The position numbers and the translations under genes are program-made. 61,970 nt of DNA from an uncultured Fidelibacterota bacterium. Its GTDB lineage: Bacteria > Fidelibacterota > Marinisomatia > Marinisomatales > UBA8229. The stretch is taken from NCBI GenBank assembly GCA_913041945.1, contig CAJWIT010000005.1, forward strand, positions 1-61,970. Direction: 5' to 3'. A model generated the notes under the pieces. It searched no databases, had not been told where the DNA came from, and saw only the letters and a program-made list of their open reading frames with translations. This document shows, in pieces, positions 1 through 61,970 of this stretch; the stretch's first letter is position 1; the number at the start of each line of letters is the position of its first letter.

Positions 1-301
1 CAACGGGATCATAAATCTGCCAGGAGACCTCGCTCTGCCAGGAACCGCCGTCACACGAAATGTTGACATCGGTGGACCTGAGACCGGGGTCATAATCAGG
101 ATGAACTTCCGAAACGATTGAGGTCGGTTCTTCTCCTTGAGGAGCTTTATAGGTTGCTTCCTTTTTTGCATCTTGCACTGATTCAATATCAATTAAGGGT
201 TTATCCTTATTCTCCAACCCAATATCTGCAAAAACAGAAGAAACCATAAAAATGGTTGAAAGGGTTAATATCAATGTTGCTTTAATGTTAAGTAGTTTCA
301 T
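1..301 (-). CDS. Secreted protein, N-terminal part (runs off window edge)
   Basis: Reading on the minus strand from an ATG at 299-301, preceded by an AAGGAG ribosome site, gives 100 codons that run off the left edge. The first ~24 residues form a clear Sec signal peptide (basic start, long hydrophobic stretch, ending VSSVFA before DIG). After a Lys/Glu/Pro-rich linker comes the segment CDGGSWQSEVSWQIYDP. Similar GG-S-W-x-S-E-x-S-W stretches occur as repeats in secreted proteins of Bacteroidetes-like bacteria, so this is probably a large extracellular or surface protein. The catalytic or binding part lies outside the window and no specific function can be assigned. Confidence 0.75.
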   Translation of the reverse strand, partial: MKLLNIKATLILTLSTIFMVSSVFADIGLENKDKPLIDIESVQDAKKEATYKAPQGEEPTSIVSEVHPDYDPGLRSTDVNISCDGGSWQSEVSWQIYDPV

Positions 302-1018
302 TTTCTACTCCTTATTGTTTTATTGTTTATCGTTTATTATTTTGAAAATTTGTGTGGAACACACAGCTTGTGGATATAAGAATTGGGCGCAGAAAGGCCC
401 AGAATGGGGGGTATTTTTACCTGATTGTCTATGAGCGCTAATGAACGCGGTAGAGCAAGTATTAACTATTATACCTATGTCTTACCTCCTATATCGATGG
501 TTTACAAACGTTGGATAAAATACTCCAGCCGTTCATAAAACCAATTGCCCAATGATTATCCACAAAACTCAAAGTCAATATAAAAAGTCAAGGTTTCCCT
601 TACAAGAAAAATAATGGAGGCGCCCTCCAAAATTGACCCAGATCACACTTTTTACAGTCACTCGTCGGTGAATAATGATAAAAATAGTCTCTTTTTATTC
701 TCTTTTTACGTTTCTCTTTACTGATCATCCACGATCTGCAACCATTCACAACTAATTCAAAGAATTAATGAGAATGGGCGCAAAAAATAAAGCACTTATC
801 TCTTTATATCAAGTAAAATCTTTTCCTATAATTTTACACAATCTGCAGCGGCCAAACCTGACTAATCCAAAGTTCACTTCCGCTTATATATATACATAAG
901 GGGTGCTAGGATTTATAATAGGTTGCGAATAAACAGCATATGGTATGGTTGCGATAACTCATTTGAAGTAATTTCCAGTGAAATTATTTATCGTAGATTA
1001 ACATTTAAAGGAATATCA
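302..1018. other. 717-base region without a convincing gene
   Basis: This divergent region separates the minus-strand secreted protein from the plus-strand cysteine synthase and should hold promoters for both. It is AT-rich. A short inverted repeat GGAGG-cgc-CCTCC lies near 616-628. The open frames here (252-434 plus, and the extension of the synthase frame back to 923) have no credible ribosome site or protein-like composition. I could not recognise a riboswitch or small RNA. Confidence 0.5.
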
Positions 1019-1972
1019 ATGTTGCTTAATACAATTTTGGAAACCATCGGGAATACACCAATCGTCCGATGCAATCGGGTCGGATCCGAACTGGACTGTA
1101 CCCTGTATGCCAAGTGTGAATTCCTGAACGCAGGGGGATCCCTGAAAGATCGTATCGGGATCCGCATGATAGAAGAAGCGGAAAAATCCGGTAAAATCAA
1201 ACCTGGCGATACTCTCATTGAACCTACTTCAGGAAATACGGGAATCGGAATGGCGCTCACGGCAGCGGTCAAGGGATACAAGCTCATCATTACAATGCCG
1301 GAAAAAATGAGCATGGAAAAAGAAGTTGTCCTGAAAGCGCTTGGCGCAGAAATCGTTCGGACGCCAACTGAAGCTGCCCATGATGATCCGGAAGGTCTTA
1401 TCGAAGTGGCAAAGCGCCTGAATAAGGAAATACCCAATTCACACATTCTTGACCAATACGCCAACCCCAATAACACTGACGCTCATTATTACGGAACTGC
1501 AGAAGAAATCCTGGAAGAATTTGGTGCTGATCTTCACATGGTGGTCATAGGAGTTGGAACCGGTGGTACAATTACTGGAGTTGCAAAAAGATTGAAGGAG
1601 ACAATCCCGAATGTCCAGGTCATTGGTGTAGACCCATACGGATCGATTCTTGGCGGCGGTGATGAAGTGTTTCCATACCATGTGGAAGGAATCGGGTACG
1701 ACTTTTTCCCCGATGTGCTCGACAATTCACTCGTAGATGAGTACGTGAAAATAAACGATGAAGATTCATTTAACATGGCTAGAAGACTTATCCGTGAGGA
1801 AGGTTTATTAGTTGGTGGATCCAGCGGTTCGGTTGCGTGGGCAGCCCTCCAAACTGCAAAGAAACTGGATAAAGATCAGAATTGCCTGATGATACTGGCG
1901 GATGGAATCCGGAATTATTTAGGAAAATTCGTTTCCGATGAATGGATGAAGAAACAGGGATTTGATGATTAA
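1019..1972 (+). CDS. Cysteine synthase / cystathionine beta-synthase family, catalytic core
   Basis: This 317-residue fold-type II PLP enzyme replaces the hydroxyl or O-acetyl group of serine with a thiol to make cysteine or cystathionine. K43 in SLKDR is the predicted PLP lysine, SGNTG (71-75) holds the substrate loop, GTGGT (180-184) cups the phosphate and GGSSGS lies at 267-272. The motif around 145-160 ([16 protein letters not shown]) and the C-terminal [12 protein letters not shown] resemble cystathionine beta-synthases more than CysK. The heme-binding segment and the regulatory CBS-domain pair are absent. The open frame extends to 923, but the ATG at 1019 has AAAGGA upstream and matches the family start. 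It overlaps the next gene by 8 bases. Choice of sulfur acceptor is not decidable. Confidence 0.9.
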
Positions 1973-2738
1973 GAACAAAATAATTAAGCTATTCCGGACC
2001 AACTTTTGGTCCCTCCTATTTTCATTTTTCCTGATATCAATCATTCGTCCCCAGGCACCTGATGAGCGCGGGTATATCGTAAAAATCGGTGACCCCTGCC
2101 CGGATTTCAAGTTGGAATTTGCCGATGGTTCCTACACCACTGCTAAAGAACTCAAGGGTAAAGTCATCATGTATCAATTCACTGCCAGCTGGTGCTCAGT
2201 ATGCATAAAAGAAATGCCCCATATTGAAAAAGATGTCTGGGGGGTATACAAAGACCTGGGGCTGGTGGTTATTGGGATTGATAGAGATGAACCGGTACAA
2301 ACGGTTCGTAAATTTGCAAAGGAGACTCATATCTCCTATCCCCTTGCCCTGGATCCCGGTGCCAACATTTTCGGATTATTTGCCCACAAAGAAAGCGGTG
2401 TCACCCGGAATATCATCATAAATCCAGAAGGAGAAATTGTCTTTCTCACTCGATTGTTCGATCCGGAGGAATTCAAAAAAATGATCCAGGTTATTCACTC
2501 CGAACTGGAGAATTCAGTCACCCAGGAGCAAATCCATCTAGGACAGGAAAAATTATCGTTGGAGGGCCAATTAACTGAATTAGACAACTCTATACAGGAA
2601 AAGGATAACGATAAAGGACTGAAAAACACAATTCATGAACAGAGAAAAAATATATTTGCAAAGATTAGAGACATTAAAAAAGAGGAAGAAAAAGTTCGAC
2701 AGAAAAAAGAAAAACTCAGGGAAATCAAAGCAAGCTGA
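1965..2738 (+). CDS. TlpA/ResA-like thioredoxin-fold protein with C-terminal coiled coil
   Basis: This 257-residue protein has an N-terminal hydrophobic segment (~12-30), probably a signal anchor or signal peptide, which places the rest in the periplasm. Residues ~40-185 are an AhpC/TSA-Redoxin domain with the WCSVC redox motif (C77, C80) and the cis-Pro region in the SYPLAL stretch, typical of disulfide reductases such as TlpA and ResA. Residues ~190-257 are highly charged (Glu/Lys/Gln) and look like a coiled coil, an unusual tail for this family. The ATG at 1965 overlaps the synthase stop by 8 bases, so the two are probably coupled. A TTG one codon earlier is possible. The substrate is unknown. 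Confidence 0.82.
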
Positions 2739-2743
2739 TGCAC

Positions 2744-4570
2744 CTATTTATTATTCATAAAATTTTGGGCCGCCTTAATTACTTCCTTTGCGGTTTTCTT
2801 CGGTATCCGAACCTTTTCTGAAACAATTTTATAATTAGTTTTTGCTATACCTTTTATATCTGAAAACTCAACAAATAATGTTTTCATGCGCTTTGGACCT
2901 ATGCCTGGAATTGATTTAAATATTGAGTCAGTTATGCTTTGGGTCCGTTTCTGGCGCTGAAATTCAATAGCAAACCTATGGGCTTCATCACGAATCTTCC
3001 GGAGATATATTAGTCCTGCTGATTGTTTTGAAATAGTCTGTGAGTCAGAACACCCCGGCAAAAATACCTCCTCCAATCGTTTTGCCAATCCCACAACAGC
3101 AATATAATCCAACCCAAGTTCCCTCAACGCAGAGACGGCCATAGAGAGCTGCCCCTTCCCTCCATCGACCAATATGAGGTCAGGAAGCTTTCCCTTTTCT
3201 TTTTGCACACGCTTATACCGGCGGAACACAACTTCACGCATGGCTGCAAAATCATCAATTCCCGCCACTGTTTTTACAGTGAATTTCCGGTACATATTTC
3301 TTCGGGATTTTCCATCAATAAAACAAACCATGGATCCCACCGTGTTGGTTCCTCCCAAATGAGAGATATCAAACGCTTCAATATGCCGCGGCGGTGCTTT
3401 CAATTGCAGATCATCCTGAAGTTGTTTGAGAGAATTGGGAATATACTCCATACGTTTTTTTCGTTCCAGGATCCATTCACCTAAGAGCAGCTTGGCATTT
3501 TGGAATGCAATCCGTATTTCCTTTGCTTTTTCTCCACGCTGTGGATATGTAAAATGAACGGCACCCTGGCGTTTTTGCCGTAACCATTCAAGGAGCTCCT
3601 TTTCATCATCCGGTGTAAGTGGAAGAGAAATTTCCTTTGGAATAAAATCGCTGTCCAGATAAAACCTCCCTATGACGAACCGAAGAACTTCATTGTCATC
3701 ATCCTGAGACTTTAAAGGGATTTTTTCCCTGCTGAACAAACGTCCCTGACGAATCCGAACAATTACGACAAAACCAAATTCACTCTCCCGTGCAAGTGCA
3801 AACACATCCCTATTTTCGAATTTTGCTGTTAATTTTCTCTGCCGTTCCTTGAAACTTTTTACAGCTTTTAATTGATCCCGGAATCGCCCGGCATCCTCAT
3901 AACGCAATGTGCCTGCTGCTGCTTCCATCCTATCTAAGAGATAGTTTTCTGTCTCCTGTGTCTGACCATGAAGGAACTGAATAACGTGTTTGATCATCCT
4001 GTTGTATTCCTCCCTGCTTACCAGGCCTTGGCAAGGACCTTCGCATTTTTTGATGTGGTAATCCAGACATAAAGATATCTTTTGCTGTCGTACAATTTCA
4101 TCATCCATAAAAAAACTGCAACTGCGAATCTGATAAATTTTATGAAGCATCTTTAAAATTTGCCGCAGGTAGCGTATATCTGTGTAGGGACCAAAATATT
4201 TTGACCCGTCTTGCACAATATCCCTGGTTAAGAACACCTGCGGATAAGGTTCGTTAGTGATCCGGATGAAGGGATAGGATTTATCATCTTTCAGATCGAT
4301 GTTATATTTTGGTTTGTGCTGTTTAATAAGATTGGCTTCCGTGAACAGAGCTTCTACTTCACTGGAAACTACGATCCACTCCAAGTCTGAAATCCGTTTG
4401 ATCATGGATTGGTTTTTCGGAGTCTGATACTTATTCTTCTGGAAATAGGACCGAACCCGGTTTCGGAGATTTTTTGCCTTCCCGATATAGATCAGGTTAT
4501 CCTGTTTATTTTTGAAAAGATAGACACCTGGATCAGTGGGAAGTTTCTTTATCTTTGAAGTAATATCCAT
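2744..4570 (-). CDS. uvrC: Excinuclease ABC subunit C
   Basis: UvrC makes the dual incisions around bulky DNA lesions after UvrAB loading. The 608 residues match the family length. The N-terminal GIY-YIG nuclease (GVYLF at 15-19, YIGKAKNLRNRV at 28-39) makes the 3' cut. A UVR motif for UvrB contact lies around 200-240. The RNase H-like nuclease (FDISHLGG, then LVDGGKGQL) makes the 5' cut. The C-terminus has helix-hairpin-helix motifs (SIPGIGPKRMKTL). It ends 6 bases from the convergent thioredoxin-like gene and stands alone; uvrA and uvrB are not in this window. Confidence 0.97.
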   Translation of the reverse strand: MDITSKIKKLPTDPGVYLFKNKQDNLIYIGKAKNLRNRVRSYFQKNKYQTPKNQSMIKRISDLEWIVVSSEVEALFTEANLIKQHKPKYNIDLKDDKSYPFIRITNEPYPQVFLTRDIVQDGSKYFGPYTDIRYLRQILKMLHKIYQIRSCSFFMDDEIVRQQKISLCLDYHIKKCEGPCQGLVSREEYNRMIKHVIQFLHGQTQETENYLLDRMEAAAGTLRYEDAGRFRDQLKAVKSFKERQRKLTAKFENRDVFALARESEFGFVVIVRIRQGRLFSREKIPLKSQDDDNEVLRFVIGRFYLDSDFIPKEISLPLTPDDEKELLEWLRQKRQGAVHFTYPQRGEKAKEIRIAFQNAKLLLGEWILERKKRMEYIPNSLKQLQDDLQLKAPPRHIEAFDISHLGGTNTVGSMVCFIDGKSRRNMYRKFTVKTVAGIDDFAAMREVVFRRYKRVQKEKGKLPDLILVDGGKGQLSMAVSALRELGLDYIAVVGLAKRLEEVFLPGCSDSQTISKQSAGLIYLRKIRDEAHRFAIEFQRQKRTQSITDSIFKSIPGIGPKRMKTLFVEFSDIKGIAKTNYKIVSEKVRIPKKTAKEVIKAAQNFMNNK

Positions 4571-4716
4571 TTTCTATGGGTAAAATTGGGAAATAAAGAA
4601 ATCTAAGGAAAGAGGAAAGAAGGTAAAATTAGGTAGACCATTCAAAGAAATAAAAAAATGATCTGCCTTTATCTAAATCATTAAATCAAATAAATCGTTC
4701 GGTTTTTCTCCCCATT

Positions 4717-5124
4717 TTATTTGGGTTTCTGCGCTAATTCCACAAGGACACCACCCGTGCTTTTCGGGTGAATAAAAACGACCCGATTCTCCTCTGCTCC
4801 TTTCAGCGGCACATCGTTGATTAGTTGAATATCAGCCTGTTTCAACTCTGATATCGCTTCTTCTATATTTTCTACTTCCAGACAGATATGGTGAATTCCG
4901 GATCCTTTTTTTTTGAGAAATTTTGCAATGGACGATTCTTGACCGGTTTGCTCCAATAATTCCACCTTACCCCTTCCGGTATCGTAAATATCAGTGATCA
5001 CTCCCTCCCTTTCAACTATTTCCCTGTGTGTACGGTCTAGCTTCAGCACCTGTCTCCAAAACGGTGCAATTTTATCTATACTTTCTGTAGCAATGCCTAT
5101 GTGTTCTATTCCTAATATTTTCAA
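4717..5124 (-). CDS. mce: Methylmalonyl-CoA epimerase
   Basis: This 135-residue vicinal-oxygen-chelate protein is likely to interconvert (R)- and (S)-methylmalonyl-CoA in propionate or branched-chain degradation. Metal-ligand histidines are visible in EHIGIA near the start and in the second repeat (GIHHICLEV). The C-terminal FIHPKSTGGVLVEL is characteristic of the epimerase rather than glyoxalase I. The start is TTG at 5122-5124, the position expected for the conserved MKILGIEHIGIA opening. It lies 54 bases after an enoyl-CoA hydratase gene, consistent with an acyl-CoA degradation cluster. The methylmalonyl-CoA mutase is not in the window. Confidence 0.9.
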   Translation of the reverse strand: MKILGIEHIGIATESIDKIAPFWRQVLKLDRTHREIVEREGVITDIYDTGRGKVELLEQTGQESSIAKFLKKKGSGIHHICLEVENIEEAISELKQADIQLINDVPLKGAEENRVVFIHPKSTGGVLVELAQKPK

Positions 5125-5178
5125 TTTTTCTTCAATTCACTTTGGACATATTATTATTTCAGTGAGACTATCCTTCAC

Positions 5179-5952
5179 TTAATTACGAAAATCCGGCTTT
5201 CGCTTCTCAACAAAAGCAGTGAGACCTTCATCCGTTTCGCCACTCCCAAAAAGTTCACTGAATGCTTTGACTTCCAAGTCCAATCCCTCATCCAATGTTA
5301 TGTCCATTCCTTTGTTAATGCACTCTAAAGAAATACGAATTGCTTCCGGTCCATTTTTCAGGATGGATTGAGCAACCTCGCAGGATTTATCTAATAATTT
5401 ATCTAACGGAGCCACATGGTTTACCAAGCCAATATCCAGGGCTTCCTTTGCTGTGATCATCTCACCTCCTGTGATAATTTCCACAGCTTTCCCTTTTCCT
5501 ACCAATCGCGGTAAACGCTGGGTTCCGCCCCAACCCGGAATAATACCTAAACGGACTTCCGGCTGAGCAAACCGGGCATTTTCACCAGCGATACGAATAT
5601 GGCACGCTAAACTGATTTCACATCCTCCACCAAGGGCAAACCCATTTACTGCTGCAATGACCGGCTTTGGTGAATTCTCAATGATTCGAGTTAAATCCTG
5701 TCCGCTCTTCCCAAATTCCAGTGCTTCGGATGGTTTCATCTTTTGCATGGCTTTTATATCCGCCCCGGCGATGAATGCCTTTTCTCCTGCTCCTGTCAGG
5801 ATAATAACTCCAACTTGTGAATCTGCAATACAGGATTCAAACGCTTCCTTCAATTCAGATATTACTTCCAGATTCATCGCATTGAGGGCATCCTGCCGAT
5901 CTATGGTTACGATAGCAATATGGTCTTTTATCTCTACTCGAATGTACTTCAT
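5179..5952 (-). CDS. Enoyl-CoA hydratase/isomerase (crotonase family)
   Basis: This 257-residue crotonase-fold enzyme probably adds water to trans-2-enoyl-CoA. The oxyanion-hole segments are present: AFIAGADI near residue 60 and GFALGGGCEI near 105. The catalytic glutamates are expected in GGCEISLACH and in the PEVRLGIIPGWGGTQRL region, the classic crotonase signature. The ATG follows GGAGACCGG closely. The next gene is methylmalonyl-CoA epimerase, which suggests fatty-acid or branched-chain amino-acid breakdown. Crotonase specificity cannot be read reliably, so a 3-hydroxybutyryl-CoA dehydratase role is equally possible. Confidence 0.88.
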   Translation of the reverse strand: MKYIRVEIKDHIAIVTIDRQDALNAMNLEVISELKEAFESCIADSQVGVIILTGAGEKAFIAGADIKAMQKMKPSEALEFGKSGQDLTRIIENSPKPVIAAVNGFALGGGCEISLACHIRIAGENARFAQPEVRLGIIPGWGGTQRLPRLVGKGKAVEIITGGEMITAKEALDIGLVNHVAPLDKLLDKSCEVAQSILKNGPEAIRISLECINKGMDITLDEGLDLEVKAFSELFGSGETDEGLTAFVEKRKPDFRN

Positions 5953-5982
5953 CCGGTCTCCATTTATACGATAAAGGTTAAT

Positions 5983-7452
5983 TTATCTTCTGAACGTCCG
6001 GCTAAACAGAACCACAACTGTAAAAATCTCAAGTCTCCCCAGCAACATACAAAAAGTAAGAAGCCATTTACCAACACCAGGCATCAAAGCATAATTGTCA
6101 GTTGGGCCAAATTCCCCCAATGCAGGACCAATGTTGCCCAAAGCTGATGCTGCAACCCCCATGGATGATTTAAGATCGATATTTAAAGTCGTTAGAAAAA
6201 ATGAGGTAAATACAAAAATAAAGACATAAAAAAGAAAAAAACCCAATGTGTTGCGAATAACATCTCCACTGATATAACCCTTCCCGATCCGAATCGGGAT
6301 AATTGCTTTAGCATGCAGCATTCTTCGAGTTTCCAACGCTGCATATTTCAGTATCAGCATCACTCGAACAATCTTCATCCCTCCTCCGGTTGATCCACCC
6401 ATGCTACCGACAAACATAAGTATTAAAATGAGAAACTGGGCAAAAAACGCCCATAATTCATAATCTGCGGTTCCATATCCGGTTGTAGTGAGAATGGAAA
6501 CTGTTTGGAACAATGAATCACTGAAACAGGCATGTGACCAATTCCCTGATCTAATCACAAGGCTGATAGTCAACACCACCGTGACAAGTGCGATTAACCC
6601 AAAATAGGTCAAAAATTCACTATTCCTGAAATAGGATTTAATATCTCCTGTAATTGCCCGGAAATGGAGGGAAAAATTCACACCTGCGATGAACATAAAA
6701 AAGATTATTATATAATGAATGCCCACATTATCATAAAATCCAATACTGGCATTTTTGGTAGAGAATCCCCCGGTTGGCATAGTGGTAAACGAATGACAAA
6801 CAGCATCAAACCAATTCATACCTGCTATCTGTAACATTATAATTTCTGCTATAGTGATACCAATATAAATCATCCATAGATATTTAGCTGTTTCACGAAC
6901 CCTGGGGCGAATTTTATCTGAAACGGGGCCTGGAACTTCAGCTTTAAAAAGCTGTACTCCACCCACTCCTAAAAGCGGAAGAATAGCAATGGTAAAAACA
7001 ATGATACCCATCCCTCCAATCCACTGAATAAACGAACGCCAAAAAAGAATCCCATGGGGTAAACTCTCAATTCCATTGGGCAGATGAGGTAATGTTACGG
7101 GATTCCCGATTATGGTGGCACCTGTTGTTGTCACCCCAGACATTGATTCAAAAAAAGCATCCGTAATATTTGGGATTGCTCCGCTTAGATAAAACGGTAA
7201 CGCACCGACGATTCCGGTAATAATCCAGGCAAAAGTTACTATGGCAAATCCATCTTTATTTGTAACAGAATACCCTTTTCTGGTAAAAAACCAGATCGGT
7301 AAACCAATAATAATTGATATTGCAAATGAATAAAGAAATCCGGAAAGATCACTTTCACCAAAGCCAAAAGCAATGCCCGCTGGAATGAGCATGGAAATTC
7401 CCAACAGGGTCAACAAAGCTGCCAAGATATTTAAGATGGACCTTATGTTCAT
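5983..7452 (-). CDS. trkH: Trk potassium uptake system, membrane subunit TrkH
   Basis: This 489-residue polytopic membrane protein of the TrkH/KtrB family is the potassium-conducting subunit. The repeated M1-P-M2 units carry filter-like segments: SMSGVTTTGATI (~105), FTTMPTGGFST (~223), TVSILTTTGYGTADY (~320) and, in the fourth repeat, ALGNIGPALG (~440). It begins inside the trkA stop region (4-base overlap), so both subunits are made from one message. Function requires the cytoplasmic TrkA partner encoded directly upstream. Confidence 0.95.
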   Translation of the reverse strand: MNIRSILNILAALLTLLGISMLIPAGIAFGFGESDLSGFLYSFAISIIIGLPIWFFTRKGYSVTNKDGFAIVTFAWIITGIVGALPFYLSGAIPNITDAFFESMSGVTTTGATIIGNPVTLPHLPNGIESLPHGILFWRSFIQWIGGMGIIVFTIAILPLLGVGGVQLFKAEVPGPVSDKIRPRVRETAKYLWMIYIGITIAEIIMLQIAGMNWFDAVCHSFTTMPTGGFSTKNASIGFYDNVGIHYIIIFFMFIAGVNFSLHFRAITGDIKSYFRNSEFLTYFGLIALVTVVLTISLVIRSGNWSHACFSDSLFQTVSILTTTGYGTADYELWAFFAQFLILILMFVGSMGGSTGGGMKIVRVMLILKYAALETRRMLHAKAIIPIRIGKGYISGDVIRNTLGFFLFYVFIFVFTSFFLTTLNIDLKSSMGVAASALGNIGPALGEFGPTDNYALMPGVGKWLLTFCMLLGRLEIFTVVVLFSRTFRR

Positions 7453-8798
7453 GGTTTAATGAATAGTTTCCGAAGTTTTGGCACCGCTTTATTTTTTGCA
7501 AAAACAAGGACAGTATCTTCATGAGTCAATTGAGAATCTCCACGGGCAATACTAAGATGTCCATGGTGGTTAATTACACCGACAATGCTTTCTTTTGGGT
7601 AATCAATTTCCGAAAGGGGAAATTGTGTCACCCGGCTGCCGGGTTCAGGCATAATTTCAATTACCTCAACATCCAATTCATCAAAAGTAATGAGAGAAAC
7701 CTCAGACTGATCACTTCGAATTTCCCTAATTATTGTATTCACCGTGGACATATTCTTACTGACAACTGCACCAATCCCAATTTCCTGAATGATAGGTAAA
7801 TAATCGGTGGTGACCATATGCATTATTGCTTGTTTTACTCCTAAATGATGGGCTAAAAAGCCAGACAGAAGATTTGTTCTTTCGTTTTCCGTCACAGCAA
7901 TGTAACTGTCAATTTCATGGACGTTTTCTGATTTCAAGAATTCCACATCAGTTCCATCGGCATGTATCACCATTGTATCTTGAAGTTGATTTGCAATTAT
8001 TCCGGCTTTATCTCGACGGTTTTCCACCATTCTGACTGACATCTTATCCTGCAATTCTTCTGCAAGAGACCTCCCAATTTTACTTCCACCAGAAATCATG
8101 ATGCGTTTTGTTTTCACTGCAGGTATTCCAATTAATTCCAGCAAATTCTCCAATCGCTTTGTTTTTACTATGAAATTAACTGTCGAATTTTCCTCAAAAA
8201 TAAAATCACCCCAAGGGATTACAGTATTACCATTTTTCTTTACCGATACAACACCGAATTTAAAATCGGTACAGCTTTCACATAATGACCGAACAGAGCT
8301 CCCCACAATTTTACAATCTGCGTTTATCCGGAGCCCTATCATTAACAGCCTGCCTCCTTCAAATTCCTTTATATGTTTTGCGTAGGGATGGCATACCAAC
8401 CGGACAATTTCCTCGCAAACGACTTTCTCCGGATGAATAGTTAAATCCACACCGAATTTCTCGGGACGAATAATAGAATCACGCTCACTATATTGTTGGT
8501 TCCTGAGCCTGGCAATTATTTTTTTAGCTCCCAAGACATGTGCCTGCTGAGAAGAAATCAGGTTTACTTCATCCGATCTTGTGAGAGCCAATACATAATC
8601 TGCTCCCTCAACATTTGCTTTCAATAAGTTTTTCGGACTTGCACCATTCCCTTCCACAACGATTACATCCAGATGTTCAGTAGCTCGGCGACATTTTAAT
8701 GGATCAATGTCAATAATCGTAATATCAAAATTCTCCTGACTGAGTGCTTTTGCTACATGGAACCCAACCTCTCCTACTCCAATAATAATAATTCTCAT
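7449..8798 (-). CDS. trkA: Trk potassium uptake system, peripheral NAD-binding subunit TrkA
   Basis: This 449-residue protein has the duplicated RCK layout of TrkA. The first Rossmann unit begins IIIGVGEVGFHVAKAL, is followed by a TrkA_C unit, then a second Rossmann unit (MISGGSKIGRSLAEEL, ~232) and a second TrkA_C unit at the C-terminus. It binds NAD(H) and nucleotides on the cytoplasmic face of TrkH and gates potassium uptake. The second GxGxxG loop is degenerate (GGSKIG), as is common in the distal half. The gene is coupled to trkH by a 4-base overlap. Confidence 0.95.
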   Translation of the reverse strand: MRIIIIGVGEVGFHVAKALSQENFDITIIDIDPLKCRRATEHLDVIVVEGNGASPKNLLKANVEGADYVLALTRSDEVNLISSQQAHVLGAKKIIARLRNQQYSERDSIIRPEKFGVDLTIHPEKVVCEEIVRLVCHPYAKHIKEFEGGRLLMIGLRINADCKIVGSSVRSLCESCTDFKFGVVSVKKNGNTVIPWGDFIFEENSTVNFIVKTKRLENLLELIGIPAVKTKRIMISGGSKIGRSLAEELQDKMSVRMVENRRDKAGIIANQLQDTMVIHADGTDVEFLKSENVHEIDSYIAVTENERTNLLSGFLAHHLGVKQAIMHMVTTDYLPIIQEIGIGAVVSKNMSTVNTIIREIRSDQSEVSLITFDELDVEVIEIMPEPGSRVTQFPLSEIDYPKESIVGVINHHGHLSIARGDSQLTHEDTVLVFAKNKAVPKLRKLFIKP

Positions 8799-8875
8799 AT
8801 AAAATCCTTTCGCCAGATTTGGACAATTGTTAAATCTACAATAAACATAGAAAAAAAGGTAAAAGAATAAACCCC

Positions 8876-10123
8876 TTAATTAAGCCTGGTAATATCAGCT
8901 CCGAGACTGCTGAACTTCTCTTCAATCTTTTCATAGCCACGGTCAATATGGTATACGCGACTAATTTCAGTTTTCCCTTCCGCCATAAGTCCTCCAACTA
9001 TTAATGAAGCGCTGGCACGAATATCGGTCGACATAACCGGCGCACCAACCAAATCTTTCCTTCCTTTTATACAAGCAACATTATCCGATACCTGTATCTC
9101 AGCACCAAGCCGATTTAACTCAGGTACATGGGAAAACCGGTCATGATACACCGTATCGGTTACAACAGAATCACCTTTTGCAATAGTCATGAGAGCTATC
9201 CATTGCGCCTGAAGATCTGTTGGATAGCCAGGAAATACTGCCGTTGTTACATCAACAGGCAAAATGACATCACTTTTCCTTACGCTAATTTTCTTCCCTG
9301 ATATTTTTATCTTTGCTCCGGTTTGTTCCAGCTTCTCCAAAAGTACTTTTAGATGACCTGGCTCTCCACCGAGAACTGTCACCTCACCAAGGGCAGCCCC
9401 TGCAATGAGAAAAGTCCCTGCTTCGATCCGGTCAGGAATGACAGAGACATCACTTGGTGATAACTCTTTTACTCCTTCTACCGAAATTTTATGTGTGCCA
9501 ATCCCGGTTATTTTGCCGCCCATCAAATTGAGGAACTGACATAATTGGACGATTTCCGGCTCACAAGCTGCATTTTCAATAACGGTGGTCCCATGAGCAG
9601 TGACAGCAGCCATAAGGATGTTCCCTGTTGCACCAACAGATGGAAAATCAAAACGGATATGGTTTCCTTTCAGTCGTTTTGCTTTAGCATGGATATATCC
9701 TTCATCAAGGGTGACCTTCGCACCAAGCAGTTCCAGGCCTTTCAAATGAAAATCAATCGGTCTTGGACCCCAGGCACACCCACCGGGTAAAGAAACTTTT
9801 GTTTCGCCGAATCGGGCAAGGAGCGGTCCTAAAACATAAAACGAGGCACGCATAGTTTTTACCAAATCATAGGGGGCTACTGGCGTATCGACATGTTCAC
9901 TATCAATCCAGAGGTCATTTCCTTTTAAATGTGTCTTCGCCCCAACTAATTCAAGAAGTTTAATCATTGTCCGGGTATCCCGCAAATCTGGAACCCTGCT
10001 TATATGAGTTGTACCACCAACCAGTAAGGAAGCTGCCATGATCGGAAGAACAGCATTCTTCGCCCCGCTTAGAGTGACTTCCCCTTTCAGTGGTTTCCCA
10101 CCATGAATGATAATTTTATCCAT
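8876..10123 (-). CDS. murA: UDP-N-acetylglucosamine 1-carboxyvinyltransferase
   Basis: MurA transfers enolpyruvyl from PEP to UDP-GlcNAc, the first committed step of peptidoglycan synthesis. Starting at the ATG at 10121-10123 the protein has 415 residues, normal for the family, opening MDKIIIHGGKPLKGEV. K22 and N23 of the SGAKNA motif bind substrate. C116 in PGGCAWGPRP is the active-site cysteine, so the enzyme is predicted to be fosfomycin-sensitive. The frame is open for another 20 codons upstream, but those lie inside recN and lack family similarity. The chosen start overlaps the recN stop by 8 bases. Confidence 0.96.
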   Translation of the reverse strand: MDKIIIHGGKPLKGEVTLSGAKNAVLPIMAASLLVGGTTHISRVPDLRDTRTMIKLLELVGAKTHLKGNDLWIDSEHVDTPVAPYDLVKTMRASFYVLGPLLARFGETKVSLPGGCAWGPRPIDFHLKGLELLGAKVTLDEGYIHAKAKRLKGNHIRFDFPSVGATGNILMAAVTAHGTTVIENAACEPEIVQLCQFLNLMGGKITGIGTHKISVEGVKELSPSDVSVIPDRIEAGTFLIAGAALGEVTVLGGEPGHLKVLLEKLEQTGAKIKISGKKISVRKSDVILPVDVTTAVFPGYPTDLQAQWIALMTIAKGDSVVTDTVYHDRFSHVPELNRLGAEIQVSDNVACIKGRKDLVGAPVMSTDIRASASLIVGGLMAEGKTEISRVYHIDRGYEKIEEKFSSLGADITRLN

Positions 10124-11759
10124 GAGCTGTTTTGGTAAACAAATTAAATGGTTGATAATCACCATCTGGTAAATCACCAACACTCAATAGCTGGTTAATC
10201 ACATCCAATCGTTCATTTTTATCGAGATATCGAATGGTTATATAAGTGTCTGAATCCTTGATCGTTTTGTTAATATGGATATGGTGGTTTGCTTTCGAAG
10301 CAATTTGTGGAAGGTGTGTAATACAAATGACCTGCCTGTTCCTGGATATTTTCACCAGGCTCTCCGCAACCGTTTCTGCAGTAGTTCCCGAAATTCCAGA
10401 ATCAATTTCATCAAAAACCAATGTTTCTACAGGATCATTTTTTTGAAATACTGACTTAATTGCCAGCATTATACGAGAAATTTCTCCACCGGAAGCAATA
10501 CCAGTCAAAGGTTTTATCTGTTCACCAGGATTAGCACTCATATAAAATTCAACCCAATCATATCCATTGGAATTTATTTTTACCGGCTTGTCATGAAAAG
10601 AGATGAAAGATTCCTCTTCAATCTTTTGGTTGACCCTGATTTCGAACTTGGCAGAGGGCATACTTAATTTATGCATTTCCTGTTCAATATGTTTAGAAAG
10701 TTTTTCAGCTTGAACAATACGAACCTCATGTAGATGGTCAGAAAGCTTTTGAAATTGTTTTTCCAAATCGTCAATTTTATTATTGAGCGCTTCTGTATCT
10801 AATTCGAAATTTATCAGGTTGTCTAACTCATCTTTAATTTCTTTTCGATAAGCCCTGACCGCTTCCAGCGATCCTCCATATTTCCTCTTTAAACTCTCAA
10901 TTTCTTGTAAACGAATCTCAATAGTATTCAAATTCTCTTTATCAGGATTAAGTGAATTAGAATAATCAGACAAACTCATTGAAGTATCCTGAATTGTTGT
11001 AATAGCATTACTCAACCCTTCAAGATAATTATTTAGATGCTCATCATATCCTCCCAGTTTTTTCAATTCCTTCGCAGTGGCTGACAACCGGTTATAAATT
11101 GAATGATCACTTTCAGTAAAATCCTGTGTTATTTTTTCAATACTGTCAACTAATTCATCGATATGGTTAAGAATCTTAAAATCATTTGTAAGGTGGATAT
11201 CTTCCTCATCTTTAGGGTTAACTCCATCAATCTCTCTTAATTGAAATTCTAAAAGTTCTTTTCGTTCTTCATTGCTTTCTTGGGTCTCCAATGCAGTTTT
11301 TAATCTGTTTTTAGTAGATATCACGGAATGAAAAATATCTGTAATCTTTTTCACTTTTTCTTCCAGACCACAATACCGATCCAAGTAATCAATATGTTTA
11401 TCGCGATTCATTATAAATTGCTGTTCATGCTGACCATGAAAATCAGCCAGAGGAGCCGTTCGGGATTTAAAGTCTATCTCTTTAACAGGCTCATCTTCGA
11501 TATATGATTTCATCCTTCCTTTATCTGAAAGAATTCTCCGATAGTTCTTCCCATCAATATCAGCTTCAACCACTGTTCGGCTTTTTCCACTTTTAACCAT
11601 ATTCTTATTCCCTTTAGCACCTAAAGCCAAACTCAAAGCTTGTAAAAGAATTGATTTCCCTGCACCAGTTTCACCAGTTATGATGGTGAACCCGGGCATA
11701 AACTCCAGTTCTAATTCTTTCAAAATGGCGAAATCTCGAGTATATAAACGATTAATCAT
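10116..11759 (-). CDS. recN: DNA repair protein RecN
   Basis: RecN is an SMC-like ATPase that holds DNA ends during double-strand-break repair. The 547 residues show the expected parts: N-terminal GETGAGKS Walker A (29-36), a long coiled-coil middle (about 150-380), then an ABC signature (ASGGEISRIMLAI), Walker B (VFDEIDSGISG) and an H-loop (ITHLPQIA). The very C-terminus (NLFTKTAHG) is short and overlaps the start of murA. The gene begins 8 bases inside the VanZ-like gene, making it part of a tightly packed run from the HAD gene to murA. Confidence 0.94.
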   Translation of the reverse strand: MINRLYTRDFAILKELELEFMPGFTIITGETGAGKSILLQALSLALGAKGNKNMVKSGKSRTVVEADIDGKNYRRILSDKGRMKSYIEDEPVKEIDFKSRTAPLADFHGQHEQQFIMNRDKHIDYLDRYCGLEEKVKKITDIFHSVISTKNRLKTALETQESNEERKELLEFQLREIDGVNPKDEEDIHLTNDFKILNHIDELVDSIEKITQDFTESDHSIYNRLSATAKELKKLGGYDEHLNNYLEGLSNAITTIQDTSMSLSDYSNSLNPDKENLNTIEIRLQEIESLKRKYGGSLEAVRAYRKEIKDELDNLINFELDTEALNNKIDDLEKQFQKLSDHLHEVRIVQAEKLSKHIEQEMHKLSMPSAKFEIRVNQKIEEESFISFHDKPVKINSNGYDWVEFYMSANPGEQIKPLTGIASGGEISRIMLAIKSVFQKNDPVETLVFDEIDSGISGTTAETVAESLVKISRNRQVICITHLPQIASKANHHIHINKTIKDSDTYITIRYLDKNERLDVINQLLSVGDLPDGDYQPFNLFTKTAHG

Positions 11760-12105
11760 TTTCCCTGGAAATCCACACTGTTAATACACTACCAAAAATA
11801 ATCCCCGATACATCAGCTAACATATCAAATTGACTCGATAACCGCCCTGGAATAAAGCTCTGCCAGTATTCGTCAAAACCAGCGAAAAGCATTCCATAGA
11901 TTAATATTAAGGGTATCCAGTTCCAGGTTGGATTCCGGACACATTTCACAGTAAAAAAACCAAGTATGGAATATTCAATAAAATGGAATAATTTATCTAG
12001 GTTATATAATCCAATATCCGGGAAAGCCCCTCCTGGTATACTTGATACTGCAAGAATGGAGACTGAACAAACTCCAAACAGTATACGATAATTAGCAATA
12101 CTCAT
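11752..12105 (-). CDS. VanZ-like small membrane protein
   Basis: This ~117-residue protein is predicted to have four membrane helices and the VanZ-family pattern: a first helix ending SSIPGG, DKLFHFIEYSILGFF, then YGMLFAGFDEYWQSFIPGR with the acidic and aromatic residues typical of the family, and a final helix after DMLADVSGIIFG. VanZ proteins are linked to teicoplanin resistance in Enterococcus, but most homologues have no established role. The ATG at 12103-12105 is preferred because it gives a hydrophobic start. An in-frame GTG at 12142-12144 would add 13 residues and lengthen the overlap with nnrD/E. Confidence 0.75.
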   Translation of the reverse strand: MSIANYRILFGVCSVSILAVSSIPGGAFPDIGLYNLDKLFHFIEYSILGFFTVKCVRNPTWNWIPLILIYGMLFAGFDEYWQSFIPGRLSSQFDMLADVSGIIFGSVLTVWISREND

Positions 12106-13621
12106 ACTGTTTGATAGCTTCCGGAATGGTCTCAAGAAGATCACCTGCTAAAAGTCCCCTGTAGCCTAAATCTCCACTAGCTATATCTCCTGCAAGTCCA
12201 TGAATATACACTCCACACTGCGCCGCTTCAAAAGCTGGGATACCCTGGGCTAAAAATGATGCAATAATACCAGCTAAAACATCACCTGTCCCGGCAGTAG
12301 CAAGCCCGGGGTTCCCGGTGGTGTTCATCACAACCTCGTTCCCGAATCCCGTACATGTGGGAGCATTCTTCGCTACAATCACTCCGGGAAAATCCTTTAA
12401 AAATGACTCCAGCGTCTCAGGAAAATTGCTTTGAATTTCCTGAATGTCTTTTCCAAGAAGGGAAGCCAACTCGCCATAATGAGGTGTGATAACAAAAGGA
12501 GCAGAAATTTGTTGGAATAAATCCAGATTGTTAATAAAACACCTAAGGCCGTCTGCATCAATAACCAGGGGCTTCTCTGAAGATAAAATAATTTTTTCAA
12601 TCAATTGTCTGGTTGTTTCCTTGGCTCCTAATCCCGGCCCAATTAAAATAACATCACACCAATCCAAGTGTGAATGAATTTCTTCAAAATTCTGTTCAGC
12701 TAAATATCCTTTTCCACCATCTTTACACGCGAATGTCATTCCTTCCATGAGATTTGTTTCATAAATAGAATTCAAAGATTCCGGAGCAGAAGTCATTGTT
12801 AAACCAACACCACTGCGCAATGCTGCTGTAGTCGAAAGAGCTGCCGCTCCAGTCATCCCATTTGAACCAGCAAGGATCAATACTTTTCCTTGACGATGCT
12901 TGTACGTACCTGAATCGGGTTTTGTTAAATGCTCAAATGCTAAATCCTCCTCAAAGGATCTCCAATTCACCCCTTCCAACTCGTCCAGCACATCAGGAAA
13001 TCCTATTTGTGCGGGATAAATTTCTCCGCAATAGCTGGATCCTGGATTCAGCATCATTCCAACCTTTGCCCATCCCATAGTGACGGTTAAAAGAGCTTCC
13101 ACAGCGTCCTTTGATGCTGAACCGGTATCTGCATTCACTCCCGATGGTATATCAATGGAAACCACAGTGCAATCCTGCTGATTGATCCATTTCGTCCATT
13201 TCTTTAAAGGAGCTCGCATCTCTCCAGAAAACCCTGTTCCAATCAGCCCATCGATAATTAAATCGAATTCGTTCGATGTCGGCAATTCATATCCATAAAC
13301 TATTTTCATTCCCTTTTCTACACATTTATTATAAAAATGCAGGGAATCACCCAAAATATCCGTTATGGCAGGTAATGAAAAAATAGTCACATTAAAATGA
13401 TCTAAATGAAGAGCGGCCGAAAAACCATCTCCTCCATTATTTCCTTTTCCGCAACAAATCGCAATCTGTCTCTCTTTTTTTCCCCCCTCCAAAATAGATT
13501 TTGAAACCTCGGCAACTTCTTTGCCGGCATTTTCCATAAGTATGAGGCCTGGGACTCTCATCTTTTCCATGGAAACTTGGTCTAACCTTCGAGATTGATT
13601 CCGGGTTAACAGGCGCATCAT
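12092..13621 (-). CDS. nnr: Bifunctional NAD(P)HX epimerase / ADP-dependent NAD(P)HX dehydratase
   Basis: This 509-residue fusion repairs hydrated NADH and NADPH. Residues ~1-215 are the YjeF_N epimerase (GKGNNGGDGFSAALHL, then SIDIPSGVNADTG), which interconverts R- and S-NAD(P)HX. Residues ~225-505 are the carbohydrate-kinase-like dehydratase (VLAGSNGMTGAA, VIDADGL, then NPGLATAGTGDVLAG with the catalytic Asp), which dehydrates the S form using ADP. This fused layout is usual in bacteria. It overlaps acpS by 4 bases. The acpS-nnr pairing is also common. Confidence 0.95.
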   Translation of the reverse strand: MMRLLTRNQSRRLDQVSMEKMRVPGLILMENAGKEVAEVSKSILEGGKKERQIAICCGKGNNGGDGFSAALHLDHFNVTIFSLPAITDILGDSLHFYNKCVEKGMKIVYGYELPTSNEFDLIIDGLIGTGFSGEMRAPLKKWTKWINQQDCTVVSIDIPSGVNADTGSASKDAVEALLTVTMGWAKVGMMLNPGSSYCGEIYPAQIGFPDVLDELEGVNWRSFEEDLAFEHLTKPDSGTYKHRQGKVLILAGSNGMTGAAALSTTAALRSGVGLTMTSAPESLNSIYETNLMEGMTFACKDGGKGYLAEQNFEEIHSHLDWCDVILIGPGLGAKETTRQLIEKIILSSEKPLVIDADGLRCFINNLDLFQQISAPFVITPHYGELASLLGKDIQEIQSNFPETLESFLKDFPGVIVAKNAPTCTGFGNEVVMNTTGNPGLATAGTGDVLAGIIASFLAQGIPAFEAAQCGVYIHGLAGDIASGDLGYRGLLAGDLLETIPEAIKQYEYC

Positions 13622-13992
13622 GAAACCTCAAGCAAAGCAAAAGCTACGGCAAATTCATCGGTATGCGAAATGGATACTTTACACGTTTGAAGCAGGGGCT
13701 GTTTTGTATGAAAATACACTTGAGGAGCACCTTCTTTATCAGGGAGTATCTCTATTGAACACAATGAAATATTAGAAATTATTCCAGAAGACAGGAGGGC
13801 TTTTTTAATAGCTTCTTTAGCAGCAAATCGACCTGCATAGTGTATTGAGGGGTTCGCTTTTCCCTCACAATAATCTATTTCACTTTTCGTAAACGTATGT
13901 GTGTTAAATCGATCTTTATGATGAGAATCAAGGATTTCCCTTATTCGCAGAACAGATAAAATATCTGTCCCAATGAAAAATTCAGGCACCAT
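13618..13992 (-). CDS. acpS: Holo-[acyl-carrier-protein] synthase
   Basis: AcpS attaches 4'-phosphopantetheine from CoA to the serine of acyl carrier protein. The 124 residues match the short AcpS type. The first motif is GTDILSV near residue 8, with the Mg-binding Asp. The second is GRFAAKEAIKKAL near 54, with the catalytic Glu and Lys. The C-terminal CKVSISHTDEFAVAFALL carries the SHxxxxA block. The ATG at 13990-13992 overlaps the HAD stop by 11 bases, and the stop overlaps nnr by 4. Confidence 0.93.
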   Translation of the reverse strand: MVPEFFIGTDILSVLRIREILDSHHKDRFNTHTFTKSEIDYCEGKANPSIHYAGRFAAKEAIKKALLSSGIISNISLCSIEILPDKEGAPQVYFHTKQPLLQTCKVSISHTDEFAVAFALLEVS

Positions 13993-14665
13993 TCAGCTCT
14001 TTTATAATCCCGACTATTTCATAGATATCATTTACATCCCAATCCGCTCCGGAGTGCTTTGTCTCAAAGGTATCACCATATCGTGCAAAAATCGTACGCA
14101 TCCCAACCTTTTTTGCTCCTTCCACATCACGTTCCGGCCAATCACCAACCATTATAGCGTCATCTGCTTTGATTTTGAGAGATTCTAAAGCCATTGCAAA
14201 TGGCTTCGAGGATGGTTTTCTTGCTCCAGTATCATCAATAGTAAGTACAAGATCAAAAACGTGGTGTAAATTCAAATAATAAATCCGCATCCAAGCTTCC
14301 CGGCTTGGTGCATCAGACACAACAGCAAGTTTAATCCCCATCTTAAGTAATTCGAATAATGTTTTATTTACATTTGGATATAACTGCAAACTGGCTTCCC
14401 GTGCCCGTCGATACGCAACGATACCAGCTGCCAATAATTTATGGTCAACAGACCCGATTTCTTTGTCTAGAAAATCATTAAAAATTGATTGATTCTCCCA
14501 GCCTCCCTCCTCGTACATCCGGAATATATTGTTACACGCTTCCCCTTCATCCACTTCCAACCCTGCTTCCACCATAGAAGATATTGCTGCCTGAACAGCA
14601 AATTGTTTCATTTTAATAAAATCTAAAAGGGTGTTATCTAAATCAAATATTACTGCTTTAATCAT
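13982..14665 (-). CDS. HAD-superfamily hydrolase
   Basis: This 227-residue haloacid-dehalogenase-fold phosphatase has all four motifs: nucleophile DLDNTLLD (D8 and D10), motif II VVSDAPS (~115), the motif III lysine in the ARKPSSKPF stretch, and motif IV MVGDWPERDVEGAKKVGM (~170). A helical cap sits between motifs I and II. The pattern is of the phosphoglycolate phosphatase/pyrimidine 5'-nucleotidase YjjG group, and substrates of that group are not predictable from sequence. It is the first gene of a tight minus-strand run leading through acpS, nnr, VanZ-like and recN to murA. Confidence 0.85.
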   Translation of the reverse strand: MIKAVIFDLDNTLLDFIKMKQFAVQAAISSMVEAGLEVDEGEACNNIFRMYEEGGWENQSIFNDFLDKEIGSVDHKLLAAGIVAYRRAREASLQLYPNVNKTLFELLKMGIKLAVVSDAPSREAWMRIYYLNLHHVFDLVLTIDDTGARKPSSKPFAMALESLKIKADDAIMVGDWPERDVEGAKKVGMRTIFARYGDTFETKHSGADWDVNDIYEIVGIIKELNGA

Positions 14666-14797
14666 TAATCTGATGTCAGAGAGTATATAAAGTATGGATT
14701 CAAAAGATCAATTAATAGTAACCAAAACAATGAAAATAATATGGATACAAAATAAGGTTAATTCAATTGAACTTGATAAGAAAATAAATTAGATTTT

Positions 14798-16108
14798 TTA
14801 TTCAACATATTTATGTGGGTTATTAATCTTATCAATTTCATATTCGGCCATTTTTCTCCAACTTCTGTCATTTCGGGCTTTTTCCAGAGAATGTAAAGCA
14901 ACGGTTTTATTCCCATCTCCTTTACACCATTCTGCTATCCCTAACTCATACCATCCTCCACCGAAGTTCTTTTTTCTATCTGTTGCTTCTCTCGCTGCAT
15001 TTTGAGCAGCTTCACAATTACCCAGTTCGTTATGTGCGTGTGACAGCCTGAACCAGGACTTAGCATCTTTTGGGTTTAATGCAACCCCCTTTTCTAAATT
15101 GTCTACTGCATCTTCAAATTGGTTCAATTCTGTATACACAATTCCCAGCAATAAATAACTTTTTGAATAACTTGAATCAATCTTGGTGGCAGTATTTAAC
15201 ACTTCAAATGCCTTAGTATATTCTTTCAAACCAATATAGATTTCGGCCAAACTGGAATAGGCTTTCACATAACTGGAGTCAATTTCAATTACCTGGTTAA
15301 ATGCATCCAGAGCACCTTCTTTGTCTCCCCCCTTGGATCTTGCTAATCCTAAGGCAAACCAACATTTAAAAAAATCAGGTTTAATTTTCAAGGCATTCAA
15401 GTAGGATTCGATCGCGCTTGAAAGATTTCTCATCTTTGCCTCAATAACCCCAACCTGGTAATAAGCCCGATAAAAATTATTATCCATTTCAAGCACACGA
15501 TAATAGGCAGCCAGCGCTCCTTCTAAATCTCCACGACGATAGGCGTTGTTTCCATCATTAAAAATATTTCTCGTAACATTGGCCATCGCTGCCTGCGCAT
15601 TTTCATGCAATGGATTCAACTCAAGTGTTTTATGAAAATAAAGTACTGCTTCATCAAAATCCTGTTCTCTGAATTTTGCTAAACCCATACTGTAAGCCGC
15701 TTCCGAAAAATATGGAAATTGTTCTAATACAGTCCCAAATAATTGGAATGCTTCATCAAACCTTCCTCCTTTTAGTGCACGGCTTCCATCATTCATACTG
15801 GTATTGATTTCATTCATTTTATTAAACGTATCTATATATTGTTCACGATCTATTTCCACAGCTTCCCGTATATAATCTTGAGCTTTTTCCATATTCCCCA
15901 ATCTGAGATTTAACTGAGTCAATTGAAACATGGCGGGTGCATATGTATTATCTAATTCCAGCGCTTTATTAAAAAGAGAATCTGCTTGTACAAAAGCACC
16001 TTCTTTTATTTTTTCCTGCCCTTTAGAAAATAATATTTCTGGGGATTGTGCGCAAATTAAACCACCGGTAACTATAAAAAGAAATATACTTTTTACACAT
16101 TTTTTCAT
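14798..16108 (-). CDS. Exported TPR-repeat protein
   Basis: This 436-residue protein has a signal peptide (MKKCVKSIFLFIVTGGLICAQS, cleavage near residue 20; the Cys is not in a good lipobox) followed by roughly eleven tetratricopeptide repeats, for example ALELDNTYAPAMFQL, DEAVLYFHKTLELNPLHENA and EDAVDNLEKGVALNPKDAKSWFRL. Such proteins act as periplasmic scaffolds and no enzymatic domain is visible. GAGGAAAA lies just ahead of the ATG. It sits downstream of tRNA-Leu, separated by 23 bases. The partner proteins are unknown. Confidence 0.85.
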   Translation of the reverse strand: MKKCVKSIFLFIVTGGLICAQSPEILFSKGQEKIKEGAFVQADSLFNKALELDNTYAPAMFQLTQLNLRLGNMEKAQDYIREAVEIDREQYIDTFNKMNEINTSMNDGSRALKGGRFDEAFQLFGTVLEQFPYFSEAAYSMGLAKFREQDFDEAVLYFHKTLELNPLHENAQAAMANVTRNIFNDGNNAYRRGDLEGALAAYYRVLEMDNNFYRAYYQVGVIEAKMRNLSSAIESYLNALKIKPDFFKCWFALGLARSKGGDKEGALDAFNQVIEIDSSYVKAYSSLAEIYIGLKEYTKAFEVLNTATKIDSSYSKSYLLLGIVYTELNQFEDAVDNLEKGVALNPKDAKSWFRLSHAHNELGNCEAAQNAAREATDRKKNFGGGWYELGIAEWCKGDGNKTVALHSLEKARNDRSWRKMAEYEIDKINNPHKYVE

Positions 16109-16131
16109 TTATTTTCCTCGCTTTGAACTTG

Positions 16132-16215
16132 TGCCGAAGGCCGGACTCGAACCGGCACACCCTTTCGGACACTACCCCCTCAAGGTAGCGTGTCTACCAA
16201 TTCCACCACTTCGGC
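16132..16215 (-). tRNA. tRNA-Leu (anticodon GAG)
   Basis: An 84-base cloverleaf can be folded. The acceptor stem is GCCGAAG/CTTCGGC with discriminator A. The D-loop is of the class II leucine type (AATTGGTAGA). The anticodon stem CTACC/GGTAG holds loop TTGAGGG, giving GAG. A long variable arm (TGTCCGAAAGGGTGT) and a T-arm GCCGG-TTCGAGT-CCGGC follow. CCA is not encoded. Confidence 0.96.
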
Positions 16216-16298
16216 AATTTATTTAAGTTAGAGCAAATGCTCCAAACCAATCAAATCTCTCAAGTCTGAACTAACGATCAAATTTTAAATAGTCTAGG

Positions 16299-16628
16299 TT
16301 ACTGTTTTTCTGGAACTGTCGGCAATGAAAGATCAGCTCCGGGTGTTATGACCCGACTTTCTGCTTCTTTTTTCAGCAATGATTCCGTTTCAGCAACTGA
16401 GGGTGAACTGAAAAAACTGATTAACAAAGCCAACGTCATGAATATAATAACCAGCCATGTGGTAAGTTTGCTTAATAATGAAGCTGCGCCCCTGCCTCCC
16501 ATGATCGCACTTGTAGCACCGCTTCCAAATGTACCCGAAAGTCCACCTCCCTGGCTTGCCTGCATCAAAATCACCATAACTAGCAACAGACTAACAAAAG
16601 TATGAATCGTGATTAAAAATCCTTGCAT
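16299..16628 (-). CDS. secG: Protein-export membrane protein SecG
   Basis: SecG is the small third subunit of the SecYEG translocon. The 109 residues show two membrane helices (about 5-22 and 55-72) linked by a Gly-rich loop with the family signature QASQGGGLSGTFGSG. The C-terminal tail is longer than in E. coli and charged. A strong AAGGAG site precedes the ATG by 7 bases. It lies 9 bases downstream of tpiA, and a pgk-tpiA-secG order is widespread in bacteria. Confidence 0.95.
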   Translation of the reverse strand: MQGFLITIHTFVSLLLVMVILMQASQGGGLSGTFGSGATSAIMGGRGAASLLSKLTTWLVIIFMTLALLISFFSSPSVAETESLLKKEAESRVITPGADLSLPTVPEKQ

Positions 16629-16637
16629 GATATCTCC

Positions 16638-17396
16638 TTAATATTTTTTATCAACTTGTTGAACAATGGAACAAAATGATTCGACATGTAAACTAGCTCC
16701 TCCTATCAGAAATCCGTCTATTCCTCCCGTTTGGATAAGTTCTACAGTATTCTCCGGGTTCACAGAACCGCCGTACAGGATGGAAACTTTATCCCCAGTT
16801 TCTACACCGTAGAAATTTCCGATCCAGGATCGAAGAATTTGATTCGCTTCTTCAACCTGTTCCGGGAATGCATTCTCTCCCGTTCCTATCGCCCATACAG
16901 GTTCGTAGGCTAAAATAACTTTTTCCAAAGACATGATTCCGGACAATCCTTCAGTTAATTGCCTCACGAGAACACTTTTGGTTTCCACTTTTTTTCTTTC
17001 CTGAGATGTTTCACCGATACAAAATATAGGTTTCATCCCGCATTCCAATACCGCCTGAACTTTTCGATTTATCCACTCGTCTGATTCACCGAACACATGG
17101 CGACGTTCAGAATGGCCGACTATCACATATTCCACACCACATGTTTTTAACATCTGAGGTGAAATCTCACCTGTGAAAGCTCCCTGTTTTTCCCAGTGAC
17201 AATTTTGTGCCCCAAGAGAAAAACTTGTTCCTTCCAGAAGTTTATCCAATCCAAACAGGCCTGGAAAAGGCGGGCAGAATATAACTTCAGTCCTTTTTAT
17301 ATCCAAAAGTAAATTGACGATTTCTGTAAGGAAAGGCCGGCCCTCAGCAGGGGTTTTATTCATCTTCCAGTTTCCCGCTACTATATTTTTTTTCAA
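16638..17396 (-). CDS. tpiA: Triosephosphate isomerase
   Basis: This glycolytic enzyme interconverts dihydroxyacetone phosphate and glyceraldehyde 3-phosphate. The 252 residues have GNWKMNK at the N-terminus (catalytic Asn and Lys), VIVGHSERR with the catalytic His near 95, AYEPVWAIGTG with the catalytic Glu near 165, and the phosphate-gripping ILYGGSV and FLIGGASL loops. The start is TTG at 17394-17396: the family N-terminus begins exactly there and GAGGAAAT lies just upstream. It lies between pgk and secG, all on one strand. Confidence 0.97.
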   Translation of the reverse strand: MKKNIVAGNWKMNKTPAEGRPFLTEIVNLLLDIKRTEVIFCPPFPGLFGLDKLLEGTSFSLGAQNCHWEKQGAFTGEISPQMLKTCGVEYVIVGHSERRHVFGESDEWINRKVQAVLECGMKPIFCIGETSQERKKVETKSVLVRQLTEGLSGIMSLEKVILAYEPVWAIGTGENAFPEQVEEANQILRSWIGNFYGVETGDKVSILYGGSVNPENTVELIQTGGIDGFLIGGASLHVESFCSIVQQVDKKY

Positions 17397-17477
17397 TTAT
17401 TTCCTCTCAATACAAAATTACTTGAATTCTAATGTATTTTTCTTAATTATTTTTCAACAAATTAAATACAAAAAAGT

Positions 17478-18665
17478 TTATTGTTCTAATGCAAATAATG
17501 CGGATAATTGATTTCCACTTAGTAATTCCAGGGATGCTCCGCCTCCGGTTGAAACATGAGACATGTCATTATGCACATCAAATTGTTTGACTGCAGAAGC
17601 AGTATCACCTCCTCCCACTACAGTAATAACTCCTTCATTTGTTGCCTTTGCCATAGCCTGAGCAATTTCCCTGGTTCCGATTGAATACTCCGGCACTTCA
17701 AAAATTCCCATGGGTCCATTCCAGATGATGGTGCCTGATGATTGAATTATTTCCGAAAATTGTTGAGCGGAAGCAGGACCAATATCGACACCCATTTTCG
17801 TCGATGGAATATGATCAAGTTTCATAATCTTTGCACTACCTGGTTTTTCAAGTTTTTCTACACCAATAAAATCACTCGGAAAAATCATGTCTATCTTCTT
17901 TATCCTTGCTTCTTTTAAAATGGATTTTGCTGTATCAATCATAGTATCATCGACTATGGATACACCAACATCATAACCTTTTGCCTTCAGAAAAGTAAAT
18001 GCCATCCCTCCTCCAATTATAATAGAATCGGCATTGTGTATAAATTGATGGATCAATTCAAGTTTTCCTCCAATTTTTGCACCTCCCAAAATCAAAGTCA
18101 GTGGACGTTTTGGGTTTCGGACCACAGAATTCAGAAATTTTAATTCTTTTTCAATCAGAAACCCCATTCCTTTTTGGCTAAAATTTTTAACTACGCCCAC
18201 GTTGGACGCATGGGCACGATGAGCAGTACCAAAAGCATCATTGATGTATATTTCCCCATGTTTGGATAATTGATAGCTAAAACGTTTATCATTTTTTGTT
18301 TCATCATCATGAAATCGAAGGTTTTCCAACAAATGTACTTCACCTGGCTTTAATCCCAGCGAAACATCTTGGGCATCGCTTGAAACACAGTCGTCTGAAA
18401 ATTTAATGGGCATCTCCAGAAGTTCTGCCAGTGTTTCACCTGCGGGCATTAAACTCATTGCAGGGTTGATTTGTCCTTCTGGGCGGCCTAAATGGGACAT
18501 GAGAACTACAGAAGCTCCTTCGTTTAAACAATGCTTTATTGTAGGCAATGCTGCTCTAACCCTGAAATCATCAGCAACTTTTCCATTCTGAAGGGGAACA
18601 TTAAAATCCACACGAATAAGAATCCGTTTTGATTTTAAATCAAATAATGTAAGTATTTTCAACAA
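17478..18665 (-). CDS. pgk: Phosphoglycerate kinase
   Basis: This enzyme transfers phosphate between 1,3-bisphosphoglycerate and ADP in glycolysis. The 395 residues match the family, with RVDFNVPL at the substrate site, [16 protein letters not shown], the hinge ([12 protein letters not shown]), and the nucleotide-binding GGGDTASAV and [11 protein letters not shown] near the C-terminus. The apparent start is TTG (18663-18665), with AGGGGA about 9 bases upstream; a second TTG follows immediately. It is followed by tpiA and secG. Confidence 0.97.
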
Positions 18666-18691
18666 GCGAACTATTTCCCCTGGCTAAAATT

Positions 18692-19390
18692 TTACTTCTT
18701 TTCCAGTTTTGGCGTACTGCAACTAATTGCAAAAACTGATTGAAATCCCTTCTCCTTTAACATGACGGCACACGCAGACATGGTAGACCCTGTTGTTAAA
18801 ACATCATCAATAATTCCGATAGTTATTCCCTTTATTGGCTTCTTTACTTCAAACGCTTTATCCATATTTTTCTTCCGCTCTGTGCTGGATAACATTGTTT
18901 GAGTCTCTGTATATTTTTTTCTCTTCAGAATGGAAGAATCTACTGGAACTTCCCAAATAGACGATAATCCCTGCGCAATCCATTTTGCCTGATTATATCC
19001 CCTCTCTCTTTTTTTCACAGAATGAAGTGGAACCGGTACTAAGAAATCCAAATCTCCTACCTGAGCCGAAGGTAACAAATTTCCTAAATGATGTCCTAGC
19101 TCCCATCCTAATGTAGCCCTTTCTTCATATTTTAATGAATGTATTACCCGTTGAATTTGATCATTAAAATACCATCCCGAATAAACTCCGTCCAACCCTT
19201 CAGAGTGAGAAAGATTTTCGACCCAGTTACCCAAATTTGTTTTTTCAAAACTCATGAGGCACTGGGAACAGACACTATCACTCGATCTGAAGATTCCTTT
19301 ATTACATACCAGGCATTGGTTCGGGAAAAAAATATCCAGGAAAAAATGACGATAATCAGAAATTGACAAACTCACGTTAAACCTATTCAC
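18692..19390 (-). CDS. comF: ComF family phosphoribosyltransferase-like protein
   Basis: This 232-residue ComF/GntX-type protein has a four-cysteine N-terminal zinc finger (CLVCNKG and CSQC, ~22-42) followed by a type I PRTase fold whose PRPP loop is visible as GIIDDVLTTGSTMSAC near 190. ComF proteins assist DNA uptake in natural competence in several bacteria, with biochemical activity not settled. The start is GTG at 19388-19390; a second GTG at 19375 is possible. It is divergent from the receiver/PEP-synthase-like gene, with a 104-base intergenic region. Confidence 0.88.
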   Translation of the reverse strand: MNRFNVSLSISDYRHFFLDIFFPNQCLVCNKGIFRSSDSVCSQCLMSFEKTNLGNWVENLSHSEGLDGVYSGWYFNDQIQRVIHSLKYEERATLGWELGHHLGNLLPSAQVGDLDFLVPVPLHSVKKRERGYNQAKWIAQGLSSIWEVPVDSSILKRKKYTETQTMLSSTERKKNMDKAFEVKKPIKGITIGIIDDVLTTGSTMSACAVMLKEKGFQSVFAISCSTPKLEKK

Positions 19391-19494
19391 CTTTAATGAC
19401 TGGAAAAATTAATTGTATTATCTACACTATTCAAATATTTTCTAAATGAGAATCTCCTGTTTTTTAATTCAACCTATTCTCTTAATTTATACTG

Positions 19495-22488
19495 ATGCCT
19501 CCCGGAATAATAACACAAAATAAACGCATTGACTTTCAGGACCTCATGCTCTACAGAGTCCACGAAATCCTATTAGTAGCCAGTCCGTATGATGCGTTTA
19601 TTTTGGAAGAAGATGGAAAATTGACGGAACAAATCCTCCATGAATATATTGGAATGAATTTCAATTATGCACCTCGAGTTTGGCAAGCAAATTCAGCCAA
19701 GGCTGCATTGGAAATGCTCTCAAAACGAAAGCTTGATATTGTCATCGTCATGATGAGGATTGCAGATATGAATCCGCTTTCTTTCGGTCTTAAAGTCAAA
19801 AAGATGTATCCGAGGAAACCAGTGATCTTGCTTGCATTTGATGAATCTGAGATTAAACAATTACCGGAGGAAACTCTTCAGAATTCAGTGGATCGTGTGT
19901 TTGTATGGTCAGGGAATGCAAATGTATTTCCCGCTATCATTAAACAGATAGAAGACAAAAAAAATTCAAAAAGAGATATTTTAGAGGGAGACGTCCGGGC
20001 AATTATCCTGGTGGAAGATACATCAAGATACTACTCCCTCATGCTTCCCTTCATATATCGGGAAATTATGTACCACACAAAACACCTGGTGGGAAAAAGT
20101 TTAAATGACACTCAACGTCTTCTTCATATGCGAGGACGCCTAAAAATCCTTCTTGCAACCAATTATTCAGAAGCAAAAACATATTTTAATCAGTATCAAT
20201 CTAATATTTTAGGAATCATTTCTGATATTAAGTTTCCCATGAACGGAGAAATGAATTCCAAAGCTGGAATTAAATTTATTGAATACGTAAGAAAAAAAGA
20301 ACCGAATATGCCGGTTATGCTTCAATCTACAGATGAAAAACACGCAATAAAAGCTCAACAAATACGTGCCGTATTTTTAAATAAACAATCAAGTACACTT
20401 CTACAGGACCTCAGGAAATTTATTCTGAATAACTTCGGTTTTGGGGATTTCATTTTTCGGAACAAAGCCGGTAAAAAACTTGCGCAGGCTTCTGATTTAA
20501 AAACTCTTCGTAACCGATTGCTCCGCATCCCGAAAAGTTCATTAGCACATCATGCTTCCAGTAATCATTTTTCTAACTGGCTTGCTGCACGGGGAGAATT
20601 TGACTTGGCGGCAATATTAAAACCCTTAACAATCAGTGATTTTAAAGATATTGATCATCTGCGCTCTCAAATGGTTCAGTCCATAAATGAAATTCTTGAT
20701 ATCCAGCAAAAGAGTCAAATGACTGAATTCACTTCAGAAGTGAAACCACAGGAAACAGATTTTATACGAATTTCAACCGGATCCCTTGGAGGGAAAGCCC
20801 GCGGACTCGGATTTATGAATTCCGTCATCACAAAGTCCCGTCTTCAAAATAAATTCCCAAATGTGAATATCCGTATCCCTCGATTAGCTGTTATAGGAAC
20901 CGATGAATTTGACCAATTTATGAATGACAACAACCTCTGGGAAAAAGCCTTAAATGCTCAATCCAATAGCTCAGTCGAAAAGCTGTTTTTACGTAGCAAA
21001 TTACCTAAAATCCTTCGAAAAAAACTGAAAACTTTTCTTTCTGAAGTGCAATATCCTATTGCTGTACGTTCTTCAGCTTTATTGGAAGATTCTATGTATC
21101 AACCTCTTGCAGGAATGTATGCAACCTACATGCTTCCAAACACAGCAAAAAATAAGGAAACACGATTTAACCAGTTATGTGAAGCAATAAAACGTGTGTA
21201 TGCTTCAACATATTTTCAGGAGCCGAAAGCTCTGTTAAAAAGTTCAGTTCAGCGACGAGAAGAAGAGAAAATGGGAGTAATCCTTATGGAATTAATTGGT
21301 CAAAAGCATGGTTCCCGGTTTTATCCCACTCTTAGTGGAACAGCTCAATCTTTAAATTATTATCCCGTATCATACATGAAACGTGATGAAGGGATTGCAA
21401 CAATTGCTTTAGGAATGGGTCGAACAGTTGTGAACCGGGAAAACGCCTTGCGTTTTTCTCCGAAATATCCCACAATTCTCCCCCAGTTTTATTCGGTAAA
21501 AGCAACAATCCAAAATTCACAAAATTCGTTTTACGCATTGAATCTTAACTCAAATAATAATTTTCTTAAATATGGTGAAAAGGGTAATCTGAAATCCTAT
21601 GATCTGGACACTGCAGAAAAGGATGGGACTCTTGATTGGGCAGGAAGCGTAGTTTCTCTGGAAGATAACATAGTCCGAGATTCCTTACAGTATCCAGGTA
21701 CACGGGTCATCACGTTCGCACCTGTCTTAAAATGGAATTCATTTCCTCTTGCTGAAATCCTTGCTGAAATCTTGAAAATTGGGAAAAAATCTTTAGGTGG
21801 TCATGTAGAAATTGAATTTTCTGTAAATCTTTACGAAGATATAGATAGACCTCCTGAATTCTGTCTTTTACAAATCAAACCAATGCTTTTGAGTACACTG
21901 AATATTAAAAAAGATTCTACCTTCATTCATGATAAAGATATTATTTGCAAAAGTGGTGTGGTATTAGGAAATGGAAAAATAGAAGGAATCAAAGATATTA
22001 TTTTTATTAATCCCAAAACATTCCATACTGAAAATACTATCAAAATTTCCAAAGAAATTGAATCGTATAATAAAAAACTCGGATCCACTCAACCATATAT
22101 CCTGGTTGGGCCTGGGAGATGGGGATCAGCAGATCCATGGCTGGGAGTACCGGTTAACTGGACACAAATTTCCGGAGCAAAAGTCATCGTTGAACTTGGG
22201 CTTGAAGAATTCCCTGTTGACCCTTCCTTTGGAAGTCACTTTTTTCAAAATGTTACTGGAATGAGAATTGGATACTTTACCATCAATCATAAGGGGAAAC
22301 AGGATTATTTTAATATGGATTGGATTCACAAACAAACTGTAAAAGACAAAAAGACCCACACAGCTTGGATTCAAACTGAAAAATCGTTAATAGTAATGAT
22401 CAATGGACAAAATGGCGAAGGTATTATACATCGTCAACCGGATATTGTTGAGGAAATTATGGATGAAGAACAATCAACTGGAATTTAA
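19495..22488 (+). CDS. Receiver-like domains fused to PEP synthase-type ATP-grasp domain
   Basis: This 997-residue cytoplasmic protein has about 300 N-terminal residues resembling two degenerate response-regulator receiver domains (acidic and hydrophobic strands such as LDIVIVMMRIADMNP and LGIISDIKFPMNG). Next come a linker to ~430 and the nucleotide-binding part of pyruvate phosphate dikinase/PEP synthase: GGKARGLGFMN (~430), AVRSSALLEDS (~522) and the Gly-rich AGMYATYMLPN. The C-terminal ~350 residues contain FCLLQIKPM and PYILVGPGRWGS. The phosphohistidine domain and the PEP barrel of true PEP synthase are missing. Similar proteins are usually annotated as PEP synthase in Bacteroidetes-like genomes. 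A regulatory or unusual phosphotransfer role is inference. Confidence 0.75.
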   Translation: MPPGIITQNKRIDFQDLMLYRVHEILLVASPYDAFILEEDGKLTEQILHEYIGMNFNYAPRVWQANSAKAALEMLSKRKLDIVIVMMRIADMNPLSFGLKVKKMYPRKPVILLAFDESEIKQLPEETLQNSVDRVFVWSGNANVFPAIIKQIEDKKNSKRDILEGDVRAIILVEDTSRYYSLMLPFIYREIMYHTKHLVGKSLNDTQRLLHMRGRLKILLATNYSEAKTYFNQYQSNILGIISDIKFPMNGEMNSKAGIKFIEYVRKKEPNMPVMLQSTDEKHAIKAQQIRAVFLNKQSSTLLQDLRKFILNNFGFGDFIFRNKAGKKLAQASDLKTLRNRLLRIPKSSLAHHASSNHFSNWLAARGEFDLAAILKPLTISDFKDIDHLRSQMVQSINEILDIQQKSQMTEFTSEVKPQETDFIRISTGSLGGKARGLGFMNSVITKSRLQNKFPNVNIRIPRLAVIGTDEFDQFMNDNNLWEKALNAQSNSSVEKLFLRSKLPKILRKKLKTFLSEVQYPIAVRSSALLEDSMYQPLAGMYATYMLPNTAKNKETRFNQLCEAIKRVYASTYFQEPKALLKSSVQRREEEKMGVILMELIGQKHGSRFYPTLSGTAQSLNYYPVSYMKRDEGIATIALGMGRTVVNRENALRFSPKYPTILPQFYSVKATIQNSQNSFYALNLNSNNNFLKYGEKGNLKSYDLDTAEKDGTLDWAGSVVSLEDNIVRDSLQYPGTRVITFAPVLKWNSFPLAEILAEILKIGKKSLGGHVEIEFSVNLYEDIDRPPEFCLLQIKPMLLSTLNIKKDSTFIHDKDIICKSGVVLGNGKIEGIKDIIFINPKTFHTENTIKISKEIESYNKKLGSTQPYILVGPGRWGSADPWLGVPVNWTQISGAKVIVELGLEEFPVDPSFGSHFFQNVTGMRIGYFTINHKGKQDYFNMDWIHKQTVKDKKTHTAWIQTEKSLIVMINGQNGEGIIHRQPDIVEEIMDEEQSTGI

Positions 22489-22524
22489 GGTAAACAGAAA
22501 CTCATCAGGTATTTTTACCTTATG

Positions 22525-22565
22525 AAACAAAAAACGCTCCAGAATTTCTGAGGCGTTTTTTGTTT
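22525..22565. terminator. Bidirectional rho-independent terminator
   Basis: The arms AAACAAAAAACGC (22525-22537) and GCGTTTTTTGTTT (22553-22565) are exact inverted repeats, and inner CAGA/TCTG pairs extend the stem. Because both arms carry A or T runs, the hairpin can end transcription from the plus-strand gene ending at 22488 and from gdhA ending at 22584. It sits exactly between these convergent genes. Confidence 0.9.
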
Positions 22566-22583
22566 ATTTAATTAACTGTATGG

Positions 22584-23963
<1,380 letters not shown>

Positions 23964-24071
23964 TTATTAAAATTAATTGAACAAACATTAACTAAATTAA
24001 GTAATAAAAATCATTAAATTTTTATGCTATTTTGGTTGGTTATCTTTGAGGTTTAGGAACTGCACAATTTT

Positions 24072-24145
24072 GGCGGAGTAGCTCAGTTGGTTAGAGCAGT
24101 GGAATCATAATCCACGTGTCGGGGGTTCAAGTCCCTCCTCCGCTA
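24072..24145 (+). tRNA. tRNA-Met (anticodon CAT), elongator-like
   Basis: A 74-base cloverleaf has acceptor GGCGGAG/CTCCGCT with a G1-U72 wobble and discriminator A. The D-arm is GCTC-AGTTGGTTAGA-GC. The anticodon arm GTGGA-ATCATAA-TCCAC gives CAT. The T-arm is GGGGG-TTCAAGT-CCCTC. The absence of an initiator-type mismatched 1-72 pair and of the GGG/CCC anticodon stem argues for elongator Met, though a CAT tRNA modified to read isoleucine ATA cannot be ruled out. CCA is not encoded. Confidence 0.93.
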
Positions 24146-24226
24146 CAATAATTACAGTAATCTTCACAACATGCTGAATTGTTCTATATGTTCTTCTTTT
24201 TTGCCCATCTCTTCAATTTACCCCAT

Positions 24227-24252
24227 CCCCACTTTTTTACAAAGAGGTGGGG
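24227..24252. terminator. Possible terminator hairpin (weak)
   Basis: The six-base arms CCCCAC and GTGGGG enclose a 14-base loop, and a second register ACCCCA/TGGGGT also pairs. It lies between tRNA-Met and the convergent gene ending at 24295, where a terminator is expected. No T-run follows on either strand, so the assignment is uncertain. Confidence 0.3.
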
Positions 24253-24294
24253 TTATTGAACTTACATGCTGTGTGAAGGATTAATACCTTTACT

Positions 24295-24759
24295 TTACCA
24301 ATCAGATTGTTCGTTTAAGTACACTTCTTGTCCTGCGGCAAAACAATCACTCCATCTATTAAAAACCGCTTGGGCTCCATCTTCACCATATTTTTGTAAT
24401 AATGGAGGTCCAATATTATATGTAGCACCTTCAATATATGGGTCGGCAATGAATAAAAATGTCCAGGTTGAATCATCATTTACCTGGGTTGGCCTGAGAA
24501 TTCTTATAGTTTTTAACGATTTTTTATTCAGCTCATGTTTTTCATCATCCTTATCACGATATTCAGCAGCAGCTGGCATTACTTCTCCAAACAGTATTTT
24601 GTCGAACTCCTGTTTTTTATCAAACTTGATTTTGTTTATAACCAACCATACTTTTTCTCCATTTTTTGCAGTTTGCCTGCCTACCGCTGTGCCTGACTGT
24701 GCAATCAATTGAGAGGCAACGGTAAAAAGGATTCCACAAATAATTAGTGCTCGATTCAT
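24295..24759 (-). CDS. Exported protein of unknown function
   Basis: This 154-residue protein has a clear signal peptide (MNRALIICGILFTVASQLIAQ). The mature part has an alternating charged and hydrophobic pattern: WLVINKIKFDKKQEFDKILF, then LKTIRILRPTQ, then STWTFLFIADPY. That layout, a strand followed by 'K-x-E-F-D-x-I', resembles small ferredoxin-like alpha/beta barrel (ABM/EthD-type) proteins, but this is only an impression and I do not recognise the family. AAGGAG sits upstream of the ATG. It is the first of several small secreted proteins of unknown role between tRNA genes. Confidence 0.65.
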   Translation of the reverse strand: MNRALIICGILFTVASQLIAQSGTAVGRQTAKNGEKVWLVINKIKFDKKQEFDKILFGEVMPAAAEYRDKDDEKHELNKKSLKTIRILRPTQVNDDSTWTFLFIADPYIEGATYNIGPPLLQKYGEDGAQAVFNRWSDCFAAGQEVYLNEQSDW

Positions 24760-24912
24760 TTTATTCTCCTTTTAGTTAATTAAACAAACAATGCTATAAA
24801 TAAAAGTCTCTTCAGTTTACCCAGAGGAATCAATTTGGAGTATGCTCCCATTCTTCTACAATTGCTTTAGGAAGTGGATAACCAAGGAATTTTATATTGT
24901 TTCCAGACTCAA

Positions 24913-25566
24913 TTAAAAATCATAAGTGAAACTAATTCCCGCAGTTTTATTTTTTAAATCATATGTTGGGGTAAAACTAAAATCTAATGTCTTTCCATAT
25001 TTAAAGCGTACTTTATCCCTCTTACTTTCAATAGTTCTGATTCCATGAATATAATCATATAAATAATCTCCAATCAGTACACCTATCCCCAATGGGATTA
25101 GAAAAGATGCACCAGAATACATTTTTTCCAATTCAACATATTTATAGTCAATTGCTCCTCCGGTTTCACCTATTGGTATCTTTTGGTATCTTTTCTCATC
25201 ATCTGTTCCAGGATTTTCAATATATATTTCATAAGGTGATTTCCTCCAGCCATCTTCTTTCATTGACATCGCACCTCCAATGATAGCTAATATACTTCCA
25301 GCAGCGACCCAACGTATATTTTTTGCTATTTTTTTTTCTCCCGCATAGTGGTGAATCGTTCCTGGAATAGGTATAGCTGCCAGAAGTAAACCAACATTTA
25401 ATCTTCTATTCATATCCTGATATTCATCAAAGGTCATTTCTGCTGGAATAGGATAAATAGGATTTTCGCTTAAAGTATCATTTCCATATCTATTCCTCAA
25501 ATTATCATTTTGAGAAAAACTGATATTTAATATCAATGTAATAATAATTAAAGTAGTATTCTTCAT
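24913..25566 (-). CDS. Putative membrane-associated exported protein, unknown
   Basis: This 217-residue protein has an N-terminal signal peptide (MKNTTLIIITLILNISFS). Hydrophobic Gly-rich stretches (VGLLLAAIPIPGTIHHYAG, AAGSILAIIGGAM and ASFLIPLGIGVLIGDYLYDYIHG) suggest two to three membrane-inserting segments. The C-terminus (LDFSFTPTYDLKNKTAGISF) has the alternating pattern and terminal aromatic (TYDF) of an outer-membrane strand. The overall look recalls DUF5683-like proteins, without firm assignment. An AAGGAGATAT ribosome site precedes the ATG. It lies just downstream of tRNA-Leu. Confidence 0.65.
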   Translation of the reverse strand: MKNTTLIIITLILNISFSQNDNLRNRYGNDTLSENPIYPIPAEMTFDEYQDMNRRLNVGLLLAAIPIPGTIHHYAGEKKIAKNIRWVAAGSILAIIGGAMSMKEDGWRKSPYEIYIENPGTDDEKRYQKIPIGETGGAIDYKYVELEKMYSGASFLIPLGIGVLIGDYLYDYIHGIRTIESKRDKVRFKYGKTLDFSFTPTYDLKNKTAGISFTYDF

Positions 25567-25602
25567 TTATATCTCCTTAGAAAGAGTTGGTATTTTGGAT
25601 AG

Positions 25603-25687
25603 TACCCGGGGTCGGACTTGAACCGACATGCCCTATACGGGCGAGGGATTTTAAGTCCCTTGTGTCTACCAATTTCACCACCCGGGC
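25603..25687 (-). tRNA. tRNA-Leu (anticodon TAA)
   Basis: An 85-base class II cloverleaf has acceptor GCCCGGG/CCCGGGT (G1-U72) with discriminator A. The leucine-type D-loop is AAATTGGTAGA. The anticodon loop CTTAAAA gives TAA. A long variable arm (TCGCCCGTATAGGGCAT) and T-arm GTCGG-TTCAAGT-CCGAC follow. CCA is not encoded. It sits 8 bases from tRNA-Cys on the same strand, probably co-transcribed. Confidence 0.96.
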
Positions 25688-25695
25688 ACTATAAA

Positions 25696-25772
25696 TGGAG
25701 GCGTCGACCGGATTCGAACCGGTGAATAACGGTTTTGCAAACCGCCCCCTTAAACCACTTGGGTACGACGCC
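25696..25772 (-). tRNA. tRNA-Cys (anticodon GCA), CCA encoded
   Basis: The acceptor GGCGTCG/CGACGCC is followed by discriminator T and then CCA in the DNA (25698-25696). The anticodon loop TTGCAAA in a GCGGT/ACCGT stem gives GCA. The T-arm is ACCGG-TTCGAAT-CCGGT. U73 is the expected cysteine identity base. It is the only tRNA gene of the six in this window that appears to encode CCA. Confidence 0.95.
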
Positions 25773-25858
25773 AATTATATTGGTTTTACTATCCTCCAAT
25801 ATTAATAAAGGGATAGAATTTACACCTTCTATTTTTTCCCTCCAATCATACAAATGTG

Positions 25859-26143
25859 ATGCTTCTCCACCAATCAATAATTATATCAATAGGGATATTC
25901 ATTGGCTATATTCTTTTGATGAAAATAAAAAATATTGATCGGTACCAGCGTTTACGGGATTTTCATGTTCCAATTTCAGTATTGGATGATATTTTTGGTA
26001 ATCAGGATAATTTATCAATCCTGAACACAGCATGGGACGCGCTCATAAATGATGATTGCAAAGGAGATGATATTGCTAAGGAAATTTCCCAATTGATCTT
26101 CAGGGATCTTGATATTATCCCGGAAGAAGATACAGAGGAATAA
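25859..26143 (+). CDS. Small single-pass membrane protein, unknown
   Basis: A ~94-residue frame starts at ATG 25859 (a GTG lies one codon earlier). A hydrophobic helix (residues ~5-21) is followed by a charged cytoplasmic-looking domain (IDRYQRLRDFHVPISVLDDIF...) ending in an acidic tail (PEEDTEE). No Shine-Dalgarno sequence is evident, and I recognise no family. Protein-like composition and absence of a competing frame favour a real gene. It is one of only two plus-strand protein genes in the tRNA-rich patch. Confidence 0.5.
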   Translation: MLLHQSIIISIGIFIGYILLMKIKNIDRYQRLRDFHVPISVLDDIFGNQDNLSILNTAWDALINDDCKGDDIAKEISQLIFRDLDIIPEEDTEE

Positions 26144-26257
26144 TAACGATTTCTTATCTAACCATGGTGATAATAGTATTTCCAATCCAGGAAATAGTAT
26201 TCAAACACTGGAATAAGATAATTAAAAAGGAATTAATTATTTAGGCCTGTTATTGAA

Positions 26258-26602
26258 TCATTTAGATATTAATAAATCCACATATAATGAAGTGAATGTA
26301 ATGATTGTGCAATATGCAAAAGTAGATGTCCAACTACGCATCTGTTTGCTTTGAGTAAAATCTGCGGTAATTTGTTCCTGCTCAATATCCACAAATAATT
26401 TATTGGATTCTATCACATCTTCACATCGCCTCACATCATAATAATAAACAGGCATTTCAAAAATAGACAAAGACCGTAAACCGCCTTCCCGTGCTTTTTT
26501 GATATACGTAGATTTACAAGGATTTTCTTTCCTCTCATTTTCTGTTTGCTGAGCATTTGTAATAGAAGAAAGAATAAAAACCACGACTATGATTACTTTC
26601 AT
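26258..26602 (-). CDS. Small exported protein, unknown
   Basis: About 114 residues run from the ATG at 26600-26602 (an ATG at 26609-26611 would add three). A signal peptide (MKVIIVVVFILSSITNAQ) leads into a mature part with two cysteines (NPCKSTY and RRCEDVI) that could form a disulfide, and a hydrophobic C-terminal segment (FAYCTIITFTSLYVDLLISK) likely to be a membrane helix. The start lies 2 bases after the stop of the upstream gene at 26605, so the two are probably co-transcribed. The family is not recognised. Confidence 0.6.
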   Translation of the reverse strand: MKVIIVVVFILSSITNAQQTENERKENPCKSTYIKKAREGGLRSLSIFEMPVYYYDVRRCEDVIESNKLFVDIEQEQITADFTQSKQMRSWTSTFAYCTIITFTSLYVDLLISK

Positions 26603-26604
26603 TT

Positions 26605-27282
26605 TTACCATCCAAAAATCACTTTCACTGTAACAATCGGTTCCCCGGAAATTGTCATCTCAGGCCCAACGACTTTTTTGCCTTGAAACTTCCAATTTTT
26701 GTTATCATAATAATTATTCATAAATCCGGTTTTAATATCAATGGCGCACCAGGAACGGATATAATATCTTAAACCAATAAAACTGGCAAATCCGAACCAG
26801 TAAGTTGTCATTTGATCTGAACTAATTACGGAAATAGGACCCTGTGTATCATTAAAACCAGTTAAAAAAGTGTCCCATTCGGTAAAATTCTCTTTAGCAT
26901 CAAGATGAATACTCCCCTTATTCCATGTGGGCGCCAGGGAAAAATTCCATTCCAATCGTTCCCGGGCCAAAAAGAATGTTTCTAAAATGAACATTCTATA
27001 GGATAAAATTCTGGAAAACGGGGTCCCAGATTTTGTTTGGTCTATGTGTATAGAAAAGGAATGTGAAAAACCTACTCTTGCTCCTGGAAAGAACTGATAG
27101 AACATGCTATAACCTGGAAGAATATCTGCTGAAAATCCAGAGGCTTGAGGGAGTTGATTTTCACTTGAAACAGACATTCCTGGTTTATAATATCCCACAT
27201 CCATACCAATTGAAAATTTTGGCTGAGAAAAAAGAATTCCCACAAAAAAAGAAAATATGAATAAATATCTGTTTTGAAACAT
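26605..27282 (-). CDS. Probable outer-membrane beta-barrel protein, unknown
   Basis: A 225-residue protein has a signal peptide (MFQNRYLFIFSFFVGILFSQ) and then alternating amphipathic strands rich in aromatics and Gly (SIGMDVGYYKPGMSV, RVGFSHSFSIHID, FGFASFIGLRYYIRSW, EPIVTVKVIFGW). It ends in Trp, fitting the aromatic terminal residue recognised by the BAM complex. An 8-strand barrel of the OmpA/OmpW size class is plausible. No specific family is recognised. It is divergent from the gene at 27328 and upstream of the small exported protein gene ending at 26258. Confidence 0.65.
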   Translation of the reverse strand: MFQNRYLFIFSFFVGILFSQPKFSIGMDVGYYKPGMSVSSENQLPQASGFSADILPGYSMFYQFFPGARVGFSHSFSIHIDQTKSGTPFSRILSYRMFILETFFLARERLEWNFSLAPTWNKGSIHLDAKENFTEWDTFLTGFNDTQGPISVISSDQMTTYWFGFASFIGLRYYIRSWCAIDIKTGFMNNYYDNKNWKFQGKKVVGPEMTISGEPIVTVKVIFGW

Positions 27283-27327
27283 TTAGAGTTTTTATTTAAT
27301 CAGTAAAGTTAATAAGATTAAGGTAAA

Positions 27328-28164
27328 ATGAAGCATTACTTTCACATCCTCATCCTCATATTTTCATTTTTCTGGAATGTTTACCTCTTTGCAGATGTAA
27401 ACCATGTCATTGTTTATACCAATGGATTGACAGACATAGGATTGATTGACTCATTATCAGCAGATTCAGTGTATTTTTATGATTTTGATATCGAAAAACA
27501 CCGGGCTGAACCATTAAAAAAAGTCTATTTTATTTATAATGATTTTCAAAAACTCTTTTACAAAAGCTATTCTTTACGAGGGCGGATAGAGCTCCTTGAA
27601 CAACGGGGAGGGATTTTGATAACAAAAAATGACGAAATCTTTCCTTTTGAAAAAATCCGCTTTGATATAAAAATGGAAAAGCCACACGTTTTCCTTTCAA
27701 CATCCAGCGATTCTGTTTTATCTCTCAATTTTCTCGAAATAAATGAGGTTAAATCTGACCTCACAATGATTGAAAACTCAATACGAAAAGGATTTTTATC
27801 GTCAACCGGAATTTTTCTGGCAGGAACCATGGTTGAAATTCTGATGGATGTGAATAGTATTGCCTCTCAAATTGGAGACCTCTTACATGGAGGAAGGACA
27901 TATCAGGCTATGAACCTGGCAGTTCCGCTAACCACAATGGGATGGATGATATATGATTTGTATAAGGACACCAGAACCCAGTTTTTCTGCCCAGTAGAAC
28001 GGGACAAGCATTTTCCACGAAACATGTATATTTTTTCTTTTAAGATCTGGACAAAAAATATGTGGAAAAATATGAAACGATCAGTATTTAAAAAACTAGG
28101 TGGGACTCCGGATCAAATTGATGGCCTAACACCAAAAGAAACCAAGGAAATTCTTTCAGAATGA
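27328..28164 (+). CDS. Exported or membrane-anchored protein, unknown
   Basis: This 278-residue protein has an N-terminal signal peptide or anchor (MKHYFHILILIFSFFWNVYLFA). The next ~120 residues are beta-rich (VIVYTNGLTDIGLIDSLSADSVYFYDF...). A hydrophobic Gly-containing segment (FLSSTGIFLAGTMVEILMDV, ~155-175) and another (MNLAVPLTTMGWMIYDLY, ~190-208) precede a Lys-rich C-terminus ending GLTPKETKEILSE. I recognise no domain. The stop is 8 bases from the convergent tRNA-Gly gene. Confidence 0.6.
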   Translation: MKHYFHILILIFSFFWNVYLFADVNHVIVYTNGLTDIGLIDSLSADSVYFYDFDIEKHRAEPLKKVYFIYNDFQKLFYKSYSLRGRIELLEQRGGILITKNDEIFPFEKIRFDIKMEKPHVFLSTSSDSVLSLNFLEINEVKSDLTMIENSIRKGFLSSTGIFLAGTMVEILMDVNSIASQIGDLLHGGRTYQAMNLAVPLTTMGWMIYDLYKDTRTQFFCPVERDKHFPRNMYIFSFKIWTKNMWKNMKRSVFKKLGGTPDQIDGLTPKETKEILSE

Positions 28165-28171
28165 AAAAATG

Positions 28172-28243
28172 AGCGGGAGACGAGGGTCGAACTCGCGACA
28201 ACCACGTTGGCAACGTGGAGCTCTACCACTGAGCTACTCCCGC
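28172..28243 (-). tRNA. tRNA-Gly (anticodon GCC)
   Basis: A 72-base cloverleaf has acceptor GCGGGAG/CTCCCGC with discriminator T (U73, as in bacterial tRNA-Gly), D-arm GCTC-AGTGGTAGA-GC, anticodon arm CCACG-TTGCCAA-CGTGG giving GCC, and T-arm GCGAG-TTCGACC-CTCGT. The CCA tail is not fully encoded. Confidence 0.95.
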
Positions 28244-28282
28244 AAAAATTGAGCCAGAATTTACCAGTCTATTATATTTTCG

Positions 28283-28729
28283 TCAACCTACCTTTGGCAG
28301 TATTTCAAACCAATTACCGCTGCGTTTATATATGAGCCACACAAGTAAAAAATAAATTGAATTTTCAATAATTTTTCCAACTCCAACCATCTCCCCCTCT
28401 TTTAATCCACAGCCACACTCAATATTATATCCCCGCAAGATTGCGGAACCAATTGCTATGATAAACATTCCCATCATTGCCATAGACAAAATTGACGCAC
28501 CAGTTATAAAAATACCTAGGATTAACCCTACCCCAACGGTTAGTTCCAGCCACGGTAAAATAAGCGCTAACAAATTTTCAGTTCCCAGTGGAAGCATATG
28601 GTAATGTGCAATATCCTGTGCAAATTCTCCAGGTGCGGATATTTTATCTAGACTTGCAAACACAAGGATGCCTCCAATTATCAGTCTAAATGAAATAATA
28701 AAAATTGAACTTTGGGTAATAAATCTCAT
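28283..28729 (-). CDS. MauE/DoxX-like membrane protein
   Basis: This 148-residue protein is predicted to have four membrane helices. The first carries LIIGGILVFASLDKI, the classic DoxX/MauE opening. The loop before the last helix holds a Cys-Gly-Cys (YNIECGCGLKEG), as in MauE-type proteins needed for disulfide formation in methylamine dehydrogenase. It is likely to act on thiols at the periplasmic face of the inner membrane. It overlaps the rhodanese gene by 4 bases and is the third gene of the selenoprotein operon. Its redox partner would logically be the rhodanese or the Cys-Gly-Sec lipoprotein, which is inference. Confidence 0.8.
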   Translation of the reverse strand: MRFITQSSIFIISFRLIIGGILVFASLDKISAPGEFAQDIAHYHMLPLGTENLLALILPWLELTVGVGLILGIFITGASILSMAMMGMFIIAIGSAILRGYNIECGCGLKEGEMVGVGKIIENSIYFLLVWLIYKRSGNWFEILPKVG

Positions 28730-29220
28730 TTTTCAATGGAATAGCCAGCTTGTTGCCATTCTGACCATCCACCGACAAATACAAAAATTTTTGTAAATCC
28801 CTCATTCTGTAAGTCATATGCAATATCTTCACTTGACCCGCAATCATCTCCATCGCAATATGTGACTATACTTCTATCTTTCCCCTGAAGCGAATCCAAC
28901 CTGAAAATTAATTCCATAAAATCGTTGCTATTCCAAGCCCCAAGTATATGTCCCTTCTCGTAATACTCTAAATCCCGTGCATCCACAAAAACTACATCCT
29001 CGTTATGGAATTTCCGTGCCTGATCTAAACCAATGGCTCTTAATACCGGTTCAGTTGCAATATCAGACAGAAGGTCATCAGGAGCGGCAATTTTTAACTT
29101 TCCTGCAAAAAGGGGAATTGGATCATCTCTCAGCCAATTACTTCCAAATCCAATTACAACAGAAATGATTAAAAAAAATAAAACTTGAAACAGCGAACTT
29201 TGGATAAATATTCTTTTCAA
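28726..29220 (-). CDS. Membrane-anchored rhodanese-domain protein
   Basis: This 164-residue protein has an N-terminal hydrophobic helix (~10-27, FFLIISVVIGFGSN) and then one rhodanese domain facing the periplasm. Family features are visible: VFVDARDLEYYEKGHILGAWN and the active-site loop TYCDGDDCGSS, where the first Cys is the predicted persulfide carrier and a second lies four residues on. Single-domain rhodaneses move sulfane sulfur between thiols. It overlaps both neighbours by 4 bases (selenoprotein upstream, MauE-like downstream), so all three are translationally coupled. Confidence 0.85.
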   Translation of the reverse strand: MKRIFIQSSLFQVLFFLIISVVIGFGSNWLRDDPIPLFAGKLKIAAPDDLLSDIATEPVLRAIGLDQARKFHNEDVVFVDARDLEYYEKGHILGAWNSNDFMELIFRLDSLQGKDRSIVTYCDGDDCGSSEDIAYDLQNEGFTKIFVFVGGWSEWQQAGYSIEK

Positions 29221-30392
29221 TTATTTTTCAATGATCTGATTGGACTTTTTAGTTTTTTCCCTGGAGGTAGATTTGGAATACCTTTGATTTCATTTTCTTT
29301 CTTGAATACACGATCAACAAAAGTCAGCATGTCTAAATCATCCCCGATTTTTCTACTCATAGACACAAGTTTATATTCACTTTGATTTATTGCCCTATCC
29401 AATTGATCCTTAGCTGTCTGTTTCTGTTTTCTTAACACATCAATGTTTCGAAGAATATTCGGTTGATTGGCATAAATTTCCTCAAATGATTTTTCCGGTT
29501 CCTTTTTTTTGTACCTTGCTATCCGTGTCTCCGTGTTTTTTACCTGTTGTTTATAATAAGAAATATCTACAAACGGCGAATCCAGGTTTACAATATTTAA
29601 ATCTATAACCGCTAAATATTTACCCTGCTTCCCTGGCGAGCAAATAAAAGGACCTGTCCCCTGAGCTTGGTTTTGGCGTGTTTTTTGGATTTCCCTGCTC
29701 AAGACAATATAATCTGCCTCTGCAAATTCCTTTTTGATGATTCCCCTTTCTTTTTTATCCGCATTCACAAGCATTACAATGATATCTGCTTCTCGCTTAA
29801 GCGTTTCTATGAACGATTTCCCAACCTGCAGGTAATTTTTCATGGTTAATTCAGTTACACTTGAAGGAAGCAAATTTGTGACTCCGATTATACCAATTTT
29901 GAAAGGAGGTCGTTCAACAATAATATATGGATCAAACACTCTTTCCCCTGATTTTTTGTCAAATAAATTAGCCGACAAAAACGGAATTGATGTGCCATCG
30001 GAAACAGTTTTTAAAAATTCGTAGCCAGCTGCAAGGTCAAATGCACCTACATTGATCGCTTCATACCCAATAACTTCATATCCCTTCACTAATGACTGCG
30101 CTTTAAATTTTGAGGAAGCTAGGTTTTGTTTCATGATTGTATTTGATGATTCAAATAGAGCATCTCCTGCATCAAGAATAACAGGGTTCTTCCCTTCCTT
30201 CTTTACAGATTCAATGTACTTCATTCTTCTAGGCAGACCGCCTATGGGATTCTTTTTTCACCCACAGGGATCAAGTTGACATCTGACATTCGATGTAACT
30301 ATGAAAGATAAAGAACCCTCAAGGTTCTTCTTTGCACAGGAAAATCCCGTAAGGAGTAAAATTGAGAATATGCTGATTTTAAGTTTTTTCAT
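29217..30392 (-). CDS. Selenoprotein candidate: Cys-Gly-Sec lipoprotein, UshA-like metallophosphatase fold
   Basis: From the ATG at 30390-30392 the frame encodes 391 residues if the in-frame TGA at 30258-30260 is read as selenocysteine (U45). Residues 1-19 are a lipoprotein signal (LLTGFSC, lipid Cys19). The N-terminal beta strand and loop read SNVRCQLDPCGU, then KKNPIGGLPRR. From memory, Cys relatives of this 5'-nucleotidase-like family read PCGC followed by GGLxRR. A SECIS-like hairpin starts 13 bases after the TGA. The fold continues with DAGD (74-77), but other metal ligands are gone: NVGAFD (114-119) in place of GNHEFD, and VNA and LSREI in place of SH and GHTH. Sequence between ATG and TGA is protein-like, arguing against a pseudogene. 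An SD-like AAAGGA lies about 18 bases before the ATG. selA and selB are in the window. Calling the gene from the ATG at 30224 would miss all of this. Confidence 0.85.
30230..30260 (-). promoter_or_regulatory. Bacterial SECIS element next to in-frame UGA
   Basis: On the minus strand, UGA (30260-30258) is followed by 13 bases and then a perfect five-base-pair stem UAGGC/GCCUA (30244-30240 with 30234-30230) closing loop GGUCU. The apical loop with GGUCU matches the essential GU-containing loop of the E. coli fdhF SECIS as I remember it, and the spacing is in the usual range. It would recruit SelB with Sec-tRNA. The hairpin lies inside the coding frame (codons for PIGGLPR), as bacterial SECIS elements do. 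Confidence 0.8.
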
Positions 30393-30465
30393 AATAGGGT
30401 AATTTATGAATCCTTTTATTAAAAATGTATTGTGATCTTTATCAAAACTTCGAACAGTATTATAC

Positions 30466-30801
30466 TCATCCGCCTGCCTTTTTTGCTTTGATCCCCTTTT
30501 CGGTTAGAATACTTAGTATTTTATCTCTGTGATTCCCCTGAATCAGAATTGTATTATCTTTGACACTTCCTCCAACAGCGCAACGTTTCTTTAGCTCTTT
30601 CCCAAGTAATTCCAGCTCAGCAGCAGGCCCCTTTAATCCCTTTATCACAGTCAATATCTTCCCTCCGCCTCGACGGTCCAGCCAAATACGAATATTCTGG
30701 TTATAAGTTTCAATCGTGTCAGGATCATCCATATCATTATAATTATTCTCAAAATTCGGATCTGTGGAATAAACTACATTACATTTTTTGCCTTGATTCA
30801 T
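30466..30801 (-). CDS. SUI1/eIF1-like translation factor (YciH family)
   Basis: This 111-residue protein has a variable N-terminal ~40 residues and the SUI1 fold after it: IRIWLDRRGGGKILTVIKGL, LELLGKELKKRCAVGGSVKDNTILIQG, then a terminal helix (KILSILTEKGIKAKKAGG). Bacterial YciH-type proteins are related to eukaryotic eIF1 and are thought to influence start-codon fidelity, with modest experimental support. It is upstream of the selenoprotein operon, separated by 73 bases, so common transcription is uncertain. Confidence 0.92.
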   Translation of the reverse strand: MNQGKKCNVVYSTDPNFENNYNDMDDPDTIETYNQNIRIWLDRRGGGKILTVIKGLKGPAAELELLGKELKKRCAVGGSVKDNTILIQGNHRDKILSILTEKGIKAKKAGG

Positions 30802-30840
30802 TATTTGATAGTATGATACAGTGAAATTTGATGAAAATTA

Positions 30841-31335
30841 TTACTGTTTTAGAGGAATTCTTTCCTTTTGAGTCCAATTTTTCAGATCAGCTGACTCATA
30901 CGATTCTCCATTTTGAGTGATTGCTAAAAAAGATTGTTGAATATCATCTGATCCAGGAAGTACCGAAAGCGAAATAAAGTCATTTCTTAAATCAATCCTT
31001 CCCAGCAATAGAAAAGAGTCTCCCCTTTTGATTGGGTTTATATTTTCCAGCTTATAAAGATTCCCAAATGATGTCAAACTTAAAAATCCGATTCTTGGAG
31101 GAGCAATTCCAAAAATATAATATACAGTTCCAACGATTTCTTCTCTAAAACTCTTTTTGGAATTATTTAATTCTTCCAATGTATTCTTAAGTTCTAAAAC
31201 CAATTCTTTGGGAATAGATTCTCCATTTTGCCCTGGAGGTCCTTCAGGACCAGCTGGGCCAATAATTGGCGCTGTTGTGGTGGACATGCACCCAAAAAAT
31301 AATATCAAAGAGAAACATAAGGCGAACTTTTGCAT
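30841..31335 (-). CDS. Lipoprotein with a short collagen-like segment
   Basis: Starting at the ATG at 31333-31335, 164 residues carry a lipoprotein signal (MQKFALCFSLILFFGC, lipid Cys16). A short Gly-x-y run follows (GPAGPEGPPGQNG), then a helical stretch (KELVLELKNTLEELNN) and a beta-rich C-terminal domain. The collagen-like piece is only about four triplets, so a stalk role would be limited. The start overlaps the stop of the upstream PycTM-like gene by one base (TAATG), indicating coupling. The frame is open further upstream, but that lies within the neighbour and lacks a signal peptide. Confidence 0.75.
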   Translation of the reverse strand: MQKFALCFSLILFFGCMSTTTAPIIGPAGPEGPPGQNGESIPKELVLELKNTLEELNNSKKSFREEIVGTVYYIFGIAPPRIGFLSLTSFGNLYKLENINPIKRGDSFLLLGRIDLRNDFISLSVLPGSDDIQQSFLAITQNGESYESADLKNWTQKERIPLKQ

Positions 31336-31916
31336 TACCCACCTGGAAACAGGTAAGGACCTGCTCGCCCCCAAGCCATAGCAATTATAATAATTAATTC
31401 TGAAATAATAGCAATTGCGAAAAATAAAATCGATCGTTTTATTGCATGATTTTTATACGCATTGATCTTTCCAAGGGCGAATACCTGATTTGCAAACAGT
31501 GTGAACGTTTTATCGTCATTGGTAAACACCTCTCGAAAATGTGAACTATATTGTTCCTGATTTTCAAATTGGCTGATACCACCAAAATAGGTTGGATTTA
31601 ATTCCTGAGATTCAATTTTTCTCACTCTTGGAACTATAACAAGAACAAGGTTTACGATTGCAAGAAATGCAGATATAAAATAGATGATAACCAATATAAA
31701 TTTAAACCAGTCTAATTGGATTTTCAAAAAATGAACAATAAAAAACACCATGAAGACACCTAAGATAGAAAGCATGGTAAATGCTTTTTGATCTGTTCTC
31801 TGAAGAATTTGCTGCTCATTGGATAACACATGAAAAATAGGAGCAACGTTGCTGGTTACCAGTTTTGAAGATTCTAACGAATAATTTTCTTTATCCATGT
31901 CCTGATTTATTTCCAT
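31335..31916 (-). CDS. PycTM-like membrane protein (Pycsar effector-type, DUF5706)
   Basis: This 193-residue protein has a soluble N-terminal ~50 residues, two close membrane helices (TMLSILGVFMVFFIVHF and ILVIIYFISAFLAIVNLVLVI), then VPRVRKI, LNPTYFGGIS, the segment QVFALGKINAYKNHAI, and a last helix (ILFFAIAIISELIIIIAM). This pattern (DQKA before helix 1, NPxYFG, ALGKI-x-x-KY) matches the Pycsar effector transmembrane domain as I remember it. In Pycsar defence such proteins perforate the membrane when bound to cCMP or cUMP. No cyclase gene is adjacent; the coupled partner is a collagen-like lipoprotein. Defence function is therefore unproven. Confidence 0.65.
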   Translation of the reverse strand: MEINQDMDKENYSLESSKLVTSNVAPIFHVLSNEQQILQRTDQKAFTMLSILGVFMVFFIVHFLKIQLDWFKFILVIIYFISAFLAIVNLVLVIVPRVRKIESQELNPTYFGGISQFENQEQYSSHFREVFTNDDKTFTLFANQVFALGKINAYKNHAIKRSILFFAIAIISELIIIIAMAWGRAGPYLFPGG

Positions 31917-31960
31917 TTTATCAAGTTAGATTGTGGTTTAACATTTATTATTCAAATCAG

Positions 31961-32033
31961 TGGAGCCAGACGGGATTGAACCGACGACCTCCTGAATGCC
32001 ATTCAGGCGCTCTCCCAACTGAGCTATGGCCCC
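31961..32033 (-). tRNA. tRNA-Ala (anticodon GGC)
   Basis: A 73-base cloverleaf has acceptor GGGGCCA/TGGCTCC, in which base 3 (G) pairs with U70, the alanine identity wobble. The D-arm is GCTC-AGTTGGGA-GAGC, the anticodon arm CCTGA-ATGGCAT-TCAGG giving GGC, and the T-arm GTCGG-TTCAATC-CCGTC. Discriminator is A; CCA is not encoded. Confidence 0.95.
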
Positions 32034-32121
32034 AAATAAAACCAACAAATGTCCATAAAAAATAAGGATGTGAATATAAAATATATCTAAATCCCAAAAA
32101 AGATATTCCCAGATTAAAAAA

Positions 32122-32574
32122 CTAATATTCCCTGATAAGTTCAGGAGCCTTCACTCGGGTTCTTATGATCCATGCGGAAGCATAACCAAGTTCCACCAAT
32201 CTCAACTGAAGTTCCTCCGCTTGTTTTCGGTCAACGCAATTTCCCACACGAATTTTATAATATGGAACTTCATATGTTATATAAACATCCTCATCAATTT
32301 TATCAGATAGAACCACACGGATACTATCTGCACTATGTGAATTCCGGGTAACCAAAACCTGGACACGATATCCTTCTATTATGATCTCCGAAGTATCCCT
32401 TGCCTCCTCATTATTATTTTTCGGGTTTTCTTTATCTAAAAGTGGATTAACGACGATAGGCCAATTTGGCTGATAATCAATTAAGGTATTTGGATCAATT
32501 GATTCATCCTGTTCCTGGCTGAAAGCAATACTAGACAAGAGAGAAATATATAATAACACAGTTATTATTTTCAT
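32122..32574 (-). CDS. Exported SPOR-domain protein
   Basis: This 150-residue protein has a signal peptide (MKIITVLLYISLLSSIAFS), a Pro/Asp/Asn-rich linker and a C-terminal SPOR-like domain (~68-140): GYRVQVLVTRNSHSADSIRVVL, YYKIRVGNCVDRKQAEELQLRL, then VELGYASAWIIRTRV. SPOR domains bind denuded peptidoglycan glycan strands at division sites. It overlaps batE by 4 bases and appears to be the last gene of the bat operon. Confidence 0.85.
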   Translation of the reverse strand: MKIITVLLYISLLSSIAFSQEQDESIDPNTLIDYQPNWPIVVNPLLDKENPKNNNEEARDTSEIIIEGYRVQVLVTRNSHSADSIRVVLSDKIDEDVYITYEVPYYKIRVGNCVDRKQAEELQLRLVELGYASAWIIRTRVKAPELIREY

Positions 32575-33332
32575 AATTCTCTAACTGATTTGGATTGAAT
32601 CCAGCCTTTTTTTCCATCAAGCAATACAATCTCAACCCATTCTGGTTGCTTCTGTTTTATTTCCAGTTTAACACCCTCATGAATTCTGAATAATACTGCA
32701 TCCTCACGGCGGAACGGAGCAGAAAAAGCTTCTACTTCTCTAAAGACAACAATGCCCTCATGGACTTCTGACAAAGCCAAATATTTATCCAGTGTGATTC
32801 CATGAACCAGAACAGAAAGAATAATGAAACTGCCAATAATACGGGATGAAAATGGAATTCTCAACCATTTCATTTTTTCAAGTCCAAATAATAAAGCTGA
32901 AATGACTAGAAGGAGTGCTCCTAGAAAAATGGCATCTTGGATAGTAAACATATTTTTAATTGATCGGTAAAATTCCAGCAGAAAAAATGTTTCCGGCACT
33001 TCAATCCTATCCCGGACCCTTGTGTTTGTCAAATCAAGATTAAAATTCAGGTCTGGATCACGGGGAGTGAATTGGAGTCCTTTTTCATATGCCCAAACCG
33101 CTTGACCATATATACCCATCCTATAATATGCATTTCCAAGATTGTAATAAAGATCCGGATGATCAATCCCCATGTGTAAAATCTTTTCATAATTAATCAC
33201 AGCTTGTCTATAAGATTGTTCATCCATTACTTGGTTTGCCTGCACGAACAATGAATCTATTTCAGCTTGTTGTGCTGTTAACAGAACAACATTAATGATA
33301 AATACTGATATCCATTTATGCATGAGCATCAA
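32571..33332 (-). CDS. batE: BatE-like protein: TPR, membrane helices and SH3 domain
   Basis: This 253-residue protein has a signal segment (~1-20) and TPRs (~20-95: YRQAVINYEKILHMGIDHPDLYYNLGNAYYRMG and the following repeat). Two membrane helices follow (~128-145, AIFLGALLLVISALLFGL, and ~157-172). The C-terminal bacterial SH3 domain (~190-253) includes VKLEIKQKQPEWVEIVLLDGKKGWIQ. That order matches BatE of aerotolerance operons. It overlaps batD by 17 bases. Confidence 0.82.
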   Translation of the reverse strand: MMLMHKWISVFIINVVLLTAQQAEIDSLFVQANQVMDEQSYRQAVINYEKILHMGIDHPDLYYNLGNAYYRMGIYGQAVWAYEKGLQFTPRDPDLNFNLDLTNTRVRDRIEVPETFFLLEFYRSIKNMFTIQDAIFLGALLLVISALLFGLEKMKWLRIPFSSRIIGSFIILSVLVHGITLDKYLALSEVHEGIVVFREVEAFSAPFRREDAVLFRIHEGVKLEIKQKQPEWVEIVLLDGKKGWIQSKSVREL

Positions 33333-35052
33333 TCCGTTTTAAGAGAGATTTTACATCAGTAATGAGGCTCTTTTCTTCCGCATTTTTTCCGGGGGCATAT
33401 TGTCCCGAATCACAGATCTTCAACATATGAACCAGTTCTTTCAATTCACCATCTGGAATACTATTTGCTAAAAGTGATTCCGCAGTTAAAGGATCAAGAT
33501 TCTCCGTGGACAATAAAAATCTATCTTTCAAATAGCGATACTGAATTCGGGATGCATGTGAGAAAATGTCTCCCTGAGTTTTGTTCAGAGCTCTCATGGC
33601 GGTTTTTAAAGCTTTTTTTGACCGACGGATATCTTCAGTCCCTCCTTTGTTTCTTTGTATATTTTTCATAAATCCAGGTGAAATAAAGAAAATGAGCGAG
33701 AGTCCATAAAGGGTTAGAATTTCAAATGAAATGCCTGAATATTTTCTATATATCCACTGAGGAATTTCCCTGCGGATGTAACGAATATCACTTCCCAGAA
33801 GCACAACCTCCTCCTTTGTCAATCCTGAGGAAACTTCCGCAGAAGTTTCACCGGGTAATACTGAAATTTGAATTGGACGAGTGGATGTTCTGTCCCATTC
33901 TTCAGTTTTAGAATCGAAAAATGGTAATTCTATTCTGGGAATAATGAATCTCCCTTCTTGACGTGGAATCAGGATATATTCCCAAGAAACCGATCCAGTA
34001 ATATTATCACGCAATGGTTCTTTATTAATGGTTGAAGTAGGTGGAAATACCTCCAAAGTTTGGGGGAAATCAAATTCTGGAAGACTAAACATAGAGATAT
34101 TTCCAGTCCCATGTAACTTCACTTTTAAAGTAATGGCTTCATTAGCCTTGACCGACTTCATATCTGCAAATGCAGATAAAGTAAATGATCCCACAGCTCC
34201 GGTGAAATCCGCTGGTTTGCCATTTGGGTACGGTTTAACATTTATCAACGTTTTTTCTGTAAGGAGAACTTTAGGAACAGTTTGCTGACGGGAAAATGAA
34301 TCAAAGAAGGGATCATCCCAGATACTTTTCCGTCGCTTTTTGTTTTTAACAGTAACATTGCATTTTACCTTCATTGGGTCTAAAAAAAGCTCTCCGGTTT
34401 TCGTTGGGAAAAGAGCCGCAGAATACAAGTGGGCAACATTATATTGAACGCCTTTTAAATTTACCTTCCGAAATTCTACACGGTTTGGAGCAAACAATTC
34501 CTCAACCCAGAATCCAACAAATTTTGGCATTTCAAGATCTTGAATAGACATGTTTACTCTTGTAAATAATTTATAGATAACTGTTACCTGTTCTCCTGGA
34601 TACACTTCCGATTTATCCAATTCCACCGTTAGAAAAAGATCCTTTGCTTCAGCTAATTGTTTACCCCTAGATACTTTCATTCGAATGGTTTTCGTCCGAA
34701 AAGATTTATTACCTACGGATATGGACAATGATGGAATGGTTAATGTTCCGGTTTTCATTGGAACTAAGGTCCAGGTCAAATTACGTGAAGTCTGCATTTT
34801 TCCATTTATCCAAGACATGCTGGTCTGTTGGCTTGGACCACTTACGACTGAAAAGTTTTTCAACAGAGGTGTAATATCGACTTTGGGATTAGATTCTGCA
34901 TCTTTTGCCTCTATCTTGAACGTAAACACATCATTTTGACTGATACTGGTTGCATCTACTGATGCAGTAACTTTTGCAGCAAAAACATAGGAATTTAATC
35001 CAAAACACACTGTCAATAATAAAATTGAAGATGGAAATTTAATCATTACCAA
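33316..35052 (-). CDS. batD: BatD-like protein (oxygen-tolerance family)
   Basis: This 578-residue protein has a signal peptide (~1-25), three immunoglobulin-like beta domains (about 25-130, 140-260 and 280-395; typical lines are VYPGEQVTVIYKL and VKANEAITLKVKLHGTGNI), one membrane helix (~435-455) and a cytoplasmic helical tail. The layout is that of BatD, a periplasmic partner of the VWA proteins BatA and BatB. Bat operons were linked to aerotolerance in Bacteroides fragilis, and the mechanism remains unclear. It overlaps batC by 7 bases. Confidence 0.85.
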   Translation of the reverse strand: MVMIKFPSSILLLTVCFGLNSYVFAAKVTASVDATSISQNDVFTFKIEAKDAESNPKVDITPLLKNFSVVSGPSQQTSMSWINGKMQTSRNLTWTLVPMKTGTLTIPSLSISVGNKSFRTKTIRMKVSRGKQLAEAKDLFLTVELDKSEVYPGEQVTVIYKLFTRVNMSIQDLEMPKFVGFWVEELFAPNRVEFRKVNLKGVQYNVAHLYSAALFPTKTGELFLDPMKVKCNVTVKNKKRRKSIWDDPFFDSFSRQQTVPKVLLTEKTLINVKPYPNGKPADFTGAVGSFTLSAFADMKSVKANEAITLKVKLHGTGNISMFSLPEFDFPQTLEVFPPTSTINKEPLRDNITGSVSWEYILIPRQEGRFIIPRIELPFFDSKTEEWDRTSTRPIQISVLPGETSAEVSSGLTKEEVVLLGSDIRYIRREIPQWIYRKYSGISFEILTLYGLSLIFFISPGFMKNIQRNKGGTEDIRRSKKALKTAMRALNKTQGDIFSHASRIQYRYLKDRFLLSTENLDPLTAESLLANSIPDGELKELVHMLKICDSGQYAPGKNAEEKSLITDVKSLLKRIDAHA

Positions 35053-35837
35053 TCCTTTTCCAATTTTTTGGATTTTGCTCGTGCAATCTGTCGCTTCTGA
35101 TGGATTTTTTCCTCTTCCTTTAATGCATCCAGAATGGCCTGGGCATTCATACGATCCTGATTATCCCCGTCTTCTTCGCTTTTTTGGGGTTCAGGTATCC
35201 CTTTTCCCTCTTGTTCTTCCTTCCCTTGTTCTTGGGCCATTTTTTCCTGTTCTTTGTTTTTCTCTCCCTGGTTTTTTTCTGACTTTTCCTTTTCTTGCCC
35301 TTTATCTCCTTGTGCAGACTGTTGTTGAGTTTTATCTTCTTCTTTTTCTGTGCTTTGGTTTTCCTGCTTGCTTTGTTCCGATTTTTCCTGGTTCTCCGAA
35401 TTTTTGTTATTATCATTCTGCTGTTGCTGTTCTTGGGGCTGCAAATGATATTTGAGGATCTCGTAATTGAATTTTGCATCTGTATCGCCAGGATCCAACT
35501 CTAATGCTTTTTTAAAAAATGCAAGACTTTCTTCGGACCTCTGCTGTTCGTAGAGGATATTCCCCATATTGTAATAAGATTTTGCTTTTAATTCTGGCTC
35601 ATCATCTCTTAGTATACGATCAAATGCTTCCATGGCCGATTTAATATCACCTTGTTGGTAAGCTGAAACTCCTAATCCAAAATTAGCGGCAGAGTCATCC
35701 TTCCTTTCCTCAAGAACAGATTCATAATATTTTCTGGCTTCATCAAAATTATTTCGTTTGTATTCTTTCATCCCTTTATCCACCGAAAAAGCCAGAGAAA
35801 CGAACAGGAAAAGAACCACTGTTGTACTGCTTTTCAA
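35046..35837 (-). CDS. batC: BatC-like TPR protein with Gln/Glu/Lys-rich tail
   Basis: About 263 residues run from TTG 35835-35837, chosen because it gives a signal peptide (MKSSTTVVLFLFVSLAFS) and has an AAGAGA-like site; the frame is open to 35987 inside batB. TPRs span ~25-140 (NFDEARKYYESVLEERKDD, KSAMEAFDRIL, ESLAFFKKALELDPGDTDAKFNY). Residues ~145-235 are low-complexity Gln/Glu/Lys/Asn sequence, and the C-terminus has a conserved-looking helix (MNAQAILDALKEEEK...KKLEKDW) as in BatC. It lies between batB and batD. The precise start is uncertain. Confidence 0.75.
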   Translation of the reverse strand: MKSSTTVVLFLFVSLAFSVDKGMKEYKRNNFDEARKYYESVLEERKDDSAANFGLGVSAYQQGDIKSAMEAFDRILRDDEPELKAKSYYNMGNILYEQQRSEESLAFFKKALELDPGDTDAKFNYEILKYHLQPQEQQQQNDNNKNSENQEKSEQSKQENQSTEKEEDKTQQQSAQGDKGQEKEKSEKNQGEKNKEQEKMAQEQGKEEQEGKGIPEPQKSEEDGDNQDRMNAQAILDALKEEEKIHQKRQIARAKSKKLEKDW

Positions 35838-35859
35838 ATATTCTCTTTTAAATCGTCTC

Positions 35860-36885
35860 CTAAACAATTCTACCTCTCCAAGTTTCTTTCTGCATTTTCT
35901 TGGTTGGAAACATAAAACTAATGATAAAAAATAACAACGAAATGATTGCGAAAATTTGATACCGATCTTCAAATTCTGAAAATTCATGAGTACTTATGGT
36001 TTTTTTTTCCATTGAATCAATGGCTTGAATCAAATTCCGATGACCTGTTAAACGGTTGTCAAAACGGACATATATACCATTCCCCGCATCAGCAATTTCC
36101 CTGAGCGCCATTTCATTCAATTTTGACGTCACGAGTTTCCCTTGACGATCCCGCTTATATTCCTGTGATACCCCATTCTGACTTTTGATTGGAATCAAAG
36201 ACCCTGTTAAAGAACCAACTCCAACCGTATGAATTATAATTCCTGTTCTTGCTGCTTTCTCTGCTATCTCGACTGCTTCCCCTTCATGATCTTCGCCATC
36301 TGTAATAATTATAATAACTTTATATTTTTCACTTTCCTCAGTAAATGCAGTCAATCCTGAATTCAAGGCTGAACTGATGGATGTTCCCTGAGTAGGAATC
36401 ATATTTGTGTCAATACCATCTAAAAATAATTGGGCTGCTTCGTAATCTGCTGTCAATGGAAGATATATGTGACTAGAGCCAGCAAAAACTATGATTCCTA
36501 CCCGATCCCCTTTAAGTTGTTTGATTATTTGAGATATCTCGAATTTTGCCTTTTGAAGCCGGCTCGGTTTTACATCTTCAGCATCCATACTGATGGAGAC
36601 ATCCACAACGAAAACTAAATCAACTCCTTTTCGTTCAACAGGTTTTACCTTTGTTCCTATCTGGGGACCTGAAGCAGAAACAATCAGAAAAGATAATCCA
36701 AACAAACCCATCCGTTTTTTCCATAATCTTTTTTGATGGTCAAACCTGCCCAATAAATTAGCCTCTAATTGTGGTGTGCTTGATTTGAAGATAAAGTGAG
36801 AACGCCCTCTTCTTAAAAACTTTCCGATCCAGAAAAAAAGTAAAAACCCAAAACAAATAATTAACCATGGATACCTCCACTCCAT
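35860..36885 (-). CDS. batB: BatB-like von Willebrand factor A protein
   Basis: A 341-residue membrane protein has N-terminal helices (~8-22 and ~58-74), a VWA domain (~88-290) and a C-terminal helix (~308-326). The metal-ion-dependent adhesion site is complete: DVSISM (DxSxS), a Thr in TQGTS and the Asp in ITDGEDHEG. The ATG overlaps the batA stop by one base. BatA and BatB are expected to sit side by side in the inner membrane with their VWA domains in the periplasm. Confidence 0.9.
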   Translation of the reverse strand: MEWRYPWLIICFGFLLFFWIGKFLRRGRSHFIFKSSTPQLEANLLGRFDHQKRLWKKRMGLFGLSFLIVSASGPQIGTKVKPVERKGVDLVFVVDVSISMDAEDVKPSRLQKAKFEISQIIKQLKGDRVGIIVFAGSSHIYLPLTADYEAAQLFLDGIDTNMIPTQGTSISSALNSGLTAFTEESEKYKVIIIITDGEDHEGEAVEIAEKAARTGIIIHTVGVGSLTGSLIPIKSQNGVSQEYKRDRQGKLVTSKLNEMALREIADAGNGIYVRFDNRLTGHRNLIQAIDSMEKKTISTHEFSEFEDRYQIFAIISLLFFIISFMFPTKKMQKETWRGRIV

Positions 36886-37856
36886 TACGTTTTTCTCCTG
36901 AAAACAGATCGCTCTAAAATTTCAAAACCAAAGCTGAATATTAGAGCTGGAATTAAAAACCAGCCATAAAGTTCTTCATAGCGGGTATATTCCCGTACTT
37001 CAATTTCCGTTCGTTCCAGTTGATTGATTTCTTCATAAATATCTTCTAATGTCTCTTCATCGGTCGCACGAAAATACCTGCCATGAGTTTCTTCCGCGAT
37101 CGCTTGAAGTGTTTTCTCGTCAATTTCATTGCGGATATAGCCACGGTTAGGAATATACGTTACAGATTGGTTCGTTCCAGCACCGATGGTGTAGATTCTG
37201 ATGTCAAATTCAGCTGCTAAATCTGCGGCAGTGAGGGGATCCAATTCCCCGGCGTTGTTGCTTCCATCTGACAAAAGAACCATTACTTTACTTTTGGCTT
37301 TACTGCTTCGTAATCGATTTGTAGCATTGGCGATAGCCATCCCGATTGCTGTTCCATCGTAATCCTTTTCAGCAACGGTCACCTCTGCTAAGAGTGTTTT
37401 TAATACCTGCGCATCTACCGTTAATGGACACTGAATGAATGTCTCTCCCGCAAATACCAGAAGGCCAATCCTGTCTCCCGGTCTCTTTTCTATAAATTTT
37501 GCCGCTGTCTTTTTCACCGCTTCAAGACGATTGGGTTTAAAATCTTCAGCAAGCATACTACTCGAAATATCAACAACCATTACAATATCCACAACTTTGA
37601 CAGTCGTTTCTTCAAGGGTGTCGACAAGCCTCGGACGCGCCAGTGCCAATACTATAAGCAGCAAGACACCGATTTGTATCGATGATAAAATTCTTACACG
37701 TCTTTTCCCCTGTCTAATGAATCTACCCTGAAGCAAATCAATTGAAGAAAACCTGAGGGTACCTTCCTGATTTTTTCCATACAAACGATACCACCATATC
37801 AGAACAGGAATAATAACCGCTAACAATAAAGACCATGGATGAGCAAACTGAATCAT
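36885..37856 (-). CDS. batA: BatA-like von Willebrand factor A protein
   Basis: A 323-residue membrane protein resembling BatB: N-terminal helices (~8-24 and ~58-72), VWA domain (~88-280) with MIDAS residues DISSSM, the Thr of DGTAIG and LLSDGSNN, and a C-terminal helix (~302-320). It is the first gene of batABCDE in this window. A MoxR ATPase and a DUF58 gene usually precede batA in such operons but are not here; the 180 bases upstream of 37856 hold no gene. Confidence 0.9.
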   Translation of the reverse strand: MIQFAHPWSLLLAVIIPVLIWWYRLYGKNQEGTLRFSSIDLLQGRFIRQGKRRVRILSSIQIGVLLLIVLALARPRLVDTLEETTVKVVDIVMVVDISSSMLAEDFKPNRLEAVKKTAAKFIEKRPGDRIGLLVFAGETFIQCPLTVDAQVLKTLLAEVTVAEKDYDGTAIGMAIANATNRLRSSKAKSKVMVLLSDGSNNAGELDPLTAADLAAEFDIRIYTIGAGTNQSVTYIPNRGYIRNEIDEKTLQAIAEETHGRYFRATDEETLEDIYEEINQLERTEIEVREYTRYEELYGWFLIPALIFSFGFEILERSVFRRKT

Positions 37857-38036
37857 ACTATTAGTAATTTAAAGAGAATTTTTATATTCTTATTTATTCT
37901 CTACGTCTAAAAATTTGATTTGTTTCTACACAAAATATTCCCAACAACGCAAAGAATTACATACAGTCTATTTTAAGAAAGAAAATTACATAGGAAAGGG
38001 TTTGAATATAGTAGAGGTTTTACTTAGAGGGGAGAA

Positions 38037-38267
38037 TTATTCAGGTGATTTCTCATCATTCTCAGATTCAATCTCTTTTCCAACATCTTCAATATCTTTC
38101 TTCGCACCATCTACCGCCCCTTTAAATTCGCGAATTCCCTGCCCAATTCCTTTGGCAATTTCTGGTATTCGCTTCGCTCCAAACAAAACTAGTATAACCA
38201 CTACAATGAAAAAAATTTCCATAGGCCCAAGGTTGAATAACGCGTACACTAATCTATTTTCATCCAT
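38037..38267 (-). CDS. tatA: Sec-independent translocase subunit TatA/E
   Basis: The Tat system exports folded proteins. This 76-residue protein has one membrane helix (PMEIFFIVVVILVLFGAKRIPEIAKGIG, about 15-32), the FGxxRIPE hinge, and an amphipathic helix leading to an acidic tail (ESENDEKSPE). A good GGAG site lies ahead of the ATG. The ~15 residues before the helix are longer than usual; an internal start at M16 is possible but lacks a ribosome site. tatC is not in this window. Confidence 0.92.
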   Translation of the reverse strand: MDENRLVYALFNLGPMEIFFIVVVILVLFGAKRIPEIAKGIGQGIREFKGAVDGAKKDIEDVGKEIESENDEKSPE

Positions 38268-38316
38268 TATTTCTCCTCCTAAACTATTTTGAATTTAACT
38301 TAATTCAACTATCCAA

Positions 38317-38604
38317 CTAACGGAAAAATCTCAGTAGATAATATGCAGTTGCTAACCCGATTAGGCTAGTGAAATTAAATTTCAATGAAAGACCAAATTT
38401 TACTGTAAATATAAGCAAATTCAAGACTATTACCCCTGAATCTTGTCCTGCCAAACCTGCTAAATCAAAATTAATACTTGTGAGAAAAAAATCCTTAACA
38501 ACCCCTACAGGGAGTAACATCCCCAGTAATTCTCCTAAAAGAGTTCCAATAAGAGCTCCACATCCAAGACCAAACATGACGAGGAAGATAGATCGTCTAT
38601 TCAA
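38317..38604 (-). CDS. DUF4321-like small membrane protein
   Basis: This 95-residue protein has two hydrophobic segments. The N-terminal one is Gly-rich (FGLGCGALIGTLLGELLGMLLPVG). The C-terminal half reads KFGLSLKFNLTSLIGLATAYYLLRF with one Phe-Thr difference. This arrangement, GxxxGxLLGELLG followed by GFSLKxNLASLIGL, matches DUF4321 proteins of unknown function as I remember them. The start appears to be TTG at 38602-38604, directly abutting the pssA stop. Confidence 0.75.
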   Translation of the reverse strand: MNRRSIFLVMFGLGCGALIGTLLGELLGMLLPVGVVKDFFLTSINFDLAGLAGQDSGVIVLNLLIFTVKFGLSLKFNFTSLIGLATAYYLLRFFR

Positions 38605-39369
38605 TTAAAGAAGCTCTCTTTCCGACGGCTTTTTGATAGACATAGAATCAACTATTTCATGAGGATTGATGACCCAGGCTGCAACACACCATAGAATGTA
38701 GACCGATAAGAGAGGAAACAAAACAATTCCACGGAGGAATATCAGGCTGACCAATAAAGAAAATACTCCCAACAACCGATAAGTGTTTTTCCGACCTTTT
38801 CGAAAAGAGATAAGTGGAAATTTTGAAAAACGTACGGGGCTGATCATTAAAAGCCCCATGATAACCACAAGGAGAATCGCAATTCTTGGATCCCCTGTAT
38901 TCCCTGATATTTTATCGCTAAACAGCATATATCCAAAAATGAATAAAGCATTCAATGGAGTGGTCAAACCAGTAAAATAGGGTTTTGGATCTTCCTCCTG
39001 TAATACATTAAACCGTGCAAGACGAATGGTACCAAAAAGCAAAGGGATAAAACTGATTAATCCACCTAAAATTGGTGGCAATCCCTGGACATAGGTCGTA
39101 TATATCAAAACCGATGGTGCTGCACAGAATGAAATTGTATCGGCAAATGAATCAAATTCAGTCCCAAACCTGGATGGAATTCCCAATAAACGAGCAATTT
39201 TTCCATCTACTGCATCAAATGCACCAGCGAATAAAACCAGCCAACCAGCCTTTATAGGATCACCTTTAATCAACATCCCGATTGCTAAAAATCCAAGAAA
39301 CATGTTTAGCACAGTCAAAATATTAGGAATATGCCGTTTGCGATTTTTATTCATTTTATTTGATTTCAC
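38605..39369 (-). CDS. pssA: CDP-diacylglycerol-serine O-phosphatidyltransferase
   Basis: This membrane enzyme makes phosphatidylserine from CDP-diacylglycerol and serine. The 254 residues contain the full CDP-alcohol phosphotransferase signature D-x2-DG-x2-AR-x8-G-x3-D-x3-D (DAVDGKIAR...SRFGTEFDSFAD, ~51-76) and about seven hydrophobic helices. It lies 11 bases after psd, the decarboxylase acting on its product, so the pair encodes phosphatidylethanolamine synthesis. A second ATG four codons in (MNKNRK) is a possible alternative start. Confidence 0.95.
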   Translation of the reverse strand: MKSNKMNKNRKRHIPNILTVLNMFLGFLAIGMLIKGDPIKAGWLVLFAGAFDAVDGKIARLLGIPSRFGTEFDSFADTISFCAAPSVLIYTTYVQGLPPILGGLISFIPLLFGTIRLARFNVLQEEDPKPYFTGLTTPLNALFIFGYMLFSDKISGNTGDPRIAILLVVIMGLLMISPVRFSKFPLISFRKGRKNTYRLLGVFSLLVSLIFLRGIVLFPLLSVYILWCVAAWVINPHEIVDSMSIKKPSERELL

Positions 39370-39380
39370 TACTTAATTAT

Positions 39381-40019
39381 TCAGTCTAATTTAGCAATAA
39401 TGGTTTCTCCCCCAGTCACCTTTTGACCTTTATGCACCTGCACCTGATAGATTGAGGGAAAAATAATATCAGTACGGGATCCAAACATAATAAATCCGAG
39501 GCGATCTCCTTTCAGTAACGTTTTTCCTGCCTGAGCATAACAATGGATGCGTCGTGCAATAAGTCCAGCAACTTGCTTTACTTTCATAAGCCCCTTTGGT
39601 GACTCCATAAGTATAATTGTCTGCTCATTTTCATCCGAAGCTTTATGATTAAACGCTGCCAAAAATTTCCCCTGTTTGTAATCCGTTTTTTTTATAAGCA
39701 CTGTTACAGGTACCCTGTTCACATGTACGTTGAATATATTAAGAAAAACTGATACCAGTATTCCTTTTCCTACATCTGGATCATTTACTTGTGCTATGTT
39801 GATTATCTTTCCGTCGGCAGGAGAAACAAGACTATTATCCCCTGCGGGAATATTACGTTTTGGATCACGAAAGAAGATGAGAGAAAATAAAAAGAATAAG
39901 CCTGAAATAAGATAAACGAAACTCAACCATTCGAATCCATTTATATTGCCAACCAATCGGGAAAAAATTGTTAGAAAAAATAATATCAGGATGATTTTTC
40001 GTCCTTCTTTCGCAATCAT
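39381..40019 (-). CDS. psd: Phosphatidylserine decarboxylase, short form
   Basis: Psd converts phosphatidylserine to phosphatidylethanolamine with a pyruvoyl cofactor made by self-cleavage. The 212 residues match the short type (Psd-II/archaetidylserine-like). The cleavage site is in GFIMFGSRTDIIFP near 184, where Ser becomes the pyruvoyl group. Other conserved parts are VSPADGKI (~64) and VFLNIFNVHVNRVP (~90). Two N-terminal hydrophobic segments anchor it. It is followed 11 bases on by pssA, on the same strand. Confidence 0.95.
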   Translation of the reverse strand: MIAKEGRKIILILFFLTIFSRLVGNINGFEWLSFVYLISGLFFLFSLIFFRDPKRNIPAGDNSLVSPADGKIINIAQVNDPDVGKGILVSVFLNIFNVHVNRVPVTVLIKKTDYKQGKFLAAFNHKASDENEQTIILMESPKGLMKVKQVAGLIARRIHCYAQAGKTLLKGDRLGFIMFGSRTDIIFPSIYQVQVHKGQKVTGGETIIAKLD

Positions 40020-40023
40020 ATTT

Positions 40024-41139
40024 TTACCAGTATCTCGACTTCATTTTTACTTTTCCTAATTTCATCGTTACAGTCTTTTCTTGATTATTTCTATAAATTT
40101 TAATATCTAATTCATCTCCAGAGCGTAGATCTTGGTTAAGAATAATCTCCTTGATATCCTCTGCGGTTTTCACCTGAATACCATTAACAGATAGTATTAT
40201 ATCTGCTAATTTCAACTTAGCCCTTTCCGCAGGGCTTCCTTTTTCGATTTCGACAATAATTACACCAGATTTGACAGGAATATCAAGATATCGAATGATC
40301 CTTTGGTTTAATGGTTGAACCTGGATCCCTGTGAAATAACTGCGGTCAATGTTTCCCTTCGTTTTTAATTCCTCAGCTATATTTTTCGCATGATTTATTG
40401 GTGTTGCAAATCCTATCCCAATCGAACCCTGAGACATTGTAGAACCGGTAAAAATAAATGTATTAATTCCCACAACCTCTCCACGACTGTTCACAAGAGG
40501 ACCCCCACTATTTCCTGGGTTAATCGCAGCATCGGTCTGAATCATGTTCTGAAACACCTGCCCTGATTTTTGCTGGCCGAAATCCATATTCACTGCGCTG
40601 ATTATTCCCGCAGTAGCTGTGGGTTGATCGTTCACATCGAATAAACCGTACGGATTTCCTAGAGCAACTACCCATTCTCCGATGATCAATTTATCTGAAT
40701 TTCCAAGCGTTGCAAATGGGAAATTCCCACCCTCTAATTTAAGTAAAGCTAAATCAGTCATACTGTCTGTGCCGATGACAACTGCTTCATATTCCTCACC
40801 ACCTGGAAGAGTAATAATAATTTCCAGTGCATTTTCAACAACATGGAAATTTGTTATTACATACCCATCAGGACTAACAACAACTCCCGATCCTGAACTT
40901 TTAACCCTTTGACGATGAAACTCATACGGAAAAAAATCCTGGAAAAATGGATCATTAAATGGTGAGCGGGTAGTCACTTCTTTGAGTTGAATTACATTGA
41001 TACTTGCAACAGAAGGACTGACGCTCTTGATCGCACGGGTGATAGCTGTATCTCTGGACTGAGTAATATCATTTTGACTGGGGAGAAAACAAAAAAATAC
41101 TAAAAAAAGAACAATCAATCTGAAAATAAGTCTAGGCAT
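40024..41139 (-). CDS. HtrA/DegP-family periplasmic serine protease, one PDZ domain
   Basis: A 371-residue protein (start at ATG 41137-41139, overlapping truA by 8 bases; the frame is open to 41193 but without a signal) has a signal anchor (~5-22) and a trypsin-like domain with catalytic His in TNFHVVENAL, Asp in SMTDLALLKL and Ser in NPGNSGGPLV. One C-terminal PDZ domain (~265-365) includes GSPAERAKLKLADIILSVNG. A single PDZ fits the DegS/HhoB-like or Bacillus HtrA layout rather than two-PDZ DegP. It degrades or refolds damaged envelope proteins. Confidence 0.92.
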   Translation of the reverse strand: MPRLIFRLIVLFLVFFCFLPSQNDITQSRDTAITRAIKSVSPSVASINVIQLKEVTTRSPFNDPFFQDFFPYEFHRQRVKSSGSGVVVSPDGYVITNFHVVENALEIIITLPGGEEYEAVVIGTDSMTDLALLKLEGGNFPFATLGNSDKLIIGEWVVALGNPYGLFDVNDQPTATAGIISAVNMDFGQQKSGQVFQNMIQTDAAINPGNSGGPLVNSRGEVVGINTFIFTGSTMSQGSIGIGFATPINHAKNIAEELKTKGNIDRSYFTGIQVQPLNQRIIRYLDIPVKSGVIIVEIEKGSPAERAKLKLADIILSVNGIQVKTAEDIKEIILNQDLRSGDELDIKIYRNNQEKTVTMKLGKVKMKSRYW

Positions 41140-41863
41140 AGTCAACCTTTTCAAGAATGAGTCCTTGAGGAGGCGCTTTAAAAATTTGAACATTTTTTTC
41201 AGGATTATTCAATAGATTCAAAAATGATTCAATCGTGAATTTTCCTCTTGATATTTCTACCATTGTACCAGTTAAATATCTTACCATGTGATGTAAAAAT
41301 CGATTCCCGGAAACATAGTAAATTAACATTTTATCTTGCTTTTTCCATACGGATTCATAGATTTTGCATACAGTACTTTTCATATCAATTCTGAACTTAC
41401 AGAAGGAGAGGAAATCATGTTCTCCAACAACTGTCTCAGCCGCTGATTGAAGGATTGACTGGTCTAATTGTCCTGTTATCCACGACTGATTCCGAAATAA
41501 TACATTATTCCCGGTGTAACATTGGTAACGATAATACCGTATTTGTGCAGAATATCGGGCGTGAAAATCAGCAGGAACAACATCTAAACTTTCAACAAAA
41601 ATATCTTCAGAAAGATGAGCATTCAATGCCTTAATCAGGTTACAAGTATCCAAATCAGTATTAAGATCAAAATGAGCTACCTGGCTTAACGCATGAACGC
41701 CTGTGTCGGTACGCCCTGCACCAAAGACTTTAATTTTCTCTCCATCAGAGAACATGGAGATTACCTTTTCTAATTCATCCTGGATTGTTCTTTTTGCCGG
41801 CTGAAACTGCCAACCGAAAAATTTTGTTCCATCATATTGTATGGTGATTTTAAATCTTGCCAA
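41132..41863 (-). CDS. truA: tRNA pseudouridine(38-40) synthase
   Basis: TruA isomerises uridines at positions 38-40 in the anticodon arm of many tRNAs. The 243 residues match the family. The catalytic Asp is in GAGRTDTGVHALSQVAHF (~50). Further motifs are DFHARYSAQIRYYRY (~100) and the RFLHHMVRYLTG block (~200). It overlaps the HtrA gene by 8 bases and ecfT by 14, all on one strand. Confidence 0.96.
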   Translation of the reverse strand: MARFKITIQYDGTKFFGWQFQPAKRTIQDELEKVISMFSDGEKIKVFGAGRTDTGVHALSQVAHFDLNTDLDTCNLIKALNAHLSEDIFVESLDVVPADFHARYSAQIRYYRYQCYTGNNVLFRNQSWITGQLDQSILQSAAETVVGEHDFLSFCKFRIDMKSTVCKIYESVWKKQDKMLIYYVSGNRFLHHMVRYLTGTMVEISRGKFTIESFLNLLNNPEKNVQIFKAPPQGLILEKVDYA

Positions 41864-42575
41864 GAAAATTTACTCCAAAAAAACAACAGATTATACCAAT
41901 GATAAAAAGTCCGTCACTGAGATAAAATCTAATTGGAAAAGCTACGCCCCTCGGAATCTGGTTTCCATAACCTCGCAACTTCATCATTTTTGCAGTTTCC
42001 TCTGCTTTCCGATAATTTCTCAGAACAATTCCCGGAAGATCATGCCCAATATTCTGAATTTGAGTCCAACGGGTTGTGTTAGCATTTAACCCCAAAGCTG
42101 ATTTCCCCTTATGGGTTGACTCCCACTCCTTCTGAAAAGTAGGAAAAAATCGAAAGGTCAATTCGAAAAAAAGGAAAAAGTCTTCCACCCATTTCCAAGG
42201 ACGGTTTAGAGTACTCCATAAACTCCTGAGAGCGATAAGAACCCCTGAAGACAACGATTGTTCAATATAAAGTGCCATGATTGAAACCATTAATAATATT
42301 TTTAATGATGCAAAACCAATCTCAATCAAAATTTCACTCATCGTCGCTGGAGTGAGTAAAATGGAGAATCCAACGTACAGTACTGCCATATATGGAAAAA
42401 ATCTGAAGAATGGTGTTATTCGAACTAAAACTTCAGAGAATAGATTTCGGTTTAAATAAAGTAAACCACTAAAAATAATTACTCCAATCCCAAGTATTAA
42501 GACTGTTTGATTCATTAATACTGTCAGTGAAAAACTAAGATAAAAACAAATCCGGACCAGAGGATTTCGAAACAT
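41850..42575 (-). CDS. ecfT: Energy-coupling factor transporter membrane protein EcfT
   Basis: This 241-residue protein has about five membrane helices and the coupling-helix region typical of EcfT/CbiQ, ending with the signature AEETAKMMKLRGYG, the Ala-Arg-Gly-type motif by which EcfT contacts its ATPases. EcfT transmits ATP hydrolysis to vitamin- or metal-binding S components. No EcfA ATPase or S component is adjacent, so it is a solitary T component whose partners are elsewhere. It overlaps truA by 14 bases. Confidence 0.82.
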   Translation of the reverse strand: MFRNPLVRICFYLSFSLTVLMNQTVLILGIGVIIFSGLLYLNRNLFSEVLVRITPFFRFFPYMAVLYVGFSILLTPATMSEILIEIGFASLKILLMVSIMALYIEQSLSSGVLIALRSLWSTLNRPWKWVEDFFLFFELTFRFFPTFQKEWESTHKGKSALGLNANTTRWTQIQNIGHDLPGIVLRNYRKAEETAKMMKLRGYGNQIPRGVAFPIRFYLSDGLFIIGIICCFFGVNFLGKI

Positions 42576-42657
42576 CTTTGATTATTGAAATGTACTGAAA
42601 TTTAATGTGAAATGATGACCACTCATTGGAACCAGCAGATTAGAACATTTTTTGAGA

Positions 42658-43314
42658 TTAAAATTGAACGGTCAATGAATAGGTAAGATTCGTAGTCGCT
42701 GGATCATACCTTGGGACAAATGTGATTTTTCCAGTCGATAAAAACCGATTCTGAAGATAAAGGACATCAATTGCTGAAACGATATGATTCAAGACAATTC
42801 CACCGATAAAAAACTTCCCTGCAAGAGCCCAACGATCACTGCTGATTCGCATTGATTCGAAAGATTCTCTTTGAGATGTTGATCCCTTCCAATCCCAATC
42901 CCATTCTATGTTCTTATATCTTTCAACAGCGTCATTATCACGGAAACGCAAGTGTTCCTGAATGAAGGCTTCCCGCGTATCATAATTCCCAATATCAACC
43001 CAGAATTCTCTATCCTTTCCTGAAACAAATACATTAGCATGTTCGGAGGCAAACACCTGGAATTTCCTTTGATCTATATTCGACATTAAAAAACTCCCAA
43101 GGGTCGTTATCCATAAAGCACTTTCCACTAAAGAAAAAACTCGCCCACGAGTTTTATTACCCAGAGAAAATTCCCCTGTTCCCGGTATCACTAACGATTT
43201 TATAATAGGTGCCAGTCTTACTTTTGGTGTATTCTTTTCCAAAACCAGGTTTTGAGCAACAATAACCTGAAGAAGGATAATAATTAAAGTTATTTTAGAT
43301 AATGTCTGAACCAT
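42658..43314 (-). CDS. DUF5683-like exported membrane protein
   Basis: About 218 residues run from the ATG at 43312-43314, which has GGGGA upstream and gives a signal peptide (MVQTLSKITLIIILLQVIVAQ). The segment SLVIPGTGEFSLGNKTRG, then hydrophobic SLVESALWITTLGSFLM and FIGGIVLNHIVSAIDVLYLQN, match the DUF5683 pattern (a G-x-GQ/E-F turn followed by membrane helices), common in Bacteroidetes and relatives. The role is unknown; C-terminal alternating strands may associate with the outer membrane. It overlaps the end of lnt by 25 bases. Confidence 0.7.
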   Translation of the reverse strand: MVQTLSKITLIIILLQVIVAQNLVLEKNTPKVRLAPIIKSLVIPGTGEFSLGNKTRGRVFSLVESALWITTLGSFLMSNIDQRKFQVFASEHANVFVSGKDREFWVDIGNYDTREAFIQEHLRFRDNDAVERYKNIEWDWDWKGSTSQRESFESMRISSDRWALAGKFFIGGIVLNHIVSAIDVLYLQNRFLSTGKITFVPRYDPATTNLTYSLTVQF

Positions 43315-44888
43315 CCGATCCCCAAAACAATGCAAATTATAATTGTACATAACATCGTGAATATATCACCAAAAGCAGTATAAAAGCTTGTTCCATTCCA
43401 GAAAGATATATCCCCATGAATTACTTTTCTTTCACCAATTGAAATTTTTTCCATCACCCGTCCTGTTGGCAGAATAATGCCAGAAATACCCGTGTTTGCA
43501 CTTCGTACAATAGAGATTCGATTTTCAACCGCACGAAGTTTTGCAAGCTCAAAATGTTGGTACGGACCAGATGAATTACCCAGCCAACCATCATTTGCTT
43601 GTATTGACAAAAACTGCGCACCCCGCTTAATAAATTCCCGGATAATGTCTGGTAAGCTGGATTCATAACAGATGATGTTTGAAAATTGTATTGAATCTAC
43701 TTTAAAAACCGTGTACTCTTCTCCTTGTGAAAAGTTTGCTTGACCAAAGTTTAGTTTTTTCAATATTGGAAAATATCTTGAAAACGGAATGTATTCTGCA
43801 AAAGGAACCAAATGAACTTTGTGGTACATTTGTATATTTCCATCTGGGTACATCATTATTGAACCATTATAATTTTCTTTTTCTCCATTTTGATTTACAG
43901 TGTGATCAACTGTCCCAGACAACAGGGGAATTCCAGATGCTACCACTTTATTCTGAATAGGACTCCGATCAGAAAGGGATAAACGAAGATTGGAAGGTAC
44001 TGCTGCTTCGGGCCATAAAACCAAATCTGGCTGAAGCTGTGTTGCTTCATTCAATAAATCATGCATAACTGCGAATGTCTCCTGTCGGTGGTCCCGTTCC
44101 CATTTTTGGTTCGGATCAATATTCGGTTGAACTACTGCGACATCAAAGTTCAATTCCTCAGTTTGGTTTGATATTAAGGAGATGCGGATAGATCCAATAA
44201 TCCACAAACTTAAGATTAATCCAAATGGCAATATCCACATTTTTCTGTTCTTAACAGACGATGTAATAATCAGGAATACAATTACATTTAAGATAATAAT
44301 CCAAAAAGATATTCCATAACTCCCACAATAATCTGCCATTTGAATTAGCGGTAAATAAGATGTTTGTGTCAATGCGAGATTTATCCACGGAAACCCCAAC
44401 GGTCCAAAACTCCTTAACCATTCCATGGAAACCCAAAGAAAGGGAAAGACAAACAATCCTTTTCCCGTCAAAGAATGAATTTTCGAAAGTAAAAATCCAA
44501 GAATAGTCCAAAACAGGGCAAGGTAAAGGATAGCTCCAATGAGAGAAGCAAATACGGGAATAAATCCCGCTCCGCTATTAAGCCCTATCCAGTATAGTGA
44601 AATGAAATTAGCAGTAATTGCAGAAAGAAAAGAATACCTCGCAACAGAGGAAGAACTTTCATTTAAAAAGATAGAAATGAGAGGTACAAACCCTATCCAG
44701 GCTAAAAAACCAAGATGAAGAGGGGGATAAGCCAAGCCAATCAATATGCCTGATAGGATGGCTAACTGCCAAGAAGGTAGATAAAAAATTAAAGACAAAA
44801 ATAAGTTTTGTAAAAAGAGACCATACTTACATTCTCGATTGCTTGTCCAAAAATTGTTGGAGAATAATCGCCGCAGCTGTTTGATCAA
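43290..44888 (-). CDS. lnt: Apolipoprotein N-acyltransferase
   Basis: Lnt adds the third acyl chain to outer-membrane lipoproteins. Up to 532 residues are encoded: about six membrane helices (~40-225), then a nitrilase-like periplasmic domain (~240-490) with catalytic Glu in VPFAEYIPFS, Lys in YHKVHLVP and Cys in ICYESSLPDI. The start is uncertain. The longest frame begins at TTG 44886-44888 and overlaps ruvX by 62 bases; a TTG at 44796-44798 would begin directly before the first helix and avoid the overlap. Several lipoproteins in this window would be substrates. Confidence 0.93.
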   Translation of the reverse strand: MIKQLRRLFSNNFWTSNRECKYGLFLQNLFLSLIFYLPSWQLAILSGILIGLAYPPLHLGFLAWIGFVPLISIFLNESSSSVARYSFLSAITANFISLYWIGLNSGAGFIPVFASLIGAILYLALFWTILGFLLSKIHSLTGKGLFVFPFLWVSMEWLRSFGPLGFPWINLALTQTSYLPLIQMADYCGSYGISFWIIILNVIVFLIITSSVKNRKMWILPFGLILSLWIIGSIRISLISNQTEELNFDVAVVQPNIDPNQKWERDHRQETFAVMHDLLNEATQLQPDLVLWPEAAVPSNLRLSLSDRSPIQNKVVASGIPLLSGTVDHTVNQNGEKENYNGSIMMYPDGNIQMYHKVHLVPFAEYIPFSRYFPILKKLNFGQANFSQGEEYTVFKVDSIQFSNIICYESSLPDIIREFIKRGAQFLSIQANDGWLGNSSGPYQHFELAKLRAVENRISIVRSANTGISGIILPTGRVMEKISIGERKVIHGDISFWNGTSFYTAFGDIFTMLCTIIICIVLGIGWFRHYLK

Positions 44889-45243
44889 TTAATTCTTTAT
44901 TATATCCCGTTTTGATTTCCTGTTCAATCATTGCACGTTTTGCTGATACAGAAGATAACCGTTCATCTTCAAGCATTACTTTATATCCAATGTCCCTGAG
45001 TTTATCTGTAAATTCCATTGTTCGTTTTGTCTGAGCTGTTTGTTGCCCTTTCATTCCCAGGGGATTTCCAACCACAATTAATTCTACATCCTGTTCATCA
45101 ATTATTTTATCCAATTCCCGGATTACCTGATTTGTATTATGAACTAGAAGAGTCCTGAAAGGAGTAGCTATGATTTTTAATGGGTCGGAAAGGGCTAATC
45201 CAACCCGCTTTTCTCCATTGTCAATTCCTAAATATCTACCCAC
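44827..45243 (-). CDS. ruvX: Putative pre-16S rRNA nuclease / Holliday junction resolvase-like
   Basis: This 138-residue YqgF-family RNase H-fold protein has catalytic Asp in GRYLGIDNGEKRVGLALSD at the N-terminus, ELIVVGNPLGMKG with conserved turns, a Glu in the LEDERLSSVSAKRAM block and the C-terminal Asp in LIDQTAAAIILQ. It trims the 5' end of 16S rRNA precursors in E. coli. It lies between rel and lnt on the same strand. Confidence 0.94.
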   Translation of the reverse strand: MGRYLGIDNGEKRVGLALSDPLKIIATPFRTLLVHNTNQVIRELDKIIDEQDVELIVVGNPLGMKGQQTAQTKRTMEFTDKLRDIGYKVMLEDERLSSVSAKRAMIEQEIKTGYNKELIDQTAAAIILQQFLDKQSRM

Positions 45244-45277
45244 CTATTATCTGGAATTTCCTCATCCTCTCTACTTA

Positions 45278-47473
45278 TCACCCGGTTCTCTCTACATAAT
45301 CAATACCATCGATCTTATTTAGTTTCCGGATTAATCTATCCAATTGACGCAAATTATTAACCTTAATAACAAAGAGCGAAATACCCACTCCGTCTTTTAC
45401 TTTTGCATCAACACTTGTAATATTAATATTCTCACCTGCGATACATTCGGTCATTTCTTTTAATCTACCTTTTCGATCTTCACAAACAATTTTGATTTGA
45501 ACAGCGAATAAATCTTTTCTACTCACATCCCATTCTACCGGGATCAGCCGGTCAGAGTCTTCACTTAATAATGGAAGGCTTTTACAGGATGTTTGGTGAA
45601 CAGTAATCCCCCTGCCTCGTGTTATAAATCCAATCATATCATCACCTGGAATTGGGGAACAACATTTTCCAAAATTAACCATCAAGTTTTTAATCCCCTG
45701 AAGTTTAATCCCTTTTGCAGATGACCGGGCAAAATCAATAAAATTTTCAGTTGATTCCTCTTTTGCTTCTTCCAATACATTTTCATTCAGTGATCGAATT
45801 TTCTTGAAAATATTTCGAACGGTGATAGAGCCATTTCCAATAGCTCCTAAAAGAGCCTCAGTTGACTTGTACCCACATATTTCGTAAGATTCCTTAATCG
45901 TTTTCAAGAGTTTAAACTGCTTAAGTTTTCTAAGCGTTCTCTCAAGAATGTCCGTACCGATCTTTACACTTTCCTTTTTTTCAATTCTCCAGAGGAAACG
46001 ACTAATATTAGTTCGCGCTTTAGATGTGGTGACAAATTTCAACCATCCATAACTAGGCTGCTGATTTTTACTTGTAAGAATCTCTACCATATCTCCATTT
46101 TTCAGGATTGTATTCAGTGGAACTACTTTATGATTAACTTTAGCACCAAGACAACTCAAACCAACTTGGGAATGGATTTGAAATGCAAAATCAATCGGAC
46201 AAGCATTCAGAGGAAGTTGAATTAAATCTCCTTTGGGTGTAAAAACAAAAATTTCATCATCAAACAAATCTATTTTCAAAAGATTCATAAATTCTTTGGG
46301 GTCACTGAATTCATTCTGGAGTATAGTTACCAATTCCCGGAGCCACTTCACATTTGAATCCAAATCTGCTGAAACAGTTTTACCCTCTTTATATCTCCAA
46401 TGAGCGGCTACCCCAATTTCTGCTGTTTGTTCCATTTCTCTGGTTCGAATCTGGATTTCCACCATGTGCCCACGAGGACCAATTAAAGTTGTGTGAATAG
46501 ATTGATATCCGTTTGATTTAGGCATAGCAATGAAATCTTTGAATCTTTCCTGGATCGGTGAGTATACCTGGTGAATAATTCCAAGGGTAAGATAACATTG
46601 CTCTACCTTTTCGACAACTATTCGGATAGCAAAGAGATCATAAATTTCCTCGAATGTTTTCCCTCTTGCAATCATTTTTCTATAAATGGATGAATGGGAT
46701 TTTGGTCTTCCATAGATATCTACCTGGATTTGATACTTTTTCAACTCTTCTTTAATGGGGCTAATAACTTGATTTATATAACGTGATCGCTGCCGATTTG
46801 TTGATTTCAGTTTTGAATCAATTTCTAAATGGGATTTTTTATGTAGCGTTTGTAATACCCAGTCTTCTAATTCCCATTTCACCGAAGCCATTCCGAGACG
46901 ATGCGCTAAAGGAACATAAATATCATTGGTTTCCCTGGCAATTTGACGTTGCTTCAGTTTTGACATATATTCAATGGTTTGCATGTTGTGAAGTCTGTCG
47001 GCAAACTTTATAATAATAACACGGAGATCCTTTGCTACCGAAAGCAGAAGTTTCATAAAATTTTCTGCTTGTTTTTCCTGCTGGTTTGAAAATTCAATAT
47101 TTCCAAGTTTGGTTACTCCGTCAACTAACCTGGTAATATCCTCTCCAAAGCAGTTCTCTAAGTCTTTTAAGGTTGTATCAGTATCTTCAAGAGTATCATG
47201 AAGGAGCCCAGCCATGACAGTAATATGATCCATTTTCCATTTTGCTAAAATATTTGCTACTTGAAGACAATGATCACCGAAATATGGTTTCCCTGAGCGA
47301 CGTTTCTGGCCTTGATGTCTGACAGTTCCAAATTCATACGCCTTCCATAAAGACTCCTTTATGGTTTTTCCGTTGGTATCTTTAGGAATAACCATTTTTT
47401 CATACAGATTTAGAAAAGGTTTCGGGAATTCACCTACCACGTAAGGAATAAGTTTGGAAAGGGGATTCGGCAT
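45278..47473 (-). CDS. rel: Bifunctional (p)ppGpp synthetase/hydrolase
   Basis: A 731-residue Rel/SpoT-type protein. The hydrolase domain keeps the HD motif (MAGLLHDTLEDTDTT, ~85-100). The synthetase domain has YGRPKSHSSIYRKM (~250) and RFKDFIAMPKSNGYQSIHT (~310). A TGS domain (~400-460: IFVFTPKGDL), a helical/zinc-finger region and a C-terminal ACT domain (~660-731) follow. An intact HD site implies both synthesis and hydrolysis, as expected when only one long RSH protein is present. It abuts dnaB with a one-base overlap. Confidence 0.95.
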   Translation of the reverse strand: MPNPLSKLIPYVVGEFPKPFLNLYEKMVIPKDTNGKTIKESLWKAYEFGTVRHQGQKRRSGKPYFGDHCLQVANILAKWKMDHITVMAGLLHDTLEDTDTTLKDLENCFGEDITRLVDGVTKLGNIEFSNQQEKQAENFMKLLLSVAKDLRVIIIKFADRLHNMQTIEYMSKLKQRQIARETNDIYVPLAHRLGMASVKWELEDWVLQTLHKKSHLEIDSKLKSTNRQRSRYINQVISPIKEELKKYQIQVDIYGRPKSHSSIYRKMIARGKTFEEIYDLFAIRIVVEKVEQCYLTLGIIHQVYSPIQERFKDFIAMPKSNGYQSIHTTLIGPRGHMVEIQIRTREMEQTAEIGVAAHWRYKEGKTVSADLDSNVKWLRELVTILQNEFSDPKEFMNLLKIDLFDDEIFVFTPKGDLIQLPLNACPIDFAFQIHSQVGLSCLGAKVNHKVVPLNTILKNGDMVEILTSKNQQPSYGWLKFVTTSKARTNISRFLWRIEKKESVKIGTDILERTLRKLKQFKLLKTIKESYEICGYKSTEALLGAIGNGSITVRNIFKKIRSLNENVLEEAKEESTENFIDFARSSAKGIKLQGIKNLMVNFGKCCSPIPGDDMIGFITRGRGITVHQTSCKSLPLLSEDSDRLIPVEWDVSRKDLFAVQIKIVCEDRKGRLKEMTECIAGENINITSVDAKVKDGVGISLFVIKVNNLRQLDRLIRKLNKIDGIDYVERTG

Positions 47474-48858
47474 TAGAAGGGTACTTCAGCTTCTTCACTC
47501 TCGTAAACAGACATATTCTCAAATCGAGCAAAACGGTCAATAAATGTTACATTGACAGTGCCAGTAGGTCCATTTCGCTGTTTGGAGATTATTATTTGAG
47601 CTTTACCTCTGTCTTGGTCTTCCCGCGAATATATCCATTGACGGTATAAAAACATAACAACATCTGCATCTTGTTCGATCGCCCCACTTTCACGAAGATC
47701 CGACAGTTGAGGACGTCTATCACTTCGACTTTCAACTGCCCTTGACAATTGGGATAGAGCCACAATTGGAATTTTTAAGTCCTTTGCAAGAGACTTGAGA
47801 GAGCGGGTAATAATAGAAATTTCCTGCTGACGACTCTCAACACCTTTTGGACCTTGCATCAACTGAAGATAGTCAACAACAATCATTTTTACATCATGTT
47901 CTGCTTTTAATCTCCGGGCCTTAGCTCGTAATTCGAGCACGGTAATTGCGGGTGAATCATCTAGGTAAATAGGTGCCTCTGCTAATGTCCCAACATGAAT
48001 ACTCAAATTCTTCCACTGAGATTTCGGGAGATTGCCCGTCCTGACAAGATGACTGTCCACCTTTGATTCTGCACAAAGAAGCCTCATGGCAATCTGATGA
48101 TCAGCCATTTCCAGACTGAAGAATCCAACACTTTCCTTATGATCAACTGCGGCATTTCGTGCTATTGAAAGAGCAAGTGAGGTTTTTCCCATTGCTGGAC
48201 GGCCTGCGATGATCACTAGATCACCAGGATGAAAACCAGCTGTCATCGCATCCAAATCAATCAAGCCAGATGGAACTCCTATTACAGATCCCGCTTTCGA
48301 ACTAATGGCATCAAGCTGTTCAAATGATTCATGAAGAATAGGTTCGATATGTTTAAAACCGCCTTTTAAACGGTTTTGGGTGATAGTAAAAATGGATTGC
48401 TCAGCACTGTCCAGTATATCATCAACCGTTTGGCGATCATCATAAGCTTCTTTGGACATATCATGAGCCAGATAAATCAGTCTGCGTAATACAGCTTTTT
48501 CCAGGACTATTTTTGCATAACTTTCTACATTCGCCGCAGTAGGTACAGATTCAACCAATCCGGTTATGTAATATGCACCTCCAACTGCTTTCAGTTCCTT
48601 ATTTTTCTTTAATCGATCGGTTACAGAGATGGTATCAACTGGTTCATTTTCATTGAATAATACAATCATCGTAGAAAAAATCTTCGCATGAGCTTCTTTA
48701 TAAAAATGTTCTGATGAAATCCATTGTAAAACCTTGCTGACAGCTTCTTTACTGATGAGCATTGACCCTAAAACAGCTTGTTCTGCCTCCAAGGCCTGGG
48801 GCTGGACATTCAAAATTTCTGATTGGTTATTTTTAGCCAATATTTGTTTTTCCATCAA
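47473..48858 (-). CDS. dnaB: Replicative DNA helicase DnaB
   Basis: This 461-residue hexameric 5'-3' helicase unwinds the replication fork. The N-terminal domain (~20-120: EAEQAVLGSMLISKEAV) is followed by a RecA-like domain with Walker A AGRPAMGKTSLAL (~219), Walker B KMIVVDYLQLM (~326) and an arginine-finger region near QRNGPTGT. No intein or insertion is visible. The start is ATG 48856-48858; another ATG follows at once. It overlaps the uracil-DNA glycosylase gene by 26 bases. Confidence 0.96.
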   Translation of the reverse strand: MMEKQILAKNNQSEILNVQPQALEAEQAVLGSMLISKEAVSKVLQWISSEHFYKEAHAKIFSTMIVLFNENEPVDTISVTDRLKKNKELKAVGGAYYITGLVESVPTAANVESYAKIVLEKAVLRRLIYLAHDMSKEAYDDRQTVDDILDSAEQSIFTITQNRLKGGFKHIEPILHESFEQLDAISSKAGSVIGVPSGLIDLDAMTAGFHPGDLVIIAGRPAMGKTSLALSIARNAAVDHKESVGFFSLEMADHQIAMRLLCAESKVDSHLVRTGNLPKSQWKNLSIHVGTLAEAPIYLDDSPAITVLELRAKARRLKAEHDVKMIVVDYLQLMQGPKGVESRQQEISIITRSLKSLAKDLKIPIVALSQLSRAVESRSDRRPQLSDLRESGAIEQDADVVMFLYRQWIYSREDQDRGKAQIIISKQRNGPTGTVNVTFIDRFARFENMSVYESEEAEVPF

Positions 48859-49522
48859 GAATTGATTGAATCCATTGAAAATCTTTCCACGTTGGTGCTT
48901 TAAACCCTGAGTTTCTCAAAAGAGCCGCAGGATGGTAGGTGACAATCAAAGGGATTTCTTCATAATGATAAATTTTCTCTCTCATAGCCTTTAACGGAAT
49001 ATCTTGTTTTAAAAGAGTTTTCCCTGCGACCCGTCCTAACGCTACAATCAACTGAGGTTTAATAAGGCGAATTTGATGCTGGAGATATGGTTCGCATTGA
49101 TCAACTTCTGAGGGTAATGGATCCCGATTATTCGGGGGACGGCATTTCAAAACATTGCAGATATACACACCTTTTGTTCTATTGAGGTGAATAGCGGCCA
49201 GAATTTTATCCAATAATTTCCCGGCACGCCCTACAAATGGTTCACCAAGACGATCTTCATCAACTCCCGGTGCTTCTCCGACTAATAATAAATCCGCTTT
49301 TGGATCTCCTACACCAAAAACAAATTTTGTTCGTGCATCCCCTAACTGGCATTTATGACAAGAATTTATCTTGTCATTAAATTCCTGTAATGATCCAGGG
49401 AAATCATAACCCGATCCTTGATTTATATTATCTAAAGATGATTGAATAAAAATTTCGTCTCCAAATAATTCACGGGTTTGACTGAGAAAATGATAGATAT
49501 TCGCCGCCACACTTAGGCCCAT
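48833..49522 (-). CDS. Uracil-DNA glycosylase family 4/5, iron-sulfur type
   Basis: A 229-residue protein removing uracil from DNA. A poorly conserved ~50-residue N-terminal extension is followed by the iron-sulfur cluster cysteines ([11 protein letters not shown] at 55-65, then [15 protein letters not shown]). Motif A is [20 protein letters not shown] and motif B is the C-terminal [10 protein letters not shown]. Family 4 glycosylases are common in thermophiles and many mesophiles. It lies between rpoZ and dnaB with little or no spacing. Confidence 0.92.
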
Positions 49523-49528
49523 TTATGA

Positions 49529-49816
49529 TTATTTTTCCGAATCTTGTGGGTATTTATGCCAGGTTAAATCACCATTAATAAATTCCTCAATAGCCACAGT
49601 TATTACTTTTTCTACTTCCTGGTACGTTTCTGGATCTATTTCATCAGGGACTTCATCAAAAACACCCATATCCCTGCTTTCTTCTTCTTTTATAATCTTT
49701 TCGACAAGGCGATCGCGAAGTATTTGCTTCGCTCTTCGTTCCATCACAACTACTGCTTCATAAATATCACCTGTCTGCTCTTCTATCTGGCGAAAAGACA
49801 ACGGTTTAAGACTCAT
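49529..49816 (-). CDS. rpoZ: RNA polymerase omega subunit (RpoZ-like)
   Basis: The 95-residue omega-type protein begins at the ATG at 49814-49816, preceded by AAGGAGTG; the frame is open nine codons further but those overlap gmk. It contains FRQIEEQTGDIYEAVVVMERRAKQI, the omega core that latches onto the beta' C-terminus, and an acidic C-terminal part. It follows gmk and yicC in the widely conserved yicC-gmk-rpoZ order, which supports the call despite the short divergent sequence. Confidence 0.88.
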   Translation of the reverse strand: MSLKPLSFRQIEEQTGDIYEAVVVMERRAKQILRDRLVEKIIKEEESRDMGVFDEVPDEIDPETYQEVEKVITVAIEEFINGDLTWHKYPQDSEK

Positions 49817-50381
49817 ATAACACTCCTTCTGTTTGTTTTTCAATTATTTTAATTAATTCATTACTAGCATGTTCAATTTGATTGTTGATCACGTGATAAT
49901 CAAACCAATCTTTTTCTTTCAATTCCAATTCCAAACGGTCCATTCGTTTTTTAATTCTTTTTTCCGAATCTGTACCACGGCTTCTTAGCCGTTTTCGGAG
50001 ATCATCAAGATTGGGAGGCAAAATAAAAATTGTAACCGTATTTTTCGGATATAATGATTGAATAGATTTAGCTCCCTTTACATCAACTTCAAGCAGTAAT
50101 AACCTGTTTCCCCTGATGGCATCTTCAAGTGGTTTCTTCATTGTGCCATAATAATCTCCATGAACCTCTTCATACTCCACAAATTCACTTTTGGTGATTT
50201 TTTCCTCAAATTCTTCCATGGAAATAAAATGATAATCTACGCCATCTTCTTCCGTGTAACGCTGATGACGGGTTGTACATGATACTGAAAAGTTAATCTC
50301 CTGTTTTTTACGCTGTAATTCACGACATAATGTTGTTTTTCCCGTTCCAGAAGGACCAGATATTGCAATGAAATTCTTCAT
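49806..50381 (-). CDS. gmk: Guanylate kinase
   Basis: This enzyme phosphorylates GMP to GDP with ATP. The 191 residues have the P-loop SGPSGTGKTTLCREL (~8), the GMP-binding TTRHQRYTEEDGVDYHFI (~36), YYGTMKKPLED (~80), the VDVKGAKSI strand and the lid RLRSRGTDSEKRI. The ATG overlaps the yicC stop by 4 bases, and the C-terminus overlaps the rpoZ start by 11. Confidence 0.96.
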   Translation of the reverse strand: MKNFIAISGPSGTGKTTLCRELQRKKQEINFSVSCTTRHQRYTEEDGVDYHFISMEEFEEKITKSEFVEYEEVHGDYYGTMKKPLEDAIRGNRLLLLEVDVKGAKSIQSLYPKNTVTIFILPPNLDDLRKRLRSRGTDSEKRIKKRMDRLELELKEKDWFDYHVINNQIEHASNELIKIIEKQTEGVLYES

Positions 50382-51241
50382 AAAATATTCTGAGCCTGCT
50401 CCCTAAGTTTTTCCGTATCATTTTTCAATTCAATAACAAGATTCGTCAAGGTCATATCAGAATTTTTTGCTCCAATTGTATTAATTTCTCTGTGTGTTTC
50501 CTGCAAAAGAAAGTTTAACCGCTTTCCAACAGGTTCAATCTCCTGTAAAAATGATAAATATTGTTCCATGTGACTCCGGCACCGAAGGATCTCTTCCGTA
50601 ATATCTGCTTTTTCAGAGAGAATGGCAATTTCCTGAGCCAAACGAGTTTCATCAACTGGAACTGTTTCTAAAAGGTCTGATATTTTCTTCTGGTATTTTT
50701 CTTTACGAAGTTTGCCTGCCTTTTTCACTTGTTGTTCAAGTTTATCAATCTTTTCACAAAATGACTTTAATTGATCTTCCATGCTCTTTTGGATTGTTTT
50801 ACCCTCAGTTGAACGCATTTCATCCGCCTGCCCCAAAGCATCATTTAAACCTTTTAAAATATTTTTTGGTTGAATTTTATCCTGATCGTTTTCCGAAAAC
50901 AAATCTCTAAGGGATACTATTTCACTCAGCTCAATGTGGCGACCATATTCCACCTGAATTGTTTGTAATAACGATTCAATAGCTTCATATCGACTTTTAT
51001 TCAATTGTAATAATCCTTCAGTTCCACTATTGTGATTCATTTCAAAAACCAACTGTATACTTCCCCTCTTAAGAATTTCCTGGGTTCGATTTCGGATATC
51101 CAAATCTAGAGCCGGATCAAGATCGAAACCCCGAATTTTCAGATCGAAATATCGGGAATTAACTGCCCGTACAGTCACTGAAATTTGACCACTGCCATTT
51201 TTGACCGTACTGCGGCCGTACCCTGTCATACTTTTAATCAT
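50378..51241 (-). CDS. yicC: YicC family endoribonuclease-like protein
   Basis: A 287-residue protein has the YicC N-terminal block (MIKSMTGYGRS, then VRAVNSRYFDLKIRG) and the C-terminal DUF1732 block (GKRLNFLLQETHREINTIGAKNSD). E. coli YicC has been reported to take part in RNA turnover. The conserved EMNRE-like block reads ETHRE here, leaving the acidic residues in place. It is first in the yicC-gmk-rpoZ run. Confidence 0.93.
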   Translation of the reverse strand: MIKSMTGYGRSTVKNGSGQISVTVRAVNSRYFDLKIRGFDLDPALDLDIRNRTQEILKRGSIQLVFEMNHNSGTEGLLQLNKSRYEAIESLLQTIQVEYGRHIELSEIVSLRDLFSENDQDKIQPKNILKGLNDALGQADEMRSTEGKTIQKSMEDQLKSFCEKIDKLEQQVKKAGKLRKEKYQKKISDLLETVPVDETRLAQEIAILSEKADITEEILRCRSHMEQYLSFLQEIEPVGKRLNFLLQETHREINTIGAKNSDMTLTNLVIELKNDTEKLREQAQNIL

Positions 51242-51316
51242 AATTTTTCAATGGAAAAACTAAGAAATTTACGGAGTAATATACGCTTCTAACAATGAAA
51301 ACCAAATTCATCTAAA

Positions 51317-52351
51317 TTAATTATCCAGAGGAGGTGATATCTTGCTCATTATCAATTTCGGATTGATGGAAAAAGAAAGTAAATGGCTGCTCCCTAAAGA
51401 AGATACCTCTGGTTCAAATTGAAGAGCATAACTAATCTCAATATCGGACCACACCAACCCAAGACCAGTTGAAATTATTCCAGTTTCATTTCGCCCAAAT
51501 CTGATCTGAATATTTTCCTTAATGGTCCACTCCATTCCCATTCGGAACTCTTCCGTTTCTATTACAATATCTGCCATCAAACCCAATGTAATTGGAATTA
51601 AGGGAAGATCATAGTTCCCAGAAATCCCCAGTGAAACACGAGGAGTGACAATTTCCTTTGTTCCATTATCCCAGACCAACCAAGAAGTGAAAACATCCTG
51701 AATCACAATTCCTGCTTGTACTCTCTTCCAAAATAATGTTCTTAAACCAGCATCCAAACCAAAACCTGTACCTGTATGATTTCCCAATTGGTGTATCAAC
51801 CCTTTCACTCCAATTCCAAAAATGACATCCCCTAATAATACTGATTTTTGGCTAAGCACTGATCCCATTGCGGGAGATTTGTTAATAATCCATGATCGAT
51901 TCAAATACACTCCCCACTGATGCTGACTAAATTCTGTAACATTTTTTGAATCTAAACGTTCATTTCCATTTAGTTTCCCATCACCATCCTCATCTAATAA
52001 TGCATAGCGGGTATCCGGAATACCGGGGACTTCCTCATGAATTAAGATAAATCCAAATGGCTTGGACGTAAATTTATGTATCGGAAAAGAAATCAAATCA
52101 CTGCTGATAACTCCCGAAAAACGGCTTTGATGGACATAAGTAAAGGATTTCTCCGTATTTGCAACCAAATTTGCGGGATTCCACAAGGATGCAGATGAAC
52201 CCTTGCCACCAGCGGTCAAAGCCTTTCCTAGAGCCAATGATCGGCCATCACCTGCATTCCTGAATATTTGCCACCCATATTTTACAAACACTGTTTCTGA
52301 AAAAGAAAACTGTGCAATTCCAAAAAAACTCAGAAATATTAGTTTTTTCAT
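51317..52351 (-). CDS. PorV/PorQ-like outer-membrane barrel protein
   Basis: About 344 residues run from the ATG at 52349-52351 (an ATG at 52361-52363 adds four). A signal peptide (MKKLIFLSFFGIAQFSFS) precedes NAGDGRSLALGKALTAGGKG and SSASLWNPANLV, the opening typical of the PorV/PorQ/FadL-like family: an inward hatch with a Gly-rich strand followed by a WNPA motif. The remainder has alternating strands. A loop with DEDGDGKLNGNERLDS resembles an EF-hand-like calcium site. PorV family members include type IX secretion shuttle proteins; whether this one is part of such a system is not determined here. Confidence 0.75.
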   Translation of the reverse strand: MKKLIFLSFFGIAQFSFSETVFVKYGWQIFRNAGDGRSLALGKALTAGGKGSSASLWNPANLVANTEKSFTYVHQSRFSGVISSDLISFPIHKFTSKPFGFILIHEEVPGIPDTRYALLDEDGDGKLNGNERLDSKNVTEFSQHQWGVYLNRSWIINKSPAMGSVLSQKSVLLGDVIFGIGVKGLIHQLGNHTGTGFGLDAGLRTLFWKRVQAGIVIQDVFTSWLVWDNGTKEIVTPRVSLGISGNYDLPLIPITLGLMADIVIETEEFRMGMEWTIKENIQIRFGRNETGIISTGLGLVWSDIEISYALQFEPEVSSLGSSHLLSFSINPKLIMSKISPPLDN

Positions 52352-52401
52352 TAATTCGCTCATAATGATTTCATAAAATGATTGACGTAGAAAAATATTT
52401 C

Positions 52402-54999
52402 CTACAGTCCATGCTCTTTTTTTAATTTATCCAAAACCTGTAGGGCTTGAATAGGGGTCATTTTGTTCAGATCAAGTGCTGCAATGGCTTTTTTCAACTC
52501 ATTTTCTTTCTGCTCAAAGATAGATAACTGATTAGACGCGGGAATGGCCTGTCGCGTTCCATGGATATTCTCTTGGCTGATATGAAAGTTTAATATCTCC
52601 TTTGCTCTTTCGATTACTTCAGATGGTAATCCAGCCATTTGAGCTACATGTATCCCATAACTTTTGTCGCTTATTCCAGGTAAAATTGTACGAAGAAAAA
52701 CTATCTTATCGCCAAATTCCTTCACTGCTGCCTGAAAATTTTCCAAACGTTCCAAGGTATTTTCAAGATCCGTCAACTCATGGTAATGAGTTGCGAAAAG
52801 GGTACGGGCACCAACATTTGAATGATTATGAAGATGTTCCGTGATTGACCAAGCGAGTGATAATCCATCAAATGTGGCTGTTCCCCTTCCAATTTCATCA
52901 AGGAGAATAAGACTCTCGGGGGTTGCATTATTTAGAATATTTGCTGCTTCATTCATCTCAACAAGAAAAGTGCTTTCTCCTCCAGCAAGATTATCACTTG
53001 CACCCACCCTGGTAAACAGGCGGTCAACGATGCCAATTTTCGCTTTCTTTACTGGAATAAAGGAACCAATTTGGCTCATTAATACCAAAAGTCCAACTTG
53101 GCGAAGATAAGTGGATTTCCCTGCCATATTTGGTCCGGTGATCAAATGTATTTGACTGGTTTTTATATTCATCAAGGTGTCATTTGGAATGAATCGCTCG
53201 GTAGCAGGGAGAAGTTGTTCTACTACAGGATGCCTTCCTGCTTTTATCTCCAGACTGGGCTCCGTAATTAGCTTAGGTCTTACATAACGATTTCTGACTG
53301 CCCTCACAGAAAATGAGGATAACACATCCAGACGGTGCAATATCTTTGCGTTAATTTGAATATTGCGTGTTTCCTGCAAAATGTCCCTGCATAATTCCTC
53401 AAATATCCGGATTTCAATTGATTCAATTTTTTCTTCAGCTGATAAAATTTTCTCTTCATATTGCTTCAACTCCGAGGTAATATATCTCTCAGAATTTACC
53501 AATGTTTGTTTTCTAGTATAAAAATCAGGTACCTTGTGCTGGTGAGTCTTTGTAACCTCAATATAATACCCAAATATTTTATTGAAACCAATTTTCAGGG
53601 ATGGAATTCCCGTAGCTTCCCGCTCAGAATTCTGAAGATCTGAAATCCATTGTTTCCCACCAGATGAAAGTGATCGGAGTTCATCCAATTCCTTGTCAAC
53701 ACCTTGAAGAATGAATCCGCCCCGCTTTAAACTAGCAGGTGCATCTTCCTTTACTTTCTCAACAATAAGTTTCACTGTTTTTTTCAGATCCTTGAACTGA
53801 CTTGACAACTCTGCAAGTGCTTTATTACCAGAATCTTCCAAGTCCTTTTTCAGGAATGGAATTAAACCTAAACTCGATCCAAGCCCCCACACATCTCTTG
53901 GAGTTGCTTTCAATCTGCTGATCTTTCCAAGAATTCGTTCAAGGTCAGATATTTTCCCTAAATAATTTCTGATAGAATGCAGAGATTTTTTCTTTTGAAC
54001 AAAAGCCTCAACAATATTTTGCCGAATATTCAAGCGGGACAAACCTGTCAATGGCTGATTTAACCACTGCTTCAAAAGACGGCCACCTCCCGCTGTTACA
54101 GTCTCATCTAAAGCATCCAACAACGTCCCATGAGTACCCTGTGTAGACAACGATTGAAATACTTCAAGATTTCGGAGTGTAAAACCATCAAGACTCATGA
54201 TTTCTTCTTCAACTATAGGTCGAACTGATGTGACATGATCAAGAGTACTGTTTAGAGTATTCCTTATATGGTATAAAACGACCCCGCCAGCCGTAATTCC
54301 GTGCACCAAATTATCACAACCAAAACCCTTCAATGAATTGGTTTCGAAATGACTTGTGAGAGTTCGATTGCTTTGATCAAAATTGAAGAGCCAATCTTCT
54401 ACTTGAGTCACAAATGGTTTGAGTTCACGATACCATTCGGTTGTTGAATAGGTAATATTTTCACCCAAAAGAATCTCCCTGGGAGCAAATTTTCGCAGAG
54501 ATTCTGTGAGCTGGGAAAGGGTACATTCTCCTAAAAAAAATTCCCCGGTGGATTGGTCTAAAATAGCATATCCTGCATCACTATGATGAAAATACACACT
54601 GGCGATGTAGGTATTGGATTTCTGATTCAATGCCTGATCAGAAGTAATAGTTCCAGGAGTTACAACCTCAATCACTTCACGCTTCACAATTCCTTTTGCA
54701 AGTTTTGGATCCTCAACCTGCTCACAAATAGCTACTCTATGCCCTGCATTGACCAGTTTAGGAAGATAATTATCCAAAGCATGATGTGGAAATCCTGCCA
54801 GAGGAACATCAGAGGCAGCTCCATTTGCTCTCTTGGTGAGAACGATACCAAGTATTTTAGCTGTAATTTTTGCATCTTCATTAAATGTTTCAAAAAAATC
54901 CCCCATCCGGAATAGAACTATACTTTCCGGGTGTTGACTCTTCACTTCAAGATACTGCCTCATCAGCGGTGTACCAGGAATCTCAGATTTTTTACTCAC
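52402..54999 (-). CDS. mutS: DNA mismatch repair protein MutS
   Basis: A full-length 865-residue MutS. The mismatch-recognition domain has the Phe-x-Glu motif in FRMGDFFETF (~32). Connector and lever domains follow (~130-560). The ATPase has Walker A GPNMAGKSTYLRQV (~620), ESTFLVEM, Walker B LILLDEIGRGTATFDG and the H-loop ATHYHEL. The C-terminus has the short helical tail. The start overlaps the selB stop by 4 bases, so mismatch repair and selenocysteine decoding genes are coupled here. mutL is not in the window. Confidence 0.97.
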   Translation of the reverse strand: MSKKSEIPGTPLMRQYLEVKSQHPESIVLFRMGDFFETFNEDAKITAKILGIVLTKRANGAASDVPLAGFPHHALDNYLPKLVNAGHRVAICEQVEDPKLAKGIVKREVIEVVTPGTITSDQALNQKSNTYIASVYFHHSDAGYAILDQSTGEFFLGECTLSQLTESLRKFAPREILLGENITYSTTEWYRELKPFVTQVEDWLFNFDQSNRTLTSHFETNSLKGFGCDNLVHGITAGGVVLYHIRNTLNSTLDHVTSVRPIVEEEIMSLDGFTLRNLEVFQSLSTQGTHGTLLDALDETVTAGGGRLLKQWLNQPLTGLSRLNIRQNIVEAFVQKKKSLHSIRNYLGKISDLERILGKISRLKATPRDVWGLGSSLGLIPFLKKDLEDSGNKALAELSSQFKDLKKTVKLIVEKVKEDAPASLKRGGFILQGVDKELDELRSLSSGGKQWISDLQNSEREATGIPSLKIGFNKIFGYYIEVTKTHQHKVPDFYTRKQTLVNSERYITSELKQYEEKILSAEEKIESIEIRIFEELCRDILQETRNIQINAKILHRLDVLSSFSVRAVRNRYVRPKLITEPSLEIKAGRHPVVEQLLPATERFIPNDTLMNIKTSQIHLITGPNMAGKSTYLRQVGLLVLMSQIGSFIPVKKAKIGIVDRLFTRVGASDNLAGGESTFLVEMNEAANILNNATPESLILLDEIGRGTATFDGLSLAWSITEHLHNHSNVGARTLFATHYHELTDLENTLERLENFQAAVKEFGDKIVFLRTILPGISDKSYGIHVAQMAGLPSEVIERAKEILNFHISQENIHGTRQAIPASNQLSIFEQKENELKKAIAALDLNKMTPIQALQVLDKLKKEHGL

Positions 55000-56858
55000 A
55001 ACCTGTCACCTTTAATCCGTCCATTCTCTTCACGGAAAGTGAACCTACTTTTATCCAGGTATTCAAGGAGAGGAATAGCAGTTTTTCGAGTAAGATGGGT
55101 TAATGTTTTAAAATCCGGGACACTCAGTTTTTCCTTTGATGAAAAATATGATTTCAGCATGGAAATAAGTTTATTAAAATTTGATTTTCCCAACCAAAGT
55201 CCAGCTTTTATTTCAATCGATTTTTCCTTTCCTTTTAGTACATGGAGTAACTCCAAAATAGAGTCATCCTCTAAATGGGTTTTTTCCAAGATATCATTCA
55301 AGGATTGAGGTGCAAACTTGCTTTGTGCTAATATTTCAGAAATCAAATCTGCTTTCTTCTGGTCACTTGAAGAAAGGGAAATTTCATGATCTCTAAGGGC
55401 ATATCCTGCCTCGATTGGCAAAATTAATTTTTCGTTCACACAATCATTTATAACCATTGCAAACCATGATTCACTAAAACGTAGTTCCTTCTGAATAATA
55501 TCTCCATTGATAGATTTTCGATATGGATGCTGTTTGTGGAATTGCTTTATTCTTTCCAAAAACACTTTCTTGGCAAATGAAACCTTTTCTGGATTATATA
55601 CCAGCTTATTTCTTATCTCCAATCTATTTTCAGTAATAAACTGTTGAATATCCTCAATAGAACAATGAAAAACCCTTCCCCATTCCATTTCTGTTTTGGG
55701 TTGTGTCCAAAACCGATCTATAAATTGGTTGAATCGCTGGGATCTAACTGTAGATAGAGTATTCATCCAATTACGTATTTCGTTCCATTTTCCTTTCGGA
55801 TTTGGATCAAGTATAACTCCGCCACCAATAGTATGCATAGGAGAATAAGAGCGCATGACAAACCGATCATCCATTGCTGCAACCAGAGGTTTTTCTAACC
55901 TGATTAACATTATACCTGACTCCCCTGTTTTCAGACGTTTTCCTGAAATAGTTACACGTCCAAGAACTTCTGCAGTCCCCAAATGAATTCGAACTCTTTG
56001 TTTGGATTTTAATTCCCATCCAATTCCCGGAATCATTTGAACATGAGCGATAAATATGGAAGTTGAAGCAATCCACCCCGGTTGGACTAACTCAGCACCG
56101 CGCCATGCATGGTTTTTCTCAATACCTACTACATTCACAGCAGCCCGGTCACCCATGGATACTGTTTCTGTTTTTTCACCATGGCTCTGAAGACCTCGTA
56201 CTTTGCATTGTTGCCCAACAGGCTGACAATAAATTTCATCACCGACTGAAAGACTACCAGAAATGACCGTCCCTGTTACAACAATACCAAATCCGGTTTT
56301 TAGGAATACTCGATCTATGGGGAGTCGAAAAAATCCCCGGTCCAAAGTAAACCTCACTTTTTCAGCCTCATGTAACAGTGCCTGTCGCAATTCGGAAATC
56401 CCGGATTCTGGATTTACAGAAGTACGAATAATAGGGGCAGATTCTAAACTGGTACCAGCTACAATTTCATGTATTTCCATTTCAACCAGATCAAGCCAAT
56501 CCGGATCGCTAACCATATCCGTTTTTGTGAGTACAATCACACCCTGAGGAATACACAACAAAGAGAGGATTTGAAGATGCTCCTTAGTCTGAGGCATGAC
56601 ACCATCATCCGCTGCCACGACAACCAGAGCAATATGAATAGTTGAGACACCAGAAACCATGTTCCTGATAAACTTCTCATGTCCAGGTACATCAATAATG
56701 GTAATATCTTTATTGAGGAATGCAAAACCTAAGTCAATGGTCATACCGCGAGATTTTTCTTCTTGGAGACGATCTGTGTCAACCCCTGTCAAGGCCTTGA
56801 CTAATGCTGTCTTCCCATGATCAATGTGACCGGCAGTCCCGATGACAATTTGATTCAT
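54996..56858 (-). CDS. selB: Selenocysteine-specific elongation factor SelB
   Basis: SelB is an EF-Tu-like GTPase that delivers Sec-tRNA to UGA codons marked by a SECIS hairpin. The 620 residues are full length (E. coli has 614). G motifs are [16 protein letters not shown] (~8-23), DVPGHEKF (~56) and TKTD (~110). Domains II-III follow to ~380. Four winged-helix domains occupy the C-terminal ~230 residues, ending in [19 protein letters not shown], the RNA-binding part. It starts 3 bases after selA. Its presence implies active selenocysteine use; a candidate target is the lipoprotein at 29217-30392. Confidence 0.97.
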
Positions 56859-56861
56859 TAC

Positions 56862-58229
56862 TTAAACCTGGTTTATTACATCAATCAGAAGTGCAACCTG
56901 ATTGGGTAAAATCGTCTTCAAATCGATGAAGAAACGATTGCCGGATATGTACCCTACAACAGGAGTTTTTCCAGTCCGGAATCGGTACGCTAATTCTGAG
57001 ATTTTTTGATTTTTTGGGTAAAATCTCAAGGCCATGCTTTCAATTCCACAAGCAGGTAAAGAACCACTCCCGGCTTCAACAGTTGATTCAATTAAAGTAA
57101 TACCTAATCTGGATTTCCTTTTTGTGGAAATACTCTGAATTATTTTTCTGCCGCGTTTCCTTAACATGACCCGTTTGGTTGATAAGAGTGAAAGCGTCAA
57201 ATTATCCTTGGTGACTTCTTCAGAACGGTACGTTCTGAGAGTTTCTTCCATAAGGGCAATGGTAAATTTTCCACATCGAATCGTCCGGTAAATCGGGTTT
57301 AGTTCCATCCGTTTCAACAGACGATTTTTTCCAACAATTATCCCTGCTTGGGGGCCCCCCAACAACTTGTCACCAGAAAAGGTGATCACCACTGCACCAG
57401 ATTTGACAACATCCTGAACGGGGATTTCCTCGGGAAGATCTCTTTTTGAAAGTTTGATCAATGCACCACTACCCAGATCTGCCATTACCGGAATGTGTTT
57501 CTTTTTCCCCAATTCAACCAATTCATGTAGAGAGACCTCCTTTGTGAACCCCTTTACAACATAATTGCTCGTATGAACCCAAAGAATTAACCCTGTCTTC
57601 GTGTTGATTGCTTTTTTATAATCATTCAAGTGTGTCCGATTTGTTGTACCCACTTCTTTGAGAAAACAATTACTTTTCCTGATAATATCAGGAATCCGGA
57701 AAGAACCGCCTATTTCAACTTCCTGTCCTCGGGAAATAATGACTTCCTTACCTTCAGCCAATGTATTCAGAGCTAAAAGAACAGCTGCTGCATTGTTATT
57801 AACCATAAGGCTGTTTTCAGAACCTGTAATAGCGGCACAATGATCACGAACATGGTCAAGTCGATTTCCACGCGTACCTGTTTCCAGATTAAATTCTAAA
57901 TTGGAATACCCTCCGAGACGATTTATGACATTCTTTAGTCTTGTCTTTTGGATGGGCGCTCTCCCAAATCCTGTGTGAAGCACAATCCCAGTTCCATTAA
58001 TAATATTCTTCATGCTGGGTTGACAAAACTGGCCAACTTTTTGAACTATTTTCTTTGTGATTTCACTACGTGACTCAGCTAATTTATTTAACTTTGCCTG
58101 CTTCCGATACCAAGAAATTTCCTTATTAACAAAATATGTTATAATACTATTATCTAGCTTATTTAAGTCTTTTATCTCAAGTAATACTTCAGATACTGAT
58201 GGGAGATTTTGAAACTGATTTTTACTCAT
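56862..58229 (-). CDS. selA: L-seryl-tRNA(Sec) selenium transferase
   Basis: SelA converts Ser-tRNA(Sec) to Sec-tRNA(Sec) using selenophosphate and PLP. The 455 residues have the expected N-terminal helical domain (SVSEVLLEI), NGTGIVLHTGFGRAP (~78-92), NNNAAAVLLAL (~144), DLGSG (251-255) and the PLP lysine K288 in SGDKLLGGPQAG. It starts the selA-selB-mutS run. selD and the tRNA-Sec gene are not recognised in this window. Confidence 0.97.
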   Translation of the reverse strand: MSKNQFQNLPSVSEVLLEIKDLNKLDNSIITYFVNKEISWYRKQAKLNKLAESRSEITKKIVQKVGQFCQPSMKNIINGTGIVLHTGFGRAPIQKTRLKNVINRLGGYSNLEFNLETGTRGNRLDHVRDHCAAITGSENSLMVNNNAAAVLLALNTLAEGKEVIISRGQEVEIGGSFRIPDIIRKSNCFLKEVGTTNRTHLNDYKKAINTKTGLILWVHTSNYVVKGFTKEVSLHELVELGKKKHIPVMADLGSGALIKLSKRDLPEEIPVQDVVKSGAVVITFSGDKLLGGPQAGIIVGKNRLLKRMELNPIYRTIRCGKFTIALMEETLRTYRSEEVTKDNLTLSLLSTKRVMLRKRGRKIIQSISTKRKSRLGITLIESTVEAGSGSLPACGIESMALRFYPKNQKISELAYRFRTGKTPVVGYISGNRFFIDLKTILPNQVALLIDVINQV

Positions 58230-58278
58230 AATTGATCATAAAATTGAGGATATTAACATCCAATTCCAAGAGTAAACA

Positions 58279-59430
58279 CTAAACCTTTTTTTTCAACAAC
58301 CAGGCAAGACCAATAGCGGGTATAAGTAAAATTGACATTGCAGGAAAAATTTTTGCTACTCCAAAATGTTCCGCAATAAGTCCGCCAATACCTGCTCCGA
58401 ATCCTCCTGCTCCGAAGCTAAAAAAGAAACTTATACCATATCCCACACCCCTATGGTTGCTTTGAGTAATTTGAGCAATGAGAGAATTTCCAATGGGCTG
58501 CATGCTAAAATGAACGATACCAAAAATAATACCGGAAAATATCATCATCATACCCGGAGTTAATCCAATCAGAGCAAGAAAAGGGACATTCAGTACCACA
58601 ATGATAAACAATAAATAGGCCTTGTCAAATCGACTACCAAAATATCCTCCCAATAATTGCCCAATTATCCCGGATAAAAGTACAAGAGTGGTTAAGATTC
58701 CTCCCCGAAGAGTAGGTGACCCAGTCCATTCTGCAGTCTGTAAAGTAAAATGCGTCGGTAAAAATGTTGTAAATCCGGCAAAAGTAATACCCATAAATAT
58801 TCCAATGGAATAATACAAAATCAGAGCCGTTTTATTGGTGACCTTTGTATTTCTATGATCTTCTTCAACAATCGTTTTTTTCATTATAGGAACCAGAAAA
58901 AAGGTAAAAAATGCTAAAACAAAGTTTACAAAAGCAAGAAACCCAAAGGCTGCTCTCCATGAAAAAAGAATCGTGAAACTTGCGGCGATAACTGGAGCCA
59001 AAGCCAATCCCAGTGATCCGGCGATACCGTGCAATGCCATCCCTTTGCTGATATTTGAAATCCTGCGGGATATCAATGTCAATCCTGCAGGATGATAAAT
59101 ACTACAGAATAAACCAAGTAAAGCTAATCCTGTTGCAAGCATCCACAACGATTGTGACATAACAATCACCATTGTGGCAACTATTGTCCCTGTTTGGTAA
59201 ATCAGCAACAGAACCCTGCCCCCAACTTTTGATTCAAAATACCCGGAAGGAATGGCACCAATACCAAACATGAGAGCACTGAGAGTGGCTATAAATCCTA
59301 AAACATCCAAACCTACAGAAAATTCATTTTTCAAGACTAACAGGATACTTGGAAAAACAAGCATGAAACTATGAACTGATAGATGAGAACCAGCTGTAAT
59401 AGTCAAAATGAATTTTTCGTCACGATTCAT
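58279..59430 (-). CDS. Major facilitator superfamily transporter
   Basis: A 383-residue polytopic protein with about twelve membrane helices. The MFS loop 2-3 motif is weak but visible (GYFESKVGGRVLL), with a counterpart in the second half (GGYFGSRFDKAYLL). The pattern in the first six helices (GLALLGLFCSIYHPAGLTLI and MALHGIAGSLGLALAP) resembles fosmidomycin-resistance/FSR-like permeases, whose helix 4 has the conserved YHPA element. The substrate is unknown. It lies between the rplS terminator and selA, 49 bases from the latter. Confidence 0.85.
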   Translation of the reverse strand: MNRDEKFILTITAGSHLSVHSFMLVFPSILLVLKNEFSVGLDVLGFIATLSALMFGIGAIPSGYFESKVGGRVLLLIYQTGTIVATMVIVMSQSLWMLATGLALLGLFCSIYHPAGLTLISRRISNISKGMALHGIAGSLGLALAPVIAASFTILFSWRAAFGFLAFVNFVLAFFTFFLVPIMKKTIVEEDHRNTKVTNKTALILYYSIGIFMGITFAGFTTFLPTHFTLQTAEWTGSPTLRGGILTTLVLLSGIIGQLLGGYFGSRFDKAYLLFIIVVLNVPFLALIGLTPGMMMIFSGIIFGIVHFSMQPIGNSLIAQITQSNHRGVGYGISFFFSFGAGGFGAGIGGLIAEHFGVAKIFPAMSILLIPAIGLAWLLKKKV

Positions 59431-59468
59431 TCTATGAAAAAAAAATAAAGGAGTTTTATCTAGTGTAT

Positions 59469-59509
59469 AAAAAAAATATCCTCATTTTATTGTAAACAAT
59501 TGAGGGTAT
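59469..59509 (-). terminator. Rho-independent terminator after rplS
   Basis: Read on the minus strand, arms ATACCCTCA and TGAGGATAT (59509-59501 with 59484-59476, one G-U pair) and an inner ATTGT/ACAAT extension form a hairpin. It is followed by a run of eight T residues (59476-59469). It lies 20 bases after the rplS stop and separates the ribosomal run from the MFS and selAB genes. Confidence 0.85.
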
Positions 59510-59528
59510 TAAAAATATATAAAAAAAC

Positions 59529-59870
59529 CTACCTTTTTTCGGTTATTCTTGATGCTTTACCAGTCAGTTTTTTCAAATAGTTCAGTTTTGCACGACGCAC
59601 TTTTCCACGACGGTCAACTGTAATGGAGGCAATCAGTGGAGAGTGCAGAGGAAATATTCTTTCTACTCCGACCCCTCCGGATATTTTCCAGACTGTGAAG
59701 GTCTCCTCTATTCCTCCACCTTTTCGCCCGATTACTACTCCCTTGAAACGCTGAATCCTCTCTTTACCTCCTTCAACGACTCGGAAATCCACGGATACCG
59801 TATCTCCAGGATTAAAATCAGGAATGTCATTTTTCAATAATTCTGTTGTAACTTCTCGAAGCTGATTCAT
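59529..59870 (-). CDS. rplS: 50S ribosomal protein L19
   Basis: L19 lies at the 30S-50S interface. The 113 residues match the family: [29 protein letters not shown], the central [21 protein letters not shown], and the C-terminal [18 protein letters not shown]. It is the last gene of the run (rpsP)-KH-rimM-trmD-rplS, a widely conserved order. It is followed by a strong terminator. Confidence 0.97.
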
Positions 59871-59888
59871 TTGTTTACCTCCAAAGAT

Positions 59889-60590
59889 TCAAATTTTATT
59901 CATTTTTTCCAAAAGATCCGGGCGTCGTTCATGTGTCCGGATTTCTTTTTGTTTCTTTCGCCAATCTTCAATTTTTTTGTGGTGACCTCCAAAAAGGACA
60001 TCCGGTACTTTCATCCCATCAATTATTTTTGGACGGGTATAACAGGGTGTATCCAAAAAATCTCCTGCGAACGAATCTGTCATGGCTGACTCATAGGTAT
60101 TTAGAACACCAGGCATAAGGCGGACAATACTGTCTATCATGACCAAAGCGGGCAACTCACCACTCGTGACAATATAATCACCTAATGAGTATTCATGAGT
60201 AACATACTTTTCAACGATCCGTTCATCAATTCCCTTGTAATGGCCACAAATGAAAATCAAATTTTCTGCATTTGTATTCTCCACAGCACTTTGGTGAGTC
60301 CACTGTTCACCTTGGGGAGAAGGATAAATAACTCTCGTTTCGTTTTTCCCGTCAAAATCTTCCAGAGTATGGTCAATGGCTTTAAACATGGGTTCAGCCA
60401 TCATCACCATCCCACTTCCTCCACCAAATGGCTTATCATCAACCTGGCGGTAATTACCTATCCCAAAATCTCGTAAGTTCACTACAATAAACTGTACTAA
60501 ATCTCTTTCAACACCTTTTCTCAAAATAGAATTTTGGATAAAAGTGTCGATACTATCAGGAACAGGTGTAATAATTGCAATCCGTTTCAA
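59889..60590 (-). CDS. trmD: tRNA (guanine37-N1)-methyltransferase
   Basis: TrmD methylates G37 next to the anticodon, preventing +1 frameshifts. The 233 residues contain the trefoil-knot AdoMet site (ENLIFICGHYKGIDERI near 88-104, and YSLGDYIVTSGELPALVMID near 112-131), the DDKPFGGGSGMVM loop (~52) and the C-terminal HHKKIEDWRKKQ. The first ~20 residues (RIAIITPVPDSIDTFI) differ slightly from the usual FP-x-MF block. It overlaps rimM by 4 bases. Confidence 0.96.
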   Translation of the reverse strand: MKRIAIITPVPDSIDTFIQNSILRKGVERDLVQFIVVNLRDFGIGNYRQVDDKPFGGGSGMVMMAEPMFKAIDHTLEDFDGKNETRVIYPSPQGEQWTHQSAVENTNAENLIFICGHYKGIDERIVEKYVTHEYSLGDYIVTSGELPALVMIDSIVRLMPGVLNTYESAMTDSFAGDFLDTPCYTRPKIIDGMKVPDVLFGGHHKKIEDWRKKQKEIRTHERRPDLLEKMNKI

Positions 60591-61090
60591 TTTAATAGAC
60601 CATCCATAGGTGTTATTATAATCAGTTTTTCATCCAAAAGAATCGCCTTAATAATCTCAGGGACAACCGGTATCAGGACTTCTTCTTCTCGATTTCTGAT
60701 CACATAAACGTCATTCGTTGGAAGCCAAAGAATTTCCATCAACTTTCCAATTAAATCCCCTGAAACTGTCTTCACAGTACATCCAATCAAATCTTTTGCG
60801 ATCCAATTAATTTGATCACCGTCCTTGACTGACGCAAAAATATATTGACCTATCAGAGATTCAGCTTCATCCCATGTATCCACCCCTTCAAAGCGATAAC
60901 GAATGTGTTTACCAACACCAATTTTATTCCGAAGTTTTACTTCCCTGCTCAACAGTTCAGATGCACCCAAATGCAAGGCTTTATCTTCTACATAAGCCTG
61001 GAAATACCGAGACAAAGGCCTAACTCGAAATTCACCATATTGGCCTGCTACTTTTGTAACTTGACCAATAGCAAACAGTTTATCCATCAT
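60587..61090 (-). CDS. rimM: Ribosome maturation factor RimM
   Basis: RimM binds S19 and helps assemble the 30S head. About 167 residues run from the ATG at 61088-61090 (another ATG follows directly, and the frame is open to a TTG at 61099). The N-terminal domain has AIGQVTKVAGQYGEFRVRPLS and the GVDTWDEAESLIGQYIFA block, and the C-terminal PRC barrel contains DLIGCTVKT and LIGKLMEILWLPTNDVYVI. It overlaps the KH gene by 11 bases and trmD by 4. Confidence 0.93.
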   Translation of the reverse strand: MMDKLFAIGQVTKVAGQYGEFRVRPLSRYFQAYVEDKALHLGASELLSREVKLRNKIGVGKHIRYRFEGVDTWDEAESLIGQYIFASVKDGDQINWIAKDLIGCTVKTVSGDLIGKLMEILWLPTNDVYVIRNREEEVLIPVVPEIIKAILLDEKLIIITPMDGLLN

Positions 61091-61325
61091 TTTTATCAAT
61101 CACATCAAGTTTGGCGCGCTTCCCACGTTTTTTTGCATTGATGGCAAAAACAAGTGACCTCAGGGCAGAGATATTTTTTCCACCTTTTCCGATCACCTTA
61201 CCAAAATCACCATCACCTACGGTCAATTCATATATAATTTGTTGCTCAGTTTCAATTGGGTTTATGGATACTTCATCAGGTTTGTCCACCAGTTCCTTAA
61301 CAACCATTTCAATAAATTTTTCCAT
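61080..61325 (-). CDS. khpA: KH-domain RNA-binding protein (KhpA/YlqC type)
   Basis: An 81-residue single KH domain. The central GKVIGKGGKNISALRSL carries the GxxG RNA-binding loop (here GKGG). The flanking EMVVKELVDKPDEVSI N-terminus and AINAKKRGKRAKLDV C-terminus match KhpA/YlqC, a global RNA-binding protein that pairs with KhpB in Firmicutes. A GGAG site precedes the ATG. It lies between the S16-like tail and rimM, its usual place. Confidence 0.93.
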   Translation of the reverse strand: MEKFIEMVVKELVDKPDEVSINPIETEQQIIYELTVGDGDFGKVIGKGGKNISALRSLVFAINAKKRGKRAKLDVIDKNDG

Positions 61326-61355
61326 ACCGTATTCCTCCTTTTCGCATGTTTTCAG

Positions 61356-61970
61356 TTAATTGTTACTATCGTTTTTCTTTTCAGAGTCAGATAGAGCTTC
61401 CTCACCCGTATCTTTTTCTTGGTCACCATTTTCTGAAGAAACATCACCTGCCCTTTTTAATTCTTTTTTATCCGATTTCTTTTCTACAATAGTTTTTTCA
61501 ATTGGTTCCCCTGATTCCGGTTCTTCTTCTTCAGTTTTTCCATCATCACCACCTTCTGCCGGTTCCTCAGCTTTTTCTTCTACATCAGTCGTTTCAGCTG
61601 ATTCTTCCTTCTCACTTTTTTCAGCTGGTACTTCTTCCCGGGTCTCCTCTTCTTTAGAATCTGCTACTGCTTCAATTGTTTCTTCGGTCGGTTCATCGAC
61701 ACCTGACTCCGGGGAAGTCTCTTCTTCCGCAACATCTTTATCTTTCTCATCACTTGTCGAATCGCTTCCTTCTTCAGCTAATTCTTCGGTTTTCGGTTCT
61801 TCTTCTTCAGTTTTTCCATCATCACCACCTTCTGCCGGTTCCTCAGCTTTTTCTTCTACATCAGTCGTTTCAGCTGATTCTTCCTTCTCACTTTTTTCAG
61901 CTGGTACTTCTTCCCGGGTCTCCTCTTCTTTAGAATCTGCTACTGCTTCAATTGTTTCTTCGGTCGGTTC
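61356..61970 (-). CDS. rpsP: C-terminal acidic extension, probably of 30S ribosomal protein S16 (partial)
   Basis: The minus-strand frame is open from the right edge to TAA (61356-61358): 204 residues of Glu/Ser/Lys/Asp/Thr-rich low-complexity sequence, for example EEEPESGEPIEKTIVEKKSD and the end SDSEKKNDSNN. The globular part is outside the window. Position directly before khpA-rimM-trmD-rplS, where rpsP belongs, and the known C-terminal tails of S16 in Bacteroidetes-like bacteria suggest S16, although this tail is unusually long. It contains a perfect long DNA repeat (see 61518-61970). Confidence 0.6.
   Translation of the reverse strand, partial: EPTEETIEAVADSKEEETREEVPAEKSEKEESAETTDVEEKAEEPAEGGDDGKTEEEEPKTEELAEEGSDSTSDEKDKDVAEEETSPESGVDEPTEETIEAVADSKEEETREEVPAEKSEKEESAETTDVEEKAEEPAEGGDDGKTEEEEPESGEPIEKTIVEKKSDKKELKRAGDVSSENGDQEKDTGEEALSDSEKKNDSNN
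61518..61970. repeat. Long direct repeat, 177 identical bases with 276-base period
   Basis: Bases 61518-61694 and 61794-61970 are identical by eye over all 177 positions; the second copy is cut by the window edge. The period of 276 bases equals 92 codons, so the acidic reading frame is preserved. Perfect identity at synonymous positions implies a recent duplication, ongoing homogenisation or an assembly duplication. Between the copies lies a diverged 99-base spacer. Confidence 0.93.

Follow-up and report, generated by a model that had tools for sequence, protein, structure and literature searches.

The UshA-like selenoproteins with a CxU motif (COG0737) were reported as a family in a 2008 ocean survey, with 76 Sec sequences (PMC2398784), and later reviews list them too (PMC9312934, where they are given as predicted, and PMC13188914). 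The family is listed among the predicted selenoproteins without known function. A related family, UshA-like (seleno)protein family 2 (NF049981), has its own Sec motif, CxxU (PMC13188914). The PCGU form is described by the model NF041198 (UshA_like_PCGU), which has 519 positions and a curated cut-off of 275 bits.

The gene described here lies in the window, i.e., the whole stretch of 61,970 nucleotides that was analyzed, and the closest relatives that carry a name are MAGs of Candidatus Neomarinimicrobiota, with 96-97% and 82% identity. It is a new, shorter member of the known UshA-like selenoprotein family. An earlier reading made from the sequence only had announced a hidden selenoprotein; the selenoprotein stands, whereas the family is not newly hidden, being the UshA-like CxU family of COG0737 (PMC2398784) and NF041198.

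Comparison with the curated family models

The window protein shares with NF041198 the P-C-G-U motif and the UshA-like N-terminal domain, whereas it lacks the C-terminal cytochrome c554 part of the model and its gene is clustered with rhodanese and MauE genes. The match covers model positions 6-382 (E 1.5e-63) and yields 215 bits, which is below the cut-off because the cytochrome c554 part is missing: model positions ~399-518 are aligned by a separate 192-aa cytochrome. The cut-off is reached in 0 of the 61 genomes of the order. The 275-bit value also shuts out all Neomarinimicrobiota members tested, the probable cause being the cytochrome part in the model.

The selenoprotein is nearly phylum-wide in Neomarinimicrobiota, yet missed by the curated model; 217 of 245 genomes match the alignment of the UshA-like family, paralogues included. 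Against NF049981, related yet different in motif, the window protein yields a weak match, 27 bits versus a cut-off of 140. A partial literature search found no report of the near phylum-wide presence, of the Cys exchange in a Sec-less genus, or of the gene cluster.

Reading frame and in-frame TGA

The features of the locus are presented in Table 1. The minus-strand frame comprises 391 codons, and its sole interruption is a TGA, which takes the place of X in a Cys-Gly-X pair. The N-terminal reading is MKK...FSCAKKNLEGSLSFIVTSNVRCQLDPCGU-KKNPIGGLPRR..., in which codons 1-44 encode the signal peptide with Cys19 followed by SNVRCQLDPCG, and KKNPIGGLPRR comes after the TGA. Rereading and translating the minus strand reproduced each of these elements of the sequence-only reading, together with the single TGA, the upstream ATG and the start of the ordinary ORF. 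That reading was also correct in that ordinary gene calls lose the first 56 residues, given that the ORF finder output is 29217-30224. Standard gene finding would cut the gene short in this way, dropping both the export signal and the redox motif.

Table 1. Features of the selenoprotein locus and of the Sec machinery within the window.
Feature	Position	Strand	Remarks
MauE/DoxX-family membrane protein	28283..28729	-	conserved CGC; third gene of conserved cluster
Membrane-anchored rhodanese	28726..29220	-	overlaps end of selenoprotein gene; conserved C-x4-C; weak NF041203 match
UshA-like selenoprotein gene	29217..30392	-	391 aa; Sec is residue 45; terminal TGA 29217-29219
Internal ATG	30222..30224	-	ORF start in standard gene finding; non-Met position outside genus
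SECIS hairpin	30230..30244	-	5-bp stem UAGGC/GCCUA; loop GGUCU at 30239-30235
In-frame TGA	30258..30260	-	codon 45; Sec45 of PCGU
Signal peptide region	30332..30392	-	lipoprotein-type Cys at residue 19; conserved among Sec-form orthologues
selB, selenocysteine-specific elongation factor	54996..56858	-	TIGR00475, 355 bits
selA, L-seryl-tRNA(Sec) selenium transferase	56862..58229	-	TIGR00474, 510 bits

An alternative is that the real gene starts at the internal ATG, in which case the TGA would be a regular stop or come from a sequencing error, and the upstream frame would be noise. Besides the ORF finder output, an AGAAG just 5' of the internal ATG speaks for this alternative, and the first ATG (30392) has no well-spaced Shine-Dalgarno site. 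However, codons 1-44 are evolving as coding sequence: 16 of the 22 differences from an 82%-identical congener fall at third positions, and it is in the most distant congener pair that these codons differ mainly at third positions. Codons 45-56 show no substitution between the window and three congeners. The comparison with one of the relatives (L027) is limited to codons 1-56, since a one-codon indel voids it past codon 57. The signal peptide is conserved, codon 57 does not encode Met in orthologues from outside the genus, and the TGA is common to fifty orthologues, being replaced by Cys where selA and tRNA-Sec are absent. A start at the internal ATG is hence extremely improbable.

Another SECIS-like TGA in the window, at 59236, was considered as a further Sec site and is taken as chance, given its short flanking frames and poorer loop.

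Exchange of selenocysteine with cysteine and Sec machinery

Codon 45 was read in 50 Neomarinimicrobiota orthologues, namely 29 genes of the order (window included), four further members of the order, one second copy and 16 genes from other families. It is TGA in all 50, within PCGU and followed by GG(L/V). Since these orthologues come from independent assemblies, a sequencing error is excluded; an ordinary stop at this codon is rejected on the same 50 genes.

The sequence-only reading had placed the UGA on a Cys position of homologues, and Cys is found exactly there. All eight orthologues read from genus g15, whose assemblies are streamlined (0.4-1.0 Mb) and belong to the same order, have DCGC, and genome G191 has PCGC although selA is present. 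In genus g15, selA gave no true match, only weak off-family ones at a loose threshold, and tRNA-Sec was not detected in the nine genomes tested; loss of Sec decoding in this genus is likely. The Cys version of the gene in g15 (e.g., L047, L048, L050-L054) is also without the lipoprotein Cys, rhodanese or MauE. Other variants of the motif exist: three second UshA-like copies in genus g18 (L076, L108 and L109) lack both its Cys and its Sec, and a paralogue in the window's own genome (L067:2054-3154) has CYC at the Sec place.

The Sec machinery is complete in the genome. Both selA and selB are in the window, as had been claimed, and selD (387 bits) and tRNA-Sec (ARAGORN anticodon TCA; Rfam 63 bits), whose presence the sequence-only reading had proposed checking, are in the same assembly outside it. 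Together with the Cys exchange and the 50 orthologues, this supports the Sec reading, and the TGA at codon 45 is almost certainly selenocysteine; on these genomic grounds, Sec would actually be inserted into the UshA-like protein.

The selD of this genome (L009, G000:C17:11212-12138) is itself a selenoprotein gene: its TGA lies within HGSGUACK, and a strong hairpin whose loop is GGUCC comes next.

Conservation of the SECIS hairpin

The SECIS-like hairpin noted after the TGA was located directly downstream of it. Between the UGA and the start of its GGUCU loop the distance is 18 nt, which is exactly the spacing in E. coli fdhF, whose sequence was checked against the E. coli collection and is present in 5,388 genomes. 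In comparison with the fdhF element, the loop and its distance are alike, whereas the stem sequence differs and the stem of the Neomarinimicrobiota gene is short (5 bp).

Across 27 distinct sequences, 84.7% of the stem pairs are standard, versus 76.7% in shuffles, and columns 18-30 pair as GC, AU, CG, UA and GU. The stem covariation is 0.298, against 0.131 when shuffled (0/500), and all slid controls score far below it. The loop is GGUCU in 30/30 order-level Sec sequences versus 1/7 Cys genes. This conservation owes in part to the conserved Gly-Gly-Leu codons, yet at these positions the codons of the Cys homologues are mostly different ones. Hence the conservation of the hairpin is far beyond chance, unlike its folding energy, which is unremarkable by itself (z -1.4).

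Fold and active site

The AlphaFold model of the protein has a pLDDT of 87 and a pTM of 0.83, with low confidence at residues 46-49, the loop around Sec. With this model, the best Foldseek matches in the PDB are E. coli UshA (E 2.8e-19), and other fold matches include further 5'-nucleotidases and SoxB (4uwq). Export and the predicted fold are shared with the E. coli 5'-nucleotidase. The proteins differ in that the window protein carries Cys43-Gly-Sec45 in the loop that follows core strand 1, the place of UshA's first metal-binding motif, shows other residues at most of the aligned metal and catalytic positions, and lacks the nucleotide-binding C-terminal domain, for which the 391-aa protein gave no Pfam match.

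The UshA metal and catalytic residues, which we take to be D41, H43, D84, N116, H117, D120 and H217, were compared over 17 aligned members. The positions of D41, N116, H117, D120 and H217 are replaced in 17/17 (by Asn for D41, variably for N116, mostly by aromatic residues for H117, and by Asn/Asp for H217), and that of H43 in 12/17, mostly by Arg/Phe, with His in the remaining five. By alignment, the protein lacks the full set of dinuclear metal ligands and the catalytic His-Asp pair of a 5'-nucleotidase. Nucleotidase function was rejected because these residues are mostly replaced, which also makes a phosphatase or hydrolase unlikely; judged from the alignment, the protein is probably not a phosphatase or nucleotidase. 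The relation to UshA in the sequence-only description (UshA/5'-nucleotidase-like) is therefore retained, but most likely not the nucleotidase part. A plasmid search gave distant nucleotidases only.

The protein could still be a metal-dependent phosphoesterase in which Sec and Cys serve as ligands in place of the lost Asp/His, given its UshA-like fold, the nearness of the Cys-Gly-Sec loop to the old metal site, and the D84 position, usually kept as Asp or Glu. However, that position is Asn in the Sec-less Cys lineage, the positions of N116, H117, D120 and H217 are replaced in all 17 members, and a relative (L068:3078-4652) has CLC at the Sec place in a fusion with cytochrome c554 and LysM domains, so that its CxC lies beside heme domains. 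We regard this alternative as improbable. The same relative, by its fusion to cytochrome c554, argues for electron transfer, and a redox rather than a hydrolytic function appears likely.

Neighboring genes and proposed function

Leads on function that can be tested are provided by the rhodanese and MauE neighbors, by the replacements at the phosphatase site, and by the change to Cys in the lineage without Sec machinery. Both neighboring genes are downstream of the selenoprotein gene in 27/27 order-level Sec loci whose contig is long enough. The window genes overlap at 29217-29220 (selenoprotein and rhodanese) and 28726-28729 (rhodanese and MauE). A Cys pair is conserved in both partners, and NF041203, which the rhodanese matches weakly, is itself a rhodanese-related (seleno)protein family. 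No paper combining MauE, rhodanese and a selenoprotein was found in a partial literature search.

In the mechanism we propose, SelB bound to the GGUCU hairpin would lead to decoding of the TGA as selenocysteine. The product would be exported as a lipoprotein with a phosphoesterase fold of the UshA/calcineurin-like type, most of whose metal site is gone, and would act in the periplasm as a selenol/thiol redox protein that cycles between a selenenyl-sulfide and its reduced form. The co-encoded rhodanese (C-x4-C) and MauE/DoxX protein (CGC) may join in thiol or sulfane-sulfur exchange. Overall, we hold it very likely that the locus encodes such a Sec-decoded Cys-Gly-Sec redox lipoprotein on a disused phosphoesterase fold, with rhodanese and MauE/DoxX partners. 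A more tentative extension, which we consider possible at best, is that the three proteins form a dedicated sulfur/selenol relay of the envelope, in which the disused phosphoesterase, recruited to carry redox equivalents, links the chemistry of sulfane sulfur to the membrane quinone pool.

The adjoining rhodanese gene would also suit a SoxB-like sulfur hydrolase or carrier, in which Sec holds a sulfane or sulfonate received from the rhodanese and the protein is not a plain oxidoreductase. The thiosulfohydrolase SoxB belongs to the same fold superfamily and is among the profile matches (TIGR04486, E 9.5e-11) as well as the fold matches, with no close similarity. SoxB requires its metal centre, though, and by alignment that centre is mostly missing here, which leaves this alternative rather doubtful.

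Returning to the redox lipoprotein, the partnership with rhodanese and MauE is not obligatory, since the two genes are absent beside the Cys-form genes and, in several deeper families, from the roughly 2 kb around the selenoprotein gene that were examined. We see about an even chance that the selenoprotein works with both proteins. All three genes also occur together at six loci of families f16 and f18, where rhodanese and MauE lie to the opposite side of the selenoprotein gene.

Follow-up and report, generated by a model that had tools for sequence, protein, structure and literature searches.

The window ends within a gene for ribosomal protein bS16

The stretch of DNA analyzed here (61,970 bases, referred to as the window) is an entire contig (C5) of the genome assembly G000, which comprises 1.83 Mb in 119 contigs and is 87% complete, and its right edge is the contig end. 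The final 615 bases (61356..61970, minus strand) form an open reading frame of 204 residues that has its stop codon at the 61356 end and continues past the contig edge. The encoded sequence is acidic and of low complexity, with 65 Glu and 19 Asp residues and a net charge of -59. It is followed on the same strand by khpA, the next gene of the operon, which encodes a KH-domain protein (61080..61325; PF13083, E 8.6e-19), and by rimM (60587..61099; PF24986 and PF01782), trmD (59889..60590; PF01746, E 3.6e-54), and rplS (59529..59870; PF01245, E 1e-45). The last of these codes for a bL19 of 113 residues without an acidic tail. In other bacteria, the gene for ordinary bS16 has the same operon neighbors.

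The sole S16 domain found in G000 by profile search (PF00886, E 1.9e-25) is located outside the window, on contig C23 (251-433, minus strand). The last 55 bases of the window are identical to the first 55 bases of C23, and the reading frame of C23 stays open into this overlap. Joining the two contigs places the S16 domain and the acidic tail in one frame of at least 338 residues with a TTG start codon, of which C23 holds the 5′ portion and the window the 3′ portion of rpsP. The scores were 88.5 bits for PF00886 (curated cut-off 27) and 104.8 bits for TIGR00002 (cut-off 45.3), and with both profiles matching above their cut-offs the possibility that the protein is not an S16 was rejected. The gene ffh lies upstream of rpsP on C23, giving the order ffh-rpsP-khpA-rimM-trmD-rplS in G000, in which the join of C5 and C23 relies on the 55-base overlap. 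The original prediction had placed a Glu-rich tail of at least 204 residues at the end of a probable S16 protein, taking the gene before khpA-rimM-trmD-rplS for rpsP. The tail, the S16 domain in frame with it, the profile matches of the operon genes and the presence of ffh upstream bear this out. The feature in the window represents the C-terminal portion of a true bS16 ribosomal protein from Candidatus Neomarinimicrobiota, which would be incorporated into the 30S subunit. The protein consists of an ordinary S16 domain (residues 1-81), an arm (about residues 82-130), and an acidic tail that comprises at least 200 residues and is predicted to be disordered.

Elsewhere in the window, the region 54996-58229 (minus strand) contains two frames whose sequences resemble SelB and SelA, which suggests that the organism uses selenocysteine.

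An exact in-frame repeat in the tail

The tail-encoding sequence contains two copies of a 177-base (59-codon) unit on the minus strand, one nearer the stop codon (61518..61694) and one nearer the S16 domain (61794..61970), separated by a linker of 99 bases (61695..61793). The copies are identical at 177 of 177 positions and stand in frame at a period of 276 bases. The copy nearer the S16 domain ends at the contig end and has its last 55 bases in common with the start of C23. The C-terminal segment past the repeats (61359..61517, minus strand) is mostly conserved in an alignment with G001, a different species of the same genus. The base after the repeat differs between the copies (A at 61695, C in C23 past the overlap), which shows that 177 bases is the true repeat length and that both contigs stop precisely at the boundary of the repeat. 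Where an assembly graph with k=55 branches at a repeat, an overlap of 55 bases results. What is seen here is therefore a lower bound for the number of repeat-linker units, with at least two copies in G000. TRF at default settings did not list the 177-base repeat. When the codons of 108 tails of other genes from the phylum (a set excluding the tail of the window itself) were shuffled 20 times each, an exact repeat of more than 30 bases never appeared, which argues that the repeat is not a chance outcome of codon composition.

The history of the repeat was followed in the genus. G002, which represents another species, has the same repeat-linker-repeat order with differences of its own. Its contig C41 carries the same linker, and across linker and repeat pieces 191 of 203 bases (C41:1-203) are identical to G000. 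At locus L017 of this genome, a run of 369 N (L017:204-572) interrupts the S16 repeat at a point where 41 bases would be enough for one copy, and a further repeat copy may be hidden there. In G001 the repeated unit is present once, in a protein of 307 residues, compared to at least two copies and at least 338 residues in G000. The variable tail length expected in the original prediction is thus seen between species of the genus. In G003, contig C30 begins (C30:1) within the repeat and matches up to window position 61547. In total, three of the four genomes of the genus break or have a gap within the S16 tail.

The original prediction of a perfect 177-base repeat with a 276-base period was correct, and so was the in-frame character of the duplication that it proposed. 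The supposed recency of this event fared less well, since G002 shares the repeat-linker-repeat order, which makes a simply recent duplication improbable. If the two copies of G000 had been separate since the split of G000 and G002, about 9.7 differences between them would be expected, and none was observed. Given the common order, the perfect identity in G000 reflects later homogenization, an independent duplication, or copies collapsed by the assembler. An assembler effect would mean that a collapsed repeat was traversed twice and that the true copies differ or do not number two. It would account for the missing differences and for a contig end situated at the repeat edge with the 55-base overlap expected of a graph of k=55. 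We nevertheless consider it doubtful that the exact repeat is partly an assembly product, because G002 was assembled separately and shows the same order with its own differences, and because other genomes of the phylum likewise contain exact repeats of 100-317 bases with in-frame periods. Long acidic tails are also present in the single-contig genomes G062 and G132, which argues that the tail as such is not an assembly product. This question bears on the perfect repeat only and is compatible with each of the explanations for the tail that are considered below.

Distribution, length and charge of the extension in the phylum

An S16 match was obtained in 54 of 61 genomes (G000 and 60 relatives, those with names being Candidatus Neomarinimicrobiota or Marinimicrobia), and all 54 proteins carry the extension. 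In the phylum, 152 of the 175 genomes searched gave a match. From these 152 genomes, 114 were fetched, in which the gene was complete in 98 cases, open at a contig end in 15 cases, and interrupted by N in one case (L017). The figures for length and charge refer to the 98 complete genes, the 15 open-ended rows and L017 having been dropped. Sixty of the fetched genomes were hand-picked, and some with matches near a contig end were omitted, so that broken tails are undercounted.

The complete S16 proteins have a length of 138-461 residues (median 241.5), with at least 200 residues in 71 and at least 300 residues in 23 of the 98 proteins. A basic, conserved sequence is the norm for ribosomal proteins. 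The tail, defined as the part beyond the first 45 residues past the core, has a negative net charge in 96 of 98 cases (median -25.5, extreme -117), as does the whole S16 protein in 81 of 98. The median acidic fraction of the tails is 0.38, the median for aromatic residues plus His is 0, and Cys does not occur in any of the 98. Against the trend, six of the 98 complete genes encode tails with a net charge of -2 to +3, near neutral or slightly positive, indicating that a strongly negative tail is not required. In some proteins the tail is short and extends about 14-20 residues past the arm. Of 80 loci compared, the 68 that belong to other groups, mostly Bacillota and some Planctomycetota, served as controls, and in all of these S16 has 81-107 residues. 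A strain-specific oddity was rejected, as the extension is present in every S16 of the phylum that was examined. The acidic tail is unusual, as had been claimed, in comparison to E. coli or Bacillus, but not within the phylum, and also not in comparison to the bS16 proteins of 188 and 192 residues from Bacteroidota.

In G003, G006, and G007 no S16 match was obtained even with a protein query, in a search run without a positive genome as control. For G003 the absence is probably an assembly loss, as one of its contigs starts within the tail repeat.

A deviating C-terminus was observed at locus L035 (G050), where the last approximately 25 residues of S16 (LKKLKKKLLLKKHQLKN onward) resemble the acidic repeat in another frame. 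A frameshift within the repeats is the probable cause.

Tails of other ribosomal proteins

Among the ribosomal proteins read, S16 has the most extreme tail. Open frames for uS2 have 270-536 residues where the gene is in one piece (15 of 16 genomes), and bS6 has 114-204 residues in 15 of 16 genomes. In G000, uS2 (L231:860-1873, minus strand) carries a charged low-complexity C-terminal tail of about 100 residues and bS6 (L232:292-735, plus strand) one of about 50 residues. In the S12-to-L17 cluster of G000, whose gene names we presume from order and sequence except for L17, no ribosomal protein has a net charge below -3 in its last 40 residues. A halophile-like acidification of all ribosomal proteins was rejected for this cluster of G000, where such tails are missing. 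The presence of tails on uS2 and bS6 and their absence from the S12-to-L17 cluster suggest a site-specific tolerance or demand.

In G011, a single open frame of 534 residues (L234:641-2245, minus strand) comprises uS2 and a second part, presumably EF-Ts from its appearance, linked by a charged tail. This is either a true fusion or the consequence of a lost stop codon.

Constraint and repeat turnover in the tail

Comparison of G000 with G001 gave dN/dS ratios of about 0.07 for the core, about 0.09 for residues 82-130, and about 0.45 for the tail. By this measure, constraint on the arm is as strong as on the core, and constraint on the tail is weak. In single-base amino-acid changes touching an acidic residue, acidity was retained in 43 of 139 cases compared to 26.2 expected (p 0.0007). 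This total covers 11 of 17 pairs, six pairs with an identity below 0.45 being omitted (42 acid-preserving of 112 changes), and the test is weak because the aligner favors Glu-Asp matches and some sequences occur in more than one pair. The preservation of acidic residues is a modest sign, open to alignment bias.

For 53 of 107 tails, the longest exact repeat surpassed that of every one of 20 codon shuffles, and in all 53 its offset was divisible by three. Six tails of less than 60 bases were skipped in this tally and L017 was dropped, because its excess was due to N (54 of 108 if it is included). The longest exact in-frame repeats among the tails reach up to 317 bases (G098). Contig ends were also distributed unevenly around the gene. 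Among the 150 matches listed, out of a larger number, a distance of no more than 600 bases to a contig end was found for 12 of 84 on the tail side and for 1 of 66 on the opposite side (p 0.007). Within 1000 bases the numbers were 13 and 3 (p 0.035), and within 2000 bases, with 15 of 84 and 9 of 66 (p 0.51), the asymmetry was gone.

These data bear on the question whether the tail has a role at all. It might have arisen by nearly neutral growth, as a tolerated low-complexity sequence on an exposed C-terminus without a specific role, in which purine-rich GAA and GAG codons expand by in-frame recombination under weak selection against insolubility or positive charge. The highly variable length of the 98 complete proteins, the high dN/dS of the tail relative to the remaining protein, the frequency of repeats, and the existence of near-neutral tails are all in line with such an origin. 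It fits less well that every S16 of the phylum examined has the extension, that the dN/dS of the tail is below 1, that acidic residues are retained somewhat above expectation, and that uS2 and bS6 have tails whereas the proteins of the S12-to-L17 cluster do not. Overall, we regard nearly neutral growth as possible but not probable, a little behind the brush proposed below.

A predicted ordered arm and disordered tail in comparison with known bS16 types

For the S16 protein of L058 (Ca. Neomarinimicrobiota NIOZ-UU68), a predicted structural model was inspected. The pLDDT values per ten-residue block are 86-98 up to residue 120, and the model contains two helices beyond the normal S16 domain (residues 81-89 and 94-117). 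The blocks from residue 131 onward, which form the acidic tail, have pLDDT values of 46-60, and the acidic part is thus predicted to be disordered. An ordered helical arm directly after the core is seen in this model of a relative, and residues 82-130 have a low dN/dS. Searches with Foldseek and VIA-align using the L058 model matched bS16 of many ribosomes. The match of widest extent was to P. gingivalis bS16 (9i5v; model residues 2-124, Z 13.5, rmsd 4.1, 109 residues aligned), and other matches of similar Z mostly covered the core only.

Long bS16 proteins with a disordered tail are already known from structures and NCBIfam models; the length, the acidity, and the repeat dynamics of the tail across the phylum exceed what is known from these. 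The ordinary bS16, with 82 residues in the commonest PDB entry and about 90 in Bacillota, has the same core domain and no tail. The long bS16 proteins of Bacteroidota (P. gingivalis, 9i5v/9i5x, 192 residues; F. johnsoniae, 7jil, 188 residues) resemble the phylum S16 in that the S16 domain is followed by a helical charged extension. Their distal extension is unmodelled, with 118 or 97 of 192 residues modelled for P. gingivalis and 85 of 188 for F. johnsoniae, and it comprises about 100 residues, whereas that of the phylum S16 reaches up to 380 residues and is built from repeats. The sequence match to the long bS16 of this group (query 1-179, E 2e-27) spans the core, the arm, and the beginning of the tail. 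With NF011094 (PRK14521; 186 positions), presumably the Bacteroidota model, three proteins of the phylum scored 105.8, 95.7, and 112.2 bits, below the cut-off of 209. The score for NF011093 (PRK14520), presumably the actinobacterial long bS16 group, was 95 bits and also below its cut-off (165).

The actinobacterial bS16 proteins also have a C-terminal extension, in which a short helix is followed by an unresolved tail, but with 65-74 residues it is shorter than in the phylum S16. In M. smegmatis bS16, 30 of the 74 extension residues are reported to form a short helix in contact with uS4 (PMC6133939), and the 65-residue extension of C. acnes bS16 binds uS4, its C-terminal end being without density (PMC10085706). 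The latter authors place the extended 30S proteins of C. acnes near the mRNA entry (PMC10085706). The contact of the proximal extension with uS4 in both species and this placement would agree with a specific partner or place of the tail, e.g., at the mRNA entry side near uS4, uS3, and uS5, where it could tune initiation or hibernation. Such a specific role seems very unlikely, as no conserved tail motif was seen by eye in the 54 phylum S16 proteins, the tail sequences turn over rapidly, and much of the tail is absent from the PDB models of F. johnsoniae and P. gingivalis. Searches of open PMC texts listed no description of acidic S16 tails in Marinimicrobia or of their length and repeat dynamics across a phylum, and no bS16 was found in PMC9976891.

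In C. acnes, the bS16 arm is reported to accompany a short h17/V3 of 16S rRNA (PMC10085706). In the relatives, the 16S anchor distance was 175-176 bases in 18 of 19 measurable loci and 169 bases in one (20 examined). The same distance is 174 in E. coli numbering. The distances are from relatives only, there being no 16S in the G000 assembly, and were taken without a C. acnes or E. coli control sequence. A compensation for a short h17 in the style of C. acnes is not supported by these values.

A possible role of the tail

The reading that we prefer, and to which we give an even chance, is that the tail forms a disordered polyanionic brush which is anchored by the ordered arm and exerts its effect by charge and bulk. 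By analogy with the mycobacterial and Cutibacterium proteins, we infer that the conserved, helical, and mostly basic arm (about residues 82-130) probably lies against the body of the 30S subunit and extends to uS4. The tail would then act via its charge and not via its sequence, as a polyanionic brush on the solvent-exposed side of this subunit. It would stop the basic S16 domain and the adjoining surface from sticking to stray RNA or other ribosomes, either during assembly or afterwards. The length of the tail changes via in-frame duplication and homogenization of short repeats. Fast sequence turnover is predicted both by the brush and by neutral growth. A more far-reaching proposal combines several 30S tails (bS16 with more than 200 residues, uS2 with about 100, and bS6 with about 50) in one adaptive brush, the length of which would be tuned by repeat turnover and which would set ribosome spacing, hibernation, or mRNA loading; we consider this joint reading unlikely.

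A disordered tail that is present throughout the phylum, mostly acidic, rapidly evolving, and sometimes longer than the rest of S16 means that the ribosome surface can bear a large element defined by charge only. The tail may also explain broken or missing rpsP genes in assemblies of the phylum, as seen at the contig ends within 600 bases on its side (12 of 84) and in three of the four genomes of the genus, and such broken genes could bias marker-gene completeness estimates and ribosomal-protein trees. Finally, the tails represent a natural length series for the roles of disordered acidic regions on the ribosome.
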